NCBI GenBank assembly: GCA_015478725.1
Contig: JADMIG010000001.1
Coordinates: forward strand, 124,001-188,000
Reading direction: 5' to 3'
Length of the DNA stretch: 64,000 nucleotides
Source of the DNA: Chloroflexota bacterium
GTDB taxonomy: Bacteria; Chloroflexota; Limnocylindria; Limnocylindrales; CSP1-4
Positions 1 through 64,000 of the stretch are shown in pieces. Numbering within the stretch: the stretch's first letter is position 1; the number at the start of each line of letters is the position of its first letter. Under the pieces are notes generated by a model. The model did no database searches and had not been told where the DNA came from. It was given only the letters and a program-made list of their open reading frames with translations. The position numbers were made by a program, and so were the translations under genes.

Positions 1-1200
1 GGCGAGCTCGAGCGAGGCACCGAGCGACGCCCCGGCCATCGCCGCCTGCTGTCCAGCCTGCACTGCCAACCGGGCGCGGGCGGCGGCCAGCATGCCTGCC
101 GCGGCGGCCGCGGCAGGCCCGACCGTCTGCTCGAAGACGAGCGGCCAGTCGTCCACGACGAACCCCGCCCGGGTCGAGGTGACGAGCAGGTAGTCCGCCG
201 CGGTCGAGACCACCGCGGCGACGAGGTCGGTGGGCAGCGTCGCCCAGCGACCGAGGACCAGCCGGCTCACCGCCTCCACGTCGACGAGCTGCCAGCCCCG
301 CTCGGTCAGGCAGTTCTGCAACAACGTGCGGAGCCCGCGACGAGCGTCGGCGGAGAGATCGGCCGCGGGCGGGGTGAGGTCCGGGCTCACCACTGGCAGC
401 ACCACCCGGGCGAGCGCCGCGGCGACGAGGTCGAGGTCCCGGACGACCAGAGCGAGCGGCGCCGTGTCGAGGACGACCGAACGACGCAGGTAGGCGTCGG
501 GCAGGAGCCCGAGATCGCGCTCGGCATTGAGGGTGACGATCACCGTCGCCTGGATGTCGAGCTCGCCATCCTCGCTCTGGTACCGCGACACCCCCTCGAG
601 ATAGGCGAACACGGCCCCCCGCTGTTCGGGGCTCGCCTTGTCGAACTCGTCGAACATGACGAGCGGCAGGGAGAGCAGCGGGCTCGGCGTCATCTCCCAG
701 GACGCCGAGCCGGTCTGCACCCGCCGGCCGAGGAGGCTGCCCGGCGTCTCCCGCATGAGGAGGCGGCAGGCCGCGATGGGATCGAGTCCGAACCGCCGGG
801 CGGCGAGCGTGCCGAGGAGCGTCTTGCCGCTCTTCGTCGGACCGAGGAGGATGAAGGCCGGCCAGTTGCTCGGGTAGACATCGCGGAGGGCGCGCCGGGC
901 GATCACCGCGGCCTCGATCAGCCGAAGCATGGCCCGATGCTCCGCCGGGAGGGTGTCGAGGCTGGCGATCGACGCCGTCGGCTCGGGGACCGAGCTGGCC
1001 AGCGCGGCCCGCTTGCCGGCTCCGGTGAGGGTCCAGCTGCCCCTCGTCCGCTGTTCGACGAGGCCCCGCTCGCGCAGCCCGGCGAGGTGGTCTTGGACCG
1101 TCCGCCGTGACTCGCCGAGCGCGTCGGCAATGGGCGCGCTCCCGCGCTCGCCGGTCGCGAGCAGGTGGAGGATGTTCCTGTCGATCGTCGTCAGCTGCAT
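1..1200 (-). CDS. Winged-helix AAA+ ATPase (3' end beyond window)
   Basis: About 400 codons are visible from the ATG at 1200; the C-terminus lies off the left edge. Residues 1-65 look like a winged-helix DNA-binding domain, with a helix-turn-helix around SRRTVQDHLAGLRERG. A P-loop ATPase core follows: Walker A GPTKSGKT at about 120-127, Walker B LVMFDEFDK at about 180-188, and a sensor-like VIVTLNAERD near 215. The start overlaps the 3' end of the serine recombinase gene (its TGA is at 1191-1193), so the two are probably translationally coupled. A GGAG lies 4 nt before the ATG. I infer a DNA-bound ATPase belonging to the mobile element, perhaps a regulator or partner of the recombinase. The exact family is not recognised. 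Confidence 0.75.
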   Translation of the reverse strand, partial: MQLTTIDRNILHLLATGERGSAPIADALGESRRTVQDHLAGLRERGLVEQRTRGSWTLTGAGKRAALASSVPEPTASIASLDTLPAEHRAMLRLIEAAVIARRALRDVYPSNWPAFILLGPTKSGKTLLGTLAARRFGLDPIAACRLLMRETPGSLLGRRVQTGSASWEMTPSPLLSLPLVMFDEFDKASPEQRGAVFAYLEGVSRYQSEDGELDIQATVIVTLNAERDLGLLPDAYLRRSVVLDTAPLALVVRDLDLVAAALARVVLPVVSPDLTPPAADLSADARRGLRTLLQNCLTERGWQLVDVEAVSRLVLGRWATLPTDLVAAVVSTAADYLLVTSTRAGFVVDDWPLVFEQTVGPAAAAAAGMLAAARARLAVQAGQQAAMAGASLGASLELA

Positions 1201-2054
1201 TTCGCTCCGTCCCCATCGGTGGTCCGCGCTCGCAGCACGGTACCGTGCGCGAGCCGCACCGGCCGGTGCGCGAGACTGGCCGGGCCGGTGCGCGAAACCT
1301 CCGGAGTCTGCGCGGATGGCCGGCTGGTCACGCTCGTGGAGCACCCTCGGATTGCGCGAAGCTGCCCGGCGCCGGCAGGGAGGGGGGAGGGGGTGTCGGC
1401 GGGCTCCTGTCCGGCCGACTCCCCTGCCGGGTCGGCGGCCAGCAACCGGGCGAGGGTGGCGGTACCGATCCCCAGCCGGCGGGCGGCCTGGCGGCGGGAG
1501 AGGTGGCCGGCGGCGAGCTCGGTGCGCACCTTCGGCCAGCGACGGGCGAATACTGGCCGGGCCGTCACCGGCGGTCGGCCGATCCGCTTGCCCTGGCGGG
1601 CCGCGTGGCGCATCCCCTCGCGCACTCGATCGGCGATGAGCTCGCGCTCCATCTCGGCCACCGCGGCAAGGATCGTGAAGACGAGCCGTCCGGTCGCGCT
1701 CGTCGTATCGAGCTCCGGTTGGGTGAGGGCCGCGAAGCCGACCCCGGCATGCTCGAAGTCACGGAGGGTGGCAAGGGCATGGAGGGTCGAGCGGAAGGCC
1801 CGGTCGAGCTTCCAGACCATGACGAGATCGACCTTCCGCTGCGCAACGTCGGCGAGCAGACGCGCCCAGGCCGTGCGATGGGCGAGATCACCGGCCGCTG
1901 CCGTGTCGACGTACTCGAGCACCTCCCAGCCGCGCGTCCGGACATAGTCGCGCAGGGCGTCGAGCTGGAGCTCGGGGTCCTGGTCCTTGTCGCGGGTGCT
2001 GACCCTCGCGTACAGGGCGACCCGCAGCGGGCGAGGCGTGACGGTGCCGGTCAT
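1191..2054 (-). CDS. Serine recombinase (resolvase/invertase family)
   Basis: A 287-residue protein. The N-terminal resolvase domain carries the signature YARVSTRDKDQDPELQL with catalytic Ser19, and continues through VWKLDRAFRS and EMERELIADRVREGM, the usual core and arm-helix elements of small serine recombinases. A helix-turn-helix near residues 185-215 (LSRRQAARRLGIGTATLARL) should bind the recombination site. The last ~70 residues are low complexity and may be dispensable. The ATG at 2054 overlaps the stop of the upstream small gene by 4 bp (ATGA), which fixes the start. It probably mediates site-specific recombination or resolution for the integrative element. The target site is unknown. 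Confidence 0.9.
   Translation of the reverse strand: MTGTVTPRPLRVALYARVSTRDKDQDPELQLDALRDYVRTRGWEVLEYVDTAAAGDLAHRTAWARLLADVAQRKVDLVMVWKLDRAFRSTLHALATLRDFEHAGVGFAALTQPELDTTSATGRLVFTILAAVAEMERELIADRVREGMRHAARQGKRIGRPPVTARPVFARRWPKVRTELAAGHLSRRQAARRLGIGTATLARLLAADPAGESAGQEPADTPSPLPAGAGQLRAIRGCSTSVTSRPSAQTPEVSRTGPASLAHRPVRLAHGTVLRARTTDGDGAKCS
1235..1295 (-). promoter_or_regulatory. Candidate operator array upstream of the winged-helix ATPase
   Basis: A perfect 14-bp palindrome, GCACGGTACCGTGC, covers 1235-1248, only 35 bp upstream of the ATPase start. The octamer GTGCGCGA occurs three times at 1245, 1266 and 1288, spaced 21 and 22 bp, close to two helical turns. The array lies inside the 3' end of the recombinase gene. 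It could be the binding site of the downstream winged-helix protein (autoregulation) or a recombinase site. This is inference from the sequence pattern alone. Confidence 0.4.
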
Positions 2055-2323
2055 GGTGCCGCCTCGTGCCGCCGCTTGGCCGACCGGCGACGTGTCGTGG
2101 CCGATTTGGCCGCGAGCGCGGCCATGTATGCCTTTCGGGCAGCTTCCGCTCGGGCGACCCGCTCTGCGGGGGGCAGAATGCCGTCGGGGTCTACGTCGCG
2201 CTCGAAGCGGTCGAGGAAGGCGCGCCGGCCGGCGGCGGTGTACTCGTGCGGATCGTGGGTCGCGCGCAGGCGCAACCCGCCGATGCGGCCATACAGCTGA
2301 GGGAGTGAAGGTCTCCGTGACAT
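2051..2323 (-). CDS. Small conserved protein paired with recombinase
   Basis: A 90-residue basic protein starting at ATG 2323. The central part (YGRIGGLRLRATHDPHEYT, then AAGRRAFLDRFERDVDPDG) looks like a folded conserved core; the tail is Arg/Lys/Ala rich. Proteins with this wording are, from memory, often encoded beside recombinases in high-GC mobile elements, but no function is established that I know of. It is the first gene of a tight operon: its TGA overlaps the recombinase ATG. It may be an accessory DNA-binding or directionality factor (inference). Confidence 0.65.
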   Translation of the reverse strand: MSRRPSLPQLYGRIGGLRLRATHDPHEYTAAGRRAFLDRFERDVDPDGILPPAERVARAEAARKAYMAALAAKSATTRRRSAKRRHEAAP

Positions 2324-2759
2324 GTGCGAGCTTCCCCACCCCGCGCGCAACGGGGCTCCGAAACTCGCAGGGTCCGGCGACAAGCCGGCCCACACCGGGA
2401 TCCGAGGGCCCACCGTCCCGATCCAGGTGGATCGTCCGGCCAGACCCCGTTCCCGCCGACAACTGCCCGGCGGGCGGCTCCCTTTGCGATGACTTCCTCA
2501 GCGACTAGGTCCGCCGTAGTGCCGACGGCCCGCTGCCCGATGGGCAGGTGCTCTCTGCTGAGGAAGCCTGCTATTCAGCTACCGCGGACGCTACACCGCG
2601 GTGTCAAGTCCCGCCAGTCCGTTTCCACGCCCATCGTTGATCGCCTGGATCGTTGGGGCCGTCGCACTGTGGCCCGCGGCGCTGATGTGGTGGTTCTGAC
2701 TCCTCGACGCCGACGACCGGGACGGCTACCTCGACGCCGCACGCGATCGCCTGCGCGCG
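2324..2759. other. Gene-poor gap in the mobile element
   Basis: No gene is supported here. The stretch is less GC-biased than its surroundings and separates the minus-strand recombinase operon from the next plausible reading frame. It contains two short hairpins: CTGCCC/GGGCAG at 2533-2547, and a perfect 7-bp repeat pair ACCGCGG/CCGCGGT at 2581-2602 with an 8-nt spacer. Either could be a terminator or a recombinase-related site. A protein-like but start-less frame runs from 2700 into the next ORF, so part of the gap may be a decayed gene. Confidence 0.4.
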
Positions 2760-3200
2760 ATGTTCGGCCTGGACATCGCGGACTGGTTGCGCTCGCCCCA
2801 GGCGGCCGTCGCCCGTGGTCGACGCGATGAGATGATTGCCTCCGAATGGTCCGTCACCCGCGCCAAGACGCCCGACAGTGAGATCGTGGTCAAGGGGTGG
2901 GCCGTGAACGAGTACGCATATGCCCGAGGTCTGGAGGATCGGCTCGCCGGGGTATCAGCTGGCCTCGCCCGCCGTCGTCGCCAGTCCGTTCCCCTCGGGA
3001 TCCGCGGCCAGAACCGGGCCGTCCGGACCGATGGTGCCCTCGCGCTGGCCTCCGCCCGACAGCGGGCGTTCGGTGGTGTGACGGCCGCCCTCCAGCCGGC
3101 CGTCACCGCGTCCCATCTGGCCGCCGGCCAGACCGTGACGATCGGCGGCGCTCAGGCACCAGCCCGTAGAAGCACCTTCCGGGCCCGTCCGCCGGCGTGA
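2760..3200 (+). CDS. Hypothetical protein, possibly a 5'-truncated gene
   Basis: A 146-codon plus-strand frame with strong G/C bias at third positions and a protein-like start region (MFGLDIADWLRSPQAAVARG). The open frame extends upstream to a TGA at 2697-2699 with equally protein-like residues (LLDADDRDGYLDAARDRLRA), so the true start is uncertain and the gene may have lost its 5' end. I recognise no domain; the C-terminal third is low complexity and basic. It is the only plus-strand candidate in the mobile element, and the overlapping minus-strand frame looks like its shadow. Confidence 0.4.
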   Translation: MFGLDIADWLRSPQAAVARGRRDEMIASEWSVTRAKTPDSEIVVKGWAVNEYAYARGLEDRLAGVSAGLARRRRQSVPLGIRGQNRAVRTDGALALASARQRAFGGVTAALQPAVTASHLAAGQTVTIGGAQAPARRSTFRARPPA

Positions 3201-3262
3201 GGACCCCAGTATGGTCTCGCCCGGCGTCGTCGCCGGCAGGCCAGCGGCTCGTGTCGCCGCGA

Positions 3263-3844
3263 TCACGACGATCGTGAGCGCGATCGGCGTCGCGGGCGGG
3301 CGCGGTCCATGACGACGATGAATGTGGCTGGGGTTGCCTTCGGAAGCAGCGAGTCGGGCGCCGGGTCGCCCGGACGACGGCCGCTGATCCGGAGCCAGGC
3401 CCTGCACGCGCAGCGCACCTCGCAGGGCCCACGCGCGGGCTCCCGGAACCAGATCATGCGCCCGGAGGCGTCGGTCTCGGTCTCGCCGGGGTGCGGCCCA
3501 CTGGGTCGCCAGACGATGCGCGCGGTTCCGTCGGGCTGTGGTATCGGCACGAGCTCGCGCCGTGGGCGTGGGCGCGGGGCCGTGCCCAGGGCGCTGGCCG
3601 GCCGCTCGTATACCGGCCGACCGCGCTGGGCGCTCTGCGCCATGTCGAGGGACAGGTCGACGTCGAGCGTGAGCTCGGCGGGGACGAGCGGCGGGTTGCC
3701 CTGCGTCGAGGCTCCCTGCCGGCCCACGATCCGGCGGCAGTACGGGCAGCTGAGGTGCCGCAGTCGGAAGGCCGTGCGTCGGCGTCGCGGATCCGGGTAC
3801 CACTCGCCGTAGCGCACCTCCGCCGCGACGCGTTCCTCGCTCAC
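3263..3844 (-). CDS. Putative zinc-binding protein coupled to the integrase
   Basis: A 193-residue protein starting at GTG 3844, which overlaps the stop of the tyrosine recombinase by 4 bp (GTGA), so it is the second gene of an integrase operon. It carries CPYC at about 33-36 and a second cluster, CEVRCAC, at about 141-147, which together could form a zinc-binding site. Conserved-looking tryptophans and a short acidic stretch lie between them, and the C-terminal 20 residues are very Arg-rich. No family is recognised. The tight coupling suggests a role in excision control or element maintenance (inference). Confidence 0.6.
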
Positions 3845-4788
3845 AGCTGATCGCCCGGGTTGAAACGCCGCGCCGCGGCGATGGCGCGATCGGCCGCCGT
3901 CGCCGCGGCGTAGCGTTGGAGCATCGCCCGACTGCGCCAGCCGGCGAGCTGCATGAGATCGCCCTCTTGCATCCCGGCCGCCAGCATGGCGTGAGCGTAG
4001 CTGTGGCGAAACTGATGGGGGTGGACGCCCGGCATGCCGGCGGCCAGGCCGCGCTCGCGGACGAGGTGCCCGACCCCCGAGATGGTGAGGCGTCCTTTGC
4101 GGGCGATCCAGAGCCAGGGCAGGTTGGCGTGGGCGTGCCGTGCCCGCAGCCGGGTGTAGCGGTCGAGCGCCTTGACCGCCTTCGCGCCCACGTGGGTGGT
4201 CCGTTCACGACGGCCCTTGCCGAGGACGCGGATGATCCCCGCGTCGAGATCGACGTCGTTCGTCAGCGGATCATCGGGCGTCCAGCGGAGGTTGGCGATC
4301 TCCGAGAGCCGCGCCCCCGTGCCGATGAACGTGCGGATGATCGCGAGGTCGCGGCGGTCCTCGAACGACGGCCCCGCGCAGGCCGCGAGGATGCGGCGCA
4401 GGTCGTCCTCGGCGAGGACCGCGGGCGGCGCCTCGGGCAGCTTGGGCTTGCGCATCCGCGCCATGGGACTCTGGCGGATCTCGCCCTCCTCCTCGGCCCA
4501 GCGGAAGAACGCCTGCAGCCCGGAGTAGCGATTGAACGCGGTGGCCGGCCGCCAGCGCGCGAGCTGGTCCTCGATGAACGCCTCGACATGCTCGCGCCGG
4601 ATGGCCGCGAGGTCGGTGGGCATGCCCTGCGCCGCGAGAAAGTCGGCGAAGCGATCGATGCTCGCGAGGTAGGTCGTGACCGTGGCAGGCGCAAGGTTCC
4701 CCGCCCGCAGGCCGCGGGCGAAGCTCGTCCGGTTGACGGCGAGGTCGCCGTGGCGTTGAATGGTGGGCGTGGTGGGTCTTGGCGGCAT
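3841..4788 (-). CDS. Tyrosine recombinase/integrase (XerC/D-like)
   Basis: A 315-residue integrase with an N-terminal SAM-like core-binding domain (about 20-110) and a C-terminal catalytic domain (about 125-305). Visible catalytic elements are Arg in [26 protein letters not shown] (the H-x-x-R box), [14 protein letters not shown] with the Trp/His position and the nucleophile Tyr. It is a full-length simple phage/ICE or Xer-type enzyme. It lies 109 bp from tRNA-Lys(CTT), a typical integration target, and reads away from the tRNA. The ATG at 4788 is chosen as the first in-frame start after the intergenic region. It probably integrates and excises the element occupying the left end of the window. 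Confidence 0.9.
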
Positions 4789-4897
4789 CGCGGGTGTGCC
4801 TCTGGGGGGGGGTTCGAAGACGCCCCAGTTTTACGCCCTACGAGCGCCGTAGTCAAGGCAAACCGCAGGTATACGCTCTAGTGGAGCGTGAAACGGC
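4789..4897. promoter_or_regulatory. Integrase-tRNA intergenic region: promoter and possible attachment site
   Basis: This 109-bp gap must hold the integrase promoter (minus) and the tRNA promoter (plus). Inverted repeats CTACG/CGTAG near 4843-4857 and ACGCTC/GAGCGT at 4873-4889 could be integrase arm or core sites. A TACGCT box at 4872-4877, about 20 nt before the tRNA, fits the TAnnnT -10 form seen elsewhere in the window. The matching attachment repeat at the other element end would lie outside the window. Confidence 0.35.
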
Positions 4898-4972
4898 GGG
4901 CCGGTAGCTCAACGGTAGAGCAAGTGACTCTTAATCACTTGGTTGAGAGTTCGAATCTCTCCCGGCTCACCA
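4898..4972 (+). tRNA. tRNA-Lys (anticodon CTT), CCA encoded
   Basis: A complete 75-nt cloverleaf. The acceptor GGGCCGG pairs with CCGGCTC (one G-U). The D-stem is GCTC/GAGC. The anticodon stem AGTGA/TCACT closes the loop CTCTTAA, placing CTT at 4930-4932. The variable loop has 5 nt, and the T-stem GAGAG/CTCTC closes TTCGAAT. Discriminator A is at 4969 and CCA at 4970-4972. It is probably the target of the adjacent integrase, though the element lies on its 5' side, whereas integration into the 3' half is more usual. Confidence 0.97.
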
Positions 4973-5039
4973 TCAGGCCGTGCGCACTCGCCACCCGGCG
5001 AGTTGACGCCGGTTACGCCTCTCGCCTAGGCTTCGCGAC

Positions 5040-5100
5040 GGCGATGGTTCCCGCCGAGACGCGCTGCGTCTGAACCGCCCCGGACGGGCTGATGGCTCCT
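5040..5100 (+). ncRNA. Fluoride riboswitch (crcB motif)
   Basis: The sequence follows the crcB motif. GGCGATGG with a closing CGCC forms the first stem at 5040-5055. An optional AGACGC/GCGTCT hairpin and the AACCGCC joint follow. The 3' element GGGCTGATGGCTCCT ends at 5100, after GCCC/GGGC pairing. The pseudoknot between the first loop and GGCTCC has two non-pairing central positions, so it is slightly off consensus. Directly downstream is an operon with CrcB, the known fluoride channel, which strongly supports the call. A small CTGCT/AGCAG hairpin at about 5104-5114 could be part of the expression platform. The ATG at 5092 lies inside the conserved CTGATGGCTCC and is therefore not the start of the next gene. 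Confidence 0.85.
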
Positions 5101-5154
5101 GGACTGCTGAGCAGCCAGGGGCCGTCGTCGTTCCTGGGGACCGGAGGTTCGGAC

Positions 5155-6393
5155 GTGGACAACGTCTATCTCGTCGCCGCCGCCTGGATGGGCCTCGCGC
5201 TCGCGGCCAGCCTCGCCTCGATCAGGCTCGGCATCTCTGTCGCCCTCGTGGAGATCGCGATGGGGGTGCTCGCCGGCAACACGGTCCACCTCCAGTCGAC
5301 CCCATGGATCGACTTCCTCGCCGGCTTCGGATCCGGCCTCCTCACGTTCCTCGCAGGCGCCGAGATCGACCCCGAGTCGCTCCGCCGTCACGCCCGGATC
5401 TCGCTCACCGTGGGCGTCATCTCGTTCCTCCTCCCGTTCCTCGTCGCGTTCGGCTTCGCCTACTTCGTGGCGGGCTGGGGCCTTGCGGCATCGGAGATCG
5501 CCGGCGTGTCGCTGTCGACGACGTCCGTCGCGGTCGTCTACGCGGTGATGATCGAATCCGGCCTCGCCGAGGTGGATCTCGGGAAGACGATCCTTGCCGC
5601 CTGCTTCGTCACGGATCTCGGGACCGTGCTCGGCCTCGGCGTGCTGTTCGCCGACTTCGATCCGCTCCTCCTCGGCTTCATCGCGACGACGACGGTCACC
5701 CTCTACTTCATGCCGCGCTGGACCCGATGGTTCATCGTCCATGTGCCGGGCCGGGTGTCAGAACCGGAGATCAAGTTCCTCTTCTTCGTCCTGTTCCTCC
5801 TCGGCGGCCTGGCCGCTCAGGCGAAGAGTGAGGCAGTGCTCCCGGCCTACCTCGTGGGGCTCGCCGTTGCGGGCGTCTTCGTCCGCGACCGTGTCCTCGT
5901 CGATCGGATGCGCTCGATCGCGTTCGGCCTGCTCACGCCGTTCTACTTCATCAAGGCCGGCCTGTATGTCTCGCTCCCGGCCGTCGCCGCGGGAATCGGC
6001 CTCATCGTCGCCTTCCTCGGGCTCAAGATCGCCGCCAAGATCGTCGGCGTGTGGCCCACGAGCCGGGCCTTCGGGTTGCCCGTGCGCGAGGCGAACTACA
6101 TGACGCTCCTCATGGCGACGGGGTTGACGTTCGGGACGATCGCGGCCTTGTTCGGACTCACGAACGGCTACATCGACCAGGCGCGGTACACGATCCTTGT
6201 CACGACGGTCATCCTGTCAGCGGTGGTGCCGACGTTCATCGCGACGAAGTTCTTCGAGCCACGGGCGATCAGCGAACTCGAAACCGCAGAGATCGAGGCC
6301 GCCGAGGGGATCGACGCGGACGGGCTCGGCCGTCGTCGGGCGATCCACATCGATGACAGCGCAGGTGGCTCGAGAGAGGTGGAGCCGGCGTGA
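5155..6393 (+). CDS. CPA2-type cation:proton antiporter of the fluoride operon
   Basis: A 412-residue integral membrane protein with about 12 hydrophobic segments and the CPA2/KefB-like layout: a first half with FLAGAEIDPESLRRHARIS, and a second half with a long transport domain (YFIKAGLYVSLPAV, LMATGLTFGTIAAL). The start is GTG 5155, preceded by GGAGG at 5143-5147 with 7-nt spacing; the upstream in-frame ATG 5092 is inside the riboswitch. It overlaps crcB by 4 bp. Proton antiporters are known members of fluoride-riboswitch regulons. This one may help export fluoride or restore pH under fluoride load (inference). The ion carried cannot be told from sequence. Confidence 0.85.
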   Translation: MDNVYLVAAAWMGLALAASLASIRLGISVALVEIAMGVLAGNTVHLQSTPWIDFLAGFGSGLLTFLAGAEIDPESLRRHARISLTVGVISFLLPFLVAFGFAYFVAGWGLAASEIAGVSLSTTSVAVVYAVMIESGLAEVDLGKTILAACFVTDLGTVLGLGVLFADFDPLLLGFIATTTVTLYFMPRWTRWFIVHVPGRVSEPEIKFLFFVLFLLGGLAAQAKSEAVLPAYLVGLAVAGVFVRDRVLVDRMRSIAFGLLTPFYFIKAGLYVSLPAVAAGIGLIVAFLGLKIAAKIVGVWPTSRAFGLPVREANYMTLLMATGLTFGTIAALFGLTNGYIDQARYTILVTTVILSAVVPTFIATKFFEPRAISELETAEIEAAEGIDADGLGRRRAIHIDDSAGGSREVEPA

Positions 6394-6761
6394 CGTATCT
6401 CGCGATCTCGATCGGGGCGGTGCTCGGGGCGAACGCTCGCTACCTCATCGGCGGCTGGGTGGCGGACCGGATGGGAGCGAGCTTCCCGTACGGGACCCTC
6501 GTCATCAACATCAGCGGCTCGTTCCTTCTCGGGGTCGCCATCACGCTGGTCACCGAACGGGCGATCGGGCCGTGGTGGATCCGGCCGGGCTTTGCCATCG
6601 GCTTCGTCGGCGCCTACACCACGTTCTCCACCTTCAGCTACGAGACGCTCAGTCTCATGCAGGCCGGGAGCCTCGTCGCCGCCGCTGCCAACATCGTGAG
6701 CAGCGTGGGCGGCGCGCTCGCCGGCGTGTACCTCGGATCGCTGCTCGTCCGGGCGTTGTGA
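6390..6761 (+). CDS. crcB: Fluoride channel CrcB/Fluc
   Basis: A 123-residue four-helix membrane protein with both family signatures: NISGSFLLG at about 44-52, and GFVGAYTTFSTFSYE at about 71-85 holding the TTFS fluoride-path residues. Members form antiparallel dimers that let F- leave the cytoplasm. The GTG start at 6390 overlaps the antiporter stop (GTGA), with GGTGGAG upstream. It is the second gene of the riboswitch-led operon, so expression should rise with fluoride. Confidence 0.96.
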   Translation: MTYLAISIGAVLGANARYLIGGWVADRMGASFPYGTLVINISGSFLLGVAITLVTERAIGPWWIRPGFAIGFVGAYTTFSTFSYETLSLMQAGSLVAAAANIVSSVGGALAGVYLGSLLVRAL

Positions 6762-6774
6762 GGAGGACGGATCG

Positions 6775-8070
6775 ATGCGACCGCACAGTCGGGGTCTTCG
6801 CGTCCAGGTCTTCGTCGGCGAGGCGGATCAGGCGGGCCGCATCCCCCGCTACCAGGCGATCCTCGAATACCTCCGCCGGGAGGGCGCGGCGGGCGCCACC
6901 GTCGTCCGGGGGGTGGCCGGCTTCGGGGTCAACAGCAAGATCCACACCGCGGCCATCCTCCGTCTGTCGATGGACCTGCCGATGATCCTCACCTGGGTGG
7001 ATGCACCCGGCCGGGTCGAGCGATTGCTGCCCGGCCTCGTCGAGCTGGCAGGCTCGGGTGTCGTCACGGTGGAGGAGGTCGGTGTCGCGGCGTACGGGGG
7101 GCGGCGCCTCGAGCAGCTCCGGTTCGATCTGCCCGTCGGCGACGTCATGACCCGGTCCGTCGTCTCCATCGACGATGCGGCGCCGGTCCGCGCCGCCGTG
7201 GGCCTGCTGCTCGACCGGGACTTCCGGGCTCTCCCGGTCGTCGACCGCGACCGGCGCGTCCTCGGCCTCGTCACCAACGGCGACCTCGTCCGCCGCGGGA
7301 AGCTCGGGGCGCGCCTGGAGCTCCTCGCCGCGATGAAGGAGGAGACGAGGACGTCGGTCCTCGAACACCTCGATGCCCAGCAGACGGTGCGGGACGTGAT
7401 GAGCGTCGACCCGACGACGATCCCGGCTGGAGCGACGCTGGCGGAGGCGACGCATCTCATGGCGGACCGCCATCTGAAGCGCGTGCCCGTCGTCGACGGC
7501 GATGGGCGGCTGGTCGGGATCCTTGCCCGATCGGACGTCCTCCGGGCGGTGGGTGAGACGTTCCCGCGGGAGGGGGCGGCCCACGAGGACCACGCGGGCG
7601 CCCAGACGGTCGGCGAGATCATGCGCCACGACGCGCCGATCGTGCTCGCCGACGCCGAGCTCGGGACGCTGCTCGATGCCGTGACCTCGACCCGCCTCAA
7701 CCGGGCCGTCATCGTGGACGCGGACGACCGGGTCCTCGGCGTCGTGAGCGACGCCGACATCATCGCATCCGTCGATCCGGCGGCCGCGAACGGTCTCCTC
7801 GGCGCGCTCATGCGGACGGCGGGGCGGCCAACGGGTTCCGGACTGACGGCGGCCCGGCTCATCCGGCGACCACTCGTGACGATCGCCCAGACGGCGACGA
7901 TCGCCGAGGCGGCGCGGCTCATGATCGACGAGCGGCGGAAGGTCCTCAGCGTCACGGACCCAAGCGGCCGATTGCTCGGCATCGTCGACCGGGCGGATCT
8001 CCTCGCCGCGACAGGCGAGGCACTGGGGGAGCTCACGGCGTCGCCGGCCGACGACGACGATGACGGATAG
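6775..8070 (+). CDS. DUF190 protein with four CBS domains
   Basis: A 431-residue cytoplasmic protein. Residues 1-110 form a DUF190 domain (PII-like fold; VQVFVGEADQ, GFGVNSKIHTAAILRLS), a family often encoded beside crcB. Four CBS motifs follow, at about 119-180, 203-262, 280-335 and 360-425, giving two Bateman modules that usually bind adenine nucleotides. The tail is poly-Asp. An AGGAGG lies 7 nt before the ATG. It closes the fluoride operon, and a nucleotide- or ion-sensing regulator of the two transporters is the natural inference. DUF190 joined to four CBS domains is less usual than stand-alone DUF190. Confidence 0.85.
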   Translation: MRPHSRGLRVQVFVGEADQAGRIPRYQAILEYLRREGAAGATVVRGVAGFGVNSKIHTAAILRLSMDLPMILTWVDAPGRVERLLPGLVELAGSGVVTVEEVGVAAYGGRRLEQLRFDLPVGDVMTRSVVSIDDAAPVRAAVGLLLDRDFRALPVVDRDRRVLGLVTNGDLVRRGKLGARLELLAAMKEETRTSVLEHLDAQQTVRDVMSVDPTTIPAGATLAEATHLMADRHLKRVPVVDGDGRLVGILARSDVLRAVGETFPREGAAHEDHAGAQTVGEIMRHDAPIVLADAELGTLLDAVTSTRLNRAVIVDADDRVLGVVSDADIIASVDPAAANGLLGALMRTAGRPTGSGLTAARLIRRPLVTIAQTATIAEAARLMIDERRKVLSVTDPSGRLLGIVDRADLLAATGEALGELTASPADDDDDG

Positions 8071-8172
8071 GCCGCTCGCCCACTGACTCCGTGTCCGCCT
8101 CGACGTCGTCGACGTGAGCGATCACTGAGCCAAGGGGCCGCGCGAGCGGCCGGGTCTCCCGGGAGGTCACGG

Positions 8173-8178
8173 TATGCT
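8173..8178 (+). promoter_or_regulatory. -10 box TATGCT, leaderless start of kimA-like gene
   Basis: TATGCT ends 6 nt before the ATG at 8185, so transcription should begin at or within a base or two of the start codon. No Shine-Dalgarno sequence is present. It fits the TAnnnT pattern seen before many genes of this window. Confidence 0.5.
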
Positions 8179-8184
8179 GGACGG

Positions 8185-10179
8185 ATGGAGGAACCGCCGC
8201 ACCCGCCGTCGCCGTCCCAGCCGATCCCGGGACGTCGACCCGGAGACCGGCGGGTCCGGGTCAACCGGCCGCACTCGACCTATTTTCGCTACGGCGCTCC
8301 AGGCGTCCTCGTCGCGCGGCCGAACGCGAGCGAACCCACGGCGCCTGGCGCGCGCCTCCTCGTCCGGCTGCGGCGCCTGGCCTTCGGCGCGCCACTCGCG
8401 AGCGAGGATGAGGCCGGGGAGCGGCTCTCGAAGCTCAAGGCGCTCGCCGTCTTCTCGAGCGACATGCTCTCGTCCGTCGCCTATGCGACCGAGGCGATCC
8501 TCTTCACTCTCCTCGCGGCGGGCACCGGTGCCTTCGGTCTCATGCTCCCGATCGCCGGGCTCATCGTCACGATCCTCTGGATCATCGTCATCTCGTACCG
8601 CCAGACGATCCAGGCCTATCCCGGCGGCGGCGGCAGCTACATCGTCGCGAAGGAGAACCTGGGGACACTTGCGGGGCTCATCGCCGCCGCGGCCCTCCTA
8701 ACCGACTATGTCCTCACCGTCTCGGTCAGCGTCGCGGCCGGTGTCGCCGCGATCACCTCGGCGTTCCCCGGAGCCCTGAACCACCTCGCGGTCCCGATCG
8801 CGACGGTCTGCATCCTCGGGGTCATGGTGGTCAATCTGCGGGGCATCCGGGAGAGCGGCACGATCTTCGCCATCCCGACCTACGTCTTTGTCGTGACGGC
8901 GCTCGGCCTCATCGGGGTCGGCATCCTCCGGACCGTTCTCGGCGATACGCCGACGGTGACGAACATCCACGAGGCGACGGTACCCATCCAGTCGCTCGGG
9001 ATCCTCCTCGTCATGCGGGCGTTCGCCGACGGCTGCAGCGCGATCACCGGGGTCGAAGCCGTCTCGAACGGCGTTCCCGCCTTCCGCAAGCCTGAGGCCG
9101 CGAACGCCCGGGCCACCCTCACGATCATGGGCATCCTCGTCGGCACGATGTTCATCGGCATCTCGATCCTCGCCCGCGTGGCGGGGGCGATCCCGTCGAC
9201 CGATGAGACGATCATGTCGCAGCTCGGACGGGCGACCTTCGGGACCGGACCGATCTACTACCTGCTCCAGCTGTCCACGACCGGGATCCTCGTCCTCGCG
9301 GCGAACACGAGCTTCGCGGATTTCCCGAGGCTCGCGTCGCTCCTGGCCCGGGACGGGTTCATGCCGAGCCGCTTCGCGTTCCGTGGCGAACGGCTCGCCT
9401 TCTCCACCGGGATCGTCGCCCTGGCGATCATCGCGATCGTCGTCCTCGCCGCCTTCGGCGGCCGGGTGGAGGCGCTCATCCCGCTGTACGCGATCGGCGT
9501 CTTCACGTCCATCACCCTGAGCCAGGCCGGCATGGTCCGCCACTGGCTCCGGGAGCGCGGCGCGGGCTGGCGTCGCAGCGCCGTCATCAACGGCTTCGGA
9601 GCGGTGTCGACCTCGATCGTCACCGTGATCTTCGCCGTCGCCAAGTTCGCGCTCGGTGCGTGGCTCATCGTCCTCATCATCCCGCTCATCGTCGCGGCCA
9701 TGCGCTTCGTCCACCGCCAGTACGAGCGACGCCGGGTGGAGATCCACGTTCGCCCCGAGGTCGTCCTCGGGCGGCCGCGGCGCGCCCAGCGCGTCATCGT
9801 GCCGGCGCCGGAGGTGACCCGTGACGTCATCCAGGCGGTGAAGTTCGGGCAGACAATGTCGGACGACGTGACCGTCGTCCACGTGACGGACGATGTCGAG
9901 CGAGGCGAGGAGATCCGGGACCGGTTCCTCCGCCAGGTGCCCGGCGTGCCGTTCGTCATCGTCGAGTCGCCGTACCGTGCCCTCGTCCGGCCGCTCATCC
10001 GGTACCTCGAGATGAGCGCCGACCCGAACGACGTCCTCGTCGTGCTGCTGCCCGAGTACATCCCTCGCCACTGGTGGGAGAAGTACCTGTACAACGAGAA
10101 CGCCCGACGGATCCGCAACGCCCTGCTCGGGCGTCGGAACATCCTCGTCGCCGATGTGCCGTTCCGGCGGGACGTCTGA
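8185..10179 (+). CDS. APC-superfamily potassium transporter, KimA-like
   Basis: A 664-residue protein with about 12 transmembrane helices between residues 85 and 505 and a ~150-residue cytoplasmic C-terminal domain. Motifs typical of the KimA/YdaO branch are YPGGGGSYIVAKENLG near 147-162 and FADFPRLASLLARDGF near 375. KimA proteins import K+ with protons and in several bacteria are switched off by cyclic di-AMP bound at the cytoplasmic domain. The N-terminal ~70 residues are longer than in the Bacillus protein. It stands alone behind a leaderless promoter. An amino-acid substrate is the alternative. Confidence 0.8.
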   Translation: MEEPPHPPSPSQPIPGRRPGDRRVRVNRPHSTYFRYGAPGVLVARPNASEPTAPGARLLVRLRRLAFGAPLASEDEAGERLSKLKALAVFSSDMLSSVAYATEAILFTLLAAGTGAFGLMLPIAGLIVTILWIIVISYRQTIQAYPGGGGSYIVAKENLGTLAGLIAAAALLTDYVLTVSVSVAAGVAAITSAFPGALNHLAVPIATVCILGVMVVNLRGIRESGTIFAIPTYVFVVTALGLIGVGILRTVLGDTPTVTNIHEATVPIQSLGILLVMRAFADGCSAITGVEAVSNGVPAFRKPEAANARATLTIMGILVGTMFIGISILARVAGAIPSTDETIMSQLGRATFGTGPIYYLLQLSTTGILVLAANTSFADFPRLASLLARDGFMPSRFAFRGERLAFSTGIVALAIIAIVVLAAFGGRVEALIPLYAIGVFTSITLSQAGMVRHWLRERGAGWRRSAVINGFGAVSTSIVTVIFAVAKFALGAWLIVLIIPLIVAAMRFVHRQYERRRVEIHVRPEVVLGRPRRAQRVIVPAPEVTRDVIQAVKFGQTMSDDVTVVHVTDDVERGEEIRDRFLRQVPGVPFVIVESPYRALVRPLIRYLEMSADPNDVLVVLLPEYIPRHWWEKYLYNENARRIRNALLGRRNILVADVPFRRDV

Positions 10180-10256
10180 GTCTGGCCCGGGGAGGATCAA
10201 CGCGAGGAAACCGCCGGTTCGGGGAAGTGCCGGGCACGGTGTCGGGGAGGTGCCGG

Positions 10257-10521
10257 GTCGCGTCTCAGATGGAGGTGCCGGGCACCGGGCACGTCTCAGA
10301 TGCGCATCGGGGGAACGTTGGTGCGGCCGGCGGCCGATCCGAGAGGTGCCAGGCCCCCGCTGGGCGTCGGATCCGTCTCGCCCGTTCGGTGGATGAGCGG
10401 ATGAGACGATGACCACGGTGGGAGCGCTCCATCCCGGATCGAACGTTCCCCCGATGAGCGGATGAGACAGCAGGCGATCGGTCGCGGGCGCCGAGACGCA
10501 GGTCGCGGGCGGCGAGACGCA
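10257..10521. repeat. Cluster of inverted and tandem intergenic repeats
   Basis: The 389-bp gap 10180-10568 has no gene but is full of repeats. CATCGGGGGAACGTT at 10305-10319 recurs inverted at 10442-10456, a perfect 15-bp match. GATGAGCGGATGAGAC occurs at 10392-10407 and 10453-10468. A 21-bp unit GGTCGCGGGCGnCGAGACGCA is tandem at 10480-10500 and 10501-10521. GTGCCGGGCAC-type palindromes lie at 10228-10286. The arrangement resembles REP/BIME-like elements, and a related copy is at 28.74 kb. Confidence 0.7.
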
Positions 10522-10568
10522 GGGGGTCCGGCTCCGCGGCGGCCCTCTGGTAGGATGCCGGCCGCCGC

Positions 10569-12200
10569 ATGACTGACCTTCCCAACCCGACTCCGCCGCG
10601 ACCCGACGCGCCGGTCGGCGCCCGCGCCCGCTACGGCGCCGCGATCGCCTCGAGCCTCATCCCGGGACTCGGCCACCTGATCGTCGGACGACGCCGCGCC
10701 GGCGTCGTGTTCATCGCGCCGCTCCTCGTTGGGCTCATCGGACTCGCGATCGTCGTCGCGACCCAGCCGATCGTGCGGAGCGCGGCCTACCTCGCCGACC
10801 CGGCCGTCATCGGAACGATCCTCGTCGTCGAGCTCCTCGTCCTCGCCTGGCGCATCCTGGCGGTGGGGACGGTCCTCCTCGATCCACGATTCCCGAGACT
10901 CAGGCTGCGCGACGCGACCCCGCTGGTCCTCCTCGCGATCTTCGTCGTCGCGCCGCAGGTCGGCTTCGCGGCGGCCACGGCGACCCTCCGTGACTCGGAG
11001 GCCCGGATCTTCCAGCCCGCGACGTCCGATGCCGGCGCGCCGTTCCCAACATTCGCCGCGGCGTCGCCGGCCGCGTCCGCCGCTCCCGGCGCGACCGCGA
11101 GCCCGTCAGCGGGACCCTCCCGCCTCACCGTGCTCCTGCTTGGGATGGACTCCGGCGTCGGGCGGACGACCGCACTCACGGACACGATGATCGTCGCGTC
11201 GCTCGACCGGGTCGCGAGGACCGTGACGATGGTCTCCGTGCCGCGCGACATGGTGAATGTCCCGCTCGCCCGCGGCGGATCGTTCTATCCCAAGATCAAT
11301 GGTCTCGTCTCGTACGTCGCCTATCACCCGGACGAGTTCCCGGGCTACGGCGGGAACGGGCAGGCCGTCCTCGCCGGCGCCCTCGGGACGCTCCTCGGCG
11401 TCCACATCGACTACTACGCCCAGGTGAACCTCGGCGGCTTCGTCGCTCTCGTCGACAGCGTCGGCGGCGTCGACGTCGACGTCGACCACGCCCTGTGCGA
11501 TCCGACCTACGACGAGTACGGGTACGTCCGCTCGTACTTCAGCATCGGCGCCGGCCACCATCACCTCAACGGTGACGCGGCGCTCGCGTTCGCCCGGATC
11601 CGCAAGTCCGCTGGTGAGAGCGACTTCACGCGCGCCGCCCGGCAGCAGCAGATCCTCGTCGCCCTCCGCGACCGGATCGTCCACGGCGGCTTCCTCGACG
11701 ACCCGCTCGGGTTCCTCCGCGCCATTGGCGACACGATCCAGACGAACATCCCGCCGAGCCTCCTGCCCGACCTCGCGCCGTTCGTCTCGGGGATCGATCG
11801 ATCGCGGGTTTACGAGACCGTCATCAGGTATCCGCTCGTCCATCCGACCGTCGTCGCGGACCCGCGCGGCTCGATCCAGATCCCGGACGTGGCGGCGATC
11901 GCACGGCTCGGCGTCTCGCTGTACACCGCGCCCGGGGTCATGCCGGATCCGGCGTTCGTCATCCCGCCGCCGACGACGACGGCGGCGGGACCACCGGCGG
12001 CCGCGCCGACCTGCTACGCGCCGCAACCGACACCGAAGCCGACGCCGCGCCCGACACCCGTCGCCAGCGGCAGCCCCGCCGCCAGCGGCAGCCCCGCCGC
12101 CAGCGGCAGCCCCGCCGCCAGCGGCAGCCCGGGCCCGAGTGCCTCGCCCGCGGCCTCCGCGTCCCTGACGGGCGCCGGAGCGACCGCGTCGCCGCCGTGA
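10569..12200 (+). CDS. LytR-CpsA-Psr (LCP) family cell-wall glycopolymer ligase
   Basis: A 543-residue protein. Three to four hydrophobic segments lie between residues 20 and 145 and should anchor it in the membrane. The LCP catalytic domain follows at about 185-370, with LLLGMDSGVGRTTALTDTM, the conserved Arg/Asp segment VSVPRDMVNVPL, and ALAFARIRKSAGESDFTRA. LCP enzymes move lipid-linked glycopolymers onto peptidoglycan or other wall polymers outside the membrane. The C-terminal ~110 residues are Pro/Ser/Ala rich with ASGSPA repeats, probably a flexible wall-spanning tail. A TAGGAT box ends 12 nt before the ATG. Confidence 0.88.
   Translation: MTDLPNPTPPRPDAPVGARARYGAAIASSLIPGLGHLIVGRRRAGVVFIAPLLVGLIGLAIVVATQPIVRSAAYLADPAVIGTILVVELLVLAWRILAVGTVLLDPRFPRLRLRDATPLVLLAIFVVAPQVGFAAATATLRDSEARIFQPATSDAGAPFPTFAAASPAASAAPGATASPSAGPSRLTVLLLGMDSGVGRTTALTDTMIVASLDRVARTVTMVSVPRDMVNVPLARGGSFYPKINGLVSYVAYHPDEFPGYGGNGQAVLAGALGTLLGVHIDYYAQVNLGGFVALVDSVGGVDVDVDHALCDPTYDEYGYVRSYFSIGAGHHHLNGDAALAFARIRKSAGESDFTRAARQQQILVALRDRIVHGGFLDDPLGFLRAIGDTIQTNIPPSLLPDLAPFVSGIDRSRVYETVIRYPLVHPTVVADPRGSIQIPDVAAIARLGVSLYTAPGVMPDPAFVIPPPTTTAAGPPAAAPTCYAPQPTPKPTPRPTPVASGSPAASGSPAASGSPAASGSPGPSASPAASASLTGAGATASPP
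12063..12128 (+). repeat. 18-bp coding tandem repeat (ASGSPA)
   Basis: GCCAGCGGCAGCCCCGCC is repeated three times exactly with a partial fourth copy, inside the 3' end of the LCP gene. It encodes the hexapeptide ASGSPA. Exact copies suggest recent slippage and probable length variation between strains. Confidence 0.9.
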
Positions 12201-12265
12201 GCATCCGTGGCGTGAGCACCCGTGCCCGCGAGGCGACCTGCTACCCTAGCGACGTCCCTTGACAG

Positions 12266-12305
12266 CCGGTCCCGTGAGGCCGGCGGACCGGTCCCGTGAG
12301 GCCGG
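12266..12305 (+). promoter_or_regulatory. 18-bp direct repeat before the carAB leader
   Basis: CCGGTCCCGTGAGGCCGG occurs at 12266-12283 and again at 12288-12305, period 22 bp, ending just before the AAGGAGG of the carA leader ORF. Each unit can also form a short CCGG/GGCC hairpin. A repressor site or RNA element controlling pyrimidine/arginine synthesis is possible. A TACCCT box at 12242-12247 is a candidate -10. Confidence 0.4.
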
Positions 12306-12321
12306 GAAGGAGGCTCGTCCG

Positions 12322-12417
12322 ATGTCCGCGGCCGCCCTCGGCACCTCGGTCCGGTGTCCGCCGGTCGACGGTCCCACGTTTCCGCCCGAGCCCGCCATCC
12401 CGTCCCCGATCGCGTGA
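12322..12417 (+). CDS. 31-residue leader ORF upstream of carA
   Basis: ATG 12322 has a near-perfect Shine-Dalgarno, AAGGAGG at 12307-12313 with 8-nt spacing. The ORF encodes MSAAALGTSVRCPPVDG followed by a Pro-rich tail ending PIPSPIA-like (about 31 residues). Its TGA at 12415-12417 overlaps a GTG at 12414 that begins carA in another frame. No Shine-Dalgarno precedes any possible carA start, so ribosomes probably reach carA through this ORF. It may be only a coupling device or a regulatory leader peptide. There is no protein family to recognise. Confidence 0.55.
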   Translation: MSAAALGTSVRCPPVDGPTFPPEPAIPSPIA

Positions 12418-13600
12418 TCGCACCGCCGCGCGCCCGATCGGGCGCCATCGTGGACCCCCGGATCGGCGACCACGGCCCGGCCCTCCTCGCCCTCGAAGAC
12501 GGCACCGTCTTCGAGGGGATCGCATTCGGCGCCCCGTCCTCGGCCGGCGGGGATCTCGTCGTCAACACGAGCCAGACGGGCTATCAGGAAGTCTGCACGG
12601 ACCCCTCCTACGCCGGTCAGATCGTCGTCATGACGTACCCCCTCATCGGCAACTATGGTCGGCTCGTCGATGACGATCAGAGCGCCCGCCCGTGGCTCCG
12701 CGCCCTCGTCGTGGCGAACGCGACCGCCGCGGTCCTCGACGACGCCCGCCAGCTCGCGACGCTCCTCCGCGAGACGGGCGTCCCGGCGATCGCCGGGGTC
12801 GACACCCGGGCGCTCGCCCGGCACCTGCGCGCCCACGGCTCGCTCCGCGCGGTCGTCACCGCGCCGACGATGGTCGACGCCGCTGCCGCACGGTCGGCCG
12901 CGGCGGCCGTGCCACGTTGGGAGGACGAGGACTTCGTGGCGGCGGTCTCGCCGGCCGAGATCCGCGAGCTCGGCGCGCCGGGGGAGGGCGGCCCGCTCAT
13001 CGGGCTCGTCGACTACGGCTCGAAGGCGAACATCGCCCGCTCGCTCCGGCGGCGCGGGGTGCGCGTGCGGTTCCTTCCGCACACGATCGACCCGGAGGCC
13101 GCCCTCGCCCATGACATCGACGGGCTCGTGCTGTCGCCGGGCCCCGGCGATCCCGCTCGCCTGCATGGACCGGTCGCCCTGGCCCGGGCGGCGATCGCCG
13201 ACGGCCGGCCGCTCCTCGGGATCTGCCTCGGCCATCAGATCGTCGCCCGGGCGGCCGGCGCGGAGACGCGGCGGCTCCGATTCGGCCACCACGGGGCGAA
13301 CCACCCGGTCCGCGACATCGACCTGGGCCTGGTCCAGGTCACCGCCCAGAACCATGAGGTGACCGTGGACGGCGCGACGCTCCCGCCGGGCAGCGGCTTC
13401 CACGTGAGCCAGACCAACCTCAACGACGGGTCCGTGGAGGGCCTCCGGCACCGCGAGCTGCCGATCGAGACGGTCCAGTACCACCCGGAGGGAGCGCCGG
13501 GACCGCTCGACGCGCTGGCGGTCTTCGATCGCTTCGTCGCCGCGGCGACCCTCCACCTGGCCGCGAGAGGTACGGGCGCCGCGAGGGGTGCGGACGCCGG

Positions 13601-13604
<4 letters not shown>
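12414..13604 (+). CDS. carA: Carbamoyl-phosphate synthase small subunit
   Basis: A 396-residue glutamine amidotransferase subunit that supplies ammonia for carbamoyl phosphate, the precursor of pyrimidines and arginine. The N-terminal CPSase domain starts at LLALEDGTVFEGIAFGAP. The class I amidotransferase domain has LLGICLGHQ with nucleophile Cys271 and QYHPEGAPGP with His357/Glu359. GTG 12414 is chosen because it overlaps the leader-ORF stop (GTGA); GTG 12450, nearer the usual N-terminus, and GTG 12354 are alternatives. The stop overlaps carB by 4 bp (ATGA), so carA and carB are coupled. Confidence 0.95.
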
Positions 13605-17062
<3,458 letters not shown>

Positions 17063-17104
17063 CCGCGGATCGGGCCCGGCGGTCCTGTCTGAGCGCGGGG
17101 GCCA

Positions 17105-17110
17105 TACAAT
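17105..17110 (+). promoter_or_regulatory. -10 box TACAAT before the M16 peptidase operon
   Basis: TACAAT is a near-consensus -10 hexamer in the gap after carB, about 57 nt upstream of the peptidase ATG. No clear -35 is seen at 17-18 nt. It suggests that the peptidase pair is transcribed separately from carAB. Confidence 0.45.
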
Positions 17111-17166
17111 CGCGAACGGCACCGCGTTCCTCGAACACGGTCCGGCCCACAGGAGCCAGAGCACCC

Positions 17167-18501
17167 ATGCCGATCCCCGCCGTCCGCTTCACGGACGAAC
17201 GTCTGCCGAACGGTCTCCGCTACATCATCGCGGAGGACCACCTCGCGCCCGTCGTCGCCGTCGACATCTGGTACGACGTCGGGAGCAAGCACGAGGTCCC
17301 GGGCAAGACCGGATTCGCCCACCTCTTCGAGCACGTCATGTTCCAGGGCAGCGCGCATGTCGGCAAGGCCGAGCACATCGCGCTCGTCCAGGCGGCCGGC
17401 GGCACGATGAACGGCACCACGTGGCTCGATCGCACGAACTACTTCGAGACGATGCCCTCGCACCAGCTCGAGCTCGCCCTCTGGCTGGAGGCCGACCGGA
17501 TGGGGACGCTCCTCGACGCGCTGTCCCAGGAGAACCTCGACAACCAGCGCGAGGTCGTGAAGAACGAGAAGCGCTGGTCGTACGACAACCGCCCGTATGG
17601 GACGTGGAACGAGAAGCTCCAGGCCCACCTCTACCCGCCGGAGCACCCCTACCACCACCCGACCATTGGCTCGATGGCCGACCTCGATGCAGCCTCCCTC
17701 GACGACGTCAAGGCGTTCTTCCGGACGTACTACGCGCCGAACAACGCGGTCCTCGCGATCGTCGGCGACGTTGATCCGGCGGATGCGCGACGCTGGGTCG
17801 CCCGGTATTTCTCCGCCATCCCCGCCAATCCGGCGATCCCGCCGCTCGCTGACCTGCGCCTGCCGCCGACGCTCGGTGGCGAGCATCGCGAGATCGTCGA
17901 GGATCGCGTCCCGTTGCCGCGCGTCTACCTCGGCTTCCGGGCCCCCGTCTTCGGCGACCCGCGTTTCGACGCCCTCGAGGTCGCGTCGCAGATCCTCGCC
18001 GGCGGGAAGGGCAGCCGCCTGTACCGGCGCCTCGTCCGCGACGAGCGAGTCGCCCAGGACGTCGTCATGTTCAGCCTCGGGTTCATCGGCGGCGCCTCCG
18101 TGACGGCGGGTTGGGCGACGGTTCGACCGGGCGTCGCGATCGCGCGGGTCGAGGCGCTCTTCATCGAGGAGCTCGAGCGGCTCGGCCGGGAGCCGGTCAC
18201 GGCGGACGAGCTCGCCCGGGCCAGAGCCCTCGTCGAGACGGACGAGCTCGGAGCGCTCCAGCGCGTCGAGGAACGGGCGGACCGGCTGGCGATGTACGCG
18301 ACGTTGTTCGACGATCCGGACCTCATCAACCGCATGCTCGGCCGGTTCCTGGCGGTCACGCCGGACGCCATCCGGGCGGCCGCCGCGGGTGTCTTCCGGT
18401 CGGACAACCGGGCCGTCCTCACCTACGTTCCGGCGACGGCGCCGGCCGACGCAGCGGCGCTCGACGCCGCCGAAGCGGTCGACGACGAGGCCGCGGCGTG
18501 A
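17167..18501 (+). CDS. M16 family zinc metallopeptidase, catalytic subunit
   Basis: A 444-residue protein with the inverted zinc motif HLFEH: His52, Glu55 and His56 in FAHLFEHVMFQG, and a distal acidic ligand expected near NQREVVKNEKRW (about 120-131). M16 N-terminal and C-terminal domains are both present. The ATG 17167 start matches the usual N-terminus, RLPNGLRYIIAEDH. No signal peptide is obvious, so it is probably cytoplasmic or exported by another route. Together with the following gene it makes an active/inactive heterodimer like mitochondrial processing peptidase or bacterial PqqF-like pairs. Confidence 0.93.
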   Translation: MPIPAVRFTDERLPNGLRYIIAEDHLAPVVAVDIWYDVGSKHEVPGKTGFAHLFEHVMFQGSAHVGKAEHIALVQAAGGTMNGTTWLDRTNYFETMPSHQLELALWLEADRMGTLLDALSQENLDNQREVVKNEKRWSYDNRPYGTWNEKLQAHLYPPEHPYHHPTIGSMADLDAASLDDVKAFFRTYYAPNNAVLAIVGDVDPADARRWVARYFSAIPANPAIPPLADLRLPPTLGGEHREIVEDRVPLPRVYLGFRAPVFGDPRFDALEVASQILAGGKGSRLYRRLVRDERVAQDVVMFSLGFIGGASVTAGWATVRPGVAIARVEALFIEELERLGREPVTADELARARALVETDELGALQRVEERADRLAMYATLFDDPDLINRMLGRFLAVTPDAIRAAAAGVFRSDNRAVLTYVPATAPADAAALDAAEAVDDEAAA

Positions 18502-19880
18502 CGGACATCGTCATCCCGACACGGCCGACACCCGGCGAGCCGCGCCCGTACCACTTCCCGGACTTCGAGCGTCACCGACTCCCCAACGGTCTGACCGTGA
18601 TCACCGTGCAGGTCCCGGGGCGGCCGCTCGTCAGCGCGACGCTCGTCCTCCGCAACGGCGCGGTCGATGAACCGGCCGCCCATGCCGGCGTGACCGTGCT
18701 CGCGGCGCGCGCCCTGTCCGAGGGGACGAAGCGCTTCGACGCGATCGCCCTCGTCGAGGCGTCCGAGCGGATCGGCGCGTCGCTCCACGCCGAGACGAGC
18801 TGGGACACGATGTCGGCCGGCGTCGAGGTCCCGGCGGATCGACTCGAGCCGTCCCTCGAGCTCCTCGCCGAGATGGTCGGCGAGCCCACCTTCCCGTCCG
18901 CCGAGGTGGACCGCCTCCGCGAGGAGCGTCTCAACGACCTCCTCCAGGCCGCGGCCGACCCGCGGAGACGGGCGGACGAGGCGTTCACGGACACGATCTA
19001 CACCGCCGAGTCGCCGTACCACCGGCCGGCCGGCGGGATCCGGCCGACCGTCGAGCCGCTCGTCGACGAGGACCTCCGACGAGCGTGGGCGCGGGGGATG
19101 GTGCCGCAGCGGATCGTCCTCGTCGTCGGCGGCGACCTCGCCGGACTCGACGTGCCGGCGATCGCCGAGCGGCTGTTCGGCGGCTGGTCGACGGCGCCCG
19201 GGACCGTCGATCACCCACCGATCGTCGCCAGTCCCGCACTCGAGGCCCGGCTCGTGCGCCTCGTCCACCGCGCCGGAGCGGTCCAGACGGAGATCCGGGT
19301 GGGGCATCCGGGCCTGTCGCGGCGGATCCCGGACTACCACGCCGTGTCCGTCATGAGCGCGATCCTCGGCGGCCTCTTCAACTCGCGGCTCAACCGGAAC
19401 CTCCGCGAGGACAAGGGGTACACGTACGGTGCCGGCGCGGGCTTCGACCTTCGCCGTGCCGCCGGCCCGTTCGTCGCCAGGGCGGCCGTCAACACGGACG
19501 TCACGGTACGGGCGATCCGGGAGATCCTCATGGAGCTCGACCGGATGCGGACCGCGGCCGTCGAGGAGGACGAGCTGCGGGCCGCCCGCGACTTCCTCGT
19601 CGGGGTCTTCCCGCTCCGTTTCGAGACACCCGGCCCGGTCGTGGGCTCGATCGCCGGCCTGGTCGTCCACGACCTCCCCGACGATGAACTCGCGACGTAT
19701 CGGTCACGGATCGAGGCCGTGACGGCCGCGGACGTCCTCGCCGCGGCACGCGAGCACATCCACCTCGAACGCGCCGGGATCGTCCTCGTCGGGGATGCCG
19801 ACGCCATCGGCCCATCGCTCGAGAGCGCCGGATTCGGACCGCTCGAGATCGTCCGGGAGGATTCTCCGGGAGGCGCCTGA
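18498..19880 (+). CDS. M16 peptidase-like protein, non-catalytic subunit
   Basis: A 460-residue M16 fold without the zinc motif: the segment matching HxxEH reads AARALSEGTKRF. It keeps the C-terminal substrate-binding signature FNSRLNRNLREDKGYTYG near 296-313, in which an Arg/Tyr pair positions substrate. The GTG at 18498 overlaps the stop of the catalytic subunit gene (GTGA), supporting 1:1 expression. It should act as the partner subunit that completes the peptidase chamber. Confidence 0.9.
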   Translation: MTDIVIPTRPTPGEPRPYHFPDFERHRLPNGLTVITVQVPGRPLVSATLVLRNGAVDEPAAHAGVTVLAARALSEGTKRFDAIALVEASERIGASLHAETSWDTMSAGVEVPADRLEPSLELLAEMVGEPTFPSAEVDRLREERLNDLLQAAADPRRRADEAFTDTIYTAESPYHRPAGGIRPTVEPLVDEDLRRAWARGMVPQRIVLVVGGDLAGLDVPAIAERLFGGWSTAPGTVDHPPIVASPALEARLVRLVHRAGAVQTEIRVGHPGLSRRIPDYHAVSVMSAILGGLFNSRLNRNLREDKGYTYGAGAGFDLRRAAGPFVARAAVNTDVTVRAIREILMELDRMRTAAVEEDELRAARDFLVGVFPLRFETPGPVVGSIAGLVVHDLPDDELATYRSRIEAVTAADVLAAAREHIHLERAGIVLVGDADAIGPSLESAGFGPLEIVREDSPGGA

Positions 19881-19959
19881 AACCTTTTTCACGCCGGCAG
19901 TCTCGGACGAGATGTGACCCCGGTCGCCCGGCTGGTGTCGAACTCGGAGGATCTACGGC

Positions 19960-20379
19960 ATGGATCGAACACGAATCGTGCGAGCGGTCGGCGGGACGCT
20001 CGTCGCGGGATTCCTCATCGCGGCGGTCGTCATCGGCGCGGACGCCGTCTCGTCGCCGGGGGCGCCGACGACGGTGCCGGTGGTCGACGCATCGGCGCTC
20101 GACTCGGTGTCCGGGCAGCCCCTCGTGGCCAGGACCCCGGAGCCCAGCGAGAGCCCGGAGGCCAGCGAGACCCCGGAGCCCAGCCATACGCCGGAGGCCA
20201 GCGGGACACCGCGAGCGACCGGCACGCCGGAGCCCAGCGAGACCCCCGAGGCGACCGAGGCGGTCCACTCGACGAGTTCACCGCAGGCGTCCACCGGACA
20301 CGACGGTCCTGACTCCAGCTCGCACGACGGCGCCACCTCGCACGACGACGCCACCTCGCACGACGGCGGCGGCGACTGA
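19960..20379 (+). CDS. Membrane-anchored Pro/Ser/Thr/Glu-rich protein
   Basis: A 139-residue protein with one N-terminal hydrophobic segment (about 9-29, VGGTLVAGFLIAAVVIGADA). Next comes a low-complexity extracellular stretch of PEPSESPEAS-like repeats and a His/Asp/Ser-rich tail with repeated SHDGATSHDD. GGAGG lies 9 nt before the ATG. No enzymatic domain is visible. The His/Asp-rich tail could bind metal (inference). Similar Pro/Ser/Thr tails occur in the LCP and anti-sigma genes of this window. Confidence 0.6.
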   Translation: MDRTRIVRAVGGTLVAGFLIAAVVIGADAVSSPGAPTTVPVVDASALDSVSGQPLVARTPEPSESPEASETPEPSHTPEASGTPRATGTPEPSETPEATEAVHSTSSPQASTGHDGPDSSSHDGATSHDDATSHDGGGD

Positions 20380-20457
20380 CCCCCGGACGGCTGAGCCGAC
20401 CGGGTTTCGATGACGTGACGAAGGGACCACGGTGGAATGGCGTCAGCCGACGCATGA

Positions 20458-21180
20458 TGGTGGCGGGTCGGGCCCGATCGTGGCCCGACCGACCGTGACT
20501 GCGCCGGAGCCGGACCCATCGAACCCTCGTCCCCATCGCCTGAGAACCGCGATCCTGCCGCGGCCCGTGACGATCGAGCGATCGTCGACGCGGTCCTCGG
20601 CGGCGATCGCGACGCCTTCAGGGCGCTCGTCGACCGCGAGTCCACCACCGTCGTCCGGCTCTGCCATCGGATCCTCGGCGATCTCCACGAGGCGGAGGAC
20701 GTGACGCAGGAGGCGTTCGTCACCGCGTTCCGGTCGCTCGCCTCGTGGCGCGGCGACGGCTCCTTCGGGGCGTGGCTCGCGCGGATCGCGACCCGCATCG
20801 CGTTCCGCCAGGCGGTCCGGCGGCGTCCGGTGGCCTGGATCGACCCGATCGAGTCCGACTCGCGGTCCGGCGGGCGCGACCTGAGCGCCGGCGAACGGGA
20901 GGTTCGCACCCGACTCGTCGAGCAGGCCGTGGAGTCGCGAACGGTCGCCGACCCGGCGTCGATCGCCGTTCGGGCCGAGCGGACGACGGCGATCCGGCGT
21001 GCTGTCGCCCGACTCGACGAGCCGTACCGCGAGGTGGTCGCGCTGCGGTTCTTCGGCGGCCTCTCCCTGGCCGAGATCGCCGTCGCCTCGGACCGTCCCC
21101 TCGGGACGGTGAAGACCCACCTCCATCGTGGCCTCATCCGACTTCGGGTCGCCCTCGACGACGAGGGCATCGGTCGATGA
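20458..21180 (+). CDS. ECF-type RNA polymerase sigma factor with irregular start
   Basis: The frame encodes sigma region 2 (FRALVDRESTTVVRLCHRIL, then LGDLHEAEDVTQEAFVTAFRS) and region 4 (LDEPYREVVALRFFGGLSLA, then IAVASDRPLGTVKTHLHRG), a complete ECF sigma factor. Yet no ATG, GTG or TTG lies in frame between the TGA at 20455-20457 and GTG 20701, which is inside region 2. An ATG at 20437 is in frame but is followed after six codons by that TGA. A +1-offset ORF from GTG 20432 has a plausible N-terminus, so a one-base loss (for example in CCCC at 20531-20534) or a non-canonical start is likely. The stop overlaps the anti-sigma gene. Confidence 0.7.
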   Translation, partial: WWRVGPDRGPTDRDCAGAGPIEPSSPSPENRDPAAARDDRAIVDAVLGGDRDAFRALVDRESTTVVRLCHRILGDLHEAEDVTQEAFVTAFRSLASWRGDGSFGAWLARIATRIAFRQAVRRRPVAWIDPIESDSRSGGRDLSAGEREVRTRLVEQAVESRTVADPASIAVRAERTTAIRRAVARLDEPYREVVALRFFGGLSLAEIAVASDRPLGTVKTHLHRGLIRLRVALDDEGIGR

Positions 21181-21947
21181 GCGGTCCGTTCCATCCCGAC
21201 GAACTGGCCGGGTCGGCGGAGCCGATCGGGTCGAGCGCCGATGCGGCCCGTCTCCTCGAGCTCGCCCGCGACCTCGAGGGCATCGCCCGTCCGGGGCCGG
21301 CGCCGACGGCGGGATTCGAGGCTCGCGTCCTCGCTGCACTCGCGCTCGAACCGCTCCCTCGGCCGACGGGCGCCGCCGGCCTGGCGGCCCGCCAGGGCCG
21401 GCCTCTGGCGATGCTCCTCGCGCTTCGCGACACCTGGCGGATCGCGTGGCGTGGCGGTGGCCCGCCCGCCGTGCGAGCCCAAGCGGCTGCCTTCGTCCTC
21501 GTCGTGGTCCTCCTCGCGGGATCCCTCGGTGGTCTCGCGACGGTCGGCGGGTTCCGGCTCCTCGGTCCCGGGCCCACCGTGGGCGGGCCGTCGACGGTAT
21601 CGACCGGCGGCCCCGGCGCGTCCACGACGTCCTCGATGGGACCGTCGGTCTCGGGCTCGCCCGAGCCGTCCGAGTCGTTGGAACCGAGTGGCAGCCCCGA
21701 CGCAAGTGAGGCGGGGGAGACGCCGGGGCCCGGTCGGACGCAGCGGCCGTCCGGCACGCCGCCGCCCGGAGGCGGTTCCGGATCCGGTGGGTCCGGAACT
21801 GCGACCGCCGTCCCGACGGCGACGCCGACGCCGACCCCCACGTTCGACGACCGGGGAACGCCCCGACCCGGCGATACACCACGGCCATCCGGCACGCCAC
21901 GGCCCACCGAGGCGCCGGACGCGACGAGCGATCCGGGGCACGGCTGA
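21177..21947 (+). CDS. Putative membrane anti-sigma factor, Pro/Ser/Thr-rich
   Basis: A 256-residue protein whose ATG overlaps the sigma-factor stop (ATGA). A ~95-residue cytoplasmic N-terminus with a helical segment (DAARLLELARDLEGIARPG) precedes one transmembrane helix (about 100-120, AAAFVLVVVLLAGSLGGLATV). After that comes a long extracytoplasmic tail of Pro, Ser, Thr and Gly. Position and topology match anti-sigma factors that hold an ECF sigma at the membrane, but no zinc-binding HxxxCxxC motif is seen, so the family is not proven. Confidence 0.6.
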   Translation: MSGPFHPDELAGSAEPIGSSADAARLLELARDLEGIARPGPAPTAGFEARVLAALALEPLPRPTGAAGLAARQGRPLAMLLALRDTWRIAWRGGGPPAVRAQAAAFVLVVVLLAGSLGGLATVGGFRLLGPGPTVGGPSTVSTGGPGASTTSSMGPSVSGSPEPSESLEPSGSPDASEAGETPGPGRTQRPSGTPPPGGGSGSGGSGTATAVPTATPTPTPTFDDRGTPRPGDTPRPSGTPRPTEAPDATSDPGHG

Positions 21948-21960
21948 CGGTCGAGGAGGG

Positions 21961-21988
21961 CTCGCGATGGTCCGCGGACCATCGCGAG
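21961..21988. terminator. Perfect 28-bp palindrome after the sigma/anti-sigma operon
   Basis: CTCGCGATGGTCCG (21961-21974) is followed with no spacer by its exact reverse complement. It lies 13 bp after the anti-sigma stop, before the next promoter. As RNA it would form a very stable hairpin but has no T-tract. It may be a terminator, a transcript-stabilising element, or an operator for a dimeric protein. Confidence 0.5.
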
Positions 21989-22017
21989 GGACCGTCCACG
22001 GATCATCGTCGGCCGGT

Positions 22018-22023
22018 TACGCT
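22018..22023 (+). promoter_or_regulatory. -10 box TACGCT, leaderless start of PfkB-like gene
   Basis: TACGCT ends 6 nt before GTG 22030, so the transcript should begin at the start codon. No Shine-Dalgarno is present. Confidence 0.5.
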
Positions 22024-22029
22024 TGGCCG

Positions 22030-22707
22030 GTGATCGTCGTCGTCGGGAGCCCCGTCGCGTCCTCCGCTGAGGGCGATGGCCACATCGTCGCGAGCGGCAT
22101 GGCCGTCGCCATCGCCCGAGCCGCAGCGGGGCGTGGCTCGACCGTGGAGATCGTTGGTCGGCTCGCCGACGATCCGATCGGCGACGCGGTGCTCATGGAT
22201 CTCACCCGCGGCGGCCTCGGTCACTCCGCGATCCTCCGTGCCGGAGTGGGAACCACGCCGGCCGGCGGGCCCGACCCCGCGTCCGACGGTGAGCTCGTGA
22301 CGCCGGCCGCCTCGATCCTCGAGGACGCCGGCGAGCCGGGCCGCGCGGTGCCGTCCCATCCGACCGGACCGCCGATCGAGGCGGGAGACCTCGACCTCGC
22401 CCTCCGCTATCTCGCCTCGTTCGACGTCCTCATCGTCGGCGAGGCGGTCGACGAGGAGGTGCTCGTCATCGCCCGCGAGGCGGCCGGCTACAGCGGCGCC
22501 CGACTCATCGTCGTCGGCCCATCGTCGTCGCCCGTCCCGACCGCCGGCGACGACACGACATGGTTCGAGGCGCCGGACGATGGCCCATCCGAGGAGTTCG
22601 CGGACGTGGTCGGAGCGTACGCCGCGGCACTCGACCGCGGGACGCCGCCACGCGAGGCGTTCGAGCGAGCGGTCGACCGCGCGCGCTGGGACCCGGTCAG
22701 GGAGTAG
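22030..22707 (+). CDS. PfkB/ribokinase-like protein
   Basis: A 225-residue protein starting VIVVVGSPVASSAEGDGHIV and continuing IARAAAGRGSTVEIVGRLAD, then DDPIGDAVLMDLTRGGLGHS, the substrate-binding first half of the ribokinase fold. The middle (YLASFDVLIVGEAVDEEVLV) also fits. The C-terminal catalytic signature of PfkB kinases (DTxGAGD) is not seen, and the protein is shorter than the usual ~300 residues, so it may be a non-catalytic or strongly diverged member. GTG 22030 is chosen because of the -10 box 6 nt upstream. Its 3' end overlaps the convergent SRAP gene by 11 bp. Confidence 0.6.
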   Translation: MIVVVGSPVASSAEGDGHIVASGMAVAIARAAAGRGSTVEIVGRLADDPIGDAVLMDLTRGGLGHSAILRAGVGTTPAGGPDPASDGELVTPAASILEDAGEPGRAVPSHPTGPPIEAGDLDLALRYLASFDVLIVGEAVDEEVLVIAREAAGYSGARLIVVGPSSSPVPTAGDDTTWFEAPDDGPSEEFADVVGAYAAALDRGTPPREAFERAVDRARWDPVRE

Positions 22708-23416
22708 ACCGACCTCTCGCCCGCCCGCTCGACGCGTCCGCTGTCTCGTCGAGCGGCACGACGAGTGCCGGGCCGTCGTTTCGGACGTTGTTCACGAGCG
22801 GTGCGACCGGATGGGCCGAGAGATCCGCTTCAGTGGCCGCGGCGAGGATCGCCTGGACCTCGCCGAGATCCTCCATACCGGGATCGAGCCAGGTGGCCCA
22901 GGCGTGGCGGGGGAGCACGATCGGCATCCGGTCGTGGATGGGCGCCATGAACTCGTTCGCGGCGGTCGTCACGATCGTGAAGGTCCGCCGGATCTCGTCC
23001 GTCGCCGGATCGCGCCAGCCCGACCACAGGCCGGCGAGGGCGAGCGGCGACCCATCCGCCGCCGCGATGAGGAACGGCTGCCGTGTTCCGTCCGCCCGAC
23101 GCCACTCGTAGAAGCCGTCCGTCGGGACGATGCAGCGCCGATGGGCGAGCGAGTCCCGGAAGGCGTTGCTCGAGGCGAGCGTCTCCGCCCGGGCGTTGAT
23201 GAGCCGGCTGCCGATCGATGGGTCCGTCGCCCAGTGCGGGATGAGGCCCCAGCGGTAGCGAGCGACGGCCCGCCGCTCGCCCTTCTCCACGACGACCGAC
23301 GCCGCATCTGTCGGCGCCACGTTGTAGTGGCCGCCCGGATCGTCGGACAACGGCTCGGCGTCGAACAGCTCCGCGAGCTCCGCATCGGACCGCTGCTGGG
23401 TGAATCGACCGCACAT
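22697..23416 (-). CDS. SRAP (HMCES/YedK) abasic-site DNA-protein crosslink protein
   Basis: A 239-residue protein beginning MCGRFTQ. After Met removal Cys2 becomes the N-terminal nucleophile that forms a thiazolidine link with abasic sites in single-stranded DNA, shielding them during replication. Other family marks are YNVAPTD, LINARAET, CIVPTDGFYEWRR with the conserved Glu, and IHDRMPIVL with the conserved His. The start is fixed by the Cys2 requirement; in-frame upstream codons are not used. A TAGACT -10 lies 8 nt before the ATG. Confidence 0.95.
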   Translation of the reverse strand: MCGRFTQQRSDAELAELFDAEPLSDDPGGHYNVAPTDAASVVVEKGERRAVARYRWGLIPHWATDPSIGSRLINARAETLASSNAFRDSLAHRRCIVPTDGFYEWRRADGTRQPFLIAAADGSPLALAGLWSGWRDPATDEIRRTFTIVTTAANEFMAPIHDRMPIVLPRHAWATWLDPGMEDLGEVQAILAAATEADLSAHPVAPLVNNVRNDGPALVVPLDETADASSGRARGRSTP

Positions 23417-23424
23417 CGTCGGGC

Positions 23425-23437
23425 AGTCTAGTAGAGT
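23425..23437. promoter_or_regulatory. Overlapping divergent -10 boxes, SRAP and rhomboid genes
   Basis: TAGACT (minus, 23430-23425) ends 8 nt before the SRAP ATG. TAGAGT (plus, 23432-23437) ends 7 nt before the rhomboid ATG at 23445. The two boxes are separated by a single base, so the genes are divergent, nearly leaderless, and probably compete for RNA polymerase. Confidence 0.5.
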
Positions 23438-23444
23438 CGCGCCG

Positions 23445-24731
23445 ATGGACGAGCCGAACCGCCCGGGCCGCGGCATGGACCCGAACCAGCCCGGCCCGCT
23501 CGACCGCGCGACGGCGATCGCCGTCCTCCGCCGAGGCGATGAGCTCCTCGAGGCGGGACACGCGGAGGACGCGGCCGGCCACTATCAGCGGGTCGTCGGC
23601 TTCGACGATCCGGCGATCACGGCGAGCGCGCTGTACGGGCTCGGGAACGCCCTCTACCGCCTTGACGACGAGGGGGCGGCTCTCGCGACCTGGCGCCGCA
23701 TCCTCGAGCTGCCGGAGACGCCGAGCACATACCTCGCCTGGCGCCAGATCGCCGCGGCGAACGTCCGTGACGGCGACCTGGGCGGCGCTCTCCGCGCGTA
23801 CCGCGAGGCGGATCGACGCGCTCCGGCGGAGGACAAGGGGGAGATCGCCTCGCGACTCGGCTGGTTGTCGAAGGAGACGGGCGACACCGGCGGAGCCGCC
23901 CGCTACTTCCGGCGGAGCCGCGGCCGCACGAACGCCCTCGTGACGTACGCGATCATCGCGGTGACGGTCGTGGTCTCGTTCACCGCGTGGGCCGGATTCT
24001 CCGAGACGGCGAACAGCGTCGACTTCGGCTGGCTCTATCCGATCCTCTGGCTCAGCAAGGCGGGCGTCGCCGCGGGTGAGCTGTGGCGGCTCGTGACCGT
24101 GGTCCTCGTCCACGCTCCGGACCCGACGTTCTTCTTCATCCACCTCGGCTTCAACATGTACGCCCTCTACCTCGTCGGGCCGGTCGTCGAGGCGATCTAC
24201 GGCGGGCCGCGGATGCTCTTCATGTACCTCGCCTGCGCCGTCACCGCCTCGACGGCGAGCTTCGTGGTCGGGCCTTCCGGGTTCGCGACCGGGGCATCCG
24301 GGGCGGTCTTCGGCCTGTTCGGGGTCCTCCTCGTGGCCTCGCGGGTCCACCATCCGGTCGTCGACCGCCGTCGCCGCGCGATCCTCACCCAGGTGGGCTC
24401 GCTCATCGTCATCAACCTGCTCCTCGGCTTCGGCCTGGCCGGGAGCGGCACGGTGAACATCGACAACGCGGCCCACATCGGGGGGTTGCTCGGCGGGCTG
24501 TGGCTCGGTCTCATCCTCCTTCCGGCGGGCGCGCCGACGCTCTCGTCGTTCTGGCAGCAGGCGGACGGGACGCGCGGGTCGAAGCGGGTCGCGCCGCTCG
24601 TCCAGGTCGTCGGGATCGCAGCCCTCGCCGTCGTTGTCGTGGTCGGTCTCGTCATCGGCGACGAGGCGGTGCGCCGTGGCGCGGCGGCCGGTGCGCAGAC
24701 GGAGGTGCCACGGATCGGCCGGCACATCTGA
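23445..24731 (+). CDS. Rhomboid intramembrane serine protease with TPR N-terminus
   Basis: A 428-residue protein. Residues ~20-155 hold helical TPR-like units (AIAVLRRGDELLEAGHAEDA, ASALYGLGNALYRLDDEGAA). The rhomboid domain with six or seven transmembrane helices follows, with FNMYALYLVGP, catalytic Ser285 in GASGAVFGLFG and His344 in NAAHIGGLLGG. It should cleave membrane proteins within the bilayer. The cytoplasmic TPR part may bring substrates or partners. The ATG 23445 start is supported by a -10 box 7 nt upstream. Confidence 0.92.
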   Translation: MDEPNRPGRGMDPNQPGPLDRATAIAVLRRGDELLEAGHAEDAAGHYQRVVGFDDPAITASALYGLGNALYRLDDEGAALATWRRILELPETPSTYLAWRQIAAANVRDGDLGGALRAYREADRRAPAEDKGEIASRLGWLSKETGDTGGAARYFRRSRGRTNALVTYAIIAVTVVVSFTAWAGFSETANSVDFGWLYPILWLSKAGVAAGELWRLVTVVLVHAPDPTFFFIHLGFNMYALYLVGPVVEAIYGGPRMLFMYLACAVTASTASFVVGPSGFATGASGAVFGLFGVLLVASRVHHPVVDRRRRAILTQVGSLIVINLLLGFGLAGSGTVNIDNAAHIGGLLGGLWLGLILLPAGAPTLSSFWQQADGTRGSKRVAPLVQVVGIAALAVVVVVGLVIGDEAVRRGAAAGAQTEVPRIGRHI

Positions 24732-24757
24732 CGGTGCGGCCAGCCCGCGGGCGCCGG

Positions 24758-26197
24758 TCAGACCGCGGGGCGAGGCACCTTCGGCAGCACGACGCTCACC
24801 CGGGCGCCGCGCGGGGCGACCTGCTCGGCATGGGCCGATCCGCCATGGGCGGCCGCGAGCTCGCGCACGATCGCGAGCCCGAGGCCTGAGCCGCCACCGG
24901 ACCGGGCCGGGTCCGGCCGGAAGAATCGCTCGAAGACACGCTCGGTGGCGCCGGGCGGGAATCCGGGACCGTCGTCGGTCACCGAGAGGGCCACCGACCC
25001 CGCATCCCCGGGGAACGACGGACCGATCCGGCGGGCCTCGAGCCAGACATGGCCGCCGGGGCTGGGTGCCACGGCGAGCGCGTTCGAGACGAGGTTGCCG
25101 AGCATCCGGTCGACCGCGAGCCGGTCGGCGACGAAGCCGAGGTCGGCGGCAGCCGTCTCGGGCGACTCGGGCCGGACGGCCGAGACCGTGATGCCGACAC
25201 TCGCCGCCCCGGGCGCGAAGCGCGCCGTCGCCTCCTCGATGAGTGCGCCGCCATCGAGCGGTTCCGGTCGCAGCCCGGCGGCCCCGGCACGCAGTCGCTC
25301 GATCGCCCCGAGCTCGCCGACGAGGCGCTCGAGGCGCGCGGACTCCTCGGCGATGGCCCTGGCCGCCCGTCCGGCGTCCTCGCCGGTGGCCGTCCCGTCG
25401 GCGAGCGCGTCGGCGAAGCCGCCGATGACCGTCAGCGGCGTTCGAAGGTCGTGGCGGAGGTTCGCCAGGAGCTCGGTCTCCCGGTCCCGGGTCTGGGCGA
25501 GTGTCTCCGTCATGGCGTTGAAGCGGACGATGAGGTCCCGCACCTCGGTCGGGCCGTCGAGGGGGAGCGGCGGGATCGGCGAGGTGGTGGGAACGTCCGC
25601 CGTGGCCGCGGCGAGGCGGCGCAGCGGGGCGCCCACGGAGCGCGCGACGAGCCACGCCAGCGGTGCGCCCGCGAGGAGCGTGACGACCACGACGATGGGG
25701 ACGGTGGCCACGAGATCGCCGACGGCGTCGCGACCCGCCGTATCCGGTGTCGCGAGGACCAGTGCCTTCGGACCCGCGGCAGCGCCGGGGCGGATGACCG
25801 TGGCGGCGTAGACGTAGGCCCGACCGTCCGGGAAGGCGGTGACCCCGTGATTCGCCGAGCCGCGGCCGCCCGGATCGACCGCGAACGTGCCTGCCCGCAG
25901 GGTCGGCGTGCCGGAGAGGCTGACGACCCGGCCGTCCGCCGTGACGATGAACGCGTCGACGCCCGCGGTCGGTAGCTCGTCGTGGATGCCGGCCAGCAGC
26001 GTCTGGGCGTCGCCAGCGATCGTCGCCTGGCGGAGCTGGACGGCAAGCGCGGACACCTGGTCCTCGAGGCGGCTGCCGAGGGTCTGGGTGTGGAGCCCGC
26101 GGAGGAGGACAAAGAGTGTCGCTCCGATCGCGAACCAGGCGACGAAGGCGACGCCGAGGAAGGCGAGGACGATGCGGGCGGTGAGGCTGCGCGGCAC
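24758..26197 (-). CDS. Sensor histidine kinase
   Basis: A 479-residue membrane kinase. The first helix is at about 8-31, a ~130-residue extracytoplasmic sensor follows, and the second helix is at about 163-185. HAMP is at about 186-238. The HisKA segment NLRHDLRTPLTVIGG has phospho-acceptor His249. The HATPase domain has the N-box MLGNLVSNAL near 365-374, DDGPGFPPG and GSGLGLAIVREL. It lies 6 bp downstream of its response regulator in the same operon. The signal is unknown; the sensor region has no family I recognise. Confidence 0.93.
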   Translation of the reverse strand: MPRSLTARIVLAFLGVAFVAWFAIGATLFVLLRGLHTQTLGSRLEDQVSALAVQLRQATIAGDAQTLLAGIHDELPTAGVDAFIVTADGRVVSLSGTPTLRAGTFAVDPGGRGSANHGVTAFPDGRAYVYAATVIRPGAAAGPKALVLATPDTAGRDAVGDLVATVPIVVVVTLLAGAPLAWLVARSVGAPLRRLAAATADVPTTSPIPPLPLDGPTEVRDLIVRFNAMTETLAQTRDRETELLANLRHDLRTPLTVIGGFADALADGTATGEDAGRAARAIAEESARLERLVGELGAIERLRAGAAGLRPEPLDGGALIEEATARFAPGAASVGITVSAVRPESPETAAADLGFVADRLAVDRMLGNLVSNALAVAPSPGGHVWLEARRIGPSFPGDAGSVALSVTDDGPGFPPGATERVFERFFRPDPARSGGGSGLGLAIVRELAAAHGGSAHAEQVAPRGARVSVVLPKVPRPAV

Positions 26198-26203
26198 GGC
26201 TCC

Positions 26204-26908
26204 TCAGTCGGTCGCGGCCGGCCGGACCGGCTCGCGCGGCGGCGGGACGAGGCGGTAGCCGACGCCCCGGACGGTCTCGATCGGCGGACCGTCGTCGCCG
26301 AGCTTCTTGCGGACTTCGGCCACGTGGACGTCCACCGTCCGCGTCTCGCCGGGGAAATCCGTGCCCCACACGCCCTCGAGGAGTGCGTCGCGGGTGAGGA
26401 CGACGCCGGGATCGCGGGCGAGGGCGGCGAGGAGGTCGAACTCGCGCGCCCGAAGCTCGAGCCGTCGTTCCCCCACCGTGGCCTCGCGCCGCCGCGGGTC
26501 GATCCGGAGGTCGCCGACCTCGAATGGGCGCCCGCCCCGGACCGTCGCATCGGCCCGACGGAGGATCGCCTTGACCCGGGCGACGAGCGCCCGCGGATTG
26601 AACGGTTTCGTCACGTAGTCGTCCGCGCCGAGCTCGAGCCCGACGATCGCGTCGACGTCGTCGTCCCGGGCGGTGAGCATGAGGACCGGCGTGTCCCCGC
26701 GGCGACGGAGCTCCCGGCAGACCTCGTAGCCGTCGATCTTCGGCAGCATGAGGTCGAGGATGACGAGGTCCGGGTCGTGGCGGGCGTGGAGGGCGAGGCC
26801 CTGCTCGCCGTCGCCGGCCGCGATGACGGCGAATCCCTCCTTCTCGAGGTACAGGCGAAGGAGGTCGACGATGTTCCGTTCGTCGTCGACGATGAGGATC
26901 GTCTTCAC
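26204..26908 (-). CDS. OmpR/PhoB-family response regulator
   Basis: A 234-residue regulator with a receiver domain (VDDERN, phospho-acceptor Asp52 in LVILDLMLPKIDG, switch Lys101 in VTKPF) and a C-terminal winged-helix DNA-binding domain (LRAREFDLLAALARDPGVVL, DVHVAEVRKKLG, VRGVGYRL). Start GTG 26908 is chosen because the standard N-terminus KTILIVDDE begins there and a TATCCT -10 box (minus strand, 26921-26916) ends 7 nt upstream. It is the first gene of the two-component operon. Confidence 0.95.
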   Translation of the reverse strand: MKTILIVDDERNIVDLLRLYLEKEGFAVIAAGDGEQGLALHARHDPDLVILDLMLPKIDGYEVCRELRRRGDTPVLMLTARDDDVDAIVGLELGADDYVTKPFNPRALVARVKAILRRADATVRGGRPFEVGDLRIDPRRREATVGERRLELRAREFDLLAALARDPGVVLTRDALLEGVWGTDFPGETRTVDVHVAEVRKKLGDDGPPIETVRGVGYRLVPPPREPVRPAATD

Positions 26909-26982
26909 CGCCCGAAGGATAGCGAGCCGCCCTCCGGAACCTCGCCGCGTGTGTAAGGGGGATGTAAGGTCGGGCGTCGGGG

Positions 26983-26988
26983 TAGCAT
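26983..26988 (+). promoter_or_regulatory. -10 box TAGCAT before the MetE-like gene
   Basis: TAGCAT ends 9 nt before ATG 26998. It gives a transcript with a leader of at most a few bases. It faces away from the response-regulator promoter at 26916-26921. Confidence 0.45.
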
Positions 26989-26997
26989 CCGTCCGCC

Positions 26998-28071
26998 ATG
27001 TTCGCCACACTCGGCGGTTCGCTCCCGGCGCCGACCATGCCGCTGACCCTGCCGTCGCCCGCCCTCGACGCCGGCTCGCCATCGGCTGCCGTCGACGCCG
27101 TCGATGGCCTCGTCGCCGCGGCCCTCGCCGACCAGGTCGCGGCGGGACTCGGGGTCCTGACGGACGGTGGGCTCCGCCACCCCGATCCGATCGGTGCCCT
27201 CATTCGCGGCTTTGGCGGTGTCGAGCCCCGCGCCGGGGCGCCGCCGGTGGCGCGGAAGCTCCCGCGCTGGGAACGCCCGATCTTCGTGGACGGATGGGCC
27301 ATCGCCGCCGACCTGGCGGACCGACCCGTGAAGCAGGTCCTCGTCGGCCCGTACTCCCTCGGCCGGGCGATCGCGCCCGGACGGCTCGGCCGCCCGGCGG
27401 TCACCCTCGCGCTCGCGGAGGCACTGAACGCGGAGCTCCACGCCCTCGCCGACGCCGGATGCCCGGTCCTCGAGATCGTGGAGGATGGTGCGGTGCGGAT
27501 CGGCGACGATCCAGCGGAGCGACGCCTCTTCGCCGACGCGCAGCGCCGCCTTCTCGCCGGCCTGCCCGATCCGGCAGTGAACGCGGTCGGAGCGGCGGAC
27601 GGCGGGCCGCATCGGACGCTCGCGATCCGCGGCGGCAACGCCGACGCCGCCGGAGCGGCGACGATCCTCGACGCGCCGTATCACAGCTACCTCTTCGACC
27701 TGTGCGCCGGGCCGGATAACTGGCGGCTTGTCGTCGCCGTGCCCGGCGATCGCGGCGTCATCGTGGGCGCGGCGGACGCCCGGACGGCCCGGGAGGACGA
27801 ACTCGAGGTGCTCGCCTTCGCTGTAGGCTACGCGGCCTCCACGGGCGGGCGGGGTCATGCCCGGGTGGGACTGGCGACGTCCGCCGATCTCACCGGCCTC
27901 GACCACGACGCGGCCCTCGCGAAGATGCGGCGGATCGGCGAGGCGGCCGAGTACTACGAAGCCGAACCGGGCGCGCTCGCCCGGGCGATCGACCCGCGGG
28001 CACACGACATCCGGAGCGCGGCGATGGGCCGATTCGCGCCGGGCGAGCACAAGCCGCGCGGGCGGCCGTGA
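26998..28071 (+). CDS. Cobalamin-independent methionine synthase-like (MetE C-terminal type)
   Basis: A 357-residue protein resembling the stand-alone C-terminal half of MetE in the UROD/MetE barrel superfamily: DQVAAGLGVLTDGGLRHPDP, VGPYSLGR, LADAGCPVLEIVED, and the C-terminal VGLATSADLTGLDHDAALAK. Full MetE (~750 residues) moves a methyl group from methyl-tetrahydropteroylglutamate to homocysteine. Short forms are common in bacteria and archaea and some use other methyl donors. I cannot assign all zinc ligands, so the substrate is uncertain. Confidence 0.75.
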   Translation: MFATLGGSLPAPTMPLTLPSPALDAGSPSAAVDAVDGLVAAALADQVAAGLGVLTDGGLRHPDPIGALIRGFGGVEPRAGAPPVARKLPRWERPIFVDGWAIAADLADRPVKQVLVGPYSLGRAIAPGRLGRPAVTLALAEALNAELHALADAGCPVLEIVEDGAVRIGDDPAERRLFADAQRRLLAGLPDPAVNAVGAADGGPHRTLAIRGGNADAAGAATILDAPYHSYLFDLCAGPDNWRLVVAVPGDRGVIVGAADARTAREDELEVLAFAVGYAASTGGRGHARVGLATSADLTGLDHDAALAKMRRIGEAAEYYEAEPGALARAIDPRAHDIRSAAMGRFAPGEHKPRGRP

Positions 28072-28072
28072 G

Positions 28073-28633
28073 GTGGCAACCGCCGGACAGGCGGCGACGC
28101 CCGTGAGGCGGTCCCGGCCGGGCTCCATCCCAGCCCTCCCCGAGCCGAGGGCGTCCCGTGCGTGGCGGGTCTACCTCCGCCTCCAGTACCGGCTCATCGC
28201 GGTCCTCGACCCATTGGTCCGGACGTGGTGGCGCGGCTACGGTCTCGGCAACGTCGTCGAGCTGCGCGTCCTCGGGCGACGAACGGGCCGCGAGCGCCGC
28301 GTCCTCCTCGGCCTCCTTCGCGACGGCGACCGCTGGTTCCTCGGCCATCCCAACGGCGACGTGCCGTGGACGAGGAACCTCGAGGCCGCCGGGGGCGCGA
28401 CCCTCACGCTCTCGTGGCCGGCCTCGATCCAGATCCGCGCGCGACGGCTCGAGATCGGCGAGCTCCGCGACCGGGCGATCGCGGCGACGGGCCAGCATGT
28501 TTTCCCGGGCAACGTCGTCTATCGCCTCGCCCGGGCCCACATCCGGGCGGTCGGGGTCTACTTCATCATCGACGCGGAGGCTGGCACCGCGGAAGCAATG
28601 GAGGCCGGGAGCGCGGAAGGAGCGGGCGGGTGA
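28073..28633 (+). CDS. F420-type nitroreductase (DDN/DUF385 family)
   Basis: A 186-residue split-barrel protein with the deazaflavin-dependent nitroreductase pattern NVVELRVLGRRTGRERRVLL then WFLGHPNGDVPWTRNLEAAG. Relatives in Mycobacterium and Chloroflexota bind coenzyme F420 and reduce quinones or nitro compounds. GTG 28073 directly follows the previous stop; GTG 28103 is the alternative and would remove a non-conserved stretch. Its stop overlaps a broken aminotransferase start by 4 bp. It suggests that the host makes F420. Confidence 0.75.
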   Translation: MATAGQAATPVRRSRPGSIPALPEPRASRAWRVYLRLQYRLIAVLDPLVRTWWRGYGLGNVVELRVLGRRTGRERRVLLGLLRDGDRWFLGHPNGDVPWTRNLEAAGGATLTLSWPASIQIRARRLEIGELRDRAIAATGQHVFPGNVVYRLARAHIRAVGVYFIIDAEAGTAEAMEAGSAEGAGG

Positions 28634-28719
28634 GCCGGTTCTGGCATGCGTTCGCCGACGCGCACGTGGTGGCCGATGCCGAGATCGTCTTTCGAGGACC
28701 AGTTTCGCGGACCAGATGA
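28630..28719 (+). pseudogene. N-terminal remnant of a class III aminotransferase
   Basis: A GTG at 28630 overlaps the stop of the F420-type gene (GTGA), like other operon junctions here. It encodes SRFWHAFADAHVVADAEIV, which reads like the first residues of class III (omega-amino acid:pyruvate) aminotransferases, then runs into an unrelated sequence and stops after 29 codons. The rest of the gene is absent and a repeat-rich gap follows. The family match is from memory over a short stretch. Confidence 0.4.
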
Positions 28720-28739
28720 CCCGGCTCGACGCCCGTGGG

Positions 28740-28897
28740 TTCTCAAACGCTCATCTCCGGAACGTTCGAGCCAGGATATGGCGTCCCGAAGGGGGTCCTG
28801 CGGCTCGAACGTGCTGGGCCACGCACGGATCGCGCGGTCCGGTCCACGCGGAACGAGCCGATCGCTCACCTGCGTTCCGCCGGTGACCAGATGAGAC
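28740..28897. repeat. Inverted dispersed-repeat pair, relative of the 10.3-kb cluster
   Basis: TTCTCAAACGCTCATC with GGAACGTTCGAGCC at 28740-28772 closely matches the inverse of 10441-10468. A related inverted end lies at 28873-28897. Inside, ACGTTCGAGCC (28762-28772) pairs exactly with GGCTCGAACGT (28802-28812). The 329-bp gap 28720-29048 has no other gene. It looks like a non-autonomous REP/MITE-like element, possibly the cause of the aminotransferase truncation. Confidence 0.55.
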
Positions 28898-29048
28898 GTG
28901 CCGGCTTGATTCTCCCCGGCCGGAGGCGCAGCATGGCAGCCACCTCCCTCCGACCGATCCCGTCGCGAGGGTTGCGCCGCTCACGTCTCGTTGCGCCGCT
29001 CCCGTCTCCGCGTTCCGTGACCGCGATCCGCGACAAGGAGGTCCGCTC

Positions 29049-29576
29049 GTGTCCGAACACATCGCCCTCGTCGTCAATGGGGAGCGTCGCGAGGCGGACG
29101 TCGAGCCGCGACGCCTCCTCGTCCAGTTCCTCCGCGAGGATCTCGGTCTCACCGGCACCCACGTCGGCTGCGACACGAGCCAGTGCGGCGCCTGCACGGT
29201 CCAGGTCGACGGCCAGGCGGTGAAGAGTTGCACGATGCTCGCCGTCCAGGCGGACGGCGCGACCATCACGACGATCGAGGGAATGGCGAACGGTGACGCT
29301 CTCCATCCGCTCCAGACCGCGTTCTGGGAGCAGCACGGCCTCCAGTGCGGTTTCTGCACGCCGGGCATGATCATGGCCGCCGCCGACCTCCTGGCGCGCG
29401 ATCCGGACCCCACGGACGACGAGATCCGGCACGCGATCCAGGGCAACATCTGTCGCTGCACCGGGTACCAGAACATCGTGGCGGCGATCCGGGCCGCCGG
29501 AGCCGCCGTCCAGGCGGGCGCGTCCATCACCCCCGGCGTCGCCCCCGCCGCGGCGACCGTCGCCGCCGGCCGCTGA
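29049..29576 (+). CDS. coxS: Molybdenum hydroxylase [2Fe-2S] subunit (CoxS, form II)
   Basis: A 175-residue iron-sulphur subunit. The plant-type cluster is bound by [10 protein letters not shown] plus a later Cys (VKSCTML). The second cluster is bound by QCGFCTPGM and [10 protein letters not shown]. It passes electrons from the Mo centre to the FAD subunit. GTG 29049 is preceded by AAGGAGG with 7-nt spacing. It is the first gene in the S-L-M order typical of form II clusters. The C-terminal ~20 residues are Ala/Pro rich. Confidence 0.93.
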
Positions 29577-29592
29577 GCGAGGAGACGAAACG

Positions 29593-31995
29593 ATGGCCAC
29601 TGACGTCCTCGGCGCTCCGATCAAGCGGGTCGAGGATCCGCGCTTCATCACCGGCAAGGGTCGCTACGTCGACGACATCGTCCTCCAGGGCATGGTCCAC
29701 GCGGCGATCCTCCGCAGCCCGTACGCCCACGCGAACATCCGCTCGATCGACACCGCGGCGGCGAAGGCGATGCCCGGCGTCCTCGCCGTCATCGTGGGGG
29801 CGGACATCCCGTACAACCCCCTCCCGATGGCCTGGCCGGCCGGTGGCGTCGCGGGGATCCGCAACAACATCAACACCCCGCGGGTCCTCGCGACGGACAG
29901 CGTCAAGTGGACCGGCGAGGGCGTCGCCGCGGTCATCGCCGAGACGCCCGAGCAGGCGTTCGACGCGCTCGAGACGATCACGGTCGACTGGGAGCCCCTG
30001 CCGACGGTCGTCGACGCCGAGGCGGCGACGAAGCCCGGCGCGCCGCAGCTCCACGAGAACGCGCCGAACAACGTCGTCTTCGAATGGACCGTCGGCGACA
30101 AGGCCGGCACGGACGCGGCGTTCGATGCCGCCCCTGTCGTCGTCCGCCAGCGGGTCGTGAACCAGCGCCTCATCCCGAACCCGATGGAGGTGCGGGGCGA
30201 CATCGGCTGGTACAACCCGGGCACCGAGGAATACACGATCTGGATGTCGAGCCAGACGCCGCACATCCAGCGTCTGCTCCTCGCGGCGTTCGTCACCGGT
30301 GTCCCCGAGCACAAGGTCCGCTGCATCAGCCCGGATGTCGGCGGTGCCTTCGGGACGAAGATCTTCTGCTACGCGGACATGGCGCTCGTCATGTTCGCCT
30401 CGAAGCTCATCGGCGGCCGGCCGGTCAAGTGGATCGAATCGCGCCGCGAGAGCTACGGCAGCACGATCCACGGCCGCGACCACATCTCGTACCTCGAGAT
30501 CGCCGGCGACCGCGATGGGACGGTCAGCGGGTTGCGCGTCAAGACATTCGCCAACCTCGGCGGTCGCCTCTCGACGATCGGGCCGGGCATCCCGACGACG
30601 CTGTACGGCCGCGTTCTCTCGGGCTGCTACAGGATCCCGAACGTCTGGTGCGAGGTGACCGGCGTCTATACGAACACCACCTTCGTCGACGCCTACCGCG
30701 GCGCCGGCCGACCGGAGGCGACGTACATCATCGAACGGGCGATGGATCTCTTCGCCGATGAGATCGGGATGGATCCGGCGGAAGTCCGGCGCCGGAACTT
30801 CATCGCCCCGGACGCCTTCCCGTACGACAATCCCTCGGGCCTGGGCACGGCGTCGAACGGCGAGAAGATCTTCATCGATTCGGGGAATTACGAACCGGCC
30901 CTCGACAAGGCCCTCGCGATCGTCGGGTATGGCGGCATGGCCACGGCGAAGACCGCCGCCCGGGCTCGCGGCAAGTTCCTCGGCGTCGGCCTCTCGACGT
31001 ACATCGAGGTCTGCGGCGTCGCCCCCTCGAAGTGGATCGGAGCGGTGGGCGAGGGCTGGGGCGCGGCGATGTGGGAATCGGCGAACCTCAAGGTCCACCT
31101 GACCGGGAAGGTCATCCTCACGATGGGCACGAGCCCGCAGGGCCAGGGCCACGAGACGACGTACAGCCAGATCGTCGCCCACGAGCTCGGCATCCCGATG
31201 GAGGACGTCGTCGTCCTGCATTCGGACACCCAGGGCACGCCGTTCGGCTATGGCTCGTACGGCAGCCGGACGTCGTCGGTCGGCGGTACGGCCGCGGTGA
31301 AGGCGGCGGCCAAGGTCCGCGAGAAGGCCCGCCGTTATGCGGCCCACATGCTCGAGGCATCGGTCGACGACATCGAAGTCATCGGCGCCGAATATCGGAT
31401 CAAGGGCTCGCCGGAGAAGAAGAAGACGCTCCAGGAGATTGCCTTCGCCCTCGACCTCGGCTTCAGCCTCCCGGATGGCATGGAGCCGTATCTCGATGAG
31501 ACCGTGTATCACGACACCCCGAACTGCACGTGGCCCTTCGGGACCCACGTCGCCGTGGTCGAGATCGACGAGGAGACCGGGGTCGTCGACCTCATCCGCT
31601 ACGTGGCGGTGGACGACGTCGGAAAGAAGATCAATCCGCTCATCGTGGACGGCCAGCTGCACGGCGGGATCGCCCAGGGGGTCGGCCAGGCGCTCTGGGA
31701 AGGTGCGATCTACGGCGAGGACGGGCAGCTGCTGACCGGCTCGCTCCTCGACTATGCCCTGCCGCGCGCTGCCTGGCTGCCCAACCTCGAGCTCGGCGAG
31801 ACCGTCACCCCGTCACCGGTCAATCCGCTTGGCGTCAAGGGGGTCGGTGAGGCGGGTGCGATCGCCAGCACCGCCGCCGTCGCGAACGCGGTCGTCGACG
31901 CGCTGTCGCCGCTCGGCATCCGCCATCTCGACATGCCGTTCACGGCGCAGACCGTCTGGCGTGCCATCCAGTCCGCGAAAGGAGGCCAGGCGTGA
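29593..31995 (+). CDS. Molybdenum hydroxylase large subunit, form II CoxL-like
   Basis: An 800-residue molybdopterin-binding subunit of the xanthine oxidase family. Its active-site loop reads AYRGAGR at residues 367-373, the form II marker, not the AYxCSFR of true CO dehydrogenases, so there is no Cys to bind copper. The conserved catalytic Glu is at about 753 in GVGEAGAI. Other cofactor-binding marks are VGGAFGTK and [11 protein letters not shown]. Form II enzymes are of uncertain substrate; CO oxidation at low affinity or an organic N-heterocycle or aldehyde are possibilities. The start codon is ATG 29593. Confidence 0.92.
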
Positions 31996-32852
31996 TCCCC
32001 GCACCGTTCGCCTACGACCGGCCGGCGAGCCTTGTCGAGGCCCTGGCGGCCATCCATGCCGACCCCGACGCGAAGGTGATCGCCGGCGGCCAGAGCCTCC
32101 TGCCGCTCCTCAAGCTCCGGCTCGCCGCAACGAGTCGGCTCGTCGACATCGGTGGCCTCGACGAGCTGCGGGGGATCGCCCGGGCCGCCGACGGCGGGCT
32201 GCGGATCGGCGCCCTCACGACGTACCGCGAGCTCCTCGACGACGCCTCGACGCGGGTCTACCGCTGCCTCGCCGAGGCCGTCACCGACATCGGCGACGTC
32301 CAGGTCCGGAACCGCGGGACGATCGGCGGTTCCGTCGCGCACGCGGATCCCGCCTCGGACATGCCGGCCGTCCTGCTCGCCCTCGGCGCGACATTCGTCG
32401 CACGGTCGGCTGGCGGGGAGCGTCGGATCGCCGCCGAGGACTTCTTCCGGGGCGCGTTCGAGACGGCCCTCAAGGCGGGTGAGATCCTCACCGCGGTCGA
32501 GTTGCCGGCCGCGTCCGGGTCGATCGGATCCGCCTACCGCAAGCTCGCCCAGCCGGCCTCCGGCTACTCGATCGTCGGGGTCGCCGCGGTCGTCGGGCGG
32601 AGCGGCGCCGCGATCTCGCTCGCCCGGATCGGCGTCACCGGTGTCGGGGGCGTCGCGTACCGGGCGTCGGCGGTCGAGGCGGCACTCGCCGGTTCGGACG
32701 GATCGCCAGCGGCGATCGCGGCAGCGGTGACCCACGCCTCGGACGGGCGCACCGTCGCGGCCGATATCCACGCCGATCGGGCGTACCGGACCGAGATGGC
32801 CCGGGTCTACGTCCGGCGCGCCATCGAGGGTGCGCTCGCCGCGCTCGGATGA
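31992..32852 (+). CDS. coxM: Molybdenum hydroxylase FAD subunit (CoxM, form II)
   Basis: A 286-residue flavoprotein with the FAD-binding signatures [15 protein letters not shown] near 32-46 and TIGGSVAHADPASDMPAV near 108-125, and a complete C-terminal domain ending in the usual helical tail YRTEMARVYVRRAIEGAL. GTG 31992 overlaps the CoxL stop (GTGA). It accepts electrons from CoxS and passes them to the respiratory chain. It is the intact reference for the shortened CoxM portion of the fusion at 39.1 kb. Confidence 0.93.
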   Translation: MIPAPFAYDRPASLVEALAAIHADPDAKVIAGGQSLLPLLKLRLAATSRLVDIGGLDELRGIARAADGGLRIGALTTYRELLDDASTRVYRCLAEAVTDIGDVQVRNRGTIGGSVAHADPASDMPAVLLALGATFVARSAGGERRIAAEDFFRGAFETALKAGEILTAVELPAASGSIGSAYRKLAQPASGYSIVGVAAVVGRSGAAISLARIGVTGVGGVAYRASAVEAALAGSDGSPAAIAAAVTHASDGRTVAADIHADRAYRTEMARVYVRRAIEGALAALG

Positions 32853-32917
32853 GCGGTCCGTCCCCGGCGGTCACCATCCGTCCGGTGGACGTCGACGCCG
32901 TCCTGGTCGCCGGATAG
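32849..32917 (+). pseudogene. 5' segment of the molybdopterin-binding gene, cut by in-frame TAG
   Basis: ATG 32849 overlaps the coxM stop (ATGA), the normal coupling seen throughout this operon, and encodes SGPSPAVTIRPVDVDAVLVAG before TAG at 32915-32917. The frame then continues as HVRLARLRVGSDGPTLADL without interruption. The 22 residues join naturally to the downstream protein, so the TAG looks like a nonsense change (for example from a Tyr codon) or a readthrough site. Confidence 0.5.
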
Positions 32918-32920
32918 CAC

Positions 32921-33967
32921 GTGCGGCTCGCGCGCCTTCGCGTCGGCTCGGACGGCCCGACACTCGCGGACCTCGTCGGCGCCGTCCTCGCGGCGGACTT
33001 CCGCGTCGGCGACGAACGCTGGTCGAAGGGGCGCCGCCTCACCGACCACGATCTGGCACGCCTCTCGGGCTCTGCCATCCTGCCGCCCGACGGACTCGCA
33101 CTCCTCGTCCCGGAGCCGGGCGACCTGCACGAGGACGAGGCGGCGAACCGGCTCGCCGCATCGATCGCGGGACCCGGTCTCGTCCTCCGTGGCCCGGTCG
33201 AGAGCCGGGTCGACCTCGTCGCCGCCCATGCCGGGGTCGTGCGCATCCGCGTCGCGGCGCTCGAGCGGCTCGATCGGATCGACCCTCTCGAGGTGTTTAC
33301 GATCTTCGACGGCCAGATCGTCGCGCCGGGCGAGCTCGTCGCGAGTGTCAAGGTCGCGCCCCAGCTCGTCCCGGAGGCCACGGTCGTCGCCGGCGAGGCG
33401 GTCGCCCGCCGCCGCGGTCCGATCGTCCGGATCGAGGCGTTCCGTCCGACCCGCGTGGGGGTCATCGTGAAAGAGTCCGTCCACGGTCCGGCCCGGGAAC
33501 GGTTCGAGGCGAGCGTCCGGGCGAAGATGGACGGTCTCGGCTCCACGATCGTCGCGATCCTCTATGTCGCGGACGCCGCCGTCGCGGTCGCCGACGCGCT
33601 GCGGAGGGTGCGGCGTGCCCAGGCCGGCCTGATCCTCACCGCCGGCGCCCGGAGCATGGACCCGTCGGACCCATGCTTCGTCGCGATCGAGGCGCTTGGC
33701 GGGCGGGTCATCCGGCGGGGTGTTCCCGCGCACCCGGGCTCGATGCTCTGGCTCGCCCGGCTCGGGCGGACGCCGATCCTCGGGCTGCCGACCTGCGGCG
33801 CCTACTCGAAGGCGACGGCGGCGGACCTGCTCCTGCCGTGGCTCATCGCCGGTGCGCCGGCCTCGCGGGCCACGATCGCCCGACTCGGCCATGGCGGGAT
33901 CCTCGGCCGGGCGATGCGCTTTCGGTTCCCCGCGTACGCTCGCGAGCTCGAGGCTCCGGAGGGCTGA
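32921..33967 (+). CDS. Molybdopterin-binding (MoeA/MogA-like) protein
   Basis: A 348-residue protein from GTG 32921, which lies 3 nt after an in-frame amber codon; the original product probably began at ATG 32849. The N-terminal half resembles MoeA domain III/IV linker segments (PPDGLALLVPEPGDLHEDEA). The C-terminal half is a molybdopterin-binding fold (FRPTRVGVIVKESVHGPARE, ILTAGARSMDPSDPCFVAIE, GLPTCGAYSKATAADLLLPW). It should process or hold the molybdopterin cofactor for the neighbouring hydroxylases. Reinitiation at the GTG right after the TAG would give near-normal protein. Confidence 0.75.
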   Translation: MRLARLRVGSDGPTLADLVGAVLAADFRVGDERWSKGRRLTDHDLARLSGSAILPPDGLALLVPEPGDLHEDEAANRLAASIAGPGLVLRGPVESRVDLVAAHAGVVRIRVAALERLDRIDPLEVFTIFDGQIVAPGELVASVKVAPQLVPEATVVAGEAVARRRGPIVRIEAFRPTRVGVIVKESVHGPARERFEASVRAKMDGLGSTIVAILYVADAAVAVADALRRVRRAQAGLILTAGARSMDPSDPCFVAIEALGGRVIRRGVPAHPGSMLWLARLGRTPILGLPTCGAYSKATAADLLLPWLIAGAPASRATIARLGHGGILGRAMRFRFPAYARELEAPEG

Positions 33968-33996
33968 TCGCGGACGCTCGACGGAGCGGAACGCCG

Positions 33997-34002
33997 TAGA
34001 CT
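33997..34002 (+). promoter_or_regulatory. -10 box TAGACT, leaderless start of coxD
   Basis: TAGACT ends 7 nt before GTG 34010. No Shine-Dalgarno is present. It indicates a second transcription start inside the cox locus, driving the coxD-coxE-xdhC-mocA block. Confidence 0.5.
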
Positions 34003-34009
34003 CCGAGGC

Positions 34010-34960
34010 GTGACCGACCGATCGCGATTCGCCCCCGATCCGACGCCCGACCCCGGCGCGCCGACCGTCGGTGTCGAGGCGCACTCCATCGACGGACTCA
34101 TCGCCGCGTTCCGCGAGCACGACTATCTGTGCGATCGGGCCCTGGCGACCGCGGTCTTCCTCGGTCTCGAGCTCGGTCGCCCACTGCTCCTCGAGGGCGA
34201 GGCGGGCGTCGGCAAGACGGAGCTCGCGAAGGTCCTCGCGGCGACCCTCGGTGCGCGGCTCATCCGGCTCCAGTGCTACGAGGGCCTCGACGTCGCGAGT
34301 GCAGTCTACGAATGGAACTATCCGCGCCAGATGCTCGAGATCCGGCTCCGCGAGGCCCGCGGCGACATCGGCGACGGGCGCGACATCTTCGGCCCCGAGT
34401 TCCTCATCCGGCGGCCGCTCCTGCAGGCCCTCGAAACCCATGACGGGGTGCCGCCGGTCCTCCTCATCGACGAGATCGATCGGGCGGACGAGGAGTTCGA
34501 GGCCTATCTGCTCGAGATCCTCTCCGACTTCCAGATCACCGTCCCGGAGCTCGGCACGATCCGGGCCGAGCACCCGCCGCGGGTCATCCTCACCTCGAAC
34601 CGGACCCGCGAGGTCCACGACGCCCTCAAGCGCCGCTGCCTGTATCACTGGATCGACTATCCGTCACGCGAGCGCGAGCTGGCGATCGTCCTCGCCCGTG
34701 TCCCGCAGGCGCCCGAGCGACTCGCCGCCGAAGTCGTCGCCTTCGTCCATCGCCTGCGGGCGACCGACCTCACGAAGGTCCCAGGGGTCGCCGAGACGCT
34801 CGACTGGGCGGCGGCGCTCCTCGCCCTCGGTGCGCGCGAGCTCCGGCCGGCGCTCGTCGACGAGACGCTCGGCGTGGTTCTCAAGTACGAGGAGGATGTC
34901 CGGCGCGTCCGCGGCGGGGTCGCGGCCGCCTACCTCGAGGACGTCGCGGCCGGTGCCTGA
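34010..34960 (+). CDS. coxD: CoxD-like MoxR family AAA+ ATPase
   Basis: A 316-residue AAA+ protein of the MoxR group: Walker A EGEAGVGKTELAK near 62-74, Walker B VLLIDEIDRADEEFEAYLLE near 146-165, and sensor 1 RVILTSNRTREV. In Afipia (Oligotropha), CoxD is a chaperone needed to build the CuSMo active site together with CoxE. It overlaps coxE by 8 bp. Here it sits beside form II genes but 5 kb before the form I enzyme, the one expected to need Cu-S insertion. Confidence 0.9.
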   Translation: MTDRSRFAPDPTPDPGAPTVGVEAHSIDGLIAAFREHDYLCDRALATAVFLGLELGRPLLLEGEAGVGKTELAKVLAATLGARLIRLQCYEGLDVASAVYEWNYPRQMLEIRLREARGDIGDGRDIFGPEFLIRRPLLQALETHDGVPPVLLIDEIDRADEEFEAYLLEILSDFQITVPELGTIRAEHPPRVILTSNRTREVHDALKRRCLYHWIDYPSRERELAIVLARVPQAPERLAAEVVAFVHRLRATDLTKVPGVAETLDWAAALLALGARELRPALVDETLGVVLKYEEDVRRVRGGVAAAYLEDVAAGA

Positions 34961-36383
34961 CCCCACGCCGATCGCCGGGCGACAGCCCCCTGTCGAGGTC
35001 GACGGGGACCGCCTGCTCCGCGAGGCGGTCGTGTTCGGGAGGGTCCTCCGGGCGAACGGGCTGTCCGTCGATCTCGGCGCGGCGATCGACTTCGTCCGCG
35101 CGCTCACCCTCGTCGACATCGGCGACCGCGAGGAGGTGAGGTCCGCCGGAGCGGCGGTCTTCGTCCGGAGCCGCGACGAGCGGCTGCCGTACGACGTGGC
35201 GTTCGAGCGGTTCTGGCGCCGCCGTGGCACGCCGCTGCCCGGGCAGCCGCCACCGCTGACGATGCCGTCGCCGGATGTCGCCGACGCGGAGGAGGGGACG
35301 GAGGAGGGGAGCCTCGAGCGCCCGGCGGACCGGGATCGCCTCGCCCGGGCCATCGGCGAGCCGACGCCGAGTTCGGAGGATGGTGAGGATGGCGAGCCGC
35401 CGGACGCCTTCGTCGTCGCGCCGGACGCGTACTCCGCGTCCGAGGTCCTCCGCCACCGCGAATTCGACCGGATGACGGCAGACGAACTCCGGGATGCGGA
35501 GCGGCTCATCGACCTCCTCACCCCGCGACTCGAGACGCGGCGGACGCGACGCCACGAACTCCACCACCGTGGCAGGCGGCTCGCGCCCCGGGCGATGCTA
35601 CGGCGGAACCTCGGGACCGGCGGCGAGGCCCTCGAATGGGTCTGGAGCCGCCCCACGCGGCGGCCCCGCCCGATCGTCGTGATCTGCGACATCAGCGGCT
35701 CGATGGAACGCCAGTCGCGCCTCCTCCTCCGCTTCGTCCAGGCGCTCGCCGCCTCGAACCGGGTCCGGACGGAGTCGTTCGTCTTCGGGACGCGCCTCAC
35801 CCGCGTGACGCGGCTCCTTCGCGAGCGCGACCGCGACGCGGCGCTCCGCCGAGTGGCCGAAAGCGTGACGGACTGGGCCGGCGGGACGCGGATCGGCGAC
35901 AGCTTCCGCGAGTTCAACCTCCGCTGGGCGCGCCGGGTCCTCCGCTCGAGCGGCGTCGTCATCGTCATCTCGGATGGCTGGGATCGCGGCGATCCGGCGC
36001 TGGTGGCGACCGAGACGGCCCGCCTCCAGCGGAACTGCCATCGCCTGATCTGGCTCAACCCGCTCGCGGGCACGGACGGCTACGAGCCGCTCGCGGCGGG
36101 GATGAAGGCGGCCTATCCATTCACGGACGACTTCGTCGCGGCCGGGACCCTCGAGAGCCTCGAACGGCTCGGCGCGCTCCTCGCCGATGGCGGCGCAGCC
36201 GGGACGCGGTCGGCGGGACGCCCCCGCCCTGTCGGCGTCGGGGGGCGCGCGAGTGCCGGCGGCGGGTCCGCGGCCAGGCGACCTCCGTCCGTGCGGTTCA
36301 CGGCTCCGCCGAGGCTCGTCGCCGCCCATCCGGCGGACCCCGCCGCGGCCCGACCACTCGCCGAGGAGGTGCGCGGTGCGTGA
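34953..36383 (+). CDS. coxE: CoxE-like VWA domain protein
   Basis: A 476-residue protein with an N-terminal helical domain, an acidic Pro-rich middle (about 95-170), and a C-terminal von Willebrand A domain with an intact MIDAS: DISGSM at 246-251, then TDWAGGTRIGDSF and VIVISDGWDRGD. VWA partners work with MoxR ATPases; CoxE is required for active-site copper insertion in CO dehydrogenase. GTG 34953 overlaps the coxD end, so no gap is left. The C-terminal tail of ~60 residues is Gly/Pro/Arg rich. Confidence 0.88.
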   Translation: MPDPTPIAGRQPPVEVDGDRLLREAVVFGRVLRANGLSVDLGAAIDFVRALTLVDIGDREEVRSAGAAVFVRSRDERLPYDVAFERFWRRRGTPLPGQPPPLTMPSPDVADAEEGTEEGSLERPADRDRLARAIGEPTPSSEDGEDGEPPDAFVVAPDAYSASEVLRHREFDRMTADELRDAERLIDLLTPRLETRRTRRHELHHRGRRLAPRAMLRRNLGTGGEALEWVWSRPTRRPRPIVVICDISGSMERQSRLLLRFVQALAASNRVRTESFVFGTRLTRVTRLLRERDRDAALRRVAESVTDWAGGTRIGDSFREFNLRWARRVLRSSGVVIVISDGWDRGDPALVATETARLQRNCHRLIWLNPLAGTDGYEPLAAGMKAAYPFTDDFVAAGTLESLERLGALLADGGAAGTRSAGRPRPVGVGGRASAGGGSAARRPPSVRFTAPPRLVAAHPADPAAARPLAEEVRGA

Positions 36384-37491
36384 GCTCGCCGGGACGCTCC
36401 GGGCATGGCAGGCGGAGGGGATCGAGGTCGGTCGTGCGGTCGTCATCCGGACATTCGGCTCGGCGCCTCGACCCGAGGGTGCGGTCCTCCTCGCGGCGGC
36501 GGATGGGCGGCTCGCCGGGTCGGTGAGCGGCGGGTGCGTCGAGGGCGCGGCGTACGAGGAGATCGTGCGGGCCCGACGGGACGGGTGTGCCCGGGTCATC
36601 CGCTACGGCATCAGTGACGAGCAGGCGTGGGACGTCGGCCTGGCCTGCGGCGGCACGATCGACGTCCTCGTCGAGCCGGCAGTCGCGGAAGCCGTCGCAG
36701 CCGCTGCCGCCGCCACGGAACGCGGCGTGGCGATCGTGACGCGGCTGCCGGCGGATGCGCCCGCAGCCGAGTTCGGACCTCACGAGCCCGGAACTGGGTC
36801 GCCGCAGGCTCCGCCGCTCGTCGTCCACGACGACGGACGGGTCGCCGATGCCGCCGGCGGTCCAGCCTCCACGGGCGACACGCTCGTCGACGCGGAGCTC
36901 GTCCGCGCGGCGCTCGCCGCGCTCGCCATCGGGACCTCGCGGACTGCGGTGCTCGGCGATGCCCAGTATTTCATCGAGGCGTTCCCGGTCCGGCCGCGGC
37001 TCGTCATCGTCGGTGCGGTCCAGGTGGCGATCCCGCTCGTCCGCATGGCGCGCGAGCTGGGGTTCGAGACGGTGGTCGTGGACGGGCGACCCGCCTTCGC
37101 GACCAGGGAGCGGTTCCCCGACGCGGACCGCCTCGTCGTCGGGTGGCCGGACGAGGTCGCTGACGAGATCGGCCTCGGGCCGCCGGATGCCGTCGCCGTC
37201 CTCAGCCATGACGTGAAGTTCGACGAGCCGGCCATCGTCGAGGCGCTCCGTCGCGGTTGCCGGTACGTCGGCGCGGTCGGGTCGCGGCGGACGCAGGCGG
37301 ACCGGCGCGAGCGGCTCCGTGCCATGGGCGTGGCGGACGACGCCCTCGCCCGTCTCCACGGGCCGATCGGCCTCGACCTCGGCGGCCGCGCACCGGCGGA
37401 GGTGGCTCTCGCGATCCTCGCCGAGATCGTCGCCGCGCGTCATGGCGGGAGCGGTGCGCCGATGGTGGAGCGAGCATCGGTGACGGCGTGA
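36376..37491 (+). CDS. XdhC/CoxI-family molybdenum hydroxylase maturation protein
   Basis: A 371-residue protein with an XdhC N-terminal domain (AVVIRTFGSAPRPEGAVLLA, LAGSVSGGCVEGAAYEEI, ACGGTIDVLVEP) and an XdhC Rossmann domain (PRLVIVGAVQVAIPLVRMAR, YVGAVGSRRTQADRRERL). XdhC proteins bind Mo cofactor and support its sulphuration and insertion. GTG 36376 has GAGGAGG 6 nt upstream and overlaps the coxE stop. It probably serves both hydroxylase clusters; a second XdhC lies at 42.8 kb. Confidence 0.9.
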   Translation: MRELAGTLRAWQAEGIEVGRAVVIRTFGSAPRPEGAVLLAAADGRLAGSVSGGCVEGAAYEEIVRARRDGCARVIRYGISDEQAWDVGLACGGTIDVLVEPAVAEAVAAAAAATERGVAIVTRLPADAPAAEFGPHEPGTGSPQAPPLVVHDDGRVADAAGGPASTGDTLVDAELVRAALAALAIGTSRTAVLGDAQYFIEAFPVRPRLVIVGAVQVAIPLVRMARELGFETVVVDGRPAFATRERFPDADRLVVGWPDEVADEIGLGPPDAVAVLSHDVKFDEPAIVEALRRGCRYVGAVGSRRTQADRRERLRAMGVADDALARLHGPIGLDLGGRAPAEVALAILAEIVAARHGGSGAPMVERASVTA

Positions 37492-38909
37492 CGGATCCAG
37501 CGCGAACGACGGCGGTCGTCCTCGCGGCGGGAGCGGGAACGCGGTTCGGCGGTGGCAAGCTCAGCGCGCCGCTCGGCGATCGGCGGGTCATCGATCACGT
37601 CCTCGACGCGCTCGCCCAGGTCGGGTTCGCTGAGACCATCGTCGTCGTCGGACCCGGGCCGGACGCGCCGTCCCTCCCGCCGGGCGGCGTGCGGGTGGTC
37701 GTCAATCCTCGTCCGCAGAACGGCCTGTCGAGCTCGCTGCGGATCGGTCTCTCCGCGGTGGATTCCTCCTCGGACGCGGCCCTCGTCGTGCTCGGCGACC
37801 AGCCGTTCATCAGGGCGACGACGGTCCGTGCACTCCTTGCGGTGGAGGTTCCGGTCGGCCGCTCGCTGGTCGTGCCGCGATACGCCGCGGACGGTGGCTC
37901 GAATCCCGTGCTCGTCCTTCGCTCGGGGTGGGGCATCGCCGCGGCGATCGACGGCGATCGCGGGCTCGGTCCGACCATCGCCGCCAACCCGGATCTCGTC
38001 GTGGAGGTGACCGTGATTGGATCGAATCCGGATGTCGACACCCGAGGTGACCTTGCCGCCGCCGCCTGGGCGGCGCAGGTGCGCGCGAACCGGGAGCAGG
38101 TCGACCGGGTCCGCGAGGTTGGCGATGGCGACTTCTACGCCACGACGAGCGGGCTGTTCGTCGCCGATCCGCGGCGGAGCGACGCGGACGATCCGACGCT
38201 CGCCGCGCTGCGATCGCTCGCCGGGCCGGGTGAGCGCTGGCTCGACATCGGGGCCGGAGCAGGACGCTACGCGCTCCCCATCGCCCTCGCGGTGGGACCG
38301 GCGGGAGAGGTCGTTGCGGTAGAGGCGTCGGCGAGCATGCTCGCCGGGCTGCGAGCCGGGATGTCCGATCACAGGATCGCGAACGTTCGAATCGTCGAGG
38401 GTCGCTGGCCCGCCGTCGCGCCAGAGATCGCCGCGCCACTGATGGACGGTGCCGGACCGCCGGCTCAGGTCGCGCTCATCGCCCACGTCGGGTACGACAT
38501 CGAGGAGATCGGCCCGTTCCTCGACGCGATGGAGGTCGTCGCCGATCGCCTGTGTGTGGCGATCCTCATGGAGCGCACGCCGGCCGCGGCCGCGGAGGCG
38601 TTCTGGCCGATCGTCCACGGCGAGGATCGGATCCCCCTGCCGGCGCTGGACCCATTCGTCGCGTTGCTCCAGGCGCGCGGCGGGGATCCGGAGTTCCGGA
38701 TCGTGGAGCGGTCCGTCCGCGGGTACGCGGATCGCGCAGCGGCACTCGCGCTCCTGCGCCGCCAGACCTGGGTCGAGCCCGGCGGCACTCGCGACCTGCG
38801 CCTCCAGGCGGCCCTCGATGAACGGCTCAGCGCGCTCCCGGACGGAACGGTCGCGATCGACGGCGCGCCGACCCTGTCGATCGGGCTCGTCACCTGGCGG
38901 CCACGCTGA
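37488..38909 (+). CDS. MocA/MobA-type nucleotidyltransferase fused to a SAM methyltransferase
   Basis: A 473-residue two-domain protein. Residues 1-190 are an NTP-transferase (VVLAAGAGTRFGGGKLSAPL, VVVNPRPQNGLSSSLRIGLS, VVLGDQPFI) like MocA, which adds CMP to the Mo cofactor of hydroxylases. Residues ~225-330 form a class I methyltransferase with GERWLDIGAGAGRYALPIAL and VVAVEASASMLAGL. GTG 37488 overlaps the XdhC stop (GTGA). A cytidylyltransferase is expected here, since xanthine-oxidase-family enzymes of this kind use the MCD cofactor. The attached methyltransferase is unexpected and its substrate unknown. Confidence 0.8.
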   Translation: MTDPARTTAVVLAAGAGTRFGGGKLSAPLGDRRVIDHVLDALAQVGFAETIVVVGPGPDAPSLPPGGVRVVVNPRPQNGLSSSLRIGLSAVDSSSDAALVVLGDQPFIRATTVRALLAVEVPVGRSLVVPRYAADGGSNPVLVLRSGWGIAAAIDGDRGLGPTIAANPDLVVEVTVIGSNPDVDTRGDLAAAAWAAQVRANREQVDRVREVGDGDFYATTSGLFVADPRRSDADDPTLAALRSLAGPGERWLDIGAGAGRYALPIALAVGPAGEVVAVEASASMLAGLRAGMSDHRIANVRIVEGRWPAVAPEIAAPLMDGAGPPAQVALIAHVGYDIEEIGPFLDAMEVVADRLCVAILMERTPAAAAEAFWPIVHGEDRIPLPALDPFVALLQARGGDPEFRIVERSVRGYADRAAALALLRRQTWVEPGGTRDLRLQAALDERLSALPDGTVAIDGAPTLSIGLVTWRPR

Positions 38910-38958
38910 GCTGACCCTGCCGACTCGCGACCCGCCGCCACGGGCCGCCGCCGGTTCG

Positions 38959-38987
38959 TTGACGTGCGCACGATGCGGACCTACCAT
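38959..38987 (+). promoter_or_regulatory. Sigma70-type promoter of the form I cox cluster
   Basis: TTGACG (38959-38964), a 17-nt spacer, then TACCAT (38982-38987). It is one of the cleanest promoters in the window. The predicted start near 38994 leaves a ~136-nt leader before coxMS. Confidence 0.65.
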
Positions 38988-39129
38988 CGCCGCGACCCCA
39001 GCGCCTCCCGACCGCCGACCCACTGCGACGCCGTGCGGTTCCCGAGACCCGGGTCGGTGGTGCCGTTCGTGTCCCCGTCGGCGCTCGACGGGCATCAGGT
39101 CATCGCGTACCGAGGAGGTCTAGGCGACC

Positions 39130-40383
39130 ATGATCCCTGCGGCATTCGAGTATGTCCGGCCACCGAGCCTCGCCGCGGCTCTGCGGGTCCTCCGCGAGCG
39201 GGAGGGCGGGGCGAAGCTCCTTGCGGGCGGATACAGCCTCCTGCCGCTGCTCAAGCTCCGCCTCGCCCAGCCGGGCATCCTCGTCGACCTCCGCGATGTC
39301 GACGGACTCGACGGGATCGTCGAGACGGAGAGCGAGCTCCGGATCGGTGGCCGCGCCACCCATCGGCGGATCCACGAGGATCCTGCGGCGGCCCGCTACT
39401 CGATCGTCCATGAAGCGGCCGGCGGCATCGGCGATCCGCAGGTCCGCAACTGGGGGACGATCGGCGGCTCGTGCGCCCATGCGGATCCATCGTCGGACTG
39501 GCCGGCCGTCCTCCTCGCGACGAAGGCGACCATCGTCTGCCGCAGCGAGACCGGGGAGCGGATGATCGCCGCCCGCGACTTCTTCCTCGATACGTTCCAG
39601 ACCGCGATCGAACCGACGGAGATCCTCACGGAGATCCGGTTTCCGCGGCCCGGACCCCGGACCGGCGGGTCGTACCAGAAGCTCGAGCGGCGAGCGGGCG
39701 ACTTTGCGACCGTCGGCGTGGCCGTCAGGGTCCAGCTGGGAGCGGACGGGCGGGTCGCCGATGCGGGCATCGGCCTGACGGCCGTGGCCGACACGCCGTT
39801 CGCGGCGACGGACGCGGAGGCGGCCCTCATCGGAACGGACGGCGGTGATGCGGCGATCGGGGAGGATCGCGAGATGAGCACCCAGCACATCACCGTCACC
39901 GTCAACGGGGAGGCGAGGGAGGCGGAGGTCGAGCCGCGCCTCCTCCTCGTGCACCTCCTCCGCGACGTGTTCGGCCTGACCGGGACCCATATCGGCTGCG
40001 ACACGAGCAACTGTGGCGCGTGCACCGTCCTCGTCGACGGCGAGAGCGCCAAGTCGTGCACGATGCTCGCCGTCCAGGCGGACGGCCGGGCGGTCTCGAC
40101 GATCGAGGGCCTGGCGAACGGCGCCACCCTCCACCCGCTCCAGCAGGCCTTCTGGGACCAGCACGGACTGCAGTGTGGCTTCTGCACGCCGGGCATGCTC
40201 ATGCAGGCGTCATGGCTGCTCGCCGGGAACGCCGATCCGTCCGAGCAGGAGATCCGCGAGGGGATCGCCGGCAACCTCTGCCGCTGCACGGGGTACGTGA
40301 ACATCGTGAAGTCCATCCAGCAGGCGGCCGCCGTGATGCGCGCCGCCGACGAGACGCCGGCCGAGCCGGCGGCGGCGAGGTAG
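39130..40383 (+). CDS. Fused CoxM-CoxS (FAD plus [2Fe-2S]) subunit of CO dehydrogenase
   Basis: One uninterrupted 417-codon frame. Residues 1-248 are CoxM ([35 protein letters not shown]). Residues 249-417 are a complete CoxS ([31 protein letters not shown]). The CoxM part ends at [10 protein letters not shown] and lacks the ~40-residue C-terminal helical tail present in the intact CoxM at 32.8 kb. An internal ATG (39874) with GGAGG 9 nt upstream could still give free CoxS. So there is either a true fusion or a small in-frame deletion across the gene junction. Gene order M-S-L is that of form I clusters. Confidence 0.85.
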
Positions 40384-40388
40384 TCGAG

Positions 40389-42758
40389 ATGGCAGAGGTC
40401 GCGACCCACACGACGTTCGAAGTCGGGGGCATGGGCCATTCCGTCAAGCGCAAGGAGGACCCCCGCTTCATCCAGGGTAAGGGCACGTACATCGACGACA
40501 TCGTCCTGCCCGGCATGCTCTGGCTCGATATCGTCCGGAGCCCGTACGCTCACGCGACCATCAAGGGCATCGACGCCTCCGAGGCGCTGAAGATCCCCGG
40601 CGTCCTCGCCGTCATCACCGGCGCCGACCTCGAGAAGGCCGGCCTCAGCTGGATGCCGACGCTCGCCGGCGACAAGCAGATGGTCCTGCCGACGACGACG
40701 GTGATGTACCAGGCGCAGGAGGTGGCGGCGGTCGTCGCGACGAGTCGCTACATCGCGGCGGATGGCGCGGCCGCGGTGAGCGTTGACTACGAACCGCTCC
40801 CGGTGATCGTCGACCCGCACAAGGCGCTCGAAGCCGACGCGTTCGTCCTGCGACCGGACCGTGGCCCCGATAAGGCGAACAACCATATCTGGCACTGGGA
40901 GTCGGGCGACCGCGGCGACACGGATGCGGCGCTCGCCGCGTCCGAGGTCCGGGTGAGCGAGGACATCTACATCCCGCGGATCCATGTCGCGTCGATCGAG
41001 ACGTGCGGCTGCATCGCCGACTGGGATCCGATCAACAGTCATCTGACGCTCCACATGACGAGCCAGGCGCCGCACGCGATCCGGACCGTCCTGGCCCTCG
41101 TTTCGGGGCTGCCGGAGCACAAGATCCGGGTCAAGACCCACGACATCGGCGGCGGGTTCGGCGGCAAGGTACCGGTCTATCCGGGCTACGTTCTCGCGGT
41201 CGTCGCCTCGCTCACGACCGGCAAGCCCGTCAAATGGATCGAGGACCGCTCGGAGAACCTCCAGGCCGACTCGTTCGCCCGCGACTACCACATCCACGCC
41301 GAGCTCGGCGCCACGAAGGACGGGGTCCTCACCGGGCTCAAGGTCCGCACGATCGCCGACCATGGCTACACGGACGCCGCCGCCGACCCGTCGAAGTTCC
41401 CGGCCGGCCTCTTCAACGTGATCACCGGCTCGTACGACCTGCAGCACGCGTTCGTCGAGGTCGACGGCGTCTACACGAACAAGCCGCCCGGCGGCGTCGC
41501 GTATCGTTGCTCGTTCCGGGTGACGGAGGCGGTCCACGCGATCGAACGGATGGTGGACATCCTGGCCCACGACATCGGGATGGATCCGGCCGAGCTGCGG
41601 ATGAAGAACTTCATCCAGCCCGACCAGTTCCCGTACCACACGCCGACCGGCTGGGACTACGACTCGGGGAACTACCCGGCCGCCCTCCAGAAGGCGATGG
41701 ACATCATCGATTACGCGGGCCTGCGGCACGAGCAGGCCGAGAAGCGCGCCCGCGGCGAGCTCATGGGCATCGGCATCAGCAGCTTCACGGAGATCGTCGG
41801 GGCCGGCCCCTCCCACACGTTCGACATCCTCGGCATCAAGATGTTCGACAGCTGCGAGATCCGGGTCCACCCGACCGGCAAGGTCATGGCCCGGATCGGG
41901 GTCCAGACCCAGGGTCAGGGTCATGAGACGACGTTCGCCCAGATCATCGCCGAGGAGCTCGGCTTCCCGGTCGCCGACATCGCCATCGAGTACGGCGACA
42001 CGGACACCGCGCCCTACGGCCTCGGCACGTACGCGAGCCGCTCGACACCGGTCGCCGGCGCGGCCACGGCCGTCGCCGCCCGCAAGATCCGCGACAAGGC
42101 GCGGCTCCTCGCCGCACACCTCCTCGAGGCGAGCCCGGACGACCTCGAATGGACGAACGGCAAGTTCAGCGTCAAGGGCAGCCCGGAGAAGAGCAAGACG
42201 ATCCAGGAGATCGCCTTCGCGGCGTACACGAATCACCCCCAGGGGATGGAGGCGGGGCTCGAGGCGGTCGACTACTACGACCCGCCGAACCTCACCTTCC
42301 CGTTCGGCAGTTACATCTGCGTCGTCGACATCGACCGGGGCACCGGCCAGGTGAAGGTCCGCCGCTTCGTCGCGGTGGACGACTGCGGCAACATCATCAA
42401 CCCGATGATCGTGGACGGCCAGATCCACGGCGGCCTGACGATGGGCTTCGCGCCGGCCCTGTACGAGGAGATCTCGTACGACGACAACGGCAACAACCTC
42501 GCCGGGACGTTCATGGACTACCTCCTCCCGACGGCGGTGGAGACCCCGCACTGGGAGACGGACAAGACGATCACCCCCTCCCCGCATCACCCGATCGGGG
42601 CCAAGGGCGTCGGCGAGTCGGCCACCGTGGGGGCGCCTCCGGCGATCGCGAACGCGGTCGTCGATGCCCTCTGGCATCTCGGGGTCCGGAACATCGACAT
42701 CCCGCTCACCCCGCCGAAGATCTGGAAGATCCTCAACGAAAAGGGAGTGGCGACATAG
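40389..42758 (+). CDS. coxL: Aerobic CO dehydrogenase large subunit, form I
   Basis: A 789-residue catalytic subunit. The active-site loop is AYRCSFR, with Cys374 corresponding to Cys388 of Afipia carboxidovorans, the ligand of copper in the CuSMo centre; this is the accepted form I marker. The catalytic Glu is at 743 in GVGESATVG, and GQGHETTFAQI contacts the cofactor. The enzyme oxidises CO to CO2 and feeds electrons via CoxS and CoxM to respiration, supporting energy gain from trace CO. ATG 40389 lies 5 nt after the coxMS stop. Confidence 0.95.
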   Translation: MAEVATHTTFEVGGMGHSVKRKEDPRFIQGKGTYIDDIVLPGMLWLDIVRSPYAHATIKGIDASEALKIPGVLAVITGADLEKAGLSWMPTLAGDKQMVLPTTTVMYQAQEVAAVVATSRYIAADGAAAVSVDYEPLPVIVDPHKALEADAFVLRPDRGPDKANNHIWHWESGDRGDTDAALAASEVRVSEDIYIPRIHVASIETCGCIADWDPINSHLTLHMTSQAPHAIRTVLALVSGLPEHKIRVKTHDIGGGFGGKVPVYPGYVLAVVASLTTGKPVKWIEDRSENLQADSFARDYHIHAELGATKDGVLTGLKVRTIADHGYTDAAADPSKFPAGLFNVITGSYDLQHAFVEVDGVYTNKPPGGVAYRCSFRVTEAVHAIERMVDILAHDIGMDPAELRMKNFIQPDQFPYHTPTGWDYDSGNYPAALQKAMDIIDYAGLRHEQAEKRARGELMGIGISSFTEIVGAGPSHTFDILGIKMFDSCEIRVHPTGKVMARIGVQTQGQGHETTFAQIIAEELGFPVADIAIEYGDTDTAPYGLGTYASRSTPVAGAATAVAARKIRDKARLLAAHLLEASPDDLEWTNGKFSVKGSPEKSKTIQEIAFAAYTNHPQGMEAGLEAVDYYDPPNLTFPFGSYICVVDIDRGTGQVKVRRFVAVDDCGNIINPMIVDGQIHGGLTMGFAPALYEEISYDDNGNNLAGTFMDYLLPTAVETPHWETDKTITPSPHHPIGAKGVGESATVGAPPAIANAVVDALWHLGVRNIDIPLTPPKIWKILNEKGVAT

Positions 42759-43828
42759 GGGCGGTCCGCCCGCGGGCGACCTTCGCTCGCATCGCCGAGC
42801 TCGCCGCAGCCGGGCGACCGTTCGCGGTCGCCACGGTCGTCGCCGTGCGCCGGCCGACGTCCGCGCGTCCCGGAGCCCGGGGGATCGTCCACCCGGACGG
42901 GACGATCGAGGGCTGGGTCGGCGGCAGCTGCGCCCAGCCGCTCGTCGTCCGCGAGGCGCTTCGCGCCCTCGCGGACGGTCAGCCGCGCCTCCTCCGGATC
43001 TCGAAGGAGCCGGCCTCGGATCCGCGCCGCGGCGACGGCATCGTCGACGAGGTGATGACGTGCCATTCCGGCGGCACGCTGGAGATCGCCGTGGAGCCCG
43101 TCCTTCCCGCTCCCGCCTTGTGGGTCGTCGGCACGACACCGATCGCGGGCGCACTCGTCGCCCTCGGCGCGACGGCGGGCTTCGACGTGACCGTCGTCGA
43201 CCCGCTCGCCGACCCGGAGACGTTCGCCGCCGCCACGAGGATCGTGCCCGAGGCGGACCTCGAGGCGATGGGGCAGGGGAACGGCGCCTACGTCGTCGTC
43301 GCGACCCAGGGCCAGTGGGACGAGGAGGCGGTCGCCGCCGCGCTCGCCCGGGACGTGGCCTACGTCGGCCTCGTGGCGTCTCCCACGCGCGCCGCGACCG
43401 TGCGCGCCTACCTTCGCGACGAGGGCATGCCGGACGAGCGGATCGCCGCGCTCCGCGCCCCGGCCGGCCTCGACCTCGGGGCGGAGACCGCCGAGGAAGT
43501 GGCGATCTCCATCCTCGCCGAGCTCGTCCAGGTCCGACGAGGCCGGGCCGCGTTCGTCGCCTCACCCGGTCCGGCGACGCTCGCCGGCGTCGAGCGTCCC
43601 TCGCCGGTGGATGCGGCCGCGGACTCCCGGGCGATCGCCCCGGCGGGCGGGCTCGAGGACATCGTCCTCCTCGATCCCGTGTGCGGGATGACCGTCGACC
43701 GTGCGTATGCCCGTCATCTCGCCGAGCACGACGGCGTCGTCTACGCGTTCTGCAGCGTTGGTTGCCGGGCGCGGTTCATGAAGGACGCCGCGGCGTACGT
43801 CCCCTCGAGGACGGCGTCGGGCGCCTGA
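42755..43828 (+). CDS. XdhC-family maturation protein fused to a YHS domain
   Basis: An XdhC N-domain (FARIAELAAAGRPFAVATVV, GWVGGSCAQPLVVREAL, TCHSGGTLEIAVEP) and Rossmann domain (LWVVGTTPIAGALVALG, YVGLVASPTRAATVRAYL) are followed at about 308-350 by a YHS metal-binding domain (LLDPVCGMTVDRAYARHLAE, AFCSVGCRARFMKDAA). No ATG, GTG or TTG starts the conserved N-terminus: the first is GTG 42845, inside it. An ATA at 42755 overlaps the coxL stop (ATAG), mimicking the ATGA/GTGA junctions, and is given here as the tentative start. It probably helps build the CO dehydrogenase active site; the YHS domain could handle copper or sulphur (inference). Confidence 0.75.
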   Translation: MGAVRPRATFARIAELAAAGRPFAVATVVAVRRPTSARPGARGIVHPDGTIEGWVGGSCAQPLVVREALRALADGQPRLLRISKEPASDPRRGDGIVDEVMTCHSGGTLEIAVEPVLPAPALWVVGTTPIAGALVALGATAGFDVTVVDPLADPETFAAATRIVPEADLEAMGQGNGAYVVVATQGQWDEEAVAAALARDVAYVGLVASPTRAATVRAYLRDEGMPDERIAALRAPAGLDLGAETAEEVAISILAELVQVRRGRAAFVASPGPATLAGVERPSPVDAAADSRAIAPAGGLEDIVLLDPVCGMTVDRAYARHLAEHDGVVYAFCSVGCRARFMKDAAAYVPSRTASGA

Positions 43829-43845
43829 GCCCAGCCGGAGGAAGC

Positions 43846-44286
43846 ATGCAGTTCTCGGGAACCGTCGACATCCGCGCCCCTCGCGAGAAGGTCTGGGCCT
43901 TCCTCATCGACCCGGACAAGGTCGGCTCGTGCGGGCCGGGCGTGGAATCGATCGAGGTCGTCGATACGACCCACTTCCGCGCCCGGGCGAAGGTCGGCGT
44001 CGGCTTCATCAGCGCGAAGTTCGTCGTCGATCTCGAGCTCGCGGAGTTGGACGCCCCGAACAGGGCGGTCATCAAGGCCCACGGGCAGGCGCCCGGCAGC
44101 GCGGTCGACGCGCTCGCCACGATGATCCTCCGCGACGGCGCGACGGGCGTGACGACGATGGACTGGTCGGCGGACGTGAACATCGCGGGCACGCTCGCGA
44201 GCGTCGGGGCGCGGCTCATCGATGGGACCGCAAACAAGATGATCGGCCAGTCCTTCGACTGCATCCGGACGAAGCTCGAGGCCTGA
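43846..44286 (+). CDS. coxG: CoxG-like SRPBCC protein
   Basis: A 146-residue START/SRPBCC-fold protein of the CoxG (CO dehydrogenase subunit G) family: MQFSGTVDIRAPREKVWAFL, KVGSCGPGVESIEVVD, ANKMIGQSFDCIRTKL. CoxG proteins are thought to anchor CO dehydrogenase to the membrane and may carry quinone or lipid; the usual C-terminal membrane helix is absent here. GGAGGAAGC precedes the ATG. It follows XdhC-YHS by 17 bp in the form I operon. Confidence 0.9.
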   Translation: MQFSGTVDIRAPREKVWAFLIDPDKVGSCGPGVESIEVVDTTHFRARAKVGVGFISAKFVVDLELAELDAPNRAVIKAHGQAPGSAVDALATMILRDGATGVTTMDWSADVNIAGTLASVGARLIDGTANKMIGQSFDCIRTKLEA

Positions 44287-44335
44287 TCCGCCTCGGGCGG
44301 GCCGGTCCGATGCCCACATCGACGGACAGGTACCG

Positions 44336-44974
44336 ATGGAACGCCTGATCCGTGCCGTCGGCCCGATCGCGACGAACGTCCACATCCTCGCCGACACCCG
44401 CACGGGCGAGGCCATCGCGATCGACACGGCGATCCCGTCGCTTGCATTCGTGACGGACGAGCTCGCCGCCCGCGGCTGGACGCTCCGGCTCATCGTCTCC
44501 ACCCACGGTCACTGGGACCACATCGGCGACAACGCCACCATCGCCACTCACACCGGTGCGCCGATCGCCGTCCACCCGCTCGATCGCGGGCGGCTCGAGC
44601 GACCGGACCGCGGCATGGCGCCGTTCGACATCCCGCCCTCCGTGCCTGCCGTGGAGCTCGCCGAGGGTGGCATCGTCCGCTTCGGCGGGATCCACCTGGA
44701 GGTGCTCCACACGCCGGGTCACACGGAGGGATCCGTCTGCCTCCTCGATCGCGAGACCGGGACGCTGTGGAGCGGCGACACGCTCTTCGCCGGTGGCTGG
44801 GGTCGGGTGGACCTGGTGGGCGGTTCAGCGGAGGCCATGGCATCGTCGCTCGCCCGCCTCGCGCAGCTCGACGATCGACTCAGGGTCCTGCCCGGACATG
44901 GTCCGGAGACGACGATCGGCCGGGAGCGGGCGTGGCTCGACCTCGTTGTCACCGAGGGTCGATTGTTCGCCTGA
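44336..44974 (+). CDS. Metallo-beta-lactamase-fold hydrolase (glyoxalase II-like)
   Basis: A 212-residue hydrolase with the dinuclear zinc motif THGHWDHIGD near 58-67, then HTPGHTEGSVCLLD near 124-137, and SGDTLFAGGWGRVDL near 144-158. Homologues split thioesters such as lactoylglutathione or act on other small esters. It lies 49 bp after coxG on the same strand and may be the last gene of the form I operon or an independent gene. The substrate cannot be told from the sequence. Confidence 0.88.
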   Translation: MERLIRAVGPIATNVHILADTRTGEAIAIDTAIPSLAFVTDELAARGWTLRLIVSTHGHWDHIGDNATIATHTGAPIAVHPLDRGRLERPDRGMAPFDIPPSVPAVELAEGGIVRFGGIHLEVLHTPGHTEGSVCLLDRETGTLWSGDTLFAGGWGRVDLVGGSAEAMASSLARLAQLDDRLRVLPGHGPETTIGRERAWLDLVVTEGRLFA

Positions 44975-45081
44975 CGCCCCCATCGGTGCGGGGTGGCGCG
45001 GAGCCGGCTGATCATGCAAGGATCGTGGCCCGCCGTGCGTATGAGGAGCATGAGGATCCCGACCAAGGCCGACGCGGCGTC

Positions 45082-45639
45082 ATGAACGACGACGATCCGC
45101 GGCGGGACGCGGTCGAACGGGCCTACCGGGCGCACGCCGATGACGTCTACCGCGTGGCGTATGCGATCCTCCGGGACCCCGACGCCGCGGCGGACACGAC
45201 CCACGACGCGTTCGCCCGGGCCTATGAGCGGTGGGACCAGTACGACGCGAACCGTCCGCTCCGGCCGTGGCTTCACGCGATCGTCGGCCATCTGGCGCTC
45301 GACGCCCTCCGCCGACGCCGCGTCCACGAGCGGACGATGCCGTTCCTCCGGCACGTCGCGGAGATCGCGGCGATCGCGCCGATCGATCTGGCCGCGGGCC
45401 CGGAGATGGCGATGGCCCGTCGCGACACCGTCGACGTGGGCCTCGGGATGCTCAGCCCGACGGCACGGGCCGCGATCGTCCTCCGCCACTACTACGGCTA
45501 CGACTACGTCGAGATCGGGACGTTCCTCGGCACGAGCGCCGGCAACGTCGGCTCGATCCTCAGCCGCGCCCACGCCGAGCTGCGACGGCGCCTTTCGGAC
45601 GATGCCCCCGACGACCGACTCGGCCGTTCGGCGGTCTGA
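45082..45639 (+). CDS. ECF-type RNA polymerase sigma factor
   Basis: A 185-residue ECF sigma factor with region 2 (AYRAHADDVYRVAYAILRDP, THDAFARAYERWDQYD, PWLHAIVGHLALDALRRRR) and region 4 (SPTARAAIVLRHYYGYDYVE, LGTSAGNVGSILSRAHAELR). ATG 45082 begins at the usual distance before region 2. It is followed 22 bp later by a membrane protein that is the likely anti-sigma partner. The inducing signal is unknown. Confidence 0.9.
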   Translation: MNDDDPRRDAVERAYRAHADDVYRVAYAILRDPDAAADTTHDAFARAYERWDQYDANRPLRPWLHAIVGHLALDALRRRRVHERTMPFLRHVAEIAAIAPIDLAAGPEMAMARRDTVDVGLGMLSPTARAAIVLRHYYGYDYVEIGTFLGTSAGNVGSILSRAHAELRRRLSDDAPDDRLGRSAV

Positions 45640-45661
45640 CCACGCGACCACGGAGACGACG

Positions 45662-47437
45662 ATGACGAACGATCGACCGCCGACCGACCCGCACCTCGAC
45701 GACGACGCCCTGCACGACCTTGTCCGCAACGCCGTCGACGGATGGCGGATGCCGCCGGAGCGGCTCCACGCGACGACGTGGCGGGAACGGATCGGACCGC
45801 GTCCTCGTCGCTCGTCGTGGGGTCGCGATCCGCGCGGTGGGGCTCGCTGGCTCGGCCGCCTCGGGGCCGCCACTTCGGCGGCGATCGTGGCTGCCATCCT
45901 CCTCGCCTTCGTCGCGGTGTGGCTCGGTTCGAACCGGCCCGCGTCCGTCGGCGTCGCCGCGACGCATCCGCCATCCCAGGTCGCGGGTGCGGGGCGGACG
46001 CCCGTCCCGACCGCCAATCCCGTCTCGTTCCCGCCGGGCTCGTCGGGGCCGACTGCGAGTCCGTTGCCAGCCTTCGCCCTCTCCGGGCCGCCGCTCGCCG
46101 GCCGGGTGATCGCCGGGGCCGGCCAGGGGTTCGTGGCGATCGATCTCGCGACCGGGTCGGCGGGCGCCGATCTCGTTCCGGGTGCCACCTACGGTTCTCG
46201 GCTCTTCCATCGTCCGGGCGGTGGGTTGATCTGCGCCTGCCAGACGTACGCCTCAAGCGACTTCGTCAGCGGGACCATGACCATGACGATCGGGATCCGC
46301 GTCATCGCCGCCGCGGGCGGCACCGTGCAGCGGATCCCGGTCGAGACGCTCACCGGAAATGCGGATCCGTACGCCGGTGGGACCGACCCGGCGGGCGTTA
46401 CCGCGACCGCCGACCTGAGCGCTGACGGGCGGACGGTCTACGTCGCCTGGTCCTACCGGACCAGTCCACTCTGGCACCTCGGGATCGACGTCGTCGATCT
46501 CGGGAGCGGCGCGGTCGTCCAGAGGATGCGGCTCGCCGATCGACCGTCGATCGTGTCCGGATCGCCGGTCGGACTGTGGTTCTCCGCCCTCCGGATCGCC
46601 CCCGACGGGTCGAGCGCGATGCTCTCGATCGCGGGCCTCGATGGCGCGGCGGGGGTCGAGCACGTCCTGGCGACGATCACCCGTGGCCGGATCATAGGGA
46701 CGAACACCCTGCCGGTCCCGAGTGTGACGATCAGCGGTTCAGTCTGCACCGGATCGGGCACGGAAGGATGGGCGACCGCGCAGTCGTACTACGTCGTGTG
46801 TGGCGGACCGGCGTCCGGTTTCATGGTCTTCGACCGCGCCGGTCGCATCGTCGCCTCCCAGGTGTTCGCTGGCTCGGGACAGCCGTCCGAGACGTGGTTC
46901 GCGGGATCTGATGTCGTCGATCGGACCGCCGGCCTCCTCTATCACTGGGATCCGTTCGCCAGGACCCTCACCCGGGTCGACCTCGCGACCGGTCGGATCA
47001 CCGGCACGGCGACCGCCGCCAAGGCGGATACGGGCGGCGGCGGGCCGCTCGGCGTCCTCGGCGATCTCGGCCGGACCATCGCGGGCTGGATCGCACCGCA
47101 GGCGACGGCGAAGGTCTTCCTCCAGCCGGGACTCGCGCTCGCGCCGGACGGCTCGCGGATCTATGCCCTCGGCGTGGCGTCGAGCGGATCGGGTTCGTCG
47201 GGCGTCGACGTCTTCGACACCCGGACGATGACGCAGCTCGACCACTGGGCGCCGGTCGCGGATCTCGGCTCGATCGCGGTGAGCCCGGACGGCAAGTACG
47301 TGTACGTCGCGGGCACGCCGGGCGGGAATTCCAGTCAGACGTACCCCGCCTCGCTCGAGGTCTACGACGCCTCCACGGGCGCGCTCCACCTCGTGGCGGG
47401 CGATCTCGGCTCCGACTACCTCGCGCTGATTCCCTGA
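45662..47437 (+). CDS. Membrane-anchored beta-propeller protein, likely sigma partner
   Basis: A 591-residue protein: a ~70-residue cytoplasmic N-terminus (LDDDALHDLVRNAVDGWRMP), one transmembrane helix (about 74-95), and a large extracytoplasmic domain with repeated blades ending in strings such as LSADGRTVYVAWS, LAPDGSRIYALGVAS and VSPDGKYVYVAGT, typical of YVTN/WD40-like propellers. Four or more Cys residues may form disulphides. Position after the ECF sigma gene and topology suggest a sensor plus anti-sigma role. No classical zinc anti-sigma motif is visible. Confidence 0.65.
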   Translation: MTNDRPPTDPHLDDDALHDLVRNAVDGWRMPPERLHATTWRERIGPRPRRSSWGRDPRGGARWLGRLGAATSAAIVAAILLAFVAVWLGSNRPASVGVAATHPPSQVAGAGRTPVPTANPVSFPPGSSGPTASPLPAFALSGPPLAGRVIAGAGQGFVAIDLATGSAGADLVPGATYGSRLFHRPGGGLICACQTYASSDFVSGTMTMTIGIRVIAAAGGTVQRIPVETLTGNADPYAGGTDPAGVTATADLSADGRTVYVAWSYRTSPLWHLGIDVVDLGSGAVVQRMRLADRPSIVSGSPVGLWFSALRIAPDGSSAMLSIAGLDGAAGVEHVLATITRGRIIGTNTLPVPSVTISGSVCTGSGTEGWATAQSYYVVCGGPASGFMVFDRAGRIVASQVFAGSGQPSETWFAGSDVVDRTAGLLYHWDPFARTLTRVDLATGRITGTATAAKADTGGGGPLGVLGDLGRTIAGWIAPQATAKVFLQPGLALAPDGSRIYALGVASSGSGSSGVDVFDTRTMTQLDHWAPVADLGSIAVSPDGKYVYVAGTPGGNSSQTYPASLEVYDASTGALHLVAGDLGSDYLALIP

Positions 47438-47444
47438 GACGGGA

Positions 47445-48473
47445 TCAGGCGCGCTCGAGCGACCTTCGCCAGGCGATCGCCCGCTGGACGGCGACGAATC
47501 CGAGGCCCTCGTACAGGCCGAGGGCGCCGCTCGGGTTATCGGCGTCGACGCCGAGTGCCGCCTCCGTGATGCCCCGGTCGCGGAGCCCGCGGCAGGCCGA
47601 CCCGATGAGCGCGGTGGCCAGGCCCTGGCGGCGCCACGCGCGACGGACGCTCACCCGCTCGAGCCATCCCCGGCGCACGCCGAGGGCGGCGTTCTCCGCG
47701 GCGAAGACATAGGTCGCGACCACACCCGCGACCTCGTCGCCCGCCCAGGCGACGCGCCACAGGGAGAGGTCGAGGTCCGCGGCGGTCCGGATCTGCTCGA
47801 AGACGGCGTCGCCCCAGTCCCGGTGGCCCCAGTGGTCCTGGAAGGCCTCGACTTCGGCGTCGAAGACCTGGCGGAGGTTGGCGGGCGTGACGAGCCTGAC
47901 CTCGATGCCCGCCGGGAGGGCGGTCGGCAGCGGCGCATCGAGATCGCGACGGAGCATCTCGAAGAAATAGCGGACGGGCGTGAAGCCCTCGGAGCGCATG
48001 AGCGCGCCGTGCCCGACGTTCGTCTCGGGAGCCCAAGCGCCGAGCCAGATCGGCTCGTCCGCGGGCAGCTCGTTGCCCGCCCGCTCCCGAGCACGTGCGA
48101 CGCCGGCGCGGTGGAGCATCCGCCCGAGCCCACGTCGGCGGAGCTCCGGGTGAACGTCGCCGTGGAGGTCGTAGATCGCCTGTTCGTCCCGCCGCGCGAA
48201 CCGCACCTGGACGGAGCCCACGATCCGGTCGTCCACCTCGGCGACGAGCACGTCGCTCGCTGGATCGAACCCATCCGGATGGTCGAACTCGCCTGCCCAC
48301 TGGTCGATCGTCGGGATCATGTCGAACGAGTCGGCGAGGTTCGCGGCGGCGCTCAGAGCGACGAGGCCGGGCAGATCCGCGGGCCCGCCATACGCCCGGA
48401 ACCGCAGGCCGGCGATCGCCCGTCCGTCGCCGACAAGACGTTCCATCCCGGTCGCTGTCGTCGTCTCGGTCAT
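47445..48473 (-). CDS. Tandem GNAT N-acetyltransferase
   Basis: A 342-residue protein with two GNAT domains. The first (about 25-170) has VAEVDDRIVGSVQVRF and VHPELRRRGLGRMLHR, an acetyl-CoA pyrophosphate loop. The second (about 190-335) has WAGDEVAGVVATYVF, VSVRRAWRRQGLATALIGSA and LGVDADNPSGALGLYEGLGF. The double-GNAT layout resembles mycothiol synthase and related small-molecule acetyltransferases. GGAGGGAACG precedes the ATG. It is the last gene of a minus-strand unit led by a small ORF and a hairpin, which could imply inducible expression. Confidence 0.85.
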   Translation of the reverse strand: MTETTTATGMERLVGDGRAIAGLRFRAYGGPADLPGLVALSAAANLADSFDMIPTIDQWAGEFDHPDGFDPASDVLVAEVDDRIVGSVQVRFARRDEQAIYDLHGDVHPELRRRGLGRMLHRAGVARARERAGNELPADEPIWLGAWAPETNVGHGALMRSEGFTPVRYFFEMLRRDLDAPLPTALPAGIEVRLVTPANLRQVFDAEVEAFQDHWGHRDWGDAVFEQIRTAADLDLSLWRVAWAGDEVAGVVATYVFAAENAALGVRRGWLERVSVRRAWRRQGLATALIGSACRGLRDRGITEAALGVDADNPSGALGLYEGLGFVAVQRAIAWRRSLERA

Positions 48474-48546
48474 CGTTCCCTCCGTTGGTCCTTCGTGGCT
48501 TGGCCATCATCTCGGCAGGCTCGCCTGGTCCCGCCGGCTCGGACCG

Positions 48547-48780
48547 TCATCGGGTCCGAGCCGGCTGCGCGATCGGATCGCCGCCCGGGTCCGCCGCGAG
48601 GCGGGTCCCGAACGCGATCATCCGGTTGCCGAGCGCCCGGCGGAACGGGCGTCGAGCGCCCGCGGCGGTCGTACGTTCGTCCTCCGGCCGGCGCATCACT
48701 CGAGCGTCGGCGGCTGCCAGGATCTGGGCGTCCCGGCGCTCGCGCGCCAGGCGGAGGCGGATATCGGGACTGGTCTGCAT
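48547..48780 (-). CDS. Small basic protein upstream of the GNAT gene
   Basis: A 77-residue protein from ATG 48780, with GGGAGG 10 nt upstream; ATG 48786 and GTG 48789 are alternatives. The N-terminal MQTSPDIRLRLARERRDAQI is an amphipathic helix. The C-terminal part (RRALGNRMIAFGTRLAAD) resembles short Arg-rich proteins common in high-GC bacteria, of unknown role. It precedes the acetyltransferase by 73 bp and is probably cotranscribed. Confidence 0.6.
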   Translation of the reverse strand: MQTSPDIRLRLARERRDAQILAAADARVMRRPEDERTTAAGARRPFRRALGNRMIAFGTRLAADPGGDPIAQPARTR

Positions 48781-48856
48781 GATCATCACCTCCCTTCGTC
48801 GGGATTCGCCGTGTCGTTGTCGGGGATGCCCGTCGTGAGCGCCGCGGGCATCGAAA

Positions 48857-48884
48857 AGCCGTGGACCCGGTCCGGGCCACGGCT
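48857..48884 (-). terminator. Hairpin with T-tract: intrinsic terminator or attenuator
   Basis: On the minus strand a long hairpin (AGCCGTGG and CCGG arms folding back with one bulge) is followed at once by TTTT. It lies 38 nt after the stop of a 27-residue leader ORF and ~77 nt before the small basic protein gene, the classical place for an attenuator. Confidence 0.6.
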
Positions 48885-48922
48885 CGTCGTTCGCGTTTCA
48901 GGGCGGCGGTCGCCGCCTGCGG

Positions 48923-49006
48923 CTAGCTCGAGAAGGGCACAGACCTCCCGTGATCGGCGGCCCGGATGGGCGCCGTCAGGTGAGGGACGAAGAGGCTGGT
49001 TCGCAT
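48923..49006 (-). CDS. 27-residue leader peptide of the GNAT unit
   Basis: ATG 49006 is preceded on the minus strand by AAAGGAGG, the strongest ribosome-binding site in the area. It encodes a 27-residue peptide starting MRTSLFVPHLTAPIRAADHG and ending VPFSS, TAG at 48923. The promoter is ~70 nt upstream and a terminator hairpin is 38 nt downstream. It may be a regulatory leader peptide whose translation controls the hairpin, as in antibiotic- or amino-acid-responsive attenuators. No homologous protein family is expected at this length. Confidence 0.5.
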   Translation of the reverse strand: MRTSLFVPHLTAPIRAADHGRSVPFSS

Positions 49007-49073
49007 CGTTCGGGGCCCTCCTTTCTCGACCGCTTCGTGGTCGGCTGGGCGCGCGATGTGGCGCCGGTGGCGG

Positions 49074-49103
49074 AGTCTACGCGGTGCGCCACTCGTGCGT
49101 CAA
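49074..49103 (-). promoter_or_regulatory. Sigma70-type promoter of the leader/GNAT unit
   Basis: On the minus strand TTGACG (49103-49098), an 18-nt spacer, and TAGACT (49079-49074). The predicted start near 49067 gives a ~60-nt leader before the 27-residue ORF. Confidence 0.6.
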
Positions 49104-49126
49104 TTCCCTGTACTCGGCGTGTCGAT

Positions 49127-49174
49127 GGGCTGAGATTCTGTCACCCCTGACCTGGGCTGAGACTTTGTCACCCC
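49127..49174. repeat. Two 21-bp direct repeats, intergenic
   Basis: GGGCTGAGATTCTGTCACCCC at 49127-49147 (written here as 21 positions, key parts CTGAGA and TGTCACCCC) recurs at 49154-49174 with two differences, period 27 bp. It is less GC-rich than its surroundings and sits between the two divergent promoters at 49.08 and 49.2 kb. It may be an operator pair or mobile-element relic. Confidence 0.6.
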
Positions 49175-49201
49175 GTGACGCGCCGGGGATGATGCGCGGC
49201 C

Positions 49202-49207
49202 TACGAT
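49202..49207 (+). promoter_or_regulatory. -10 box TACGAT, leaderless start of the ATPase gene
   Basis: TACGAT ends 6 nt before GTG 49214; there is no Shine-Dalgarno. It is consistent with a leaderless transcript. Confidence 0.45.
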
Positions 49208-49213
49208 TGCACC

Positions 49214-50077
49214 GTGCCATCCGACGGCTCCCCGGCCCGTTCTCGCCTGGTCGCGACCGTGTCCGTCGTCGACCTCATCCGCCAGGGCGTCCTTGATCCG
49301 TCGCTTGCCGGGCTCCTCTCGATCCTCGTCGAGGCCAGGCTCCCGCTCATCGTCGCGGCCGGCCCGCAGGGAACGGGCAAGACGACGCTGCTCGCGACGC
49401 TCCTGGGCCTGCTGCCGGAGGAGGTTGCGATCCATCCGCTCGCGGGGTATGCGGAGGATTTCGCCTGGCTGCCGGAGGCGCCGACCCTCGGCTGGCGGCC
49501 GCACGGATTCCGCGGCGTCGGGGTCGAGGTCACGCCTCTGCGGGCCGGAGGGCCGTCCGCCCCGGCGACGGCGGCTCCACTCGTCGGCCCGACGACGACC
49601 TGCCTCCTCGTCCATGAGTTCAGCGACCACCTGCCGGAGCACACGTGGGGTGAGCAGGCGCGCATCGCTGTCCGGGCCCTGAGTCTCGGCTACGGTCTCG
49701 GTGGGACGATCCATGCCGATTCGCTCGAGGATGTCTTCGCGGCGCTCGGCGGTCCGGACGTGGGCCTTACCGACGACGAGTTGTCGCGCCTCGGCGTTGT
49801 GCTCATCCTGCGGATCGTCCGCCATCCGACGAGCGGGGCCTGGGTCCGGCGCGTGGTCGCCGCCCACTACGTCCGTCCGGTCTCGCGTGACGCCGGTGGC
49901 CACGTCCAGCGGCTCGGGCCGGCCGTCCTCGCGACCTGGGATCCGCTGGCGGACCGGTTCGAGGACTTCAGCTGGGGAGTCGCAGCGGAGCTCGCCGAGC
50001 GGGTCGGGATGAAGACCGGGGACTTCGAGGCGGAGCACGCGCGGCGGGCGGCGACGTTCGCGAGGGATTCCGACTGA
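49214..50077 (+). CDS. Orphan secretion-type (GspE/PilT/VirB11-like) P-loop ATPase
   Basis: A 287-residue ATPase with Walker A GPQGTGKTTLLATLLGLLP at about 50-68, an HEFSDHLPE segment near 138-146 in the Walker B region, and LSLGYGLGGTIHADSLEDVF near 160-179, which matches the His-box of type II/IV secretion ATPases. It lacks a long N-terminal domain and no pilus or secretion genes are nearby, so it may have another role such as a stand-alone NTPase. GTG 49214 is chosen for the -10 box placed 6 nt before it. Confidence 0.6.
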   Translation: MPSDGSPARSRLVATVSVVDLIRQGVLDPSLAGLLSILVEARLPLIVAAGPQGTGKTTLLATLLGLLPEEVAIHPLAGYAEDFAWLPEAPTLGWRPHGFRGVGVEVTPLRAGGPSAPATAAPLVGPTTTCLLVHEFSDHLPEHTWGEQARIAVRALSLGYGLGGTIHADSLEDVFAALGGPDVGLTDDELSRLGVVLILRIVRHPTSGAWVRRVVAAHYVRPVSRDAGGHVQRLGPAVLATWDPLADRFEDFSWGVAAELAERVGMKTGDFEAEHARRAATFARDSD

Positions 50078-50537
50078 CGGGCGGCGGTCGGCGCCCAATC
50101 CCTGCCGGCGACCAATCCCTGCTATTTCCCGCCTGCAGACCGTTATCCGAATAGATCCTCGATGAGGGATGCGCGCGGGCCGCGGTGACAGCCGACGTTC
50201 TCACGATATGAGCGGGTTTCTCACGACCTGAGAGGTCGGTGGCCCGCACGAGCTCGAGGCGTACACAAAAGGTCCGCCGATGCGGACCTCCATCCGGATA
50301 ACGACCTCCTGGTGGTTGTTGGCCAGGATCCGCCCCGGCGCCAGGATCCGCCCCGGCGCGAGGATCCGCCCCGGAGCCAAGGCTTCGCCCCCGCGACCGA
50401 TGGCAGCGACCGACGGCAACGTTGACGCTCCTTCCCACCGAGCGTAGGCTCGGACCTCCGACGCCACACGGCGCCACCCGACGCCCGCCACCGCCGCGCG
50501 CCATCTCTCCGCGGCATCCCGCACCCCGGAGCCCCCG
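50078..50537. repeat. Repeat-bearing intergenic region
   Basis: No gene is supported in this 460-bp gap. An 18-bp unit, AGGATCCGCCCCGGCGCC, is repeated three times at 50325-50378 (the last copy with small changes). CTCACGA-containing copies near 50199-50236 (TTCTCACGATATGAG and TTCTCACGACCTGAG) form a second tandem pair. A promoter lies at 50422-50450. On the minus strand the 18-bp unit would read APGRIL, but that frame has no convincing start or family. Confidence 0.6.
50422..50450 (+). promoter_or_regulatory. Sigma70-type promoter of the AAA+/VWA operon
   Basis: TTGACG (50422-50427), a 17-nt spacer and TAGGCT (50445-50450). The predicted start near 50457 gives an ~80-nt leader before ATG 50538. 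Confidence 0.65.
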
Positions 50538-52007
50538 ATGACCGAACCGACCGCCACCGCGTCGACGACTCCCGAACCGACCGCCGCCCCGCTCCTCCAG
50601 ACGCTCGGTCAGCTCCGCGCATCGGGCTGGCGCAGCCGCACGGTGAAGGAGGAGCTCCGCGCGAATCTCCTCGCTCGGCTCGGGGAAGGCGAGGCGGTCT
50701 TTCCCGGCATCATCGGCTTCGAGGAGACCGTACTGCCGGCCGTCGAGAACGCGATCCTCGCGGGGCAAGATCTCGTCTTCCTTGGCGAGCGCGGCCAGGC
50801 GAAGACCCGGATGGCGCGGCTCCTCATCGGGCTCCTCGATCCGTGGCTGCCGGTCGTCGACGGGGGCGAGCTCAACGACGACCCATCGGCGCCGGTCAGC
50901 GCGGCCGCCCGGGCGATCGTCGCCGCTCGCGGGGAGGACACGCCGGTGGCCTGGCTCCCGCGGGCCCGTCGCTACGGCGAGAAGCTCGCCACGCCGGACA
51001 TCACCATCGCCGACCTCATCGGGGAGGTCGATCCCGTCAAGGTCGCCGAGGGTCGCTATCTCGCCGACGAATCGACGCTCCACTACGGACTCATCCCGCG
51101 CACGAACCGCGGGATCTTCGCGATCAACGAGCTGCCCGACCTCGCCGAGCGGATCCAGGTGGGCCTCCTCAACATCCTTGAGGAGCGCGACGTGCAGGTT
51201 CGTGGCTACACGATCCGGCTGCCGCTCGACCTCTTCGTCGTGGCGTCGGCGAACCCGGAGGACTACACGTCGCGGGGTCGGATCATCACGCCGCTCAAGG
51301 ATCGTCTCGGGTCGCAGATCCGGACGCACTATCCACGGACCCTCGAGGATGAGATTGCGATCGTCCGCCAGGAGCGGCTTCGCTTCCCGGCCGACGAGGG
51401 TGTCCCGCCGATCGTCACGCCGGCGTTCATGGAGGCGCTCGTCGCCGAGATCACCCACCTCGCCCGGCGTTCGCCGGAGATCAGCCAGCGGAGCGGCGTC
51501 TCCGTGCGGGTGAGCGTCGCCAACGCGGAAGTGCTCGAGGCGGCCGCGCTCAAGCGGGCGATCCGGCTCGGCGAGCCCGCGGGCGCCCCCCGGGTCAGCG
51601 ATCTCGGCGCCGTGCTGGCCTCCACGGCCGGCAAGGTCGAGCTCGAGTCCGTCGGCGAGGACGTCTCGGAAGAGCGCATCGTCGAGCGCCTCATCACGAA
51701 GGCGCTCCATGCGACGTTCGGGAGGCTCGTGGAGGCGGACACACTCGACGAGGTCGTCGGGGCGTTCGACGCCGGGCTCGTCGTCGAGACCGGCGACCGG
51801 GTCCCGTCGCGCGAGTACGTTCGCTGGCTTCGCGAGGTGCCCGGCCTGCCGGACGTGGTTCGCGGCCTCGGCGTCGACGATCGAACGGACGATCCGACGA
51901 CCGCCCCGCTCGTCGCGTCGGCGGTCGAATTCATCCTCGAGGGACTGCACCTCCAGCGCAAGGTCAACAAGGATCGCGGCCCGGCCGGCCCCGTCTATCG
52001 CCGATGA
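50538..52007 (+). CDS. Magnesium-chelatase-like AAA+ ATPase
   Basis: A 489-residue AAA+ protein of the ChlI/MoxR supergroup: Walker A-like GERGQAKT at 83-90, Walker B GIFAINELPDLAERIQVGLL near 195-214, and sensor VVASANPEDYTSRGRIITPL. The usual GKT is replaced by AKT. It is encoded directly before a VWA protein, the layout of metal chelatases and of MoxR-type assembly machines. No bacteriochlorophyll or cobalamin gene is near, so the client protein or metal is unknown. Many genomes annotate this pair as Mg-chelatase by homology alone. Confidence 0.8.
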   Translation: MTEPTATASTTPEPTAAPLLQTLGQLRASGWRSRTVKEELRANLLARLGEGEAVFPGIIGFEETVLPAVENAILAGQDLVFLGERGQAKTRMARLLIGLLDPWLPVVDGGELNDDPSAPVSAAARAIVAARGEDTPVAWLPRARRYGEKLATPDITIADLIGEVDPVKVAEGRYLADESTLHYGLIPRTNRGIFAINELPDLAERIQVGLLNILEERDVQVRGYTIRLPLDLFVVASANPEDYTSRGRIITPLKDRLGSQIRTHYPRTLEDEIAIVRQERLRFPADEGVPPIVTPAFMEALVAEITHLARRSPEISQRSGVSVRVSVANAEVLEAAALKRAIRLGEPAGAPRVSDLGAVLASTAGKVELESVGEDVSEERIVERLITKALHATFGRLVEADTLDEVVGAFDAGLVVETGDRVPSREYVRWLREVPGLPDVVRGLGVDDRTDDPTTAPLVASAVEFILEGLHLQRKVNKDRGPAGPVYRR

Positions 52008-52043
52008 CCGGCGCCGTACGCCGATGACCGTCCTCCTGCCCCG

Positions 52044-54179
52044 ATGACCGGCTTCGGGTTCACTCCCGACCGGCGCGACCTCCGCGACGGCGGTTCGGGG
52101 CTCGAGGCGCGCCGCCCGGCCCCCCGCGGGGCCGCCCGCTACTCGCAGTGGGACGGTAGCCAGTCCGTCCCCGACCTCGACGCTGACGAACTCCTCGACG
52201 AACTCGCGGACGACATGATGGCCGAGGGCGACATCGCCGCGGCGCTGCGCCGGCTGATGGAACGCGGCTGGCGTTCGACGGATCCGACGCGGGCCGATCT
52301 GGCGGGCCTCCGCGACCTCCTCGACCGACTCGGGCGCCGCCGAGAGGAGCTCCTCGACCGGTACCGGCTCGGCGACGTGCTCGATGAGGTGCGCCGTGAA
52401 CTCGACGCGGTCATCGCCGAGGAACGAGCGGGCGTCCAGCGACGGCTCGACACGGCGGCCGGTGCCGGCGGCGCCGCTCCAGACGGCACCGCGCCCGCTC
52501 CGGACCCGCCGGACCCTGCCCTCCGGGAGATGCTCCGGGACATCGCGGCGAAGCGGCTGGACCGGCTCGATGCCCTCCCGCCTGAGGTCGGCGGCCGGAT
52601 CCGCGAACTCGAGTCGTACGACTTCCTCGAATCGGGCGCGCGCGAGCGCTTCGACGCCCTCGTCGCGCGTCTCCGTCGCCAGGTACTCGACCAGTACATC
52701 GACGGCCTCTCCGATGCGATCGCCTCGACCACGCCCGAGGATCTCACCGCGAATCGGGAGATGGTCCGCGACCTCAACCGGCTCCTCCAGGAGCGGCTCT
52801 CGGGACGCGATCCGGACGCATCCGAATTCCTCGCCCGCCATGGCGCCTTCTTCCCGGGTGCCCGGACGCTCGACGACGTCGTCGCGCAGCTGACCGAGCG
52901 GATGGCGGCGATGCAGTCGCTCCTGCGGTCCATGAGCGCGGAGCAGCGCGCGGAGCTCCAGGACGCGATGGACGCCCTGCTCCGCGACGACCGGCTGCGC
53001 TGGGATCTCGCCCAGCTCGCCGCCACGATGGACCAGCTCCTGCCGGGTGGCCTCGGCGAGCGGTTCCGCTTCGGCGGCGACGAGCCGCTCGGCCTGGAGG
53101 GCGCCCTGGCCCGCCTCGGCGATCTGCATGCCCTCGACGCGCTCGAGGAGCAGCTCGACGGCGTCAGCGGTCCGGGGGATCTCGGGCGAGTCGATCGAGA
53201 CCGGGTGCGCGACCTCCTCGGTGCCGACGCCGTGCGGGATCTCGACGCGCTCGACGACCTCGCCGCCCGCCTCGAGCGGGCCGGCTATCTCACCCGCGAC
53301 GGGGAACGCCTCGAGCTCACGCCGCGGGGCAGTCGGCGGATCGGCCAGAAGGTCCTCGACGACCTGTTCTCGCGGCTGCGGCGGGATGTCTTCGGCGATC
53401 ATCGGGCGGAGCGGTCCGGACGCGGCGGGGAGCGGGACGAGGCGACGAAGGCGTACGAGTTCGGCGACCCGTTCCATCTCGACCTTCGGCGGACGCTCGC
53501 GAACGCGCTCACCCGCGAGTCGAACGCGCCCGGCCGGCGAGCGGGACCGGGCCTCGACCTCGCGCCGGCCGACTTCGAGGTCTTCCGGACCGAGCAGACG
53601 AGCCGGACGTCCACGGTACTCCTCGTCGACATGAGCCGCTCCATGCTCCTGCGCGGCTGCTTCGTCGCGGCGAAGAAGGTCGCCGTCGCCCTCGACACGC
53701 TCATCCGGACCCAGTACCCCCGTGACGACCTCACCATCGTCGGGTTCGCCTACTACGCCCGGGAGATCCGGCCGCAGGCGCTCGCCGGGCTGAACTGGCA
53801 CGGCTACGAGTACGGCACGAACCTCCAGCACGGTCTCATGCTCGCGCGCCGGATCCTCGCCCGGAGCCATGGCTCGAACCGGGAGATCGTCGTCATCACG
53901 GACGGCGAGCCGACGGCGCACATGGAGGGCGGCCAGGTCGAGTTCAACTACCCGCCGACGCGCCGCACCATCGCCGCGACCCTCCGTGAGGTCGAACGCT
54001 GCACGAAGGACGGCATCACGATCAATACCTTCATGCTCGAACGGTCACGGGCTCTCGCGGAGTTCGTCGCCCTCGTCACGCGGCTCAATCGCGGCCGCGC
54101 GTTCTACGCCGAGCCCGAGCATCTCGGCGAATACGTCCTCGTCGATTTCGTGTCGCGCCGGACGAAACGGGTGTCGTAG
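52044..54179 (+). CDS. VWA domain partner of the AAA+ ATPase
   Basis: A 711-residue protein. The first ~480 residues are highly charged and helical, with probable coiled coil (LDRLGRRREELLDRYRLGD, LREMLRDIAAKRLDRLDAL). The C-terminal VWA domain has a MIDAS at DMSRSM (from Asp529) and VVITDGEPTAHMEGG. With the upstream ATPase it should form a ChlI/ChlD-like ATP-driven insertion or remodelling complex. Three ATGACC stretches lie around the junction (52004, 52024 and 52044); only 52044 opens the long frame. Confidence 0.82.
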   Translation: MTGFGFTPDRRDLRDGGSGLEARRPAPRGAARYSQWDGSQSVPDLDADELLDELADDMMAEGDIAAALRRLMERGWRSTDPTRADLAGLRDLLDRLGRRREELLDRYRLGDVLDEVRRELDAVIAEERAGVQRRLDTAAGAGGAAPDGTAPAPDPPDPALREMLRDIAAKRLDRLDALPPEVGGRIRELESYDFLESGARERFDALVARLRRQVLDQYIDGLSDAIASTTPEDLTANREMVRDLNRLLQERLSGRDPDASEFLARHGAFFPGARTLDDVVAQLTERMAAMQSLLRSMSAEQRAELQDAMDALLRDDRLRWDLAQLAATMDQLLPGGLGERFRFGGDEPLGLEGALARLGDLHALDALEEQLDGVSGPGDLGRVDRDRVRDLLGADAVRDLDALDDLAARLERAGYLTRDGERLELTPRGSRRIGQKVLDDLFSRLRRDVFGDHRAERSGRGGERDEATKAYEFGDPFHLDLRRTLANALTRESNAPGRRAGPGLDLAPADFEVFRTEQTSRTSTVLLVDMSRSMLLRGCFVAAKKVAVALDTLIRTQYPRDDLTIVGFAYYAREIRPQALAGLNWHGYEYGTNLQHGLMLARRILARSHGSNREIVVITDGEPTAHMEGGQVEFNYPPTRRTIAATLREVERCTKDGITINTFMLERSRALAEFVALVTRLNRGRAFYAEPEHLGEYVLVDFVSRRTKRVS

Positions 54180-54254
54180 AGTCTCCGCCAATGCGTCCCG
54201 GCCCGTCCCTGTCCGGCGGGTTGCCCTTCGGGGCGCTGAAGGAGGACCTCACCG

Positions 54255-54755
54255 ATGAGCCCGCTCGCCGAGCTGTTCCTGTTCGCCCACGTCCTGGGTG
54301 CCATCGCCGTGTTCGGTCCCACGTTCATCTTCCCGCTCATCGGGAGCGCGGCCCGTCGCGCGCCACAGCACGGCCACTTCGCGGCCGAGCTGGCCGAACG
54401 GATCGAGACGAAGATCGTCATCCCGGGCGCGGTCGTCCAGGGTCTCACCGGCCTCGGCCTCATGGCCACCCTCGGCCTCGACGTCACCTCCACCACGTGG
54501 CGCTGGCTCCTCATCGGGATCGCGCTCTACCTCGTCGCGATCGTCTACGCGGTGATGGTCCTGGGGCCGGCCGCGACGCGGATGGTCGAGCTCACCGGTG
54601 CGATGTCAGGGCCGCCGCCGGCCGGAGCGCCGGCCGGCCCTCCCCCGGAGATCGCCGCGACGGCGAAGAAGCTCCAGCAGGGCGGGATGCTCCTCACGAC
54701 CCTCATCGTCCTCATCGTCCTGCTCATGGTGACGAAGCCGACGATCGGCAGCTGA
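54255..54755 (+). CDS. DUF2269-like four-helix membrane protein
   Basis: A 166-residue protein with four hydrophobic helices (about 5-30, 55-75, 82-105 and 142-160), starting LAELFLFAHVLGAIAVFGPT in the way DUF2269 proteins do. A Pro/Gly/Ala-rich cytoplasmic or external loop lies near 118-132. AAGGAGG precedes the ATG by ~12 nt, and a TAGAGT box lies at 54177-54182. Function is unknown in the family. Confidence 0.7.
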   Translation: MSPLAELFLFAHVLGAIAVFGPTFIFPLIGSAARRAPQHGHFAAELAERIETKIVIPGAVVQGLTGLGLMATLGLDVTSTTWRWLLIGIALYLVAIVYAVMVLGPAATRMVELTGAMSGPPPAGAPAGPPPEIAATAKKLQQGGMLLTTLIVLIVLLMVTKPTIGS

Positions 54756-54833
54756 GGCGTGGGCGGGCCACCGGCGACCCGCCGGCGATCGGCCGGTACC
54801 ATAGGCGCCCCGCGTCCGAGGAGACCTGCGCCC

Positions 54834-56243
54834 ATGCCGAACGTCGCCGCGACCACCACCGAGCTGCTCGCCGGGTTGGCCGCCACTGCCCATCTCTCCG
54901 GCGAGCGTCTCACCGTCGACGACGAGGCCGGATTCCGGCAGCGGACGATCAGGGATCTCGCCTGGACCGCCGCGTTCGCGACGGACGAGGCCACGGTGGA
55001 GTCCGCGCGCTGGTTCATCTGGGAGGCGGCGCAGGTCCTCGGGGCGCGCTCGGCGAGCATCGAGGTGCTCTATCGAGCCCGGGCTCGCGGCGAGGTCGCG
55101 GGGTTCACCGTGCCCGCGATCAACATCCGGGCCCAGACGTTCGACATGGCCCGCATCGTCTACGAAGCCGCCGCGGCGGGTGCCGTCGGTGCCGTCATCC
55201 TCGAGCTCGCCCGGAGCGAGCAGACATACACGTTCCAGCGCCCCGCCGATTACACCGCGAGCGTCCTCGCCGGGGCGATCGCGGCCGGCTGGCGGGGACC
55301 CGTCTTCCTGCAGGGCGACCACTACCAGTTCAACGCGAAGAAGTACGCCGCGGACCCGGAGGCGATGACGGACGAGATCCGGCGAGCCTGTCGCCTCGCG
55401 ATCGGCGCCGGATACCGGAACATCGACATCGACAGCTCCACCCTTGTGGACCTCTCGAAGCCGAACGCGGACGAGGAGCAGCGGGCGAACTACGAACGCG
55501 CGGCCGAGCTCACCGCACTCATCCGGACCCTCGAGGCGGACGGCGTGACGATCAGTGTCGGTGGGGAGATCGGCGAGGTCGGCAAGGAGAACTCGACGGA
55601 GGCCGAGCTCCGGGCGTTCCTTGACGGCTACCGCGTGGATCTCGACGCGCGGTCGCCAGACGCGATCGGCATCAGCAAGGTGAGCGTCCAGACGGGGACC
55701 AGCCACGGCGGCCGCGTGCTCCCGGACGGGACGGTGGGGACGGTGGCCGTGGATTTCTCGGTCCACGAGCGGCTCGGTGCGATCGCCCGGCGGGAGTACG
55801 GACTCGCCGGCACGGTCCAGCACGGGGCGAGCACCCTGCCGGACGAGCTGTTCCACCGATTCCGTGAGGTCGAGACGGCGGAGATCCACCTCGCGACCGG
55901 GTTCCAGAACCTCCTCTACGACCACCCCGCCTTCCCGGCCGAGCTCCGCGCCGAGCTCGACGCCTGGTGCTTCGCCAACGCGGCAGACGAACGGAAGCCC
56001 GGCCAGACCGAACAGCAGTTCGTCTACTCGTCCCGGAAGAAGACGATCGGGCCGTTCAAGCGCCGGCTGTGGGACCTCGGGACGAAGGACGAGATCCTCG
56101 CCGCCCAGCACGCGAAGATCGACTTCCTGTTCCGGGAGCTCGGCGTGGACGGAAGCCGGACCATCGTCGATCGTTACATCGAGCCGCTGGAGGTCCATCG
56201 ACCCCTGCCGGACGCCCTCCGTGAGGTCGCTCCGGCCGGTTGA
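54834..56243 (+). CDS. Class II fructose-bisphosphate aldolase-like protein
   Basis: A 469-residue TIM-barrel protein: GFTVPAINIRAQTFDMARIV near 86-105, QGDHYQFNAKKY with putative zinc ligand His163, IDSSTLVDLSKPNADEEQR near 200, GGEIGEVGKENSTEAEL near 243, and VQTGTSHGGRVLPDG near 284. It is longer than ordinary FbaA (~350) and the first ~80 residues are extra, so the substrate may be a sugar or polyol phosphate other than fructose-1,6-bisphosphate. It lies at the head of a permease/kinase/flavoprotein locus. A TACCAT box sits 32 nt before the ATG. Confidence 0.8.
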   Translation: MPNVAATTTELLAGLAATAHLSGERLTVDDEAGFRQRTIRDLAWTAAFATDEATVESARWFIWEAAQVLGARSASIEVLYRARARGEVAGFTVPAINIRAQTFDMARIVYEAAAAGAVGAVILELARSEQTYTFQRPADYTASVLAGAIAAGWRGPVFLQGDHYQFNAKKYAADPEAMTDEIRRACRLAIGAGYRNIDIDSSTLVDLSKPNADEEQRANYERAAELTALIRTLEADGVTISVGGEIGEVGKENSTEAELRAFLDGYRVDLDARSPDAIGISKVSVQTGTSHGGRVLPDGTVGTVAVDFSVHERLGAIARREYGLAGTVQHGASTLPDELFHRFREVETAEIHLATGFQNLLYDHPAFPAELRAELDAWCFANAADERKPGQTEQQFVYSSRKKTIGPFKRRLWDLGTKDEILAAQHAKIDFLFRELGVDGSRTIVDRYIEPLEVHRPLPDALREVAPAG

Positions 56244-56476
56244 TCGCCGCCGGCCGGCGAGGGACGGTCCCTGCTCGCCAGTTCGGAACGCGCGACGGAG
56301 CCCGGGGAGGCGCACGGCGCGGAATCTCGTTGACGGCCGTGCTGCCGAATCCCCATACTCGCCGCCAAGCCCGGCTCCGAGGGAGCGCCGAGCGGTCCCT
56401 CGCGTCCTCGCGCCTTCCCCAGAGGTCAGCTCGCGCCGACGACCCCATCCCGGCGCGGTGGTAGAGGAGGAGAGTC

Positions 56477-58111
56477 GTGGCGGGTATCTCGAACAGCGGC
56501 GACCAGGCAGCGCGGGACGACGCCCACCTGCGCTCGCTCGGCATCAAGCCGGAGCTCCAGCGGAGCCTCGGCTTCCTGTCGAACTTCGCCGTCGCCTTCA
56601 GTTACATCAGTGTCTCGACGGGGACGTTCACCCTCATCGGGCTCGGCCTTGCGGCGGGTGGACCGTCCTTCTTCTGGTCGTGGCCGATCGTGGTCGTGGG
56701 CCAGCTCTTCGTCGCCCTGAATTTCGCCGAACTCGCGAGCCACTTCCCGGTCGCTGGTTCCATCTACCAGTGGTCGAAGCGGCTCTCCAACAAGACGCTC
56801 GGCTTCTTCACAGGCTGGATCTACTTCTGGGCGGGCGTTCTCACGACGACCGCCGTCGCGATCACCGTCCCGCTCGTCATGTCGACGATCTGGGGCTTCA
56901 ACCTTACCGACAAGTCGCCGATCGGCATCGTCAACAACCTCGTCTTCTGGGCCGTCGTCGTGCTGGTCATCACGACGCTCATCAATGCCTTCGGCATCAA
57001 GCTGTTGTCGATCATCAACAACATCGGCGTCGGGGCCGAGATCCTCGGGATGCTCGTGTTCGCGCTGATCCTCCTCGTGTTCTTCAATCACCAGCCGCTC
57101 TCGGTCCTGACGCAGACGGCGGGTGTCGAGAATCAGCCGGGAGGAAGCTTCCCGGGCGCCTACCTCGTCGCCATGTTCATGTCGTTGTTCGTCATCTACG
57201 GCTTCGACACGGCGGGGACCTTCGGTGAGGAGACGCTGGATGCAGGACGTCAGGCGCCACGCGGCATCCTCACCGCGATCATCCTCTCGGGGGTCATCGG
57301 AGCGGTCTTCCTCCTCGCCATCATCCTGTCGTTCAAGGACGTCGGCGCGGAGATCTCGAGCGCCCAGGCGTTCGGTCTCCCGATCGGCGACACGATCAAC
57401 GCGAACATGGGCGACTTCGGGAAGGTCTATCTCCTCGTCATCCTCGCCGCGGTGTTCGTCTGCACGATGGCGATCCAGGGCGCGACGACTCGGCTGATGT
57501 TCTCGATGGGTCGTGACCGGCGGCTCCCGCTGGGCGGGATCTGGGGCCACGTCAACCCACGATTCAAGACGCCGGCGAACGCGGCCGTCGCGGTCGGCGT
57601 GCTCGCCGCCATCCCGTTCCTTGTGAGCGACAGCCCGGGCCTCCTGGCGATCGGCGCAACGGGTCTGATCTACCTCAGCTACTTCCTCTGCAACTTCGGC
57701 GTCCTCATCGCCCGGCGACGCGGCTGGCCGCACAAGGGCGCGTGGTTCAAGCTCGGATCGTGGGGGACCATCCTCAACGTCCTCGCCCTCGTCTGGGGCG
57801 GGGTGATGCTCCTCAACTTCTCGCTCTGGCAGACGGACCTCTTCGGGTCGCTGGGCACGCAGACATGGACCATCCCGGCCTCCGGTTCGACTGCCGCCGC
57901 GGTCATCAACCTGCGTGACCAGACGAACCCGCTCCTCAGCACCCTGTCATTCGGCGGGACTGTCCAGGGCGGCCTGCCGGGGATCCCGCTCTTCGAGTTC
58001 ACGATCGCGCTCATCGTCATCGTGGGCGCGATCTACTACTTCGCGACTGGTCAGGGTCGCAAGGTGGATGTCGAGGCGGACACGGCGACCGGCGAGACGG
58101 CGATCGGGTAG
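56477..58111 (+). CDS. APC-family amino acid/amine permease
   Basis: A 544-residue transporter with about 12 transmembrane helices. The N-terminus LQRSLGFLSNFAVAFSYISV, FAELASHFPVAGSIYQWSKR and the later RLMFSMGRDRRLPLGGIWGH place it in the amino acid/choline (ACT) or GABA-permease branch of the APC superfamily. GTG 56477 has GGAGGAGAG 6-13 nt upstream. Downstream choline-kinase-like and dimethylglycine-dehydrogenase-like genes suggest uptake of a methylated or quaternary amine (inference). Confidence 0.85.
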   Translation: MAGISNSGDQAARDDAHLRSLGIKPELQRSLGFLSNFAVAFSYISVSTGTFTLIGLGLAAGGPSFFWSWPIVVVGQLFVALNFAELASHFPVAGSIYQWSKRLSNKTLGFFTGWIYFWAGVLTTTAVAITVPLVMSTIWGFNLTDKSPIGIVNNLVFWAVVVLVITTLINAFGIKLLSIINNIGVGAEILGMLVFALILLVFFNHQPLSVLTQTAGVENQPGGSFPGAYLVAMFMSLFVIYGFDTAGTFGEETLDAGRQAPRGILTAIILSGVIGAVFLLAIILSFKDVGAEISSAQAFGLPIGDTINANMGDFGKVYLLVILAAVFVCTMAIQGATTRLMFSMGRDRRLPLGGIWGHVNPRFKTPANAAVAVGVLAAIPFLVSDSPGLLAIGATGLIYLSYFLCNFGVLIARRRGWPHKGAWFKLGSWGTILNVLALVWGGVMLLNFSLWQTDLFGSLGTQTWTIPASGSTAAAVINLRDQTNPLLSTLSFGGTVQGGLPGIPLFEFTIALIVIVGAIYYFATGQGRKVDVEADTATGETAIG

Positions 58112-58193
58112 ATACTCGACGCTTCAGCGGCGCGCGGGCGGCGCGGCGAACGATCGTCGCGCCGCCGCCGTCGCCGTCGCCGGAGGCGCGGGG

Positions 58194-59147
58194 ATGAACG
58201 GGAGATCGGGCGCGACGTCCGTGCGGGATGGAGGGAACGCCGAGATCGTGGCCGCCCTGCAGGCGGTCCCGGAGATCGCCGGGCGGCGGCTCACGCTGAC
58301 CGCGCTGTCCGGGGGGATCACGAATCGGAACTTCCTCATCGAGCTCGCCGGAGAGGGCGAGCGGTACGTCGTCCGGCTGGCCGGCAACGACACCCATCTC
58401 CTCGGCATCAGCCGTGAGGTGGAGCACGCCGCGACCGTCGCCGCGGCGGGGGTGGGTGTCGGGCCGGAGGTCGTCGCCTTCCTCCGCTCGTACGGGTATC
58501 TCATCACGAGGTTCATCGCGGGCTCCCCGGTGTCCGACGAGGCGGTCCACCAGCCGGCGACCATCCGGCGCGTGGCCGACTCGATCCGCCGCATCCACGA
58601 CGGGCCGGCGATTCCTGGCCTCTTCATCCCGCTCCGGATCGTCGAGGCCTACCGGGCACTCGCGGCGGCGCGCGGCGTGACGATCCCGTTCGGGTATGAG
58701 CTCGCCCGAGCGATCGGCCGGCGGATCGAGCTCGCCCTGCTGACGAACCCGATCGAGCTGCGGCCGTGCCACAACGACCTGCTCAACGGGAACTTCATCG
58801 ATGACGGGACGCGGATCCGGATCGTCGACTGGGAGTACGCGGGGATGGGCGACCCGTTCTTCGACCTCGGCAACTTCAGCGTCAACCACGACCTGACGCG
58901 GGATGAGAACGCGATCCTCCTGGAGGCCTACGACCTGGGTCCGGGCCGCCCGGATCGCCTCGCCCGGCTGACGCTCATGCGGATCGTCTCCGACTTCCGG
59001 GAGGCGATGTGGGGGGTGCTCCAGCAGGGGATCAGCACCCTCGACGTGGACTTCGTCGCGTACGCTGCGGAGCACTTCGACCGGCTGCTGACGAACGCGA
59101 CGACGCCGGCCTTCGAGCGGGCCCTGCGGGAGGCCGCGGGCGACTGA
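58194..59147 (+). CDS. Choline/ethanolamine kinase-like phosphotransferase
   Basis: A 317-residue APH-fold kinase. Nucleotide-binding N-lobe GGITNRNFLIELAGEGERYV is followed by catalytic CHNDLLNGNFIDDG with Asp195 and metal-binding DWEYAGMGDPFFDLGNFS with Asp212. These are the LicA/choline kinase forms of Brenner's motif rather than antibiotic kinases. GGAGG lies 7 nt before ATG 58194. It probably phosphorylates choline, ethanolamine or a related alcohol brought in by the adjacent permease. Confidence 0.82.
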   Translation: MNGRSGATSVRDGGNAEIVAALQAVPEIAGRRLTLTALSGGITNRNFLIELAGEGERYVVRLAGNDTHLLGISREVEHAATVAAAGVGVGPEVVAFLRSYGYLITRFIAGSPVSDEAVHQPATIRRVADSIRRIHDGPAIPGLFIPLRIVEAYRALAAARGVTIPFGYELARAIGRRIELALLTNPIELRPCHNDLLNGNFIDDGTRIRIVDWEYAGMGDPFFDLGNFSVNHDLTRDENAILLEAYDLGPGRPDRLARLTLMRIVSDFREAMWGVLQQGISTLDVDFVAYAAEHFDRLLTNATTPAFERALREAAGD

Positions 59148-59149
59148 CG

Positions 59150-59183
59150 TCCGCGCGACACGCTGCCACCCGCTAGGCTGACG
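59150..59183 (+). promoter_or_regulatory. Promoter copy 1 of a duplicated 34-bp sequence
   Basis: An exact 34-bp sequence containing the box TAGGCT at 59174-59179 lies ahead of the first flavoprotein gene and is repeated at 62710-62743 ahead of its paralogue. Confidence 0.6.
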
Positions 59184-59203
59184 AGACCCACACGGCAGCC
59201 GGC

Positions 59204-61648
59204 ATGAGGGAGCGCGAAGGGATGGCGGACCAGGCCCGGATCGTCGTCATCGGTGGCGGGATCACGGGCGTCAGCGTCGCCTACCATCTCGCCCTCGCCG
59301 GCGAACGGGACGTCCTCCTCCTCGAGAAAGCGCAGCTCACGGCGGGTTCCACGTGCCAGGCGATGGGGCTCGTCACGATGTTCAATCCGTCGTCCACGAT
59401 GCTCGCCTTCCGCCGCTACAGCATCGAGCTGTACCGCTCGCTCGGCGCCTTCGATGCGGTCGGGAGCGTCCGGATCGCCTCGAGCGAGGATCAGCTCAGG
59501 GAGTTGCAGCGGACGTTGAGCCGGACCACGGCGATGGGCCTCGAGGCGGAGCTGCTCTCGCCGGCCGAAACCCGCCAGCGGCTGCCGGCGGCAGCGCCCG
59601 ACGAGCTGTACGGATCCGTCTGGTTGCCAGGGGACGGTCATCTCGATCCGCACACCGCGACGCATGCGGTCGCGGCGGCGGCACGAGGGTCGGGAGCCCG
59701 CATCCGGACCGCTGTCCGGGTGACGGGCATCGAGCTCACGACGCGCGGAGCCGTCCACCGCGTCCACACGACGGATGGGCCGATCGACGCGGAGATCGTC
59801 GTCAACGCCGCGGGCATGTGGGCGCCGCAGGTCTGCGCGATGGTCGGGACGTGGATCCCGTCGACACCGGTCGACCATCAGCACGCGGCCCTCCGGGTCG
59901 TCGCCGGATCCGAGCTGCCGCGCGACATGCCGTGCTTCCGGGATCCGGATCGGCTCGTGTACGGGCGGAGCGAGGCGGGCGGGATGCTCGTCGGCGGCTA
60001 CGAGGCCGAGCCGCCGGCCCGCTGGATCGATGGCGTCCCGTGGGACCACGCCGCGACGGGCATGCCTCCGGACTACGAGCGATTCGCGCCCCTCCTCGCC
60101 GGCGCCGCCCGGCGCTTTCCGTTCCTCGGCGAGGCCGAGATCGGCCGGCTCGTCTGTCACCCGGACGCGATGACGCCCGACGCGAACCCCCTGCTCGGGC
60201 CGCTGCCCGGCGTGCGCGGCTTCTGGGTCGCCGCGGGTCTGTCGCTCAACGGATTCGGGGGTGCCGGCGGGATCGGACGGGCGATGGCCGGCTGGATCGC
60301 GACCGGCGATCCGGGGATCGACGTCGTCGCCTACCGTGCGTGGCGGTTCAGCGAGACGTACCACGACCCGACGTACGCGGCGGCGCTCGCCCGTGAGGCC
60401 TACTCGTACTACTACCGCCTTCGCTACCCGGGCGACGCGGACAGCGCGGGCCGACCGCGGCGGACCTCCGCGCTGCATGCACGGCTGCAGGACAGCGGGG
60501 CGGTCTTCACCGCGAAGGCCGGCGTCGAGCGCGCCGATCACCACGCTCCGGGACGAGCCTGGCGCCGGGCCGGGCCCGATCAGCGCGCCTGGGGCTGGGG
60601 CCGGCCACCGTACATGGAACGGCTCGCCGTGGAGTGCCGGGCGGTCCGCGAACGTGTCGGCCTCATCGATCTCTCCTCATTCGGGAAGATCGACCTCGCG
60701 GGTCCCGGGGCGTTGCCGCTCCTCCGGCGGGTCGCGGCGAACGACGTCGACCGACCGATCGGGTCGGTCGTCTACAGCCCGTTCCTCGACGAGCGCGCCG
60801 GCATGCTCGCCGACGTGACGATCACGCGGCTCGACATCGATCGCTTCCGCGTCGTCACCGGTGCCGGCGCGGTCGCCGGTGACGTCGGCTGGCTCCGCCT
60901 CAACCTGGCGGTCGACGACGCGCCGGTCTCGATCCGCGACGTCTCGGACGAGATCGCCTGTCTCGGCCTGTGGGGTCCGCGGGCGCGGGATGTCCTCGAG
61001 GCCGCCGGCGCGAAGGGAGCGGACGACGCCGAGCTGCCGCTCCGTCGGGCGCACGACGTCACGATCGGACCGGCGCCGGTCCTTGCGGCCCGCCTGAGCT
61101 ACGTCGGGGAGCTTGGCTGGGAGCTGTACACGGATCGCGGCTGGGCGACCCAGGTGTGGGATCGGCTCGTCGCGGCGGGTGAGCCGTGGGGCATGCAGCA
61201 GTTCGGCTACCGGGCGCTCGAATCGCTCCGACTCGAGAAGGGATACCGGTACTACGGGACGGATCTCACGGCGGCCGAGACGCCGGACGAAGCCGGACTC
61301 CGGGTGACCATCGGACCGGAGCGCGGTCCGTTCCTCGGCCGGGCGGCACTCGAGGCGAGTCGCCGTCGCGGTCTTCGGCAGCGACTCCGGACGATCGTCA
61401 TCGGGGACGACGATGCGTTCCTGCCGCTGTACGGCGGCGAGGCGGTCCGGATCGAGGGCGCGGTGGCGGGTCGGCTGCGGAGTGTGGCGCCGGGGTTCAC
61501 GGTGGGGCGGACGGTGGGCACCGTGTATCTCGGCCCGGAGGTCGTCGAGGGGACGGATCTCACGGTCGACGTCTTCGACGCTCGAGCGCCCGGCGTTGTC
61601 GCCGCGGATGCGCTCGTCGACCCGGCCGGCTCGCGGATGCGCGGTTGA
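59204..61648 (+). CDS. Dimethylglycine/sarcosine dehydrogenase-like flavoprotein with GcvT domain
   Basis: An 814-residue protein. The N-terminal half is a DAO-type FAD oxidoreductase (VIGGGITGVSVAYHLA at about 15-30, GSTCQAMGLV near the flavin, AAGLSLNGFGGAGGIGRAMA near 345). The C-terminal half from ~440 is a folate-binding GcvT-type aminomethyltransferase (LSYVGELGWELYTDRGWATQ, YRALESLRLEKGYRYYGTDL). This layout is that of enzymes that N-demethylate dimethylglycine or sarcosine and hand the one-carbon unit to tetrahydrofolate. ATG 59204 or 59222 may start it; the paralogue keeps the same 18-nt spacing. Confidence 0.88.
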   Translation: MREREGMADQARIVVIGGGITGVSVAYHLALAGERDVLLLEKAQLTAGSTCQAMGLVTMFNPSSTMLAFRRYSIELYRSLGAFDAVGSVRIASSEDQLRELQRTLSRTTAMGLEAELLSPAETRQRLPAAAPDELYGSVWLPGDGHLDPHTATHAVAAAARGSGARIRTAVRVTGIELTTRGAVHRVHTTDGPIDAEIVVNAAGMWAPQVCAMVGTWIPSTPVDHQHAALRVVAGSELPRDMPCFRDPDRLVYGRSEAGGMLVGGYEAEPPARWIDGVPWDHAATGMPPDYERFAPLLAGAARRFPFLGEAEIGRLVCHPDAMTPDANPLLGPLPGVRGFWVAAGLSLNGFGGAGGIGRAMAGWIATGDPGIDVVAYRAWRFSETYHDPTYAAALAREAYSYYYRLRYPGDADSAGRPRRTSALHARLQDSGAVFTAKAGVERADHHAPGRAWRRAGPDQRAWGWGRPPYMERLAVECRAVRERVGLIDLSSFGKIDLAGPGALPLLRRVAANDVDRPIGSVVYSPFLDERAGMLADVTITRLDIDRFRVVTGAGAVAGDVGWLRLNLAVDDAPVSIRDVSDEIACLGLWGPRARDVLEAAGAKGADDAELPLRRAHDVTIGPAPVLAARLSYVGELGWELYTDRGWATQVWDRLVAAGEPWGMQQFGYRALESLRLEKGYRYYGTDLTAAETPDEAGLRVTIGPERGPFLGRAALEASRRRGLRQRLRTIVIGDDDAFLPLYGGEAVRIEGAVAGRLRSVAPGFTVGRTVGTVYLGPEVVEGTDLTVDVFDARAPGVVAADALVDPAGSRMRG

Positions 61649-61699
61649 GTCGTCGGCCGCCCGTCGACCGTCGGTGCGGTGCCGCCGACCGCGGCGGCC

Positions 61700-62608
61700 T
61701 CATCGATCGGCGACCGCGACCTCGGAGAGCCAGCGCTCGAAGTCGGGGGCGCTGAGGGCCCCAGCCGCGCGTTCCCAGCGCTCCACCGCCCAGCCCCAGA
61801 AGTCGTAGTCGATCGAGCTCATGCGGGCCTGGATCGCCGCCCACAGTGACCAGCCGACGTCGCTCATGATCATCTGGAGGCGCATCCGGGCGATGAGCGC
61901 GGGGGTCACCCGGCCGAAATACGCGCCACAGAGTCGGGCGATCCTGTCGTCCTCCCAGCCGAGCTCCTGGCAGGTGTTGCCGAGTTCAAAGCACGGGTCG
62001 TTGTTGCCGCTGTACTCGTAGTCGACGATCCACAGCCGGGACCCGTCGGCGAGGTAGTTCTCGGCGAGGAGGTCGTTGTGACAGGGGACCGTGGGCAGCG
62101 GTCGGAGAGCGAGCGCGGCCTCCATCCTCGGGATGAGTGGAAGCCGATCACGGTAGCCGTCCGGGATGCGGATCGAGCGCTCGTCGCAGACCCGGAGATA
62201 CCGTTCCGTGAGTCGGAACATGTCGAAGTCCCGCTGGAAGCGGGGTCCGGCGTGGAGGCGGCGGAGCGTCCCTGCGACGCGGTCCGGCATGGCCTCCTCC
62301 CGGAACGCGTCCTTCGACATCGTCCGCCCGGGAAGGTATTCGAGGACGAAGGCCGTCAGATCCGGCAGCTCGTGGAGCACCCGTGGCCCGACGTCCACGG
62401 ACGCGGCGGCTCGCGTGTTGAACAGCTCGTTCGCCCGGTCCACGGCGAGGAGCTCCGTGCCCGCGCCGGCGATGCGGACGAACGCCCGCTCGCCCTCGAC
62501 CTCCACGATGTAGTTCCGGTTCGTCAGGCCGCCATCCACGGGTTCCACCGCGACGGCTCGGTCCCGCCACGCCGGGATCGCCGCGATGACCTGCTCGATC
62601 GTCGCCAT
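61700..62608 (-). CDS. Choline kinase-like phosphotransferase, second copy
   Basis: A 302-residue APH-fold kinase: GGLTNRNYIVEVEGERAFVR near 26-45, catalytic CHNDLLAENYLADGS with Asp179, and metal-binding DYEYSGNNDPCFELGN with Asp196. It is a diverged paralogue of the kinase at 58.2 kb. It lies on the opposite strand between the two flavoprotein genes, so it is divergent from the second one. A TAGCCT box on the minus strand ends 8 nt before the ATG. Choline or ethanolamine is the likely substrate type. Confidence 0.85.
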   Translation of the reverse strand: MATIEQVIAAIPAWRDRAVAVEPVDGGLTNRNYIVEVEGERAFVRIAGAGTELLAVDRANELFNTRAAASVDVGPRVLHELPDLTAFVLEYLPGRTMSKDAFREEAMPDRVAGTLRRLHAGPRFQRDFDMFRLTERYLRVCDERSIRIPDGYRDRLPLIPRMEAALALRPLPTVPCHNDLLAENYLADGSRLWIVDYEYSGNNDPCFELGNTCQELGWEDDRIARLCGAYFGRVTPALIARMRLQMIMSDVGWSLWAAIQARMSSIDYDFWGWAVERWERAAGALSAPDFERWLSEVAVADR

Positions 62609-62709
62609 CGGGGGTGAGGCTAGCAGGAGCGGAGGCGACCGCGACGCCGGCCGCCGCCGCGCCGCGGAGCGGCCACGCGTCGAGTCCGCGTCTCATGGTG
62701 CGATGGACC

Positions 62710-62743
62710 TCCGCGCGACACGCTGCCACCCGCTAGGCTGACG
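62710..62743 (+). promoter_or_regulatory. Promoter copy 2 of a duplicated 34-bp sequence
   Basis: Identical over 34 bp to 59150-59183, including TAGGCT at 62734-62739. It drives the paralogous flavoprotein gene, whose start region (GGCATG, then GGGAGCGCGA) is also similar. Confidence 0.6.
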
Positions 62744-62763
62744 GAGTCAACCGGCGAGACGGC

Positions 62764-64000
62764 ATGTGGGAGCGCGAGCGGATGGTGGAGCACGCCCGGG
62801 CGGTGATCATCGGGGGCGGCGTCGGCGGGACGTCGATCGCCTACCATCTCGCCGAGCGCGGCTGGACGGACATCGTCCTCGTCGAGCGGGCGGACCTCAC
62901 CTCGGGGAGCACGTTCCATTCGGCTGGCCTCGTCGGGCAGCTCCGCTCGAGCGTCACCCTCACGACGATGATGATGTACAGCGTCGAGCTGTACCGCCGT
63001 CTCGCGGCGGAGACCGGGACGGACCCATCCTGGCACGAGGTCGGATCGCTCCGTCTCGCCTCGAGCCCTGCCCGCCATGAGGAGCTCCAGCGCCAGGCCG
63101 GCTGGGCGAAGACGTTCGGGTTGCCCATCGAGCTCATCTCGGCCCGGGAGGCCCGGGATCGCTTCCCGCTCATGTCGACGGACGGCGTCCTCGGCGCCCT
63201 GTACCTCCCGACGGACGGCTGGCTCGACCCGTCGGGGCTCGCCCTCGCCCTCGCGGCGGGCGCTCGGGCTCGCGGCGCGGCGATCCGGACGAATACCCGG
63301 GTGATCGCCATCAACACGGATCGCGGCCGGGTCACGGGCGTCGAAGTGCAGCACGGCGAGGTGCGCTCGACGATCGCCGCGGACGTCGTCGTCAACGCCG
63401 GCGGGATGTTCGCCCCGGAGATCGGGCGCCTGGCGGGCGTCGATATCCCGATCGTGCCGATGGCCCACCAGTATCTCTTCACCGGCCCCATGGCCGGCGT
63501 CCATCCTGGGCTGCCCCAGCTCCGCGACCCGGACAACCTCGTGTATTTCCGGGAGGAGGTCGGCGGGCTGTGCATGGGCGGCTACGAGCGCCATCCGGCG
63601 CCCTGGTCGCTCGACGGAGTCCCGGCCGACTTCAACGGGAAGCTCCTCGCTCCGGACATGCCGCGCTTCGAGGAGATCATGGACGGCGCCGTCCGGCGCG
63701 TCCCGTCGATCGCCGATGCGGGCGTGAGCCGGGTCATCAACGGACCCGAGGGCTTCACGCCGGACAACGAGTTCATCCTCGGTGAGAGCGAGGTCCGCGG
63801 CTTCTTCGTCGCCGCCGGGTTCTGCGCCCACGGGATCGCCGGCGCCGGCGGGATCGGCCGCCAGGTCGCGAGCTGGATCGTCGATGGCGAGCCGGAGCTC
63901 GACCTCTGGAAGATGGACATCCGGCGATTCGGCGCCCAGTACCGGTCGCGCTCGTACACGCTCGCGCGGACGGTGGAGGTCTATCGCACGTACTACGACA
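62764..64000 (+). CDS. Second dimethylglycine dehydrogenase-like flavoprotein (runs off right edge)
   Basis: 412 codons are visible with no stop. The DAO-type FAD domain shows VIIGGGVGGTSIAYHLAERG at about 14-33, SGSTFHSAGLVGQLRSSV near the flavin, VVVNAGGMFAPEIGRLAG near 206 and AAGFCAHGIAGAGGIGRQVA near 350. The HSAG segment matches dimethylglycine and sarcosine dehydrogenases more closely than the first copy does, where the His position differs. A GcvT-type C-terminal half is expected beyond the window. ATG 62764 or 62782 starts it. Confidence 0.88.
   Translation, partial: MWERERMVEHARAVIIGGGVGGTSIAYHLAERGWTDIVLVERADLTSGSTFHSAGLVGQLRSSVTLTTMMMYSVELYRRLAAETGTDPSWHEVGSLRLASSPARHEELQRQAGWAKTFGLPIELISAREARDRFPLMSTDGVLGALYLPTDGWLDPSGLALALAAGARARGAAIRTNTRVIAINTDRGRVTGVEVQHGEVRSTIAADVVVNAGGMFAPEIGRLAGVDIPIVPMAHQYLFTGPMAGVHPGLPQLRDPDNLVYFREEVGGLCMGGYERHPAPWSLDGVPADFNGKLLAPDMPRFEEIMDGAVRRVPSIADAGVSRVINGPEGFTPDNEFILGESEVRGFFVAAGFCAHGIAGAGGIGRQVASWIVDGEPELDLWKMDIRRFGAQYRSRSYTLARTVEVYRTYYD

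Follow-up and report, generated by a model that had tools for sequence, protein, structure and literature searches.

A fluoride riboswitch leading an antiporter-CrcB-DUF190/CBS operon in a Chloroflexota genome

At the locus described here, a fluoride channel shares a riboswitch and an operon with an antiporter and with a DUF190 protein that carries four CBS domains. The window, by which we mean the whole 64,000-nucleotide stretch of DNA analysed, comes from a Chloroflexota genome of 3.4 Mb in 151 contigs (96% complete), which contains one RF01734 fluoride riboswitch, one CrcB, one DUF190 and one full CLC. The nearest relatives of the host are Chloroflexi metagenome genomes, and a scan of genome contigs yielded five close relatives. 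In our reading, the three genes probably form one transcription unit behind a fluoride-ON riboswitch, with efflux by FluC, a reset of pH and cation balance by the antiporter and a putative adenylate gate in the DUF190-CBS protein. The riboswitch match, the expression platform, the gene order and the phylum-wide linkage support this scheme, and we have high confidence that the riboswitch and operon are real and of a known kind.

The aptamer and its expression platform

An Rfam scan of the whole window returned two RNAs, a tRNA-Lys with anticodon CTT (4898-4969) and a fluoride riboswitch. The latter, the sole RF01734 match in the host genome, covers positions 5031-5108 of the + strand (core 5040-5100) with a covariance model score of 36.5 bits (E = 1.9e-6). 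The score that the Rfam fluoride model gave to the original prediction of a riboswitch thus lies above the gathering threshold of 34, although by a margin of only 2.5 bits. P1 is formed by 5040-5043/5052-5055, the second hairpin by 5077-5080/5086-5089, and the pseudoknot by GGUUCC/GGCUCC (5046-5051/5094-5099), with four of the six pairs standard. The core motifs GGCGAUGG, CUGAUG and A5092/U5100 are present, and the motif ends, as originally stated, at T5100 of the DNA, which is the partner of A5092 in the linchpin pair.

The two pseudoknot deviations that had been predicted are internal mismatches, U5048.U5097 at the third pair and U5049.C5096 at the fourth, but only the fourth is unusual. Of 37 distinct aptamers collected across the phylum, 17 lack the third pair and three (the window, L032 and L142) lack the fourth; these three all have C-G as the fifth pair, and the linchpin U is conserved in all 37. 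An extra stem in the linker (5057-5062/5066-5071) has compensatory changes at all six pairs in an alignment of 13 antiporter leaders, a result equalled in 0 of 500 shuffles. Covariation of the pseudoknot in the same 13 leaders is uninformative because its pairs hardly vary.

A promoter-like site, TTGACG-N18-TAGGCT (5003-5032, + strand), lies 7 nt ahead of the aptamer; transcription probably starts near 5039. The site has 8 of 12 consensus bases, which was equalled in 3 of 300 shuffles, and was missed by a stricter promoter scan; most relatives have TTGACn-N15..18-TAnnnT at a similar place before the aptamer.

Downstream, the segment GGCUCCUGG (5094-5102), which includes the linchpin U as well as the pseudoknot strand, is fully complementary to CCAGGGGCC (5115-5123). 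The resulting hairpin (5094-5123, + strand; −24.6 kcal/mol, z = −4.8, 0 of 200 shuffles) and the pseudoknot are mutually exclusive, and the hairpin is preserved in most relatives, with compensatory changes. T-runs follow it directly in L147, L142, L139 and L084, as they would in a terminator. At this place the window has a poor U-tract, GUCGUCGUU (5124-5132), and a standard terminator scan gave no match. Since the hairpin is exclusive and covarying and is followed by T-runs in relatives, a fluoride-ON attenuator is the best reading, with termination at this locus weak or assisted. With fluoride and Mg2+, the pseudoknot and the linchpin would form; without fluoride, a terminator-type hairpin would form between 5091-5102 and 5115-5126, and expression would drop. 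The pairing comes from folding and comparison, whilst the fluoride response, taken from the riboswitch family, and termination are inferred. Studies of other fluoride riboswitches have the linchpin and the pseudoknot tip the choice away from an intrinsic terminator with which they overlap (PMC11077080).

The main rival to this reading is control of translation, in which the hairpin and downstream pairing would mask the GGAGG and GTG of the antiporter gene in a lineage that has lost its terminator U-tract. The poor U-tract would fit such a loss, the SD region is paired too when the entire leader is folded without ligand, and CUCCGG..CCGGAG flanks the SD in L031 and L029. However, distant relatives have T-runs immediately after the same hairpin, and the SD stem of the window is by itself no better than shuffles (z = +1.5), so that we regard control at this level as possible but rather doubtful. 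That the riboswitch is degenerate and its response lost is very unlikely: the two mismatches, the modest score and the poor U-tract could be read as decay, but there has been no loss of linchpin, core motifs, extra stem or platform, and L032 and L142 have the same mismatch yet retain operon and platform. Compared with known RF01734 riboswitches, which have the same aptamer and an ON-type platform overlapping the pseudoknot (Weinberg 2010, PMC2864571; PMC11139923), the attenuator proposed here differs in its two internal pseudoknot mismatches, its extra covarying linker stem and its poor U-tract.

The antiporter and the fluoride channel

The first gene (5155-6393, + strand) encodes an antiporter of the Na+/H+ exchanger family, related to NapA (PF00999, 134 bits against a cut-off of 26.2). 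A mechanical list of open reading frames had started it at ATG 5092. This start was rejected because it lies inside the aptamer and the antiporters behind riboswitches in relatives start at a GTG or ATG aligned with GTG 5155, the codon originally proposed. An SD-like GGAGG (5143-5147, + strand) stands 7 nt before this GTG. The second gene (6390-6761, + strand) also starts with GTG and overlaps the antiporter stop; its product is the predicted fluoride channel, FluC/CrcB, at 100.1 bits with TIGR00494 (cut-off 80.45) and 89.7 bits with PF02537 (cut-off 32.9). FluC is described as a passive channel (PMC13104614). KimA (8185-10179) was considered as a conserved operon member and rejected, as it had no match in the loci of the sampled relatives, and a PADLOC search for a defence system gave no match.

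A profile of seven members of the antiporter family matched NapA (4bwz) with E = 7e-10. In the alignment, T153-D154 correspond to NapA D156-D157 and K295 to K305, and all three residues are invariant in the seven members. The antiporter resembles NapA and KefC in its Na_H_Exchanger fold and retains the second Asp and the Lys of NapA, but a Thr at NapA D156 breaks the Asp-Asp pair of the electrogenic NapA type, there is no RCK domain, and the scores fall below the cut-offs of the CPA2 model (TIGR00932, 95.1 against 238.3) and the KefC model (NF002924, 21.9 against 752). By what is established for this superfamily, the absence of the first Asp suggests that the antiporter may work electroneutrally.

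The clade was defined with the seven-member profile at E ≤ 1e-60 in 301 genomes of the phylum, and 32 of these contain it. When gene coordinates were matched to a riboswitch table, at least 22 of the 32 had a riboswitch about 40-400 nt upstream of the antiporter and seven had none, with three genomes not placed either way. The antiporter had been called uncommon, which is wrong in a fluoride context. The association is in fact already known: K+ transport genes were noted with the riboswitch in 2010 (PMC2864571), and a review ranks Na+/H+ antiporters next after exporters among riboswitch-associated classes (PMC11139923).

The most unexpected result, and one that is new here, is the occurrence of the riboswitch-antiporter pair in genomes with no known exporter. 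Neither CrcB nor CLC was detected in five such genomes that are 92-99% complete (G027, G035, G097, G134 and G235) or in five that are 84-88% complete (G034, G092, G172, G211 and G087). A single riboswitch was detected in each of G034, G027, G035, G097, G172 and G087. G235 has a weak DUF190 match and belongs to a genus with CrcB, so that a gap in the assembly may hide its own copy. How cells of this kind survive fluoride becomes a testable question.

The DUF190 protein with four CBS domains

The third gene (6775-8070, + strand, ATG start) encodes a protein of 431 aa with the predicted DUF190 domain (about 6799-7086; PF02641, 102 bits against a cut-off of 23.4) and four CBS domains (7138-7287, 7390-7542, 7612-7761 and 7858-8004; PF00571, 156.6 bits over four stretches). 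In an AlphaFold model built with 38 sequences (pLDDT 84.7), the DUF190 domain is ferredoxin-like, with the order beta-alpha-beta-beta-alpha-beta, and a loop of low confidence (46-66) between strands 2 and 3 takes the position of the PII T-loop. The likeness to the PII fold lies in this order of secondary structure and in the loop. The Foldseek and VIA-align match lists for the whole model were filled by CBS domains, and a DUF190 profile run against the PDB matched TM0021 and PH1503 only, with no PII protein among its matches. Among the relatives, a single PII gene was found.

In structure searches, the CBS tandem came closest to SSO3205 in its AMP complex, MJ1225 and AMPK gamma (3ddj, Z 22.1; 3lfz, Z 19.9; AMPK gamma, Z about 17). 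The nucleotide-motif Asp is conserved in 35 of 38 sequences for CBS1, 33 for CBS2, 28 for CBS3 and 12 for CBS4.

DUF190 occurs in 117 of 400 genomes of the phylum, and the long DUF190 ORFs with at least three CBS domains have exactly four in 37 of 37 cases; the fusion is common in the phylum and is not special to this locus. CrcB is present in 112 of the 117 DUF190 genomes, where 55.6 would be expected (Fisher p = 5e-40, a value that ignores shared ancestry). Among the matches listed, at least 39 of 48 short DUF190 genes and at least 27 of 58 long ones sit 42-242 nt downstream of CrcB.

L031 and L142, the latter from a distant family, have the full order riboswitch-antiporter-CrcB-DUF190CBS as well. 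Sub-sets of the order are found in L029, L030, L139, L140, L141 and L146: the riboswitch and antiporter precede DUF190CBS without CrcB in L029, riboswitch-CrcB-DUF190CBS occurs in L030, L140 and L141, and riboswitch-DUF190CBS in L146. Antiporter-DUF190CBS is seen in L169. This recurrence in other families, together with the covariance model match, the promoter-like site and the covarying platform, bears out the original claim of a fluoride riboswitch leading a three-gene operon. Second DUF190-CBS copies in L155, L157, L163, L166 and L168 have no CrcB nearby, so CrcB is not the sole partner of these copies.

The candidate regulator is undescribed but widespread. Among the papers searched, none linked DUF190 with fluoride and none of relevance joined DUF190 with CBS or PII-like proteins; a GlnK-like, transport-modulating role has been proposed for DUF190 in Pelobacter (PMC3543383). 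The suggestion that the protein is a nucleotide-controlled regulator of fluoride export is plausible and is strengthened by the nearly invariable co-occurrence with CrcB, by the usual adjacency to it and by the domain anatomy. Regulation of fluoride export activity is listed as an open area (PMC11139923), and a conserved candidate regulator adjoining the channel makes such regulation testable.

Proposed mechanism and alternatives

Fluoride would induce FluC/CrcB, which would release F−. HF would cross inwards, dissociate and depart as F− through FluC, in sum a leak of protons, and how much fluoride is trapped depends on the pH gradient; a role for the antiporter in restoring pH and cation balance would follow, either by relief of the acid load or by a KefC-like lowering of the gradient that traps fluoride. 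The DUF190-CBS protein would most likely read adenine nucleotides and gate FluC or the antiporter according to energy status, as GlnK does with AmtB. A gate on FluC would be sensible, as membrane potential is lost when F− can leak out freely. The direction of antiport and nucleotide control are the inferred elements of this part of the scheme.

GlnK-AmtB and SbtB-SbtA are cases of PII-type control of an adjacently encoded transporter, and the locus resembles them in having the gene for a small ferredoxin-like, putative nucleotide-type sensor beside that for a membrane transporter. It differs from them in that DUF190 is a separate Pfam family and is here fused to four CBS domains, and in that no PII sequence match was found. 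AMPK gamma, MJ1225 and SSO3205 share the four tandem CBS domains, the overall fold (Z 17-22) and the nucleotide-type Asp in CBS1-3, whereas here DUF190 is fused and the place of the kinase as partner would be taken by a channel or antiporter. The protein is most likely a putative adenylate sensor of PII-like and AMPK-gamma-like type that would gate either FluC or the antiporter, and we place moderate confidence in a sensor function as such. The fuller proposal, that a putative nucleotide-controlled gate on FluC or its partner antiporter ties fluoride efflux to adenylate charge, phylum-wide with CrcB, is tentative.

Each accessory protein could also act otherwise. If the antiporter protected cells as KefC does, taking protons in and moving cations out, a smaller pH gradient would trap less fluoride and no exporter would be needed. 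The ten riboswitch-antiporter genomes without detected CrcB or CLC, a Thr where the electrogenic pair has its first Asp, the Lys being retained, and the lower internal pH often tolerated by fluoride-adapted yeast (PMC11139923) all fit this idea. However, antiporters are taken in that review to relieve acidification, direction and coupling are putative, and one of the ten genomes is G235 with its possible gap; we consider such protection a serious possibility, though short of probable. A bolder form would make the clade itself a third kind of fluoride exporter, as in six genomes without detected CrcB or CLC (G034, G027, G035, G097, G172 and G087) the one riboswitch detected is followed by the antiporter gene alone. 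Since the superfamily moves cations, antiporter and CrcB occur together in many genomes, and genes may be missing from draft assemblies, this is highly improbable. The DUF190-CBS protein, for its part, might act elsewhere, for instance as a ribosome dormancy factor that is merely co-induced, and its top fold matches do include the archaeal-ribosome-bound CBS proteins SriA/SriB and Dri. This fold is common to all tandem CBS proteins and the genomic association is with CrcB, so a role away from the channel seems very unlikely.

As a riboswitch-led unit, the operon has counterparts among known fluoride loci. RF01734 riboswitches elsewhere likewise control CrcB and antiporters, and the DUF190-4xCBS gene is the addition here. 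The fluoride operon of Enterobacter cloacae FRM is likewise riboswitch-led and multi-gene, and joins crcB to a gene of stress or sensor type, uspA; its products include pyrophosphatase, enolase, UspA and GpmA, whilst an antiporter and DUF190-CBS are absent from the six named genes (PMC5533749). A universal stress protein also adjoins the antiporter in L139, L184, L188 and L190, which is consistent with a nucleotide-type sensor recurring at that position.

Genes flanking the fluoride operon in the window

The gene that follows the DUF190-CBS gene of the window encodes a KimA-type potassium transporter (8185-10179, plus strand; match to 6s3k, E = 5e-145), a placement next to the fluoride operon that was not kept among the loci of the sampled relatives. 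Directly upstream of the operon, spanning 1191-4972, lie a serine recombinase (resolvase; 1191-2462) and a XerC/D-like tyrosine recombinase (3841-4788), both on the minus strand, and tRNA-Lys(CTT) (4898-4972), and it is possible that these genes mark the edge of a mobile element.

Other arrangements of CrcB and DUF190 proteins

Related loci of the phylum combine the CrcB channel with a protein of one DUF190 and four CBS domains (DUF190-4xCBS) in other ways. At L134:1275-6364, a fluoride riboswitch is followed in one direction by two MutS-domain-V proteins and then by CrcB and DUF190-4xCBS. At L156:13-3311 (minus strand), the same pair precedes a c-di-AMP riboswitch (81.9 bits), which leads a SulP-STAS transporter. 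Family f21 (L145, L147, L149 and L161) has paired crcB genes beside a short DUF190 gene and DUF190-4xCBS, all in the same direction; this arrangement perhaps encodes a heterodimeric FluC with two DUF190 proteins.

Further genes near fluoride riboswitches

DUF6062 (PF19538) proteins repeatedly lie behind or near fluoride riboswitches, at five loci (L144:3706-4446, L147:9212-11077, L191:4508-5740, L196:3933-4688 and L184:6266-7696), in one case fused to a dynamin-type GTPase. A similar MFS transporter, possibly a further fluoride-related transporter, is found at three loci (L142:3104-4318, L139:5645-7024 and L197:2950-4167), either behind the fluoride riboswitch or after the antiporter.

Follow-up and report, generated by a model that had tools for sequence, protein, structure and literature searches.

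The leader and its genes in the window

The window, that is, the whole stretch of 64,000 nucleotides that was analysed, carries on its minus strand a promoter, a short open reading frame (ORF) and a terminator hairpin, followed by a small protein gene and an acetyltransferase gene. A sequence-only reading had proposed here a leader-peptide attenuator made up of a promoter TTGACG-18-TAGACT, an ORF of 27 residues and a long hairpin followed by TTTT, placed before a small basic protein with a strong Shine-Dalgarno site and a double GNAT enzyme. All of these elements are present at the following positions, listed with the evidence on which each assignment is based:

49103-49074 (-): promoter TTGACG-18-TAGACT (sequence scan)
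49024-49017 (-): Shine-Dalgarno site AAAGGAGG of the leader ORF (sequence)
49006-48923 (-): leader peptide ORF MRTSLFVPHLTAPIRAADHGRSVPFSS, 27 codons, C-terminal motif GRSVPFSS (ORF list and relatives)
48956..48974 (-): hairpin 1, midway along the ORF (covariation)
48935..48945 (-): antiterminator 5' strand GGUCUGuGCCC, within the last ORF codons (pairing and covariation)
48902..48917 (-): hairpin 2, directly past the stop codon (covariation)
48869..48880 (-): antiterminator 3' strand, equal to the terminator 5' arm and loop (GGGCCAGAUC; GUGGCCCGGACC) (pairing and covariation)
48854..48884 (-): intrinsic terminator hairpin and TTTT (folding, -22.9 kcal/mol, and covariation)
48547..48789 (-): small basic protein SM, start ATG likely at 48786 or 48780 (ORF and homologues; AGGGAGG Shine-Dalgarno site)
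48470..48550 (-): 27-codon ORF MTVRAGGT..., remnant of an ABC-2 permease start (location at the SM/permease junction and resemblance to the permease start of the sister genome G001, MTGSSRPLPHAGGTS...)
47445..48473 (-): tandem GNAT acetyltransferase of 342 aa (two Pfam GNAT stretches, PDB match)

Promoter-like sites are enriched in the region (two, compared to 0.0 with a standard deviation of 0.2 expected from shuffles), and a TTGAC..TA...T promoter at an about constant distance from the start codon is found in most of the 81 leaders of relatives. The terminator arms, AGCCGTGG...CCACGGCT at 48884-48857 (-), lie upstream of the first structural gene and are followed by four T, compared to five to six in relatives; a simple terminator scan of the region did not call this terminator because of its short T-tract. 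Immediately 5' of the promoter, at 49127-49172 (-), the sequence GGTGACA[AG]A[AG]TCTCAGCCC occurs twice in direct orientation, 27 bases apart. The repeat has no further copies in the genome of the window and is possibly an operator or the remnant of an element.

Elsewhere in the window, a large ORF without Pfam match follows the gene of an ECF-type sigma factor (Sigma70_r2 and r4; 44767-45639, plus strand) and converges on the GNAT gene, and a T2SSE-like ATPase gene (49214-50077) adjoins a pair of genes for an AAA ATPase and a VWA-domain protein (50538-54179, plus strand), which is MoxR-like by arrangement. A fluoride riboswitch (RF01734, 36.5 bits, 5031-5108, plus strand) directly follows a tRNA gene (4898-4969); in the Rfam scan of the whole window these two were the only matches, neither of them at the leader.

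Spread of the leader and its ancestral operon

A DNA search with positions 48480-49110 as query matched 23 of 61 close relatives, a count that includes some short unrelated matches, and many of the matches are confined almost entirely to the terminator and the 3' half of the ORF. A covariance model (R1) built from an alignment of 13 sequences matches 105 of the 177 genomes of the class at E<=0.01. About 95 of these matches are strong, with one strong copy per genome, and the weaker entries include marginal ones or reverse-strand echoes. The window leader scores 103.5 bits (E 1.4e-21), far beyond chance, albeit as one of the sequences from which R1 was built. Eighty fetched loci and the window were aligned to R1, resulting in an alignment of 81 sequences (A3). 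Diverged leaders are present in other classes of the Chloroflexota, 5' of the same ATPase gene as in the class; some of them (L200, L210, L216 and L147) have two similar terminator-like hairpins in tandem, perhaps a double attenuator. The genomes compared are mostly metagenome-assembled. Rfam scans of nine relatives at E-values up to 0.1 gave no match to the leader, a plasmid search gave no match either, and the element is not described in the literature searched, which covered few subscription journals. The mechanism is already known; the family, its spread and the overlap of GRSVP with the antiterminator appear to be new.

In nearly every relative with enough sequence the leader lies 5' of a DrrA-like ABC ATPase gene (nearest NCBIfam family drrA, with a score below its cut-off). 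Besides the ATPase, the leader is usually followed by SM, whose homologues sit after the ATPase and belong to no Pfam or NCBIfam family, and by an ABC-2 permease (ABC2_membrane), often also by RsgA and the tandem GNAT, whose orthologues in these leader operons are 30-48% identical. Most of the 73 loci that exceed 4.5 kb in length have the order ATPase-permease-RsgA; GNAT may be lacking or stand on either side of RsgA. Ancestrally, the leader has as its target an operon for an ABC exporter (ATPase, SM and permease, often with RsgA and GNAT). In the window, SM directly follows the terminator without an ATPase gene in between, and a search of its genome found no orthologues of ATPase and permease, both of which are missing from a 582-kb contig. 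This pattern indicates that the ATPase and permease were lost from this genome, and that the leader, SM and GNAT remain. To the earlier proposal of a GNAT unit under the leader it must be added that, of the exporter operon, the small protein and GNAT alone are left in the window. Two further genomes suggest that the transporter was lost repeatedly under the same attenuator: one kept the leader with a truncated ATPase joined to RsgA (G096, L102 500-1990), the other with a truncated ATPase joined to GNAT (G009, L125 reverse strand 550-1290).

The best PDB match of the GNAT protein is 7q3a, which is probably MAB_4324c of M. abscessus. MAB_4324c belongs to the WhiB7 regulon and mildly acetylates amikacin (PMC10727445). 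The GNAT of the leader operons plausibly modifies a ribosome-targeting antibiotic and would then have a resistance function. R1 found no leader at seven public-genome loci with GNAT homologues, so that these GNATs occur without it.

The antiterminator and the leader peptide

In the leaders of the class, the last ORF codons (GAUCUG-u-GCCCAU) are complementary to the 5' arm and loop of the terminator (GUGGGC-CAGAUC). The antiterminator strand accordingly precedes the stop codon, and since the helix uses the 5' arm and loop of the terminator, the two structures exclude each other. The fit of A3 took in the terminator and two hairpins, but not the antiterminator helix. In this alignment 91.5% of the cells of the antiterminator helix are paired, and cells in which both sides are changed number 24 compared to 7.6 in shuffles (0 of 500 shuffles as high); when the partner is shifted by one to three columns, the pairing drops to 10-60%. 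Leaders carrying the terminator arm GAGGGC have the matching GCCCUU in the ORF. The variable half of the helix reads GCAUUG/CAAUGC in G190 and G178, where the bulged U is likewise present (GCAUUG-u-GCCCAU/GUGGGC-CAAUGC in G190), and GUCGUAU/AUACGAC in G186. In 24 leaders, 20 of which are from outside A3, native strand pairs have a mean energy of -19.0 kcal/mol compared to -15.5 kcal/mol for pairs swapped between distant classes (1 in 20000 permutations, p ~5e-5). The antiterminator of the window is among the weaker ones (-16 kcal/mol, with 8 of 23 swaps pairing better), and the native pairs of L146, L212 and L220 are no better than most swaps. Taken together, these data indicate that the antiterminator helix is maintained through compensatory changes.

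The other helices in A3 covary as well. All eight pairs of helices 1 and 2 have changes in both strands, with 55% and 83% of the cells paired; helix 3 (hairpin 2) is paired in 96.4% of its cells with three pairs changed on both sides, and helix 4 (the terminator) in 94.1%; these numbers are weaker evidence than the antiterminator tests because the model-fitted alignment leans toward hairpins 1 and 2 and the terminator. In addition, AGGAGGGC of the Shine-Dalgarno site can pair with GCCCUUCU of the antiterminator strand (8 bp in the window). Across relatives this pairing is weakly supported (19 of 5000 swaps as good), and the helix is a possible protector that would refine the switch.

All 81 leaders retain the ORF, its start and the position of its stop if four frame-shifted ones are counted. 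Lack of a competing fold and of a conserved short ORF would have spoken against the attenuator proposed from the window sequence; a competing, covarying antiterminator and a conserved ORF are both present, which supports the proposal. In its main frame (77 leaders) the ORF has its C-terminus at or close to GRS[VA]P, with the stop codon a few codons further on. The four shifted ORFs end in G[DE]xCPS or similar, with stops 19 bases (three) or 25 bases (one) after GGGAGA; as the frame shift changed the end of the peptide and left the RNA intact, the RNA was kept independently of the peptide end. Codons 2-9 of the class leaders are free of amino-acid constraint (pN/pS 1.3 and 0.9), as expected if the position of the ribosome outweighs the peptide, and the antiterminator/motif codons have a pN/pS of ~1.4-1.6 at low divergence. 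Within the class, selection thus acts mainly on the nucleotides and on the ORF being translated. At odds with this, GRSVP recurs in leaders of other classes (G465, G258 and G479), where different codons are used for Gly, Arg and Ser (GGG/GGT/GGC, AGG/AGA/CGC/CGT/CGG and TCT/AGT across classes), and family f3 has RRSLP with Ser AGC, which suggests a role at the peptide level.

Such a role could be that of an arrest or pause peptide: G-R-S-[VLA]-P, of the R-x-x-P kind and resembling RAGP/RAPP, would actively park the ribosome over the antiterminator strand and keep the operon off, or would serve in the response to a specific small molecule. We consider this a tentative reading with the odds against it. 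The motif is kept across classes by differing codons, and known arrest motifs of the RAPP type read R-A-[GP]-[PG] near the C-terminus (PMC10987492), so that R-S-[VAL]-P has Arg and Pro in place with different middle residues. However, RSVP is not named in that survey of arrest peptides, one lineage lost the motif by the frameshift (ending GD/EVCPS) and kept the RNA, and this lineage together with the pN/pS of the motif codons implies that RNA pairing explains much of the motif conservation. It would be a bolder form of the same idea, and is likewise doubtful, that one 15-base stretch serves a double duty throughout the Chloroflexota, encoding a new R-x-x-P pause or arrest motif (GRSVP) and being itself the antiterminator strand, which would be hidden by the ribosome parked at this motif, wired to an exporter/RsgA/GNAT operon for translation stress.

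The window leader might instead be a decaying remnant that has regulated nothing since the transporter was lost. The missing ATPase and permease orthologues, the remnant of the permease start and the shortened T-tract point this way, but the promoter, Shine-Dalgarno site, ORF, hairpins and both downstream genes are intact and the two other genomes with a decayed transporter likewise kept the leader, which makes complete decay unlikely. A ligand-binding, riboswitch-like RNA with an incidental ORF would explain why a structured RNA that includes a terminator/antiterminator switch is conserved, but is very improbable and was rejected: the ORF start and stop are universal in the 81 leaders, the frame-shifted group regained a nearby stop, Rfam gave no match at the leader in the window or in nine relatives, and a compact aptamer core with conserved sequence is lacking, hairpin 1 being free to vary in sequence and hairpin 2 being absent from other classes. 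A classical amino-acid attenuator sensing charged tRNA, which would share the RNA logic of trp and his and the presence of an antiterminator, is hardly credible and was rejected because the 81 leaders have neither a single-residue codon run nor a conserved residue in the first 10 codons (pN/pS about 1), and the downstream genes (exporter, RsgA, GNAT) are not biosynthetic.

Proposed mechanism and comparison with known systems

The leader is very probably a ribosome-controlled transcription attenuator composed of a leader peptide and a terminator. A ribosome at the end of the ORF would cover the antiterminator strand, the terminator would fold and transcription would stop. As the terminator stem begins ~40 nt past the stop codon and is not covered by this ribosome, completed translation should lead to termination. 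If inhibition of translation held the ribosome in the first third of the ORF, the antiterminator strand would be free to pair with the emerging 5' arm of the terminator, and RNA polymerase would read on. Read-through would switch on the ABC-2 exporter, the small basic protein and often RsgA and the tandem GNAT in most relatives, and only the small protein and GNAT in the genome of the window. Folding with a ribosome mask predicts the antiterminator with about codons 1-10 masked (A-site codon 6), though not at codon 9, and agrees with termination for a ribosome at the stop codon; minimum free energy (MFE) folding of the naked truncated leader, a rough guide for such GC-rich RNA, did not form the antiterminator. 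With its tail of four T and its less perfect antiterminator, the window copy may be leaky or decaying after the loss of the transporter.

The downstream genes fit a drug-response unit, and the presence of close copies of the leader 5' of the same operon in ~100 related bacteria suggests that it genuinely senses a block of protein synthesis. The inducer would most likely be a ribosome-targeting antibiotic or another translation stress, judging from the downstream genes and from bmrB-bmrCD of B. subtilis, in which the antitermination structure is favoured when an antibiotic blocks translation (PMC4191407).

The proposed attenuator spans several classes of a poorly studied phylum, and its compensatory evolution strongly supports the switch from sequence alone. 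The known drug-responsive leader-peptide attenuators come mainly from Firmicutes and a few Actinobacteria, and the general view is that such attenuators are narrow in distribution and evolve fast. The leader points to a single-copy exporter/RsgA/GNAT operon that is likely to be a core response when translation is inhibited, and the leaders could be used as ready-made reporters to find the inducer.

In the trp and his attenuators, a ribosome held early frees the strand that forms the antiterminator, and a ribosome at the end of the ORF leads to the terminator. The same logic of ribosome position is proposed here, in contrast without a regulatory codon run and with genes for export and defence downstream. 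With bmrB-bmrCD the leader shares a translated short ORF, a terminator/antiterminator switch and a downstream ABC exporter (PMC4191407), although bmrCD is an unrelated type of transporter in an unrelated organism. Furthermore, bmrB has 53 aa and the terminator inside the ORF, while here the terminator lies ~40 nt past the stop codon and the end of the ORF is the antiterminator strand; a conserved motif of the GRSVP type was not found reported for bmrB (PMC4191407). The arrest peptides with RAPP/RAGP motifs (ApdA, ApdP, ApcA and SecM; PMC10987492) are likewise encoded by short upstream ORFs and have Arg...Pro near the C-terminus. Here, the middle residues are S-V/A/L, no sec or yidC gene lies downstream, and arrest is putative. 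Lastly, MAB_4324c is also a tandem GNAT and responds to ribosome-targeting drugs (PMC10727445), but it is controlled by the transcription factor WhiB7.
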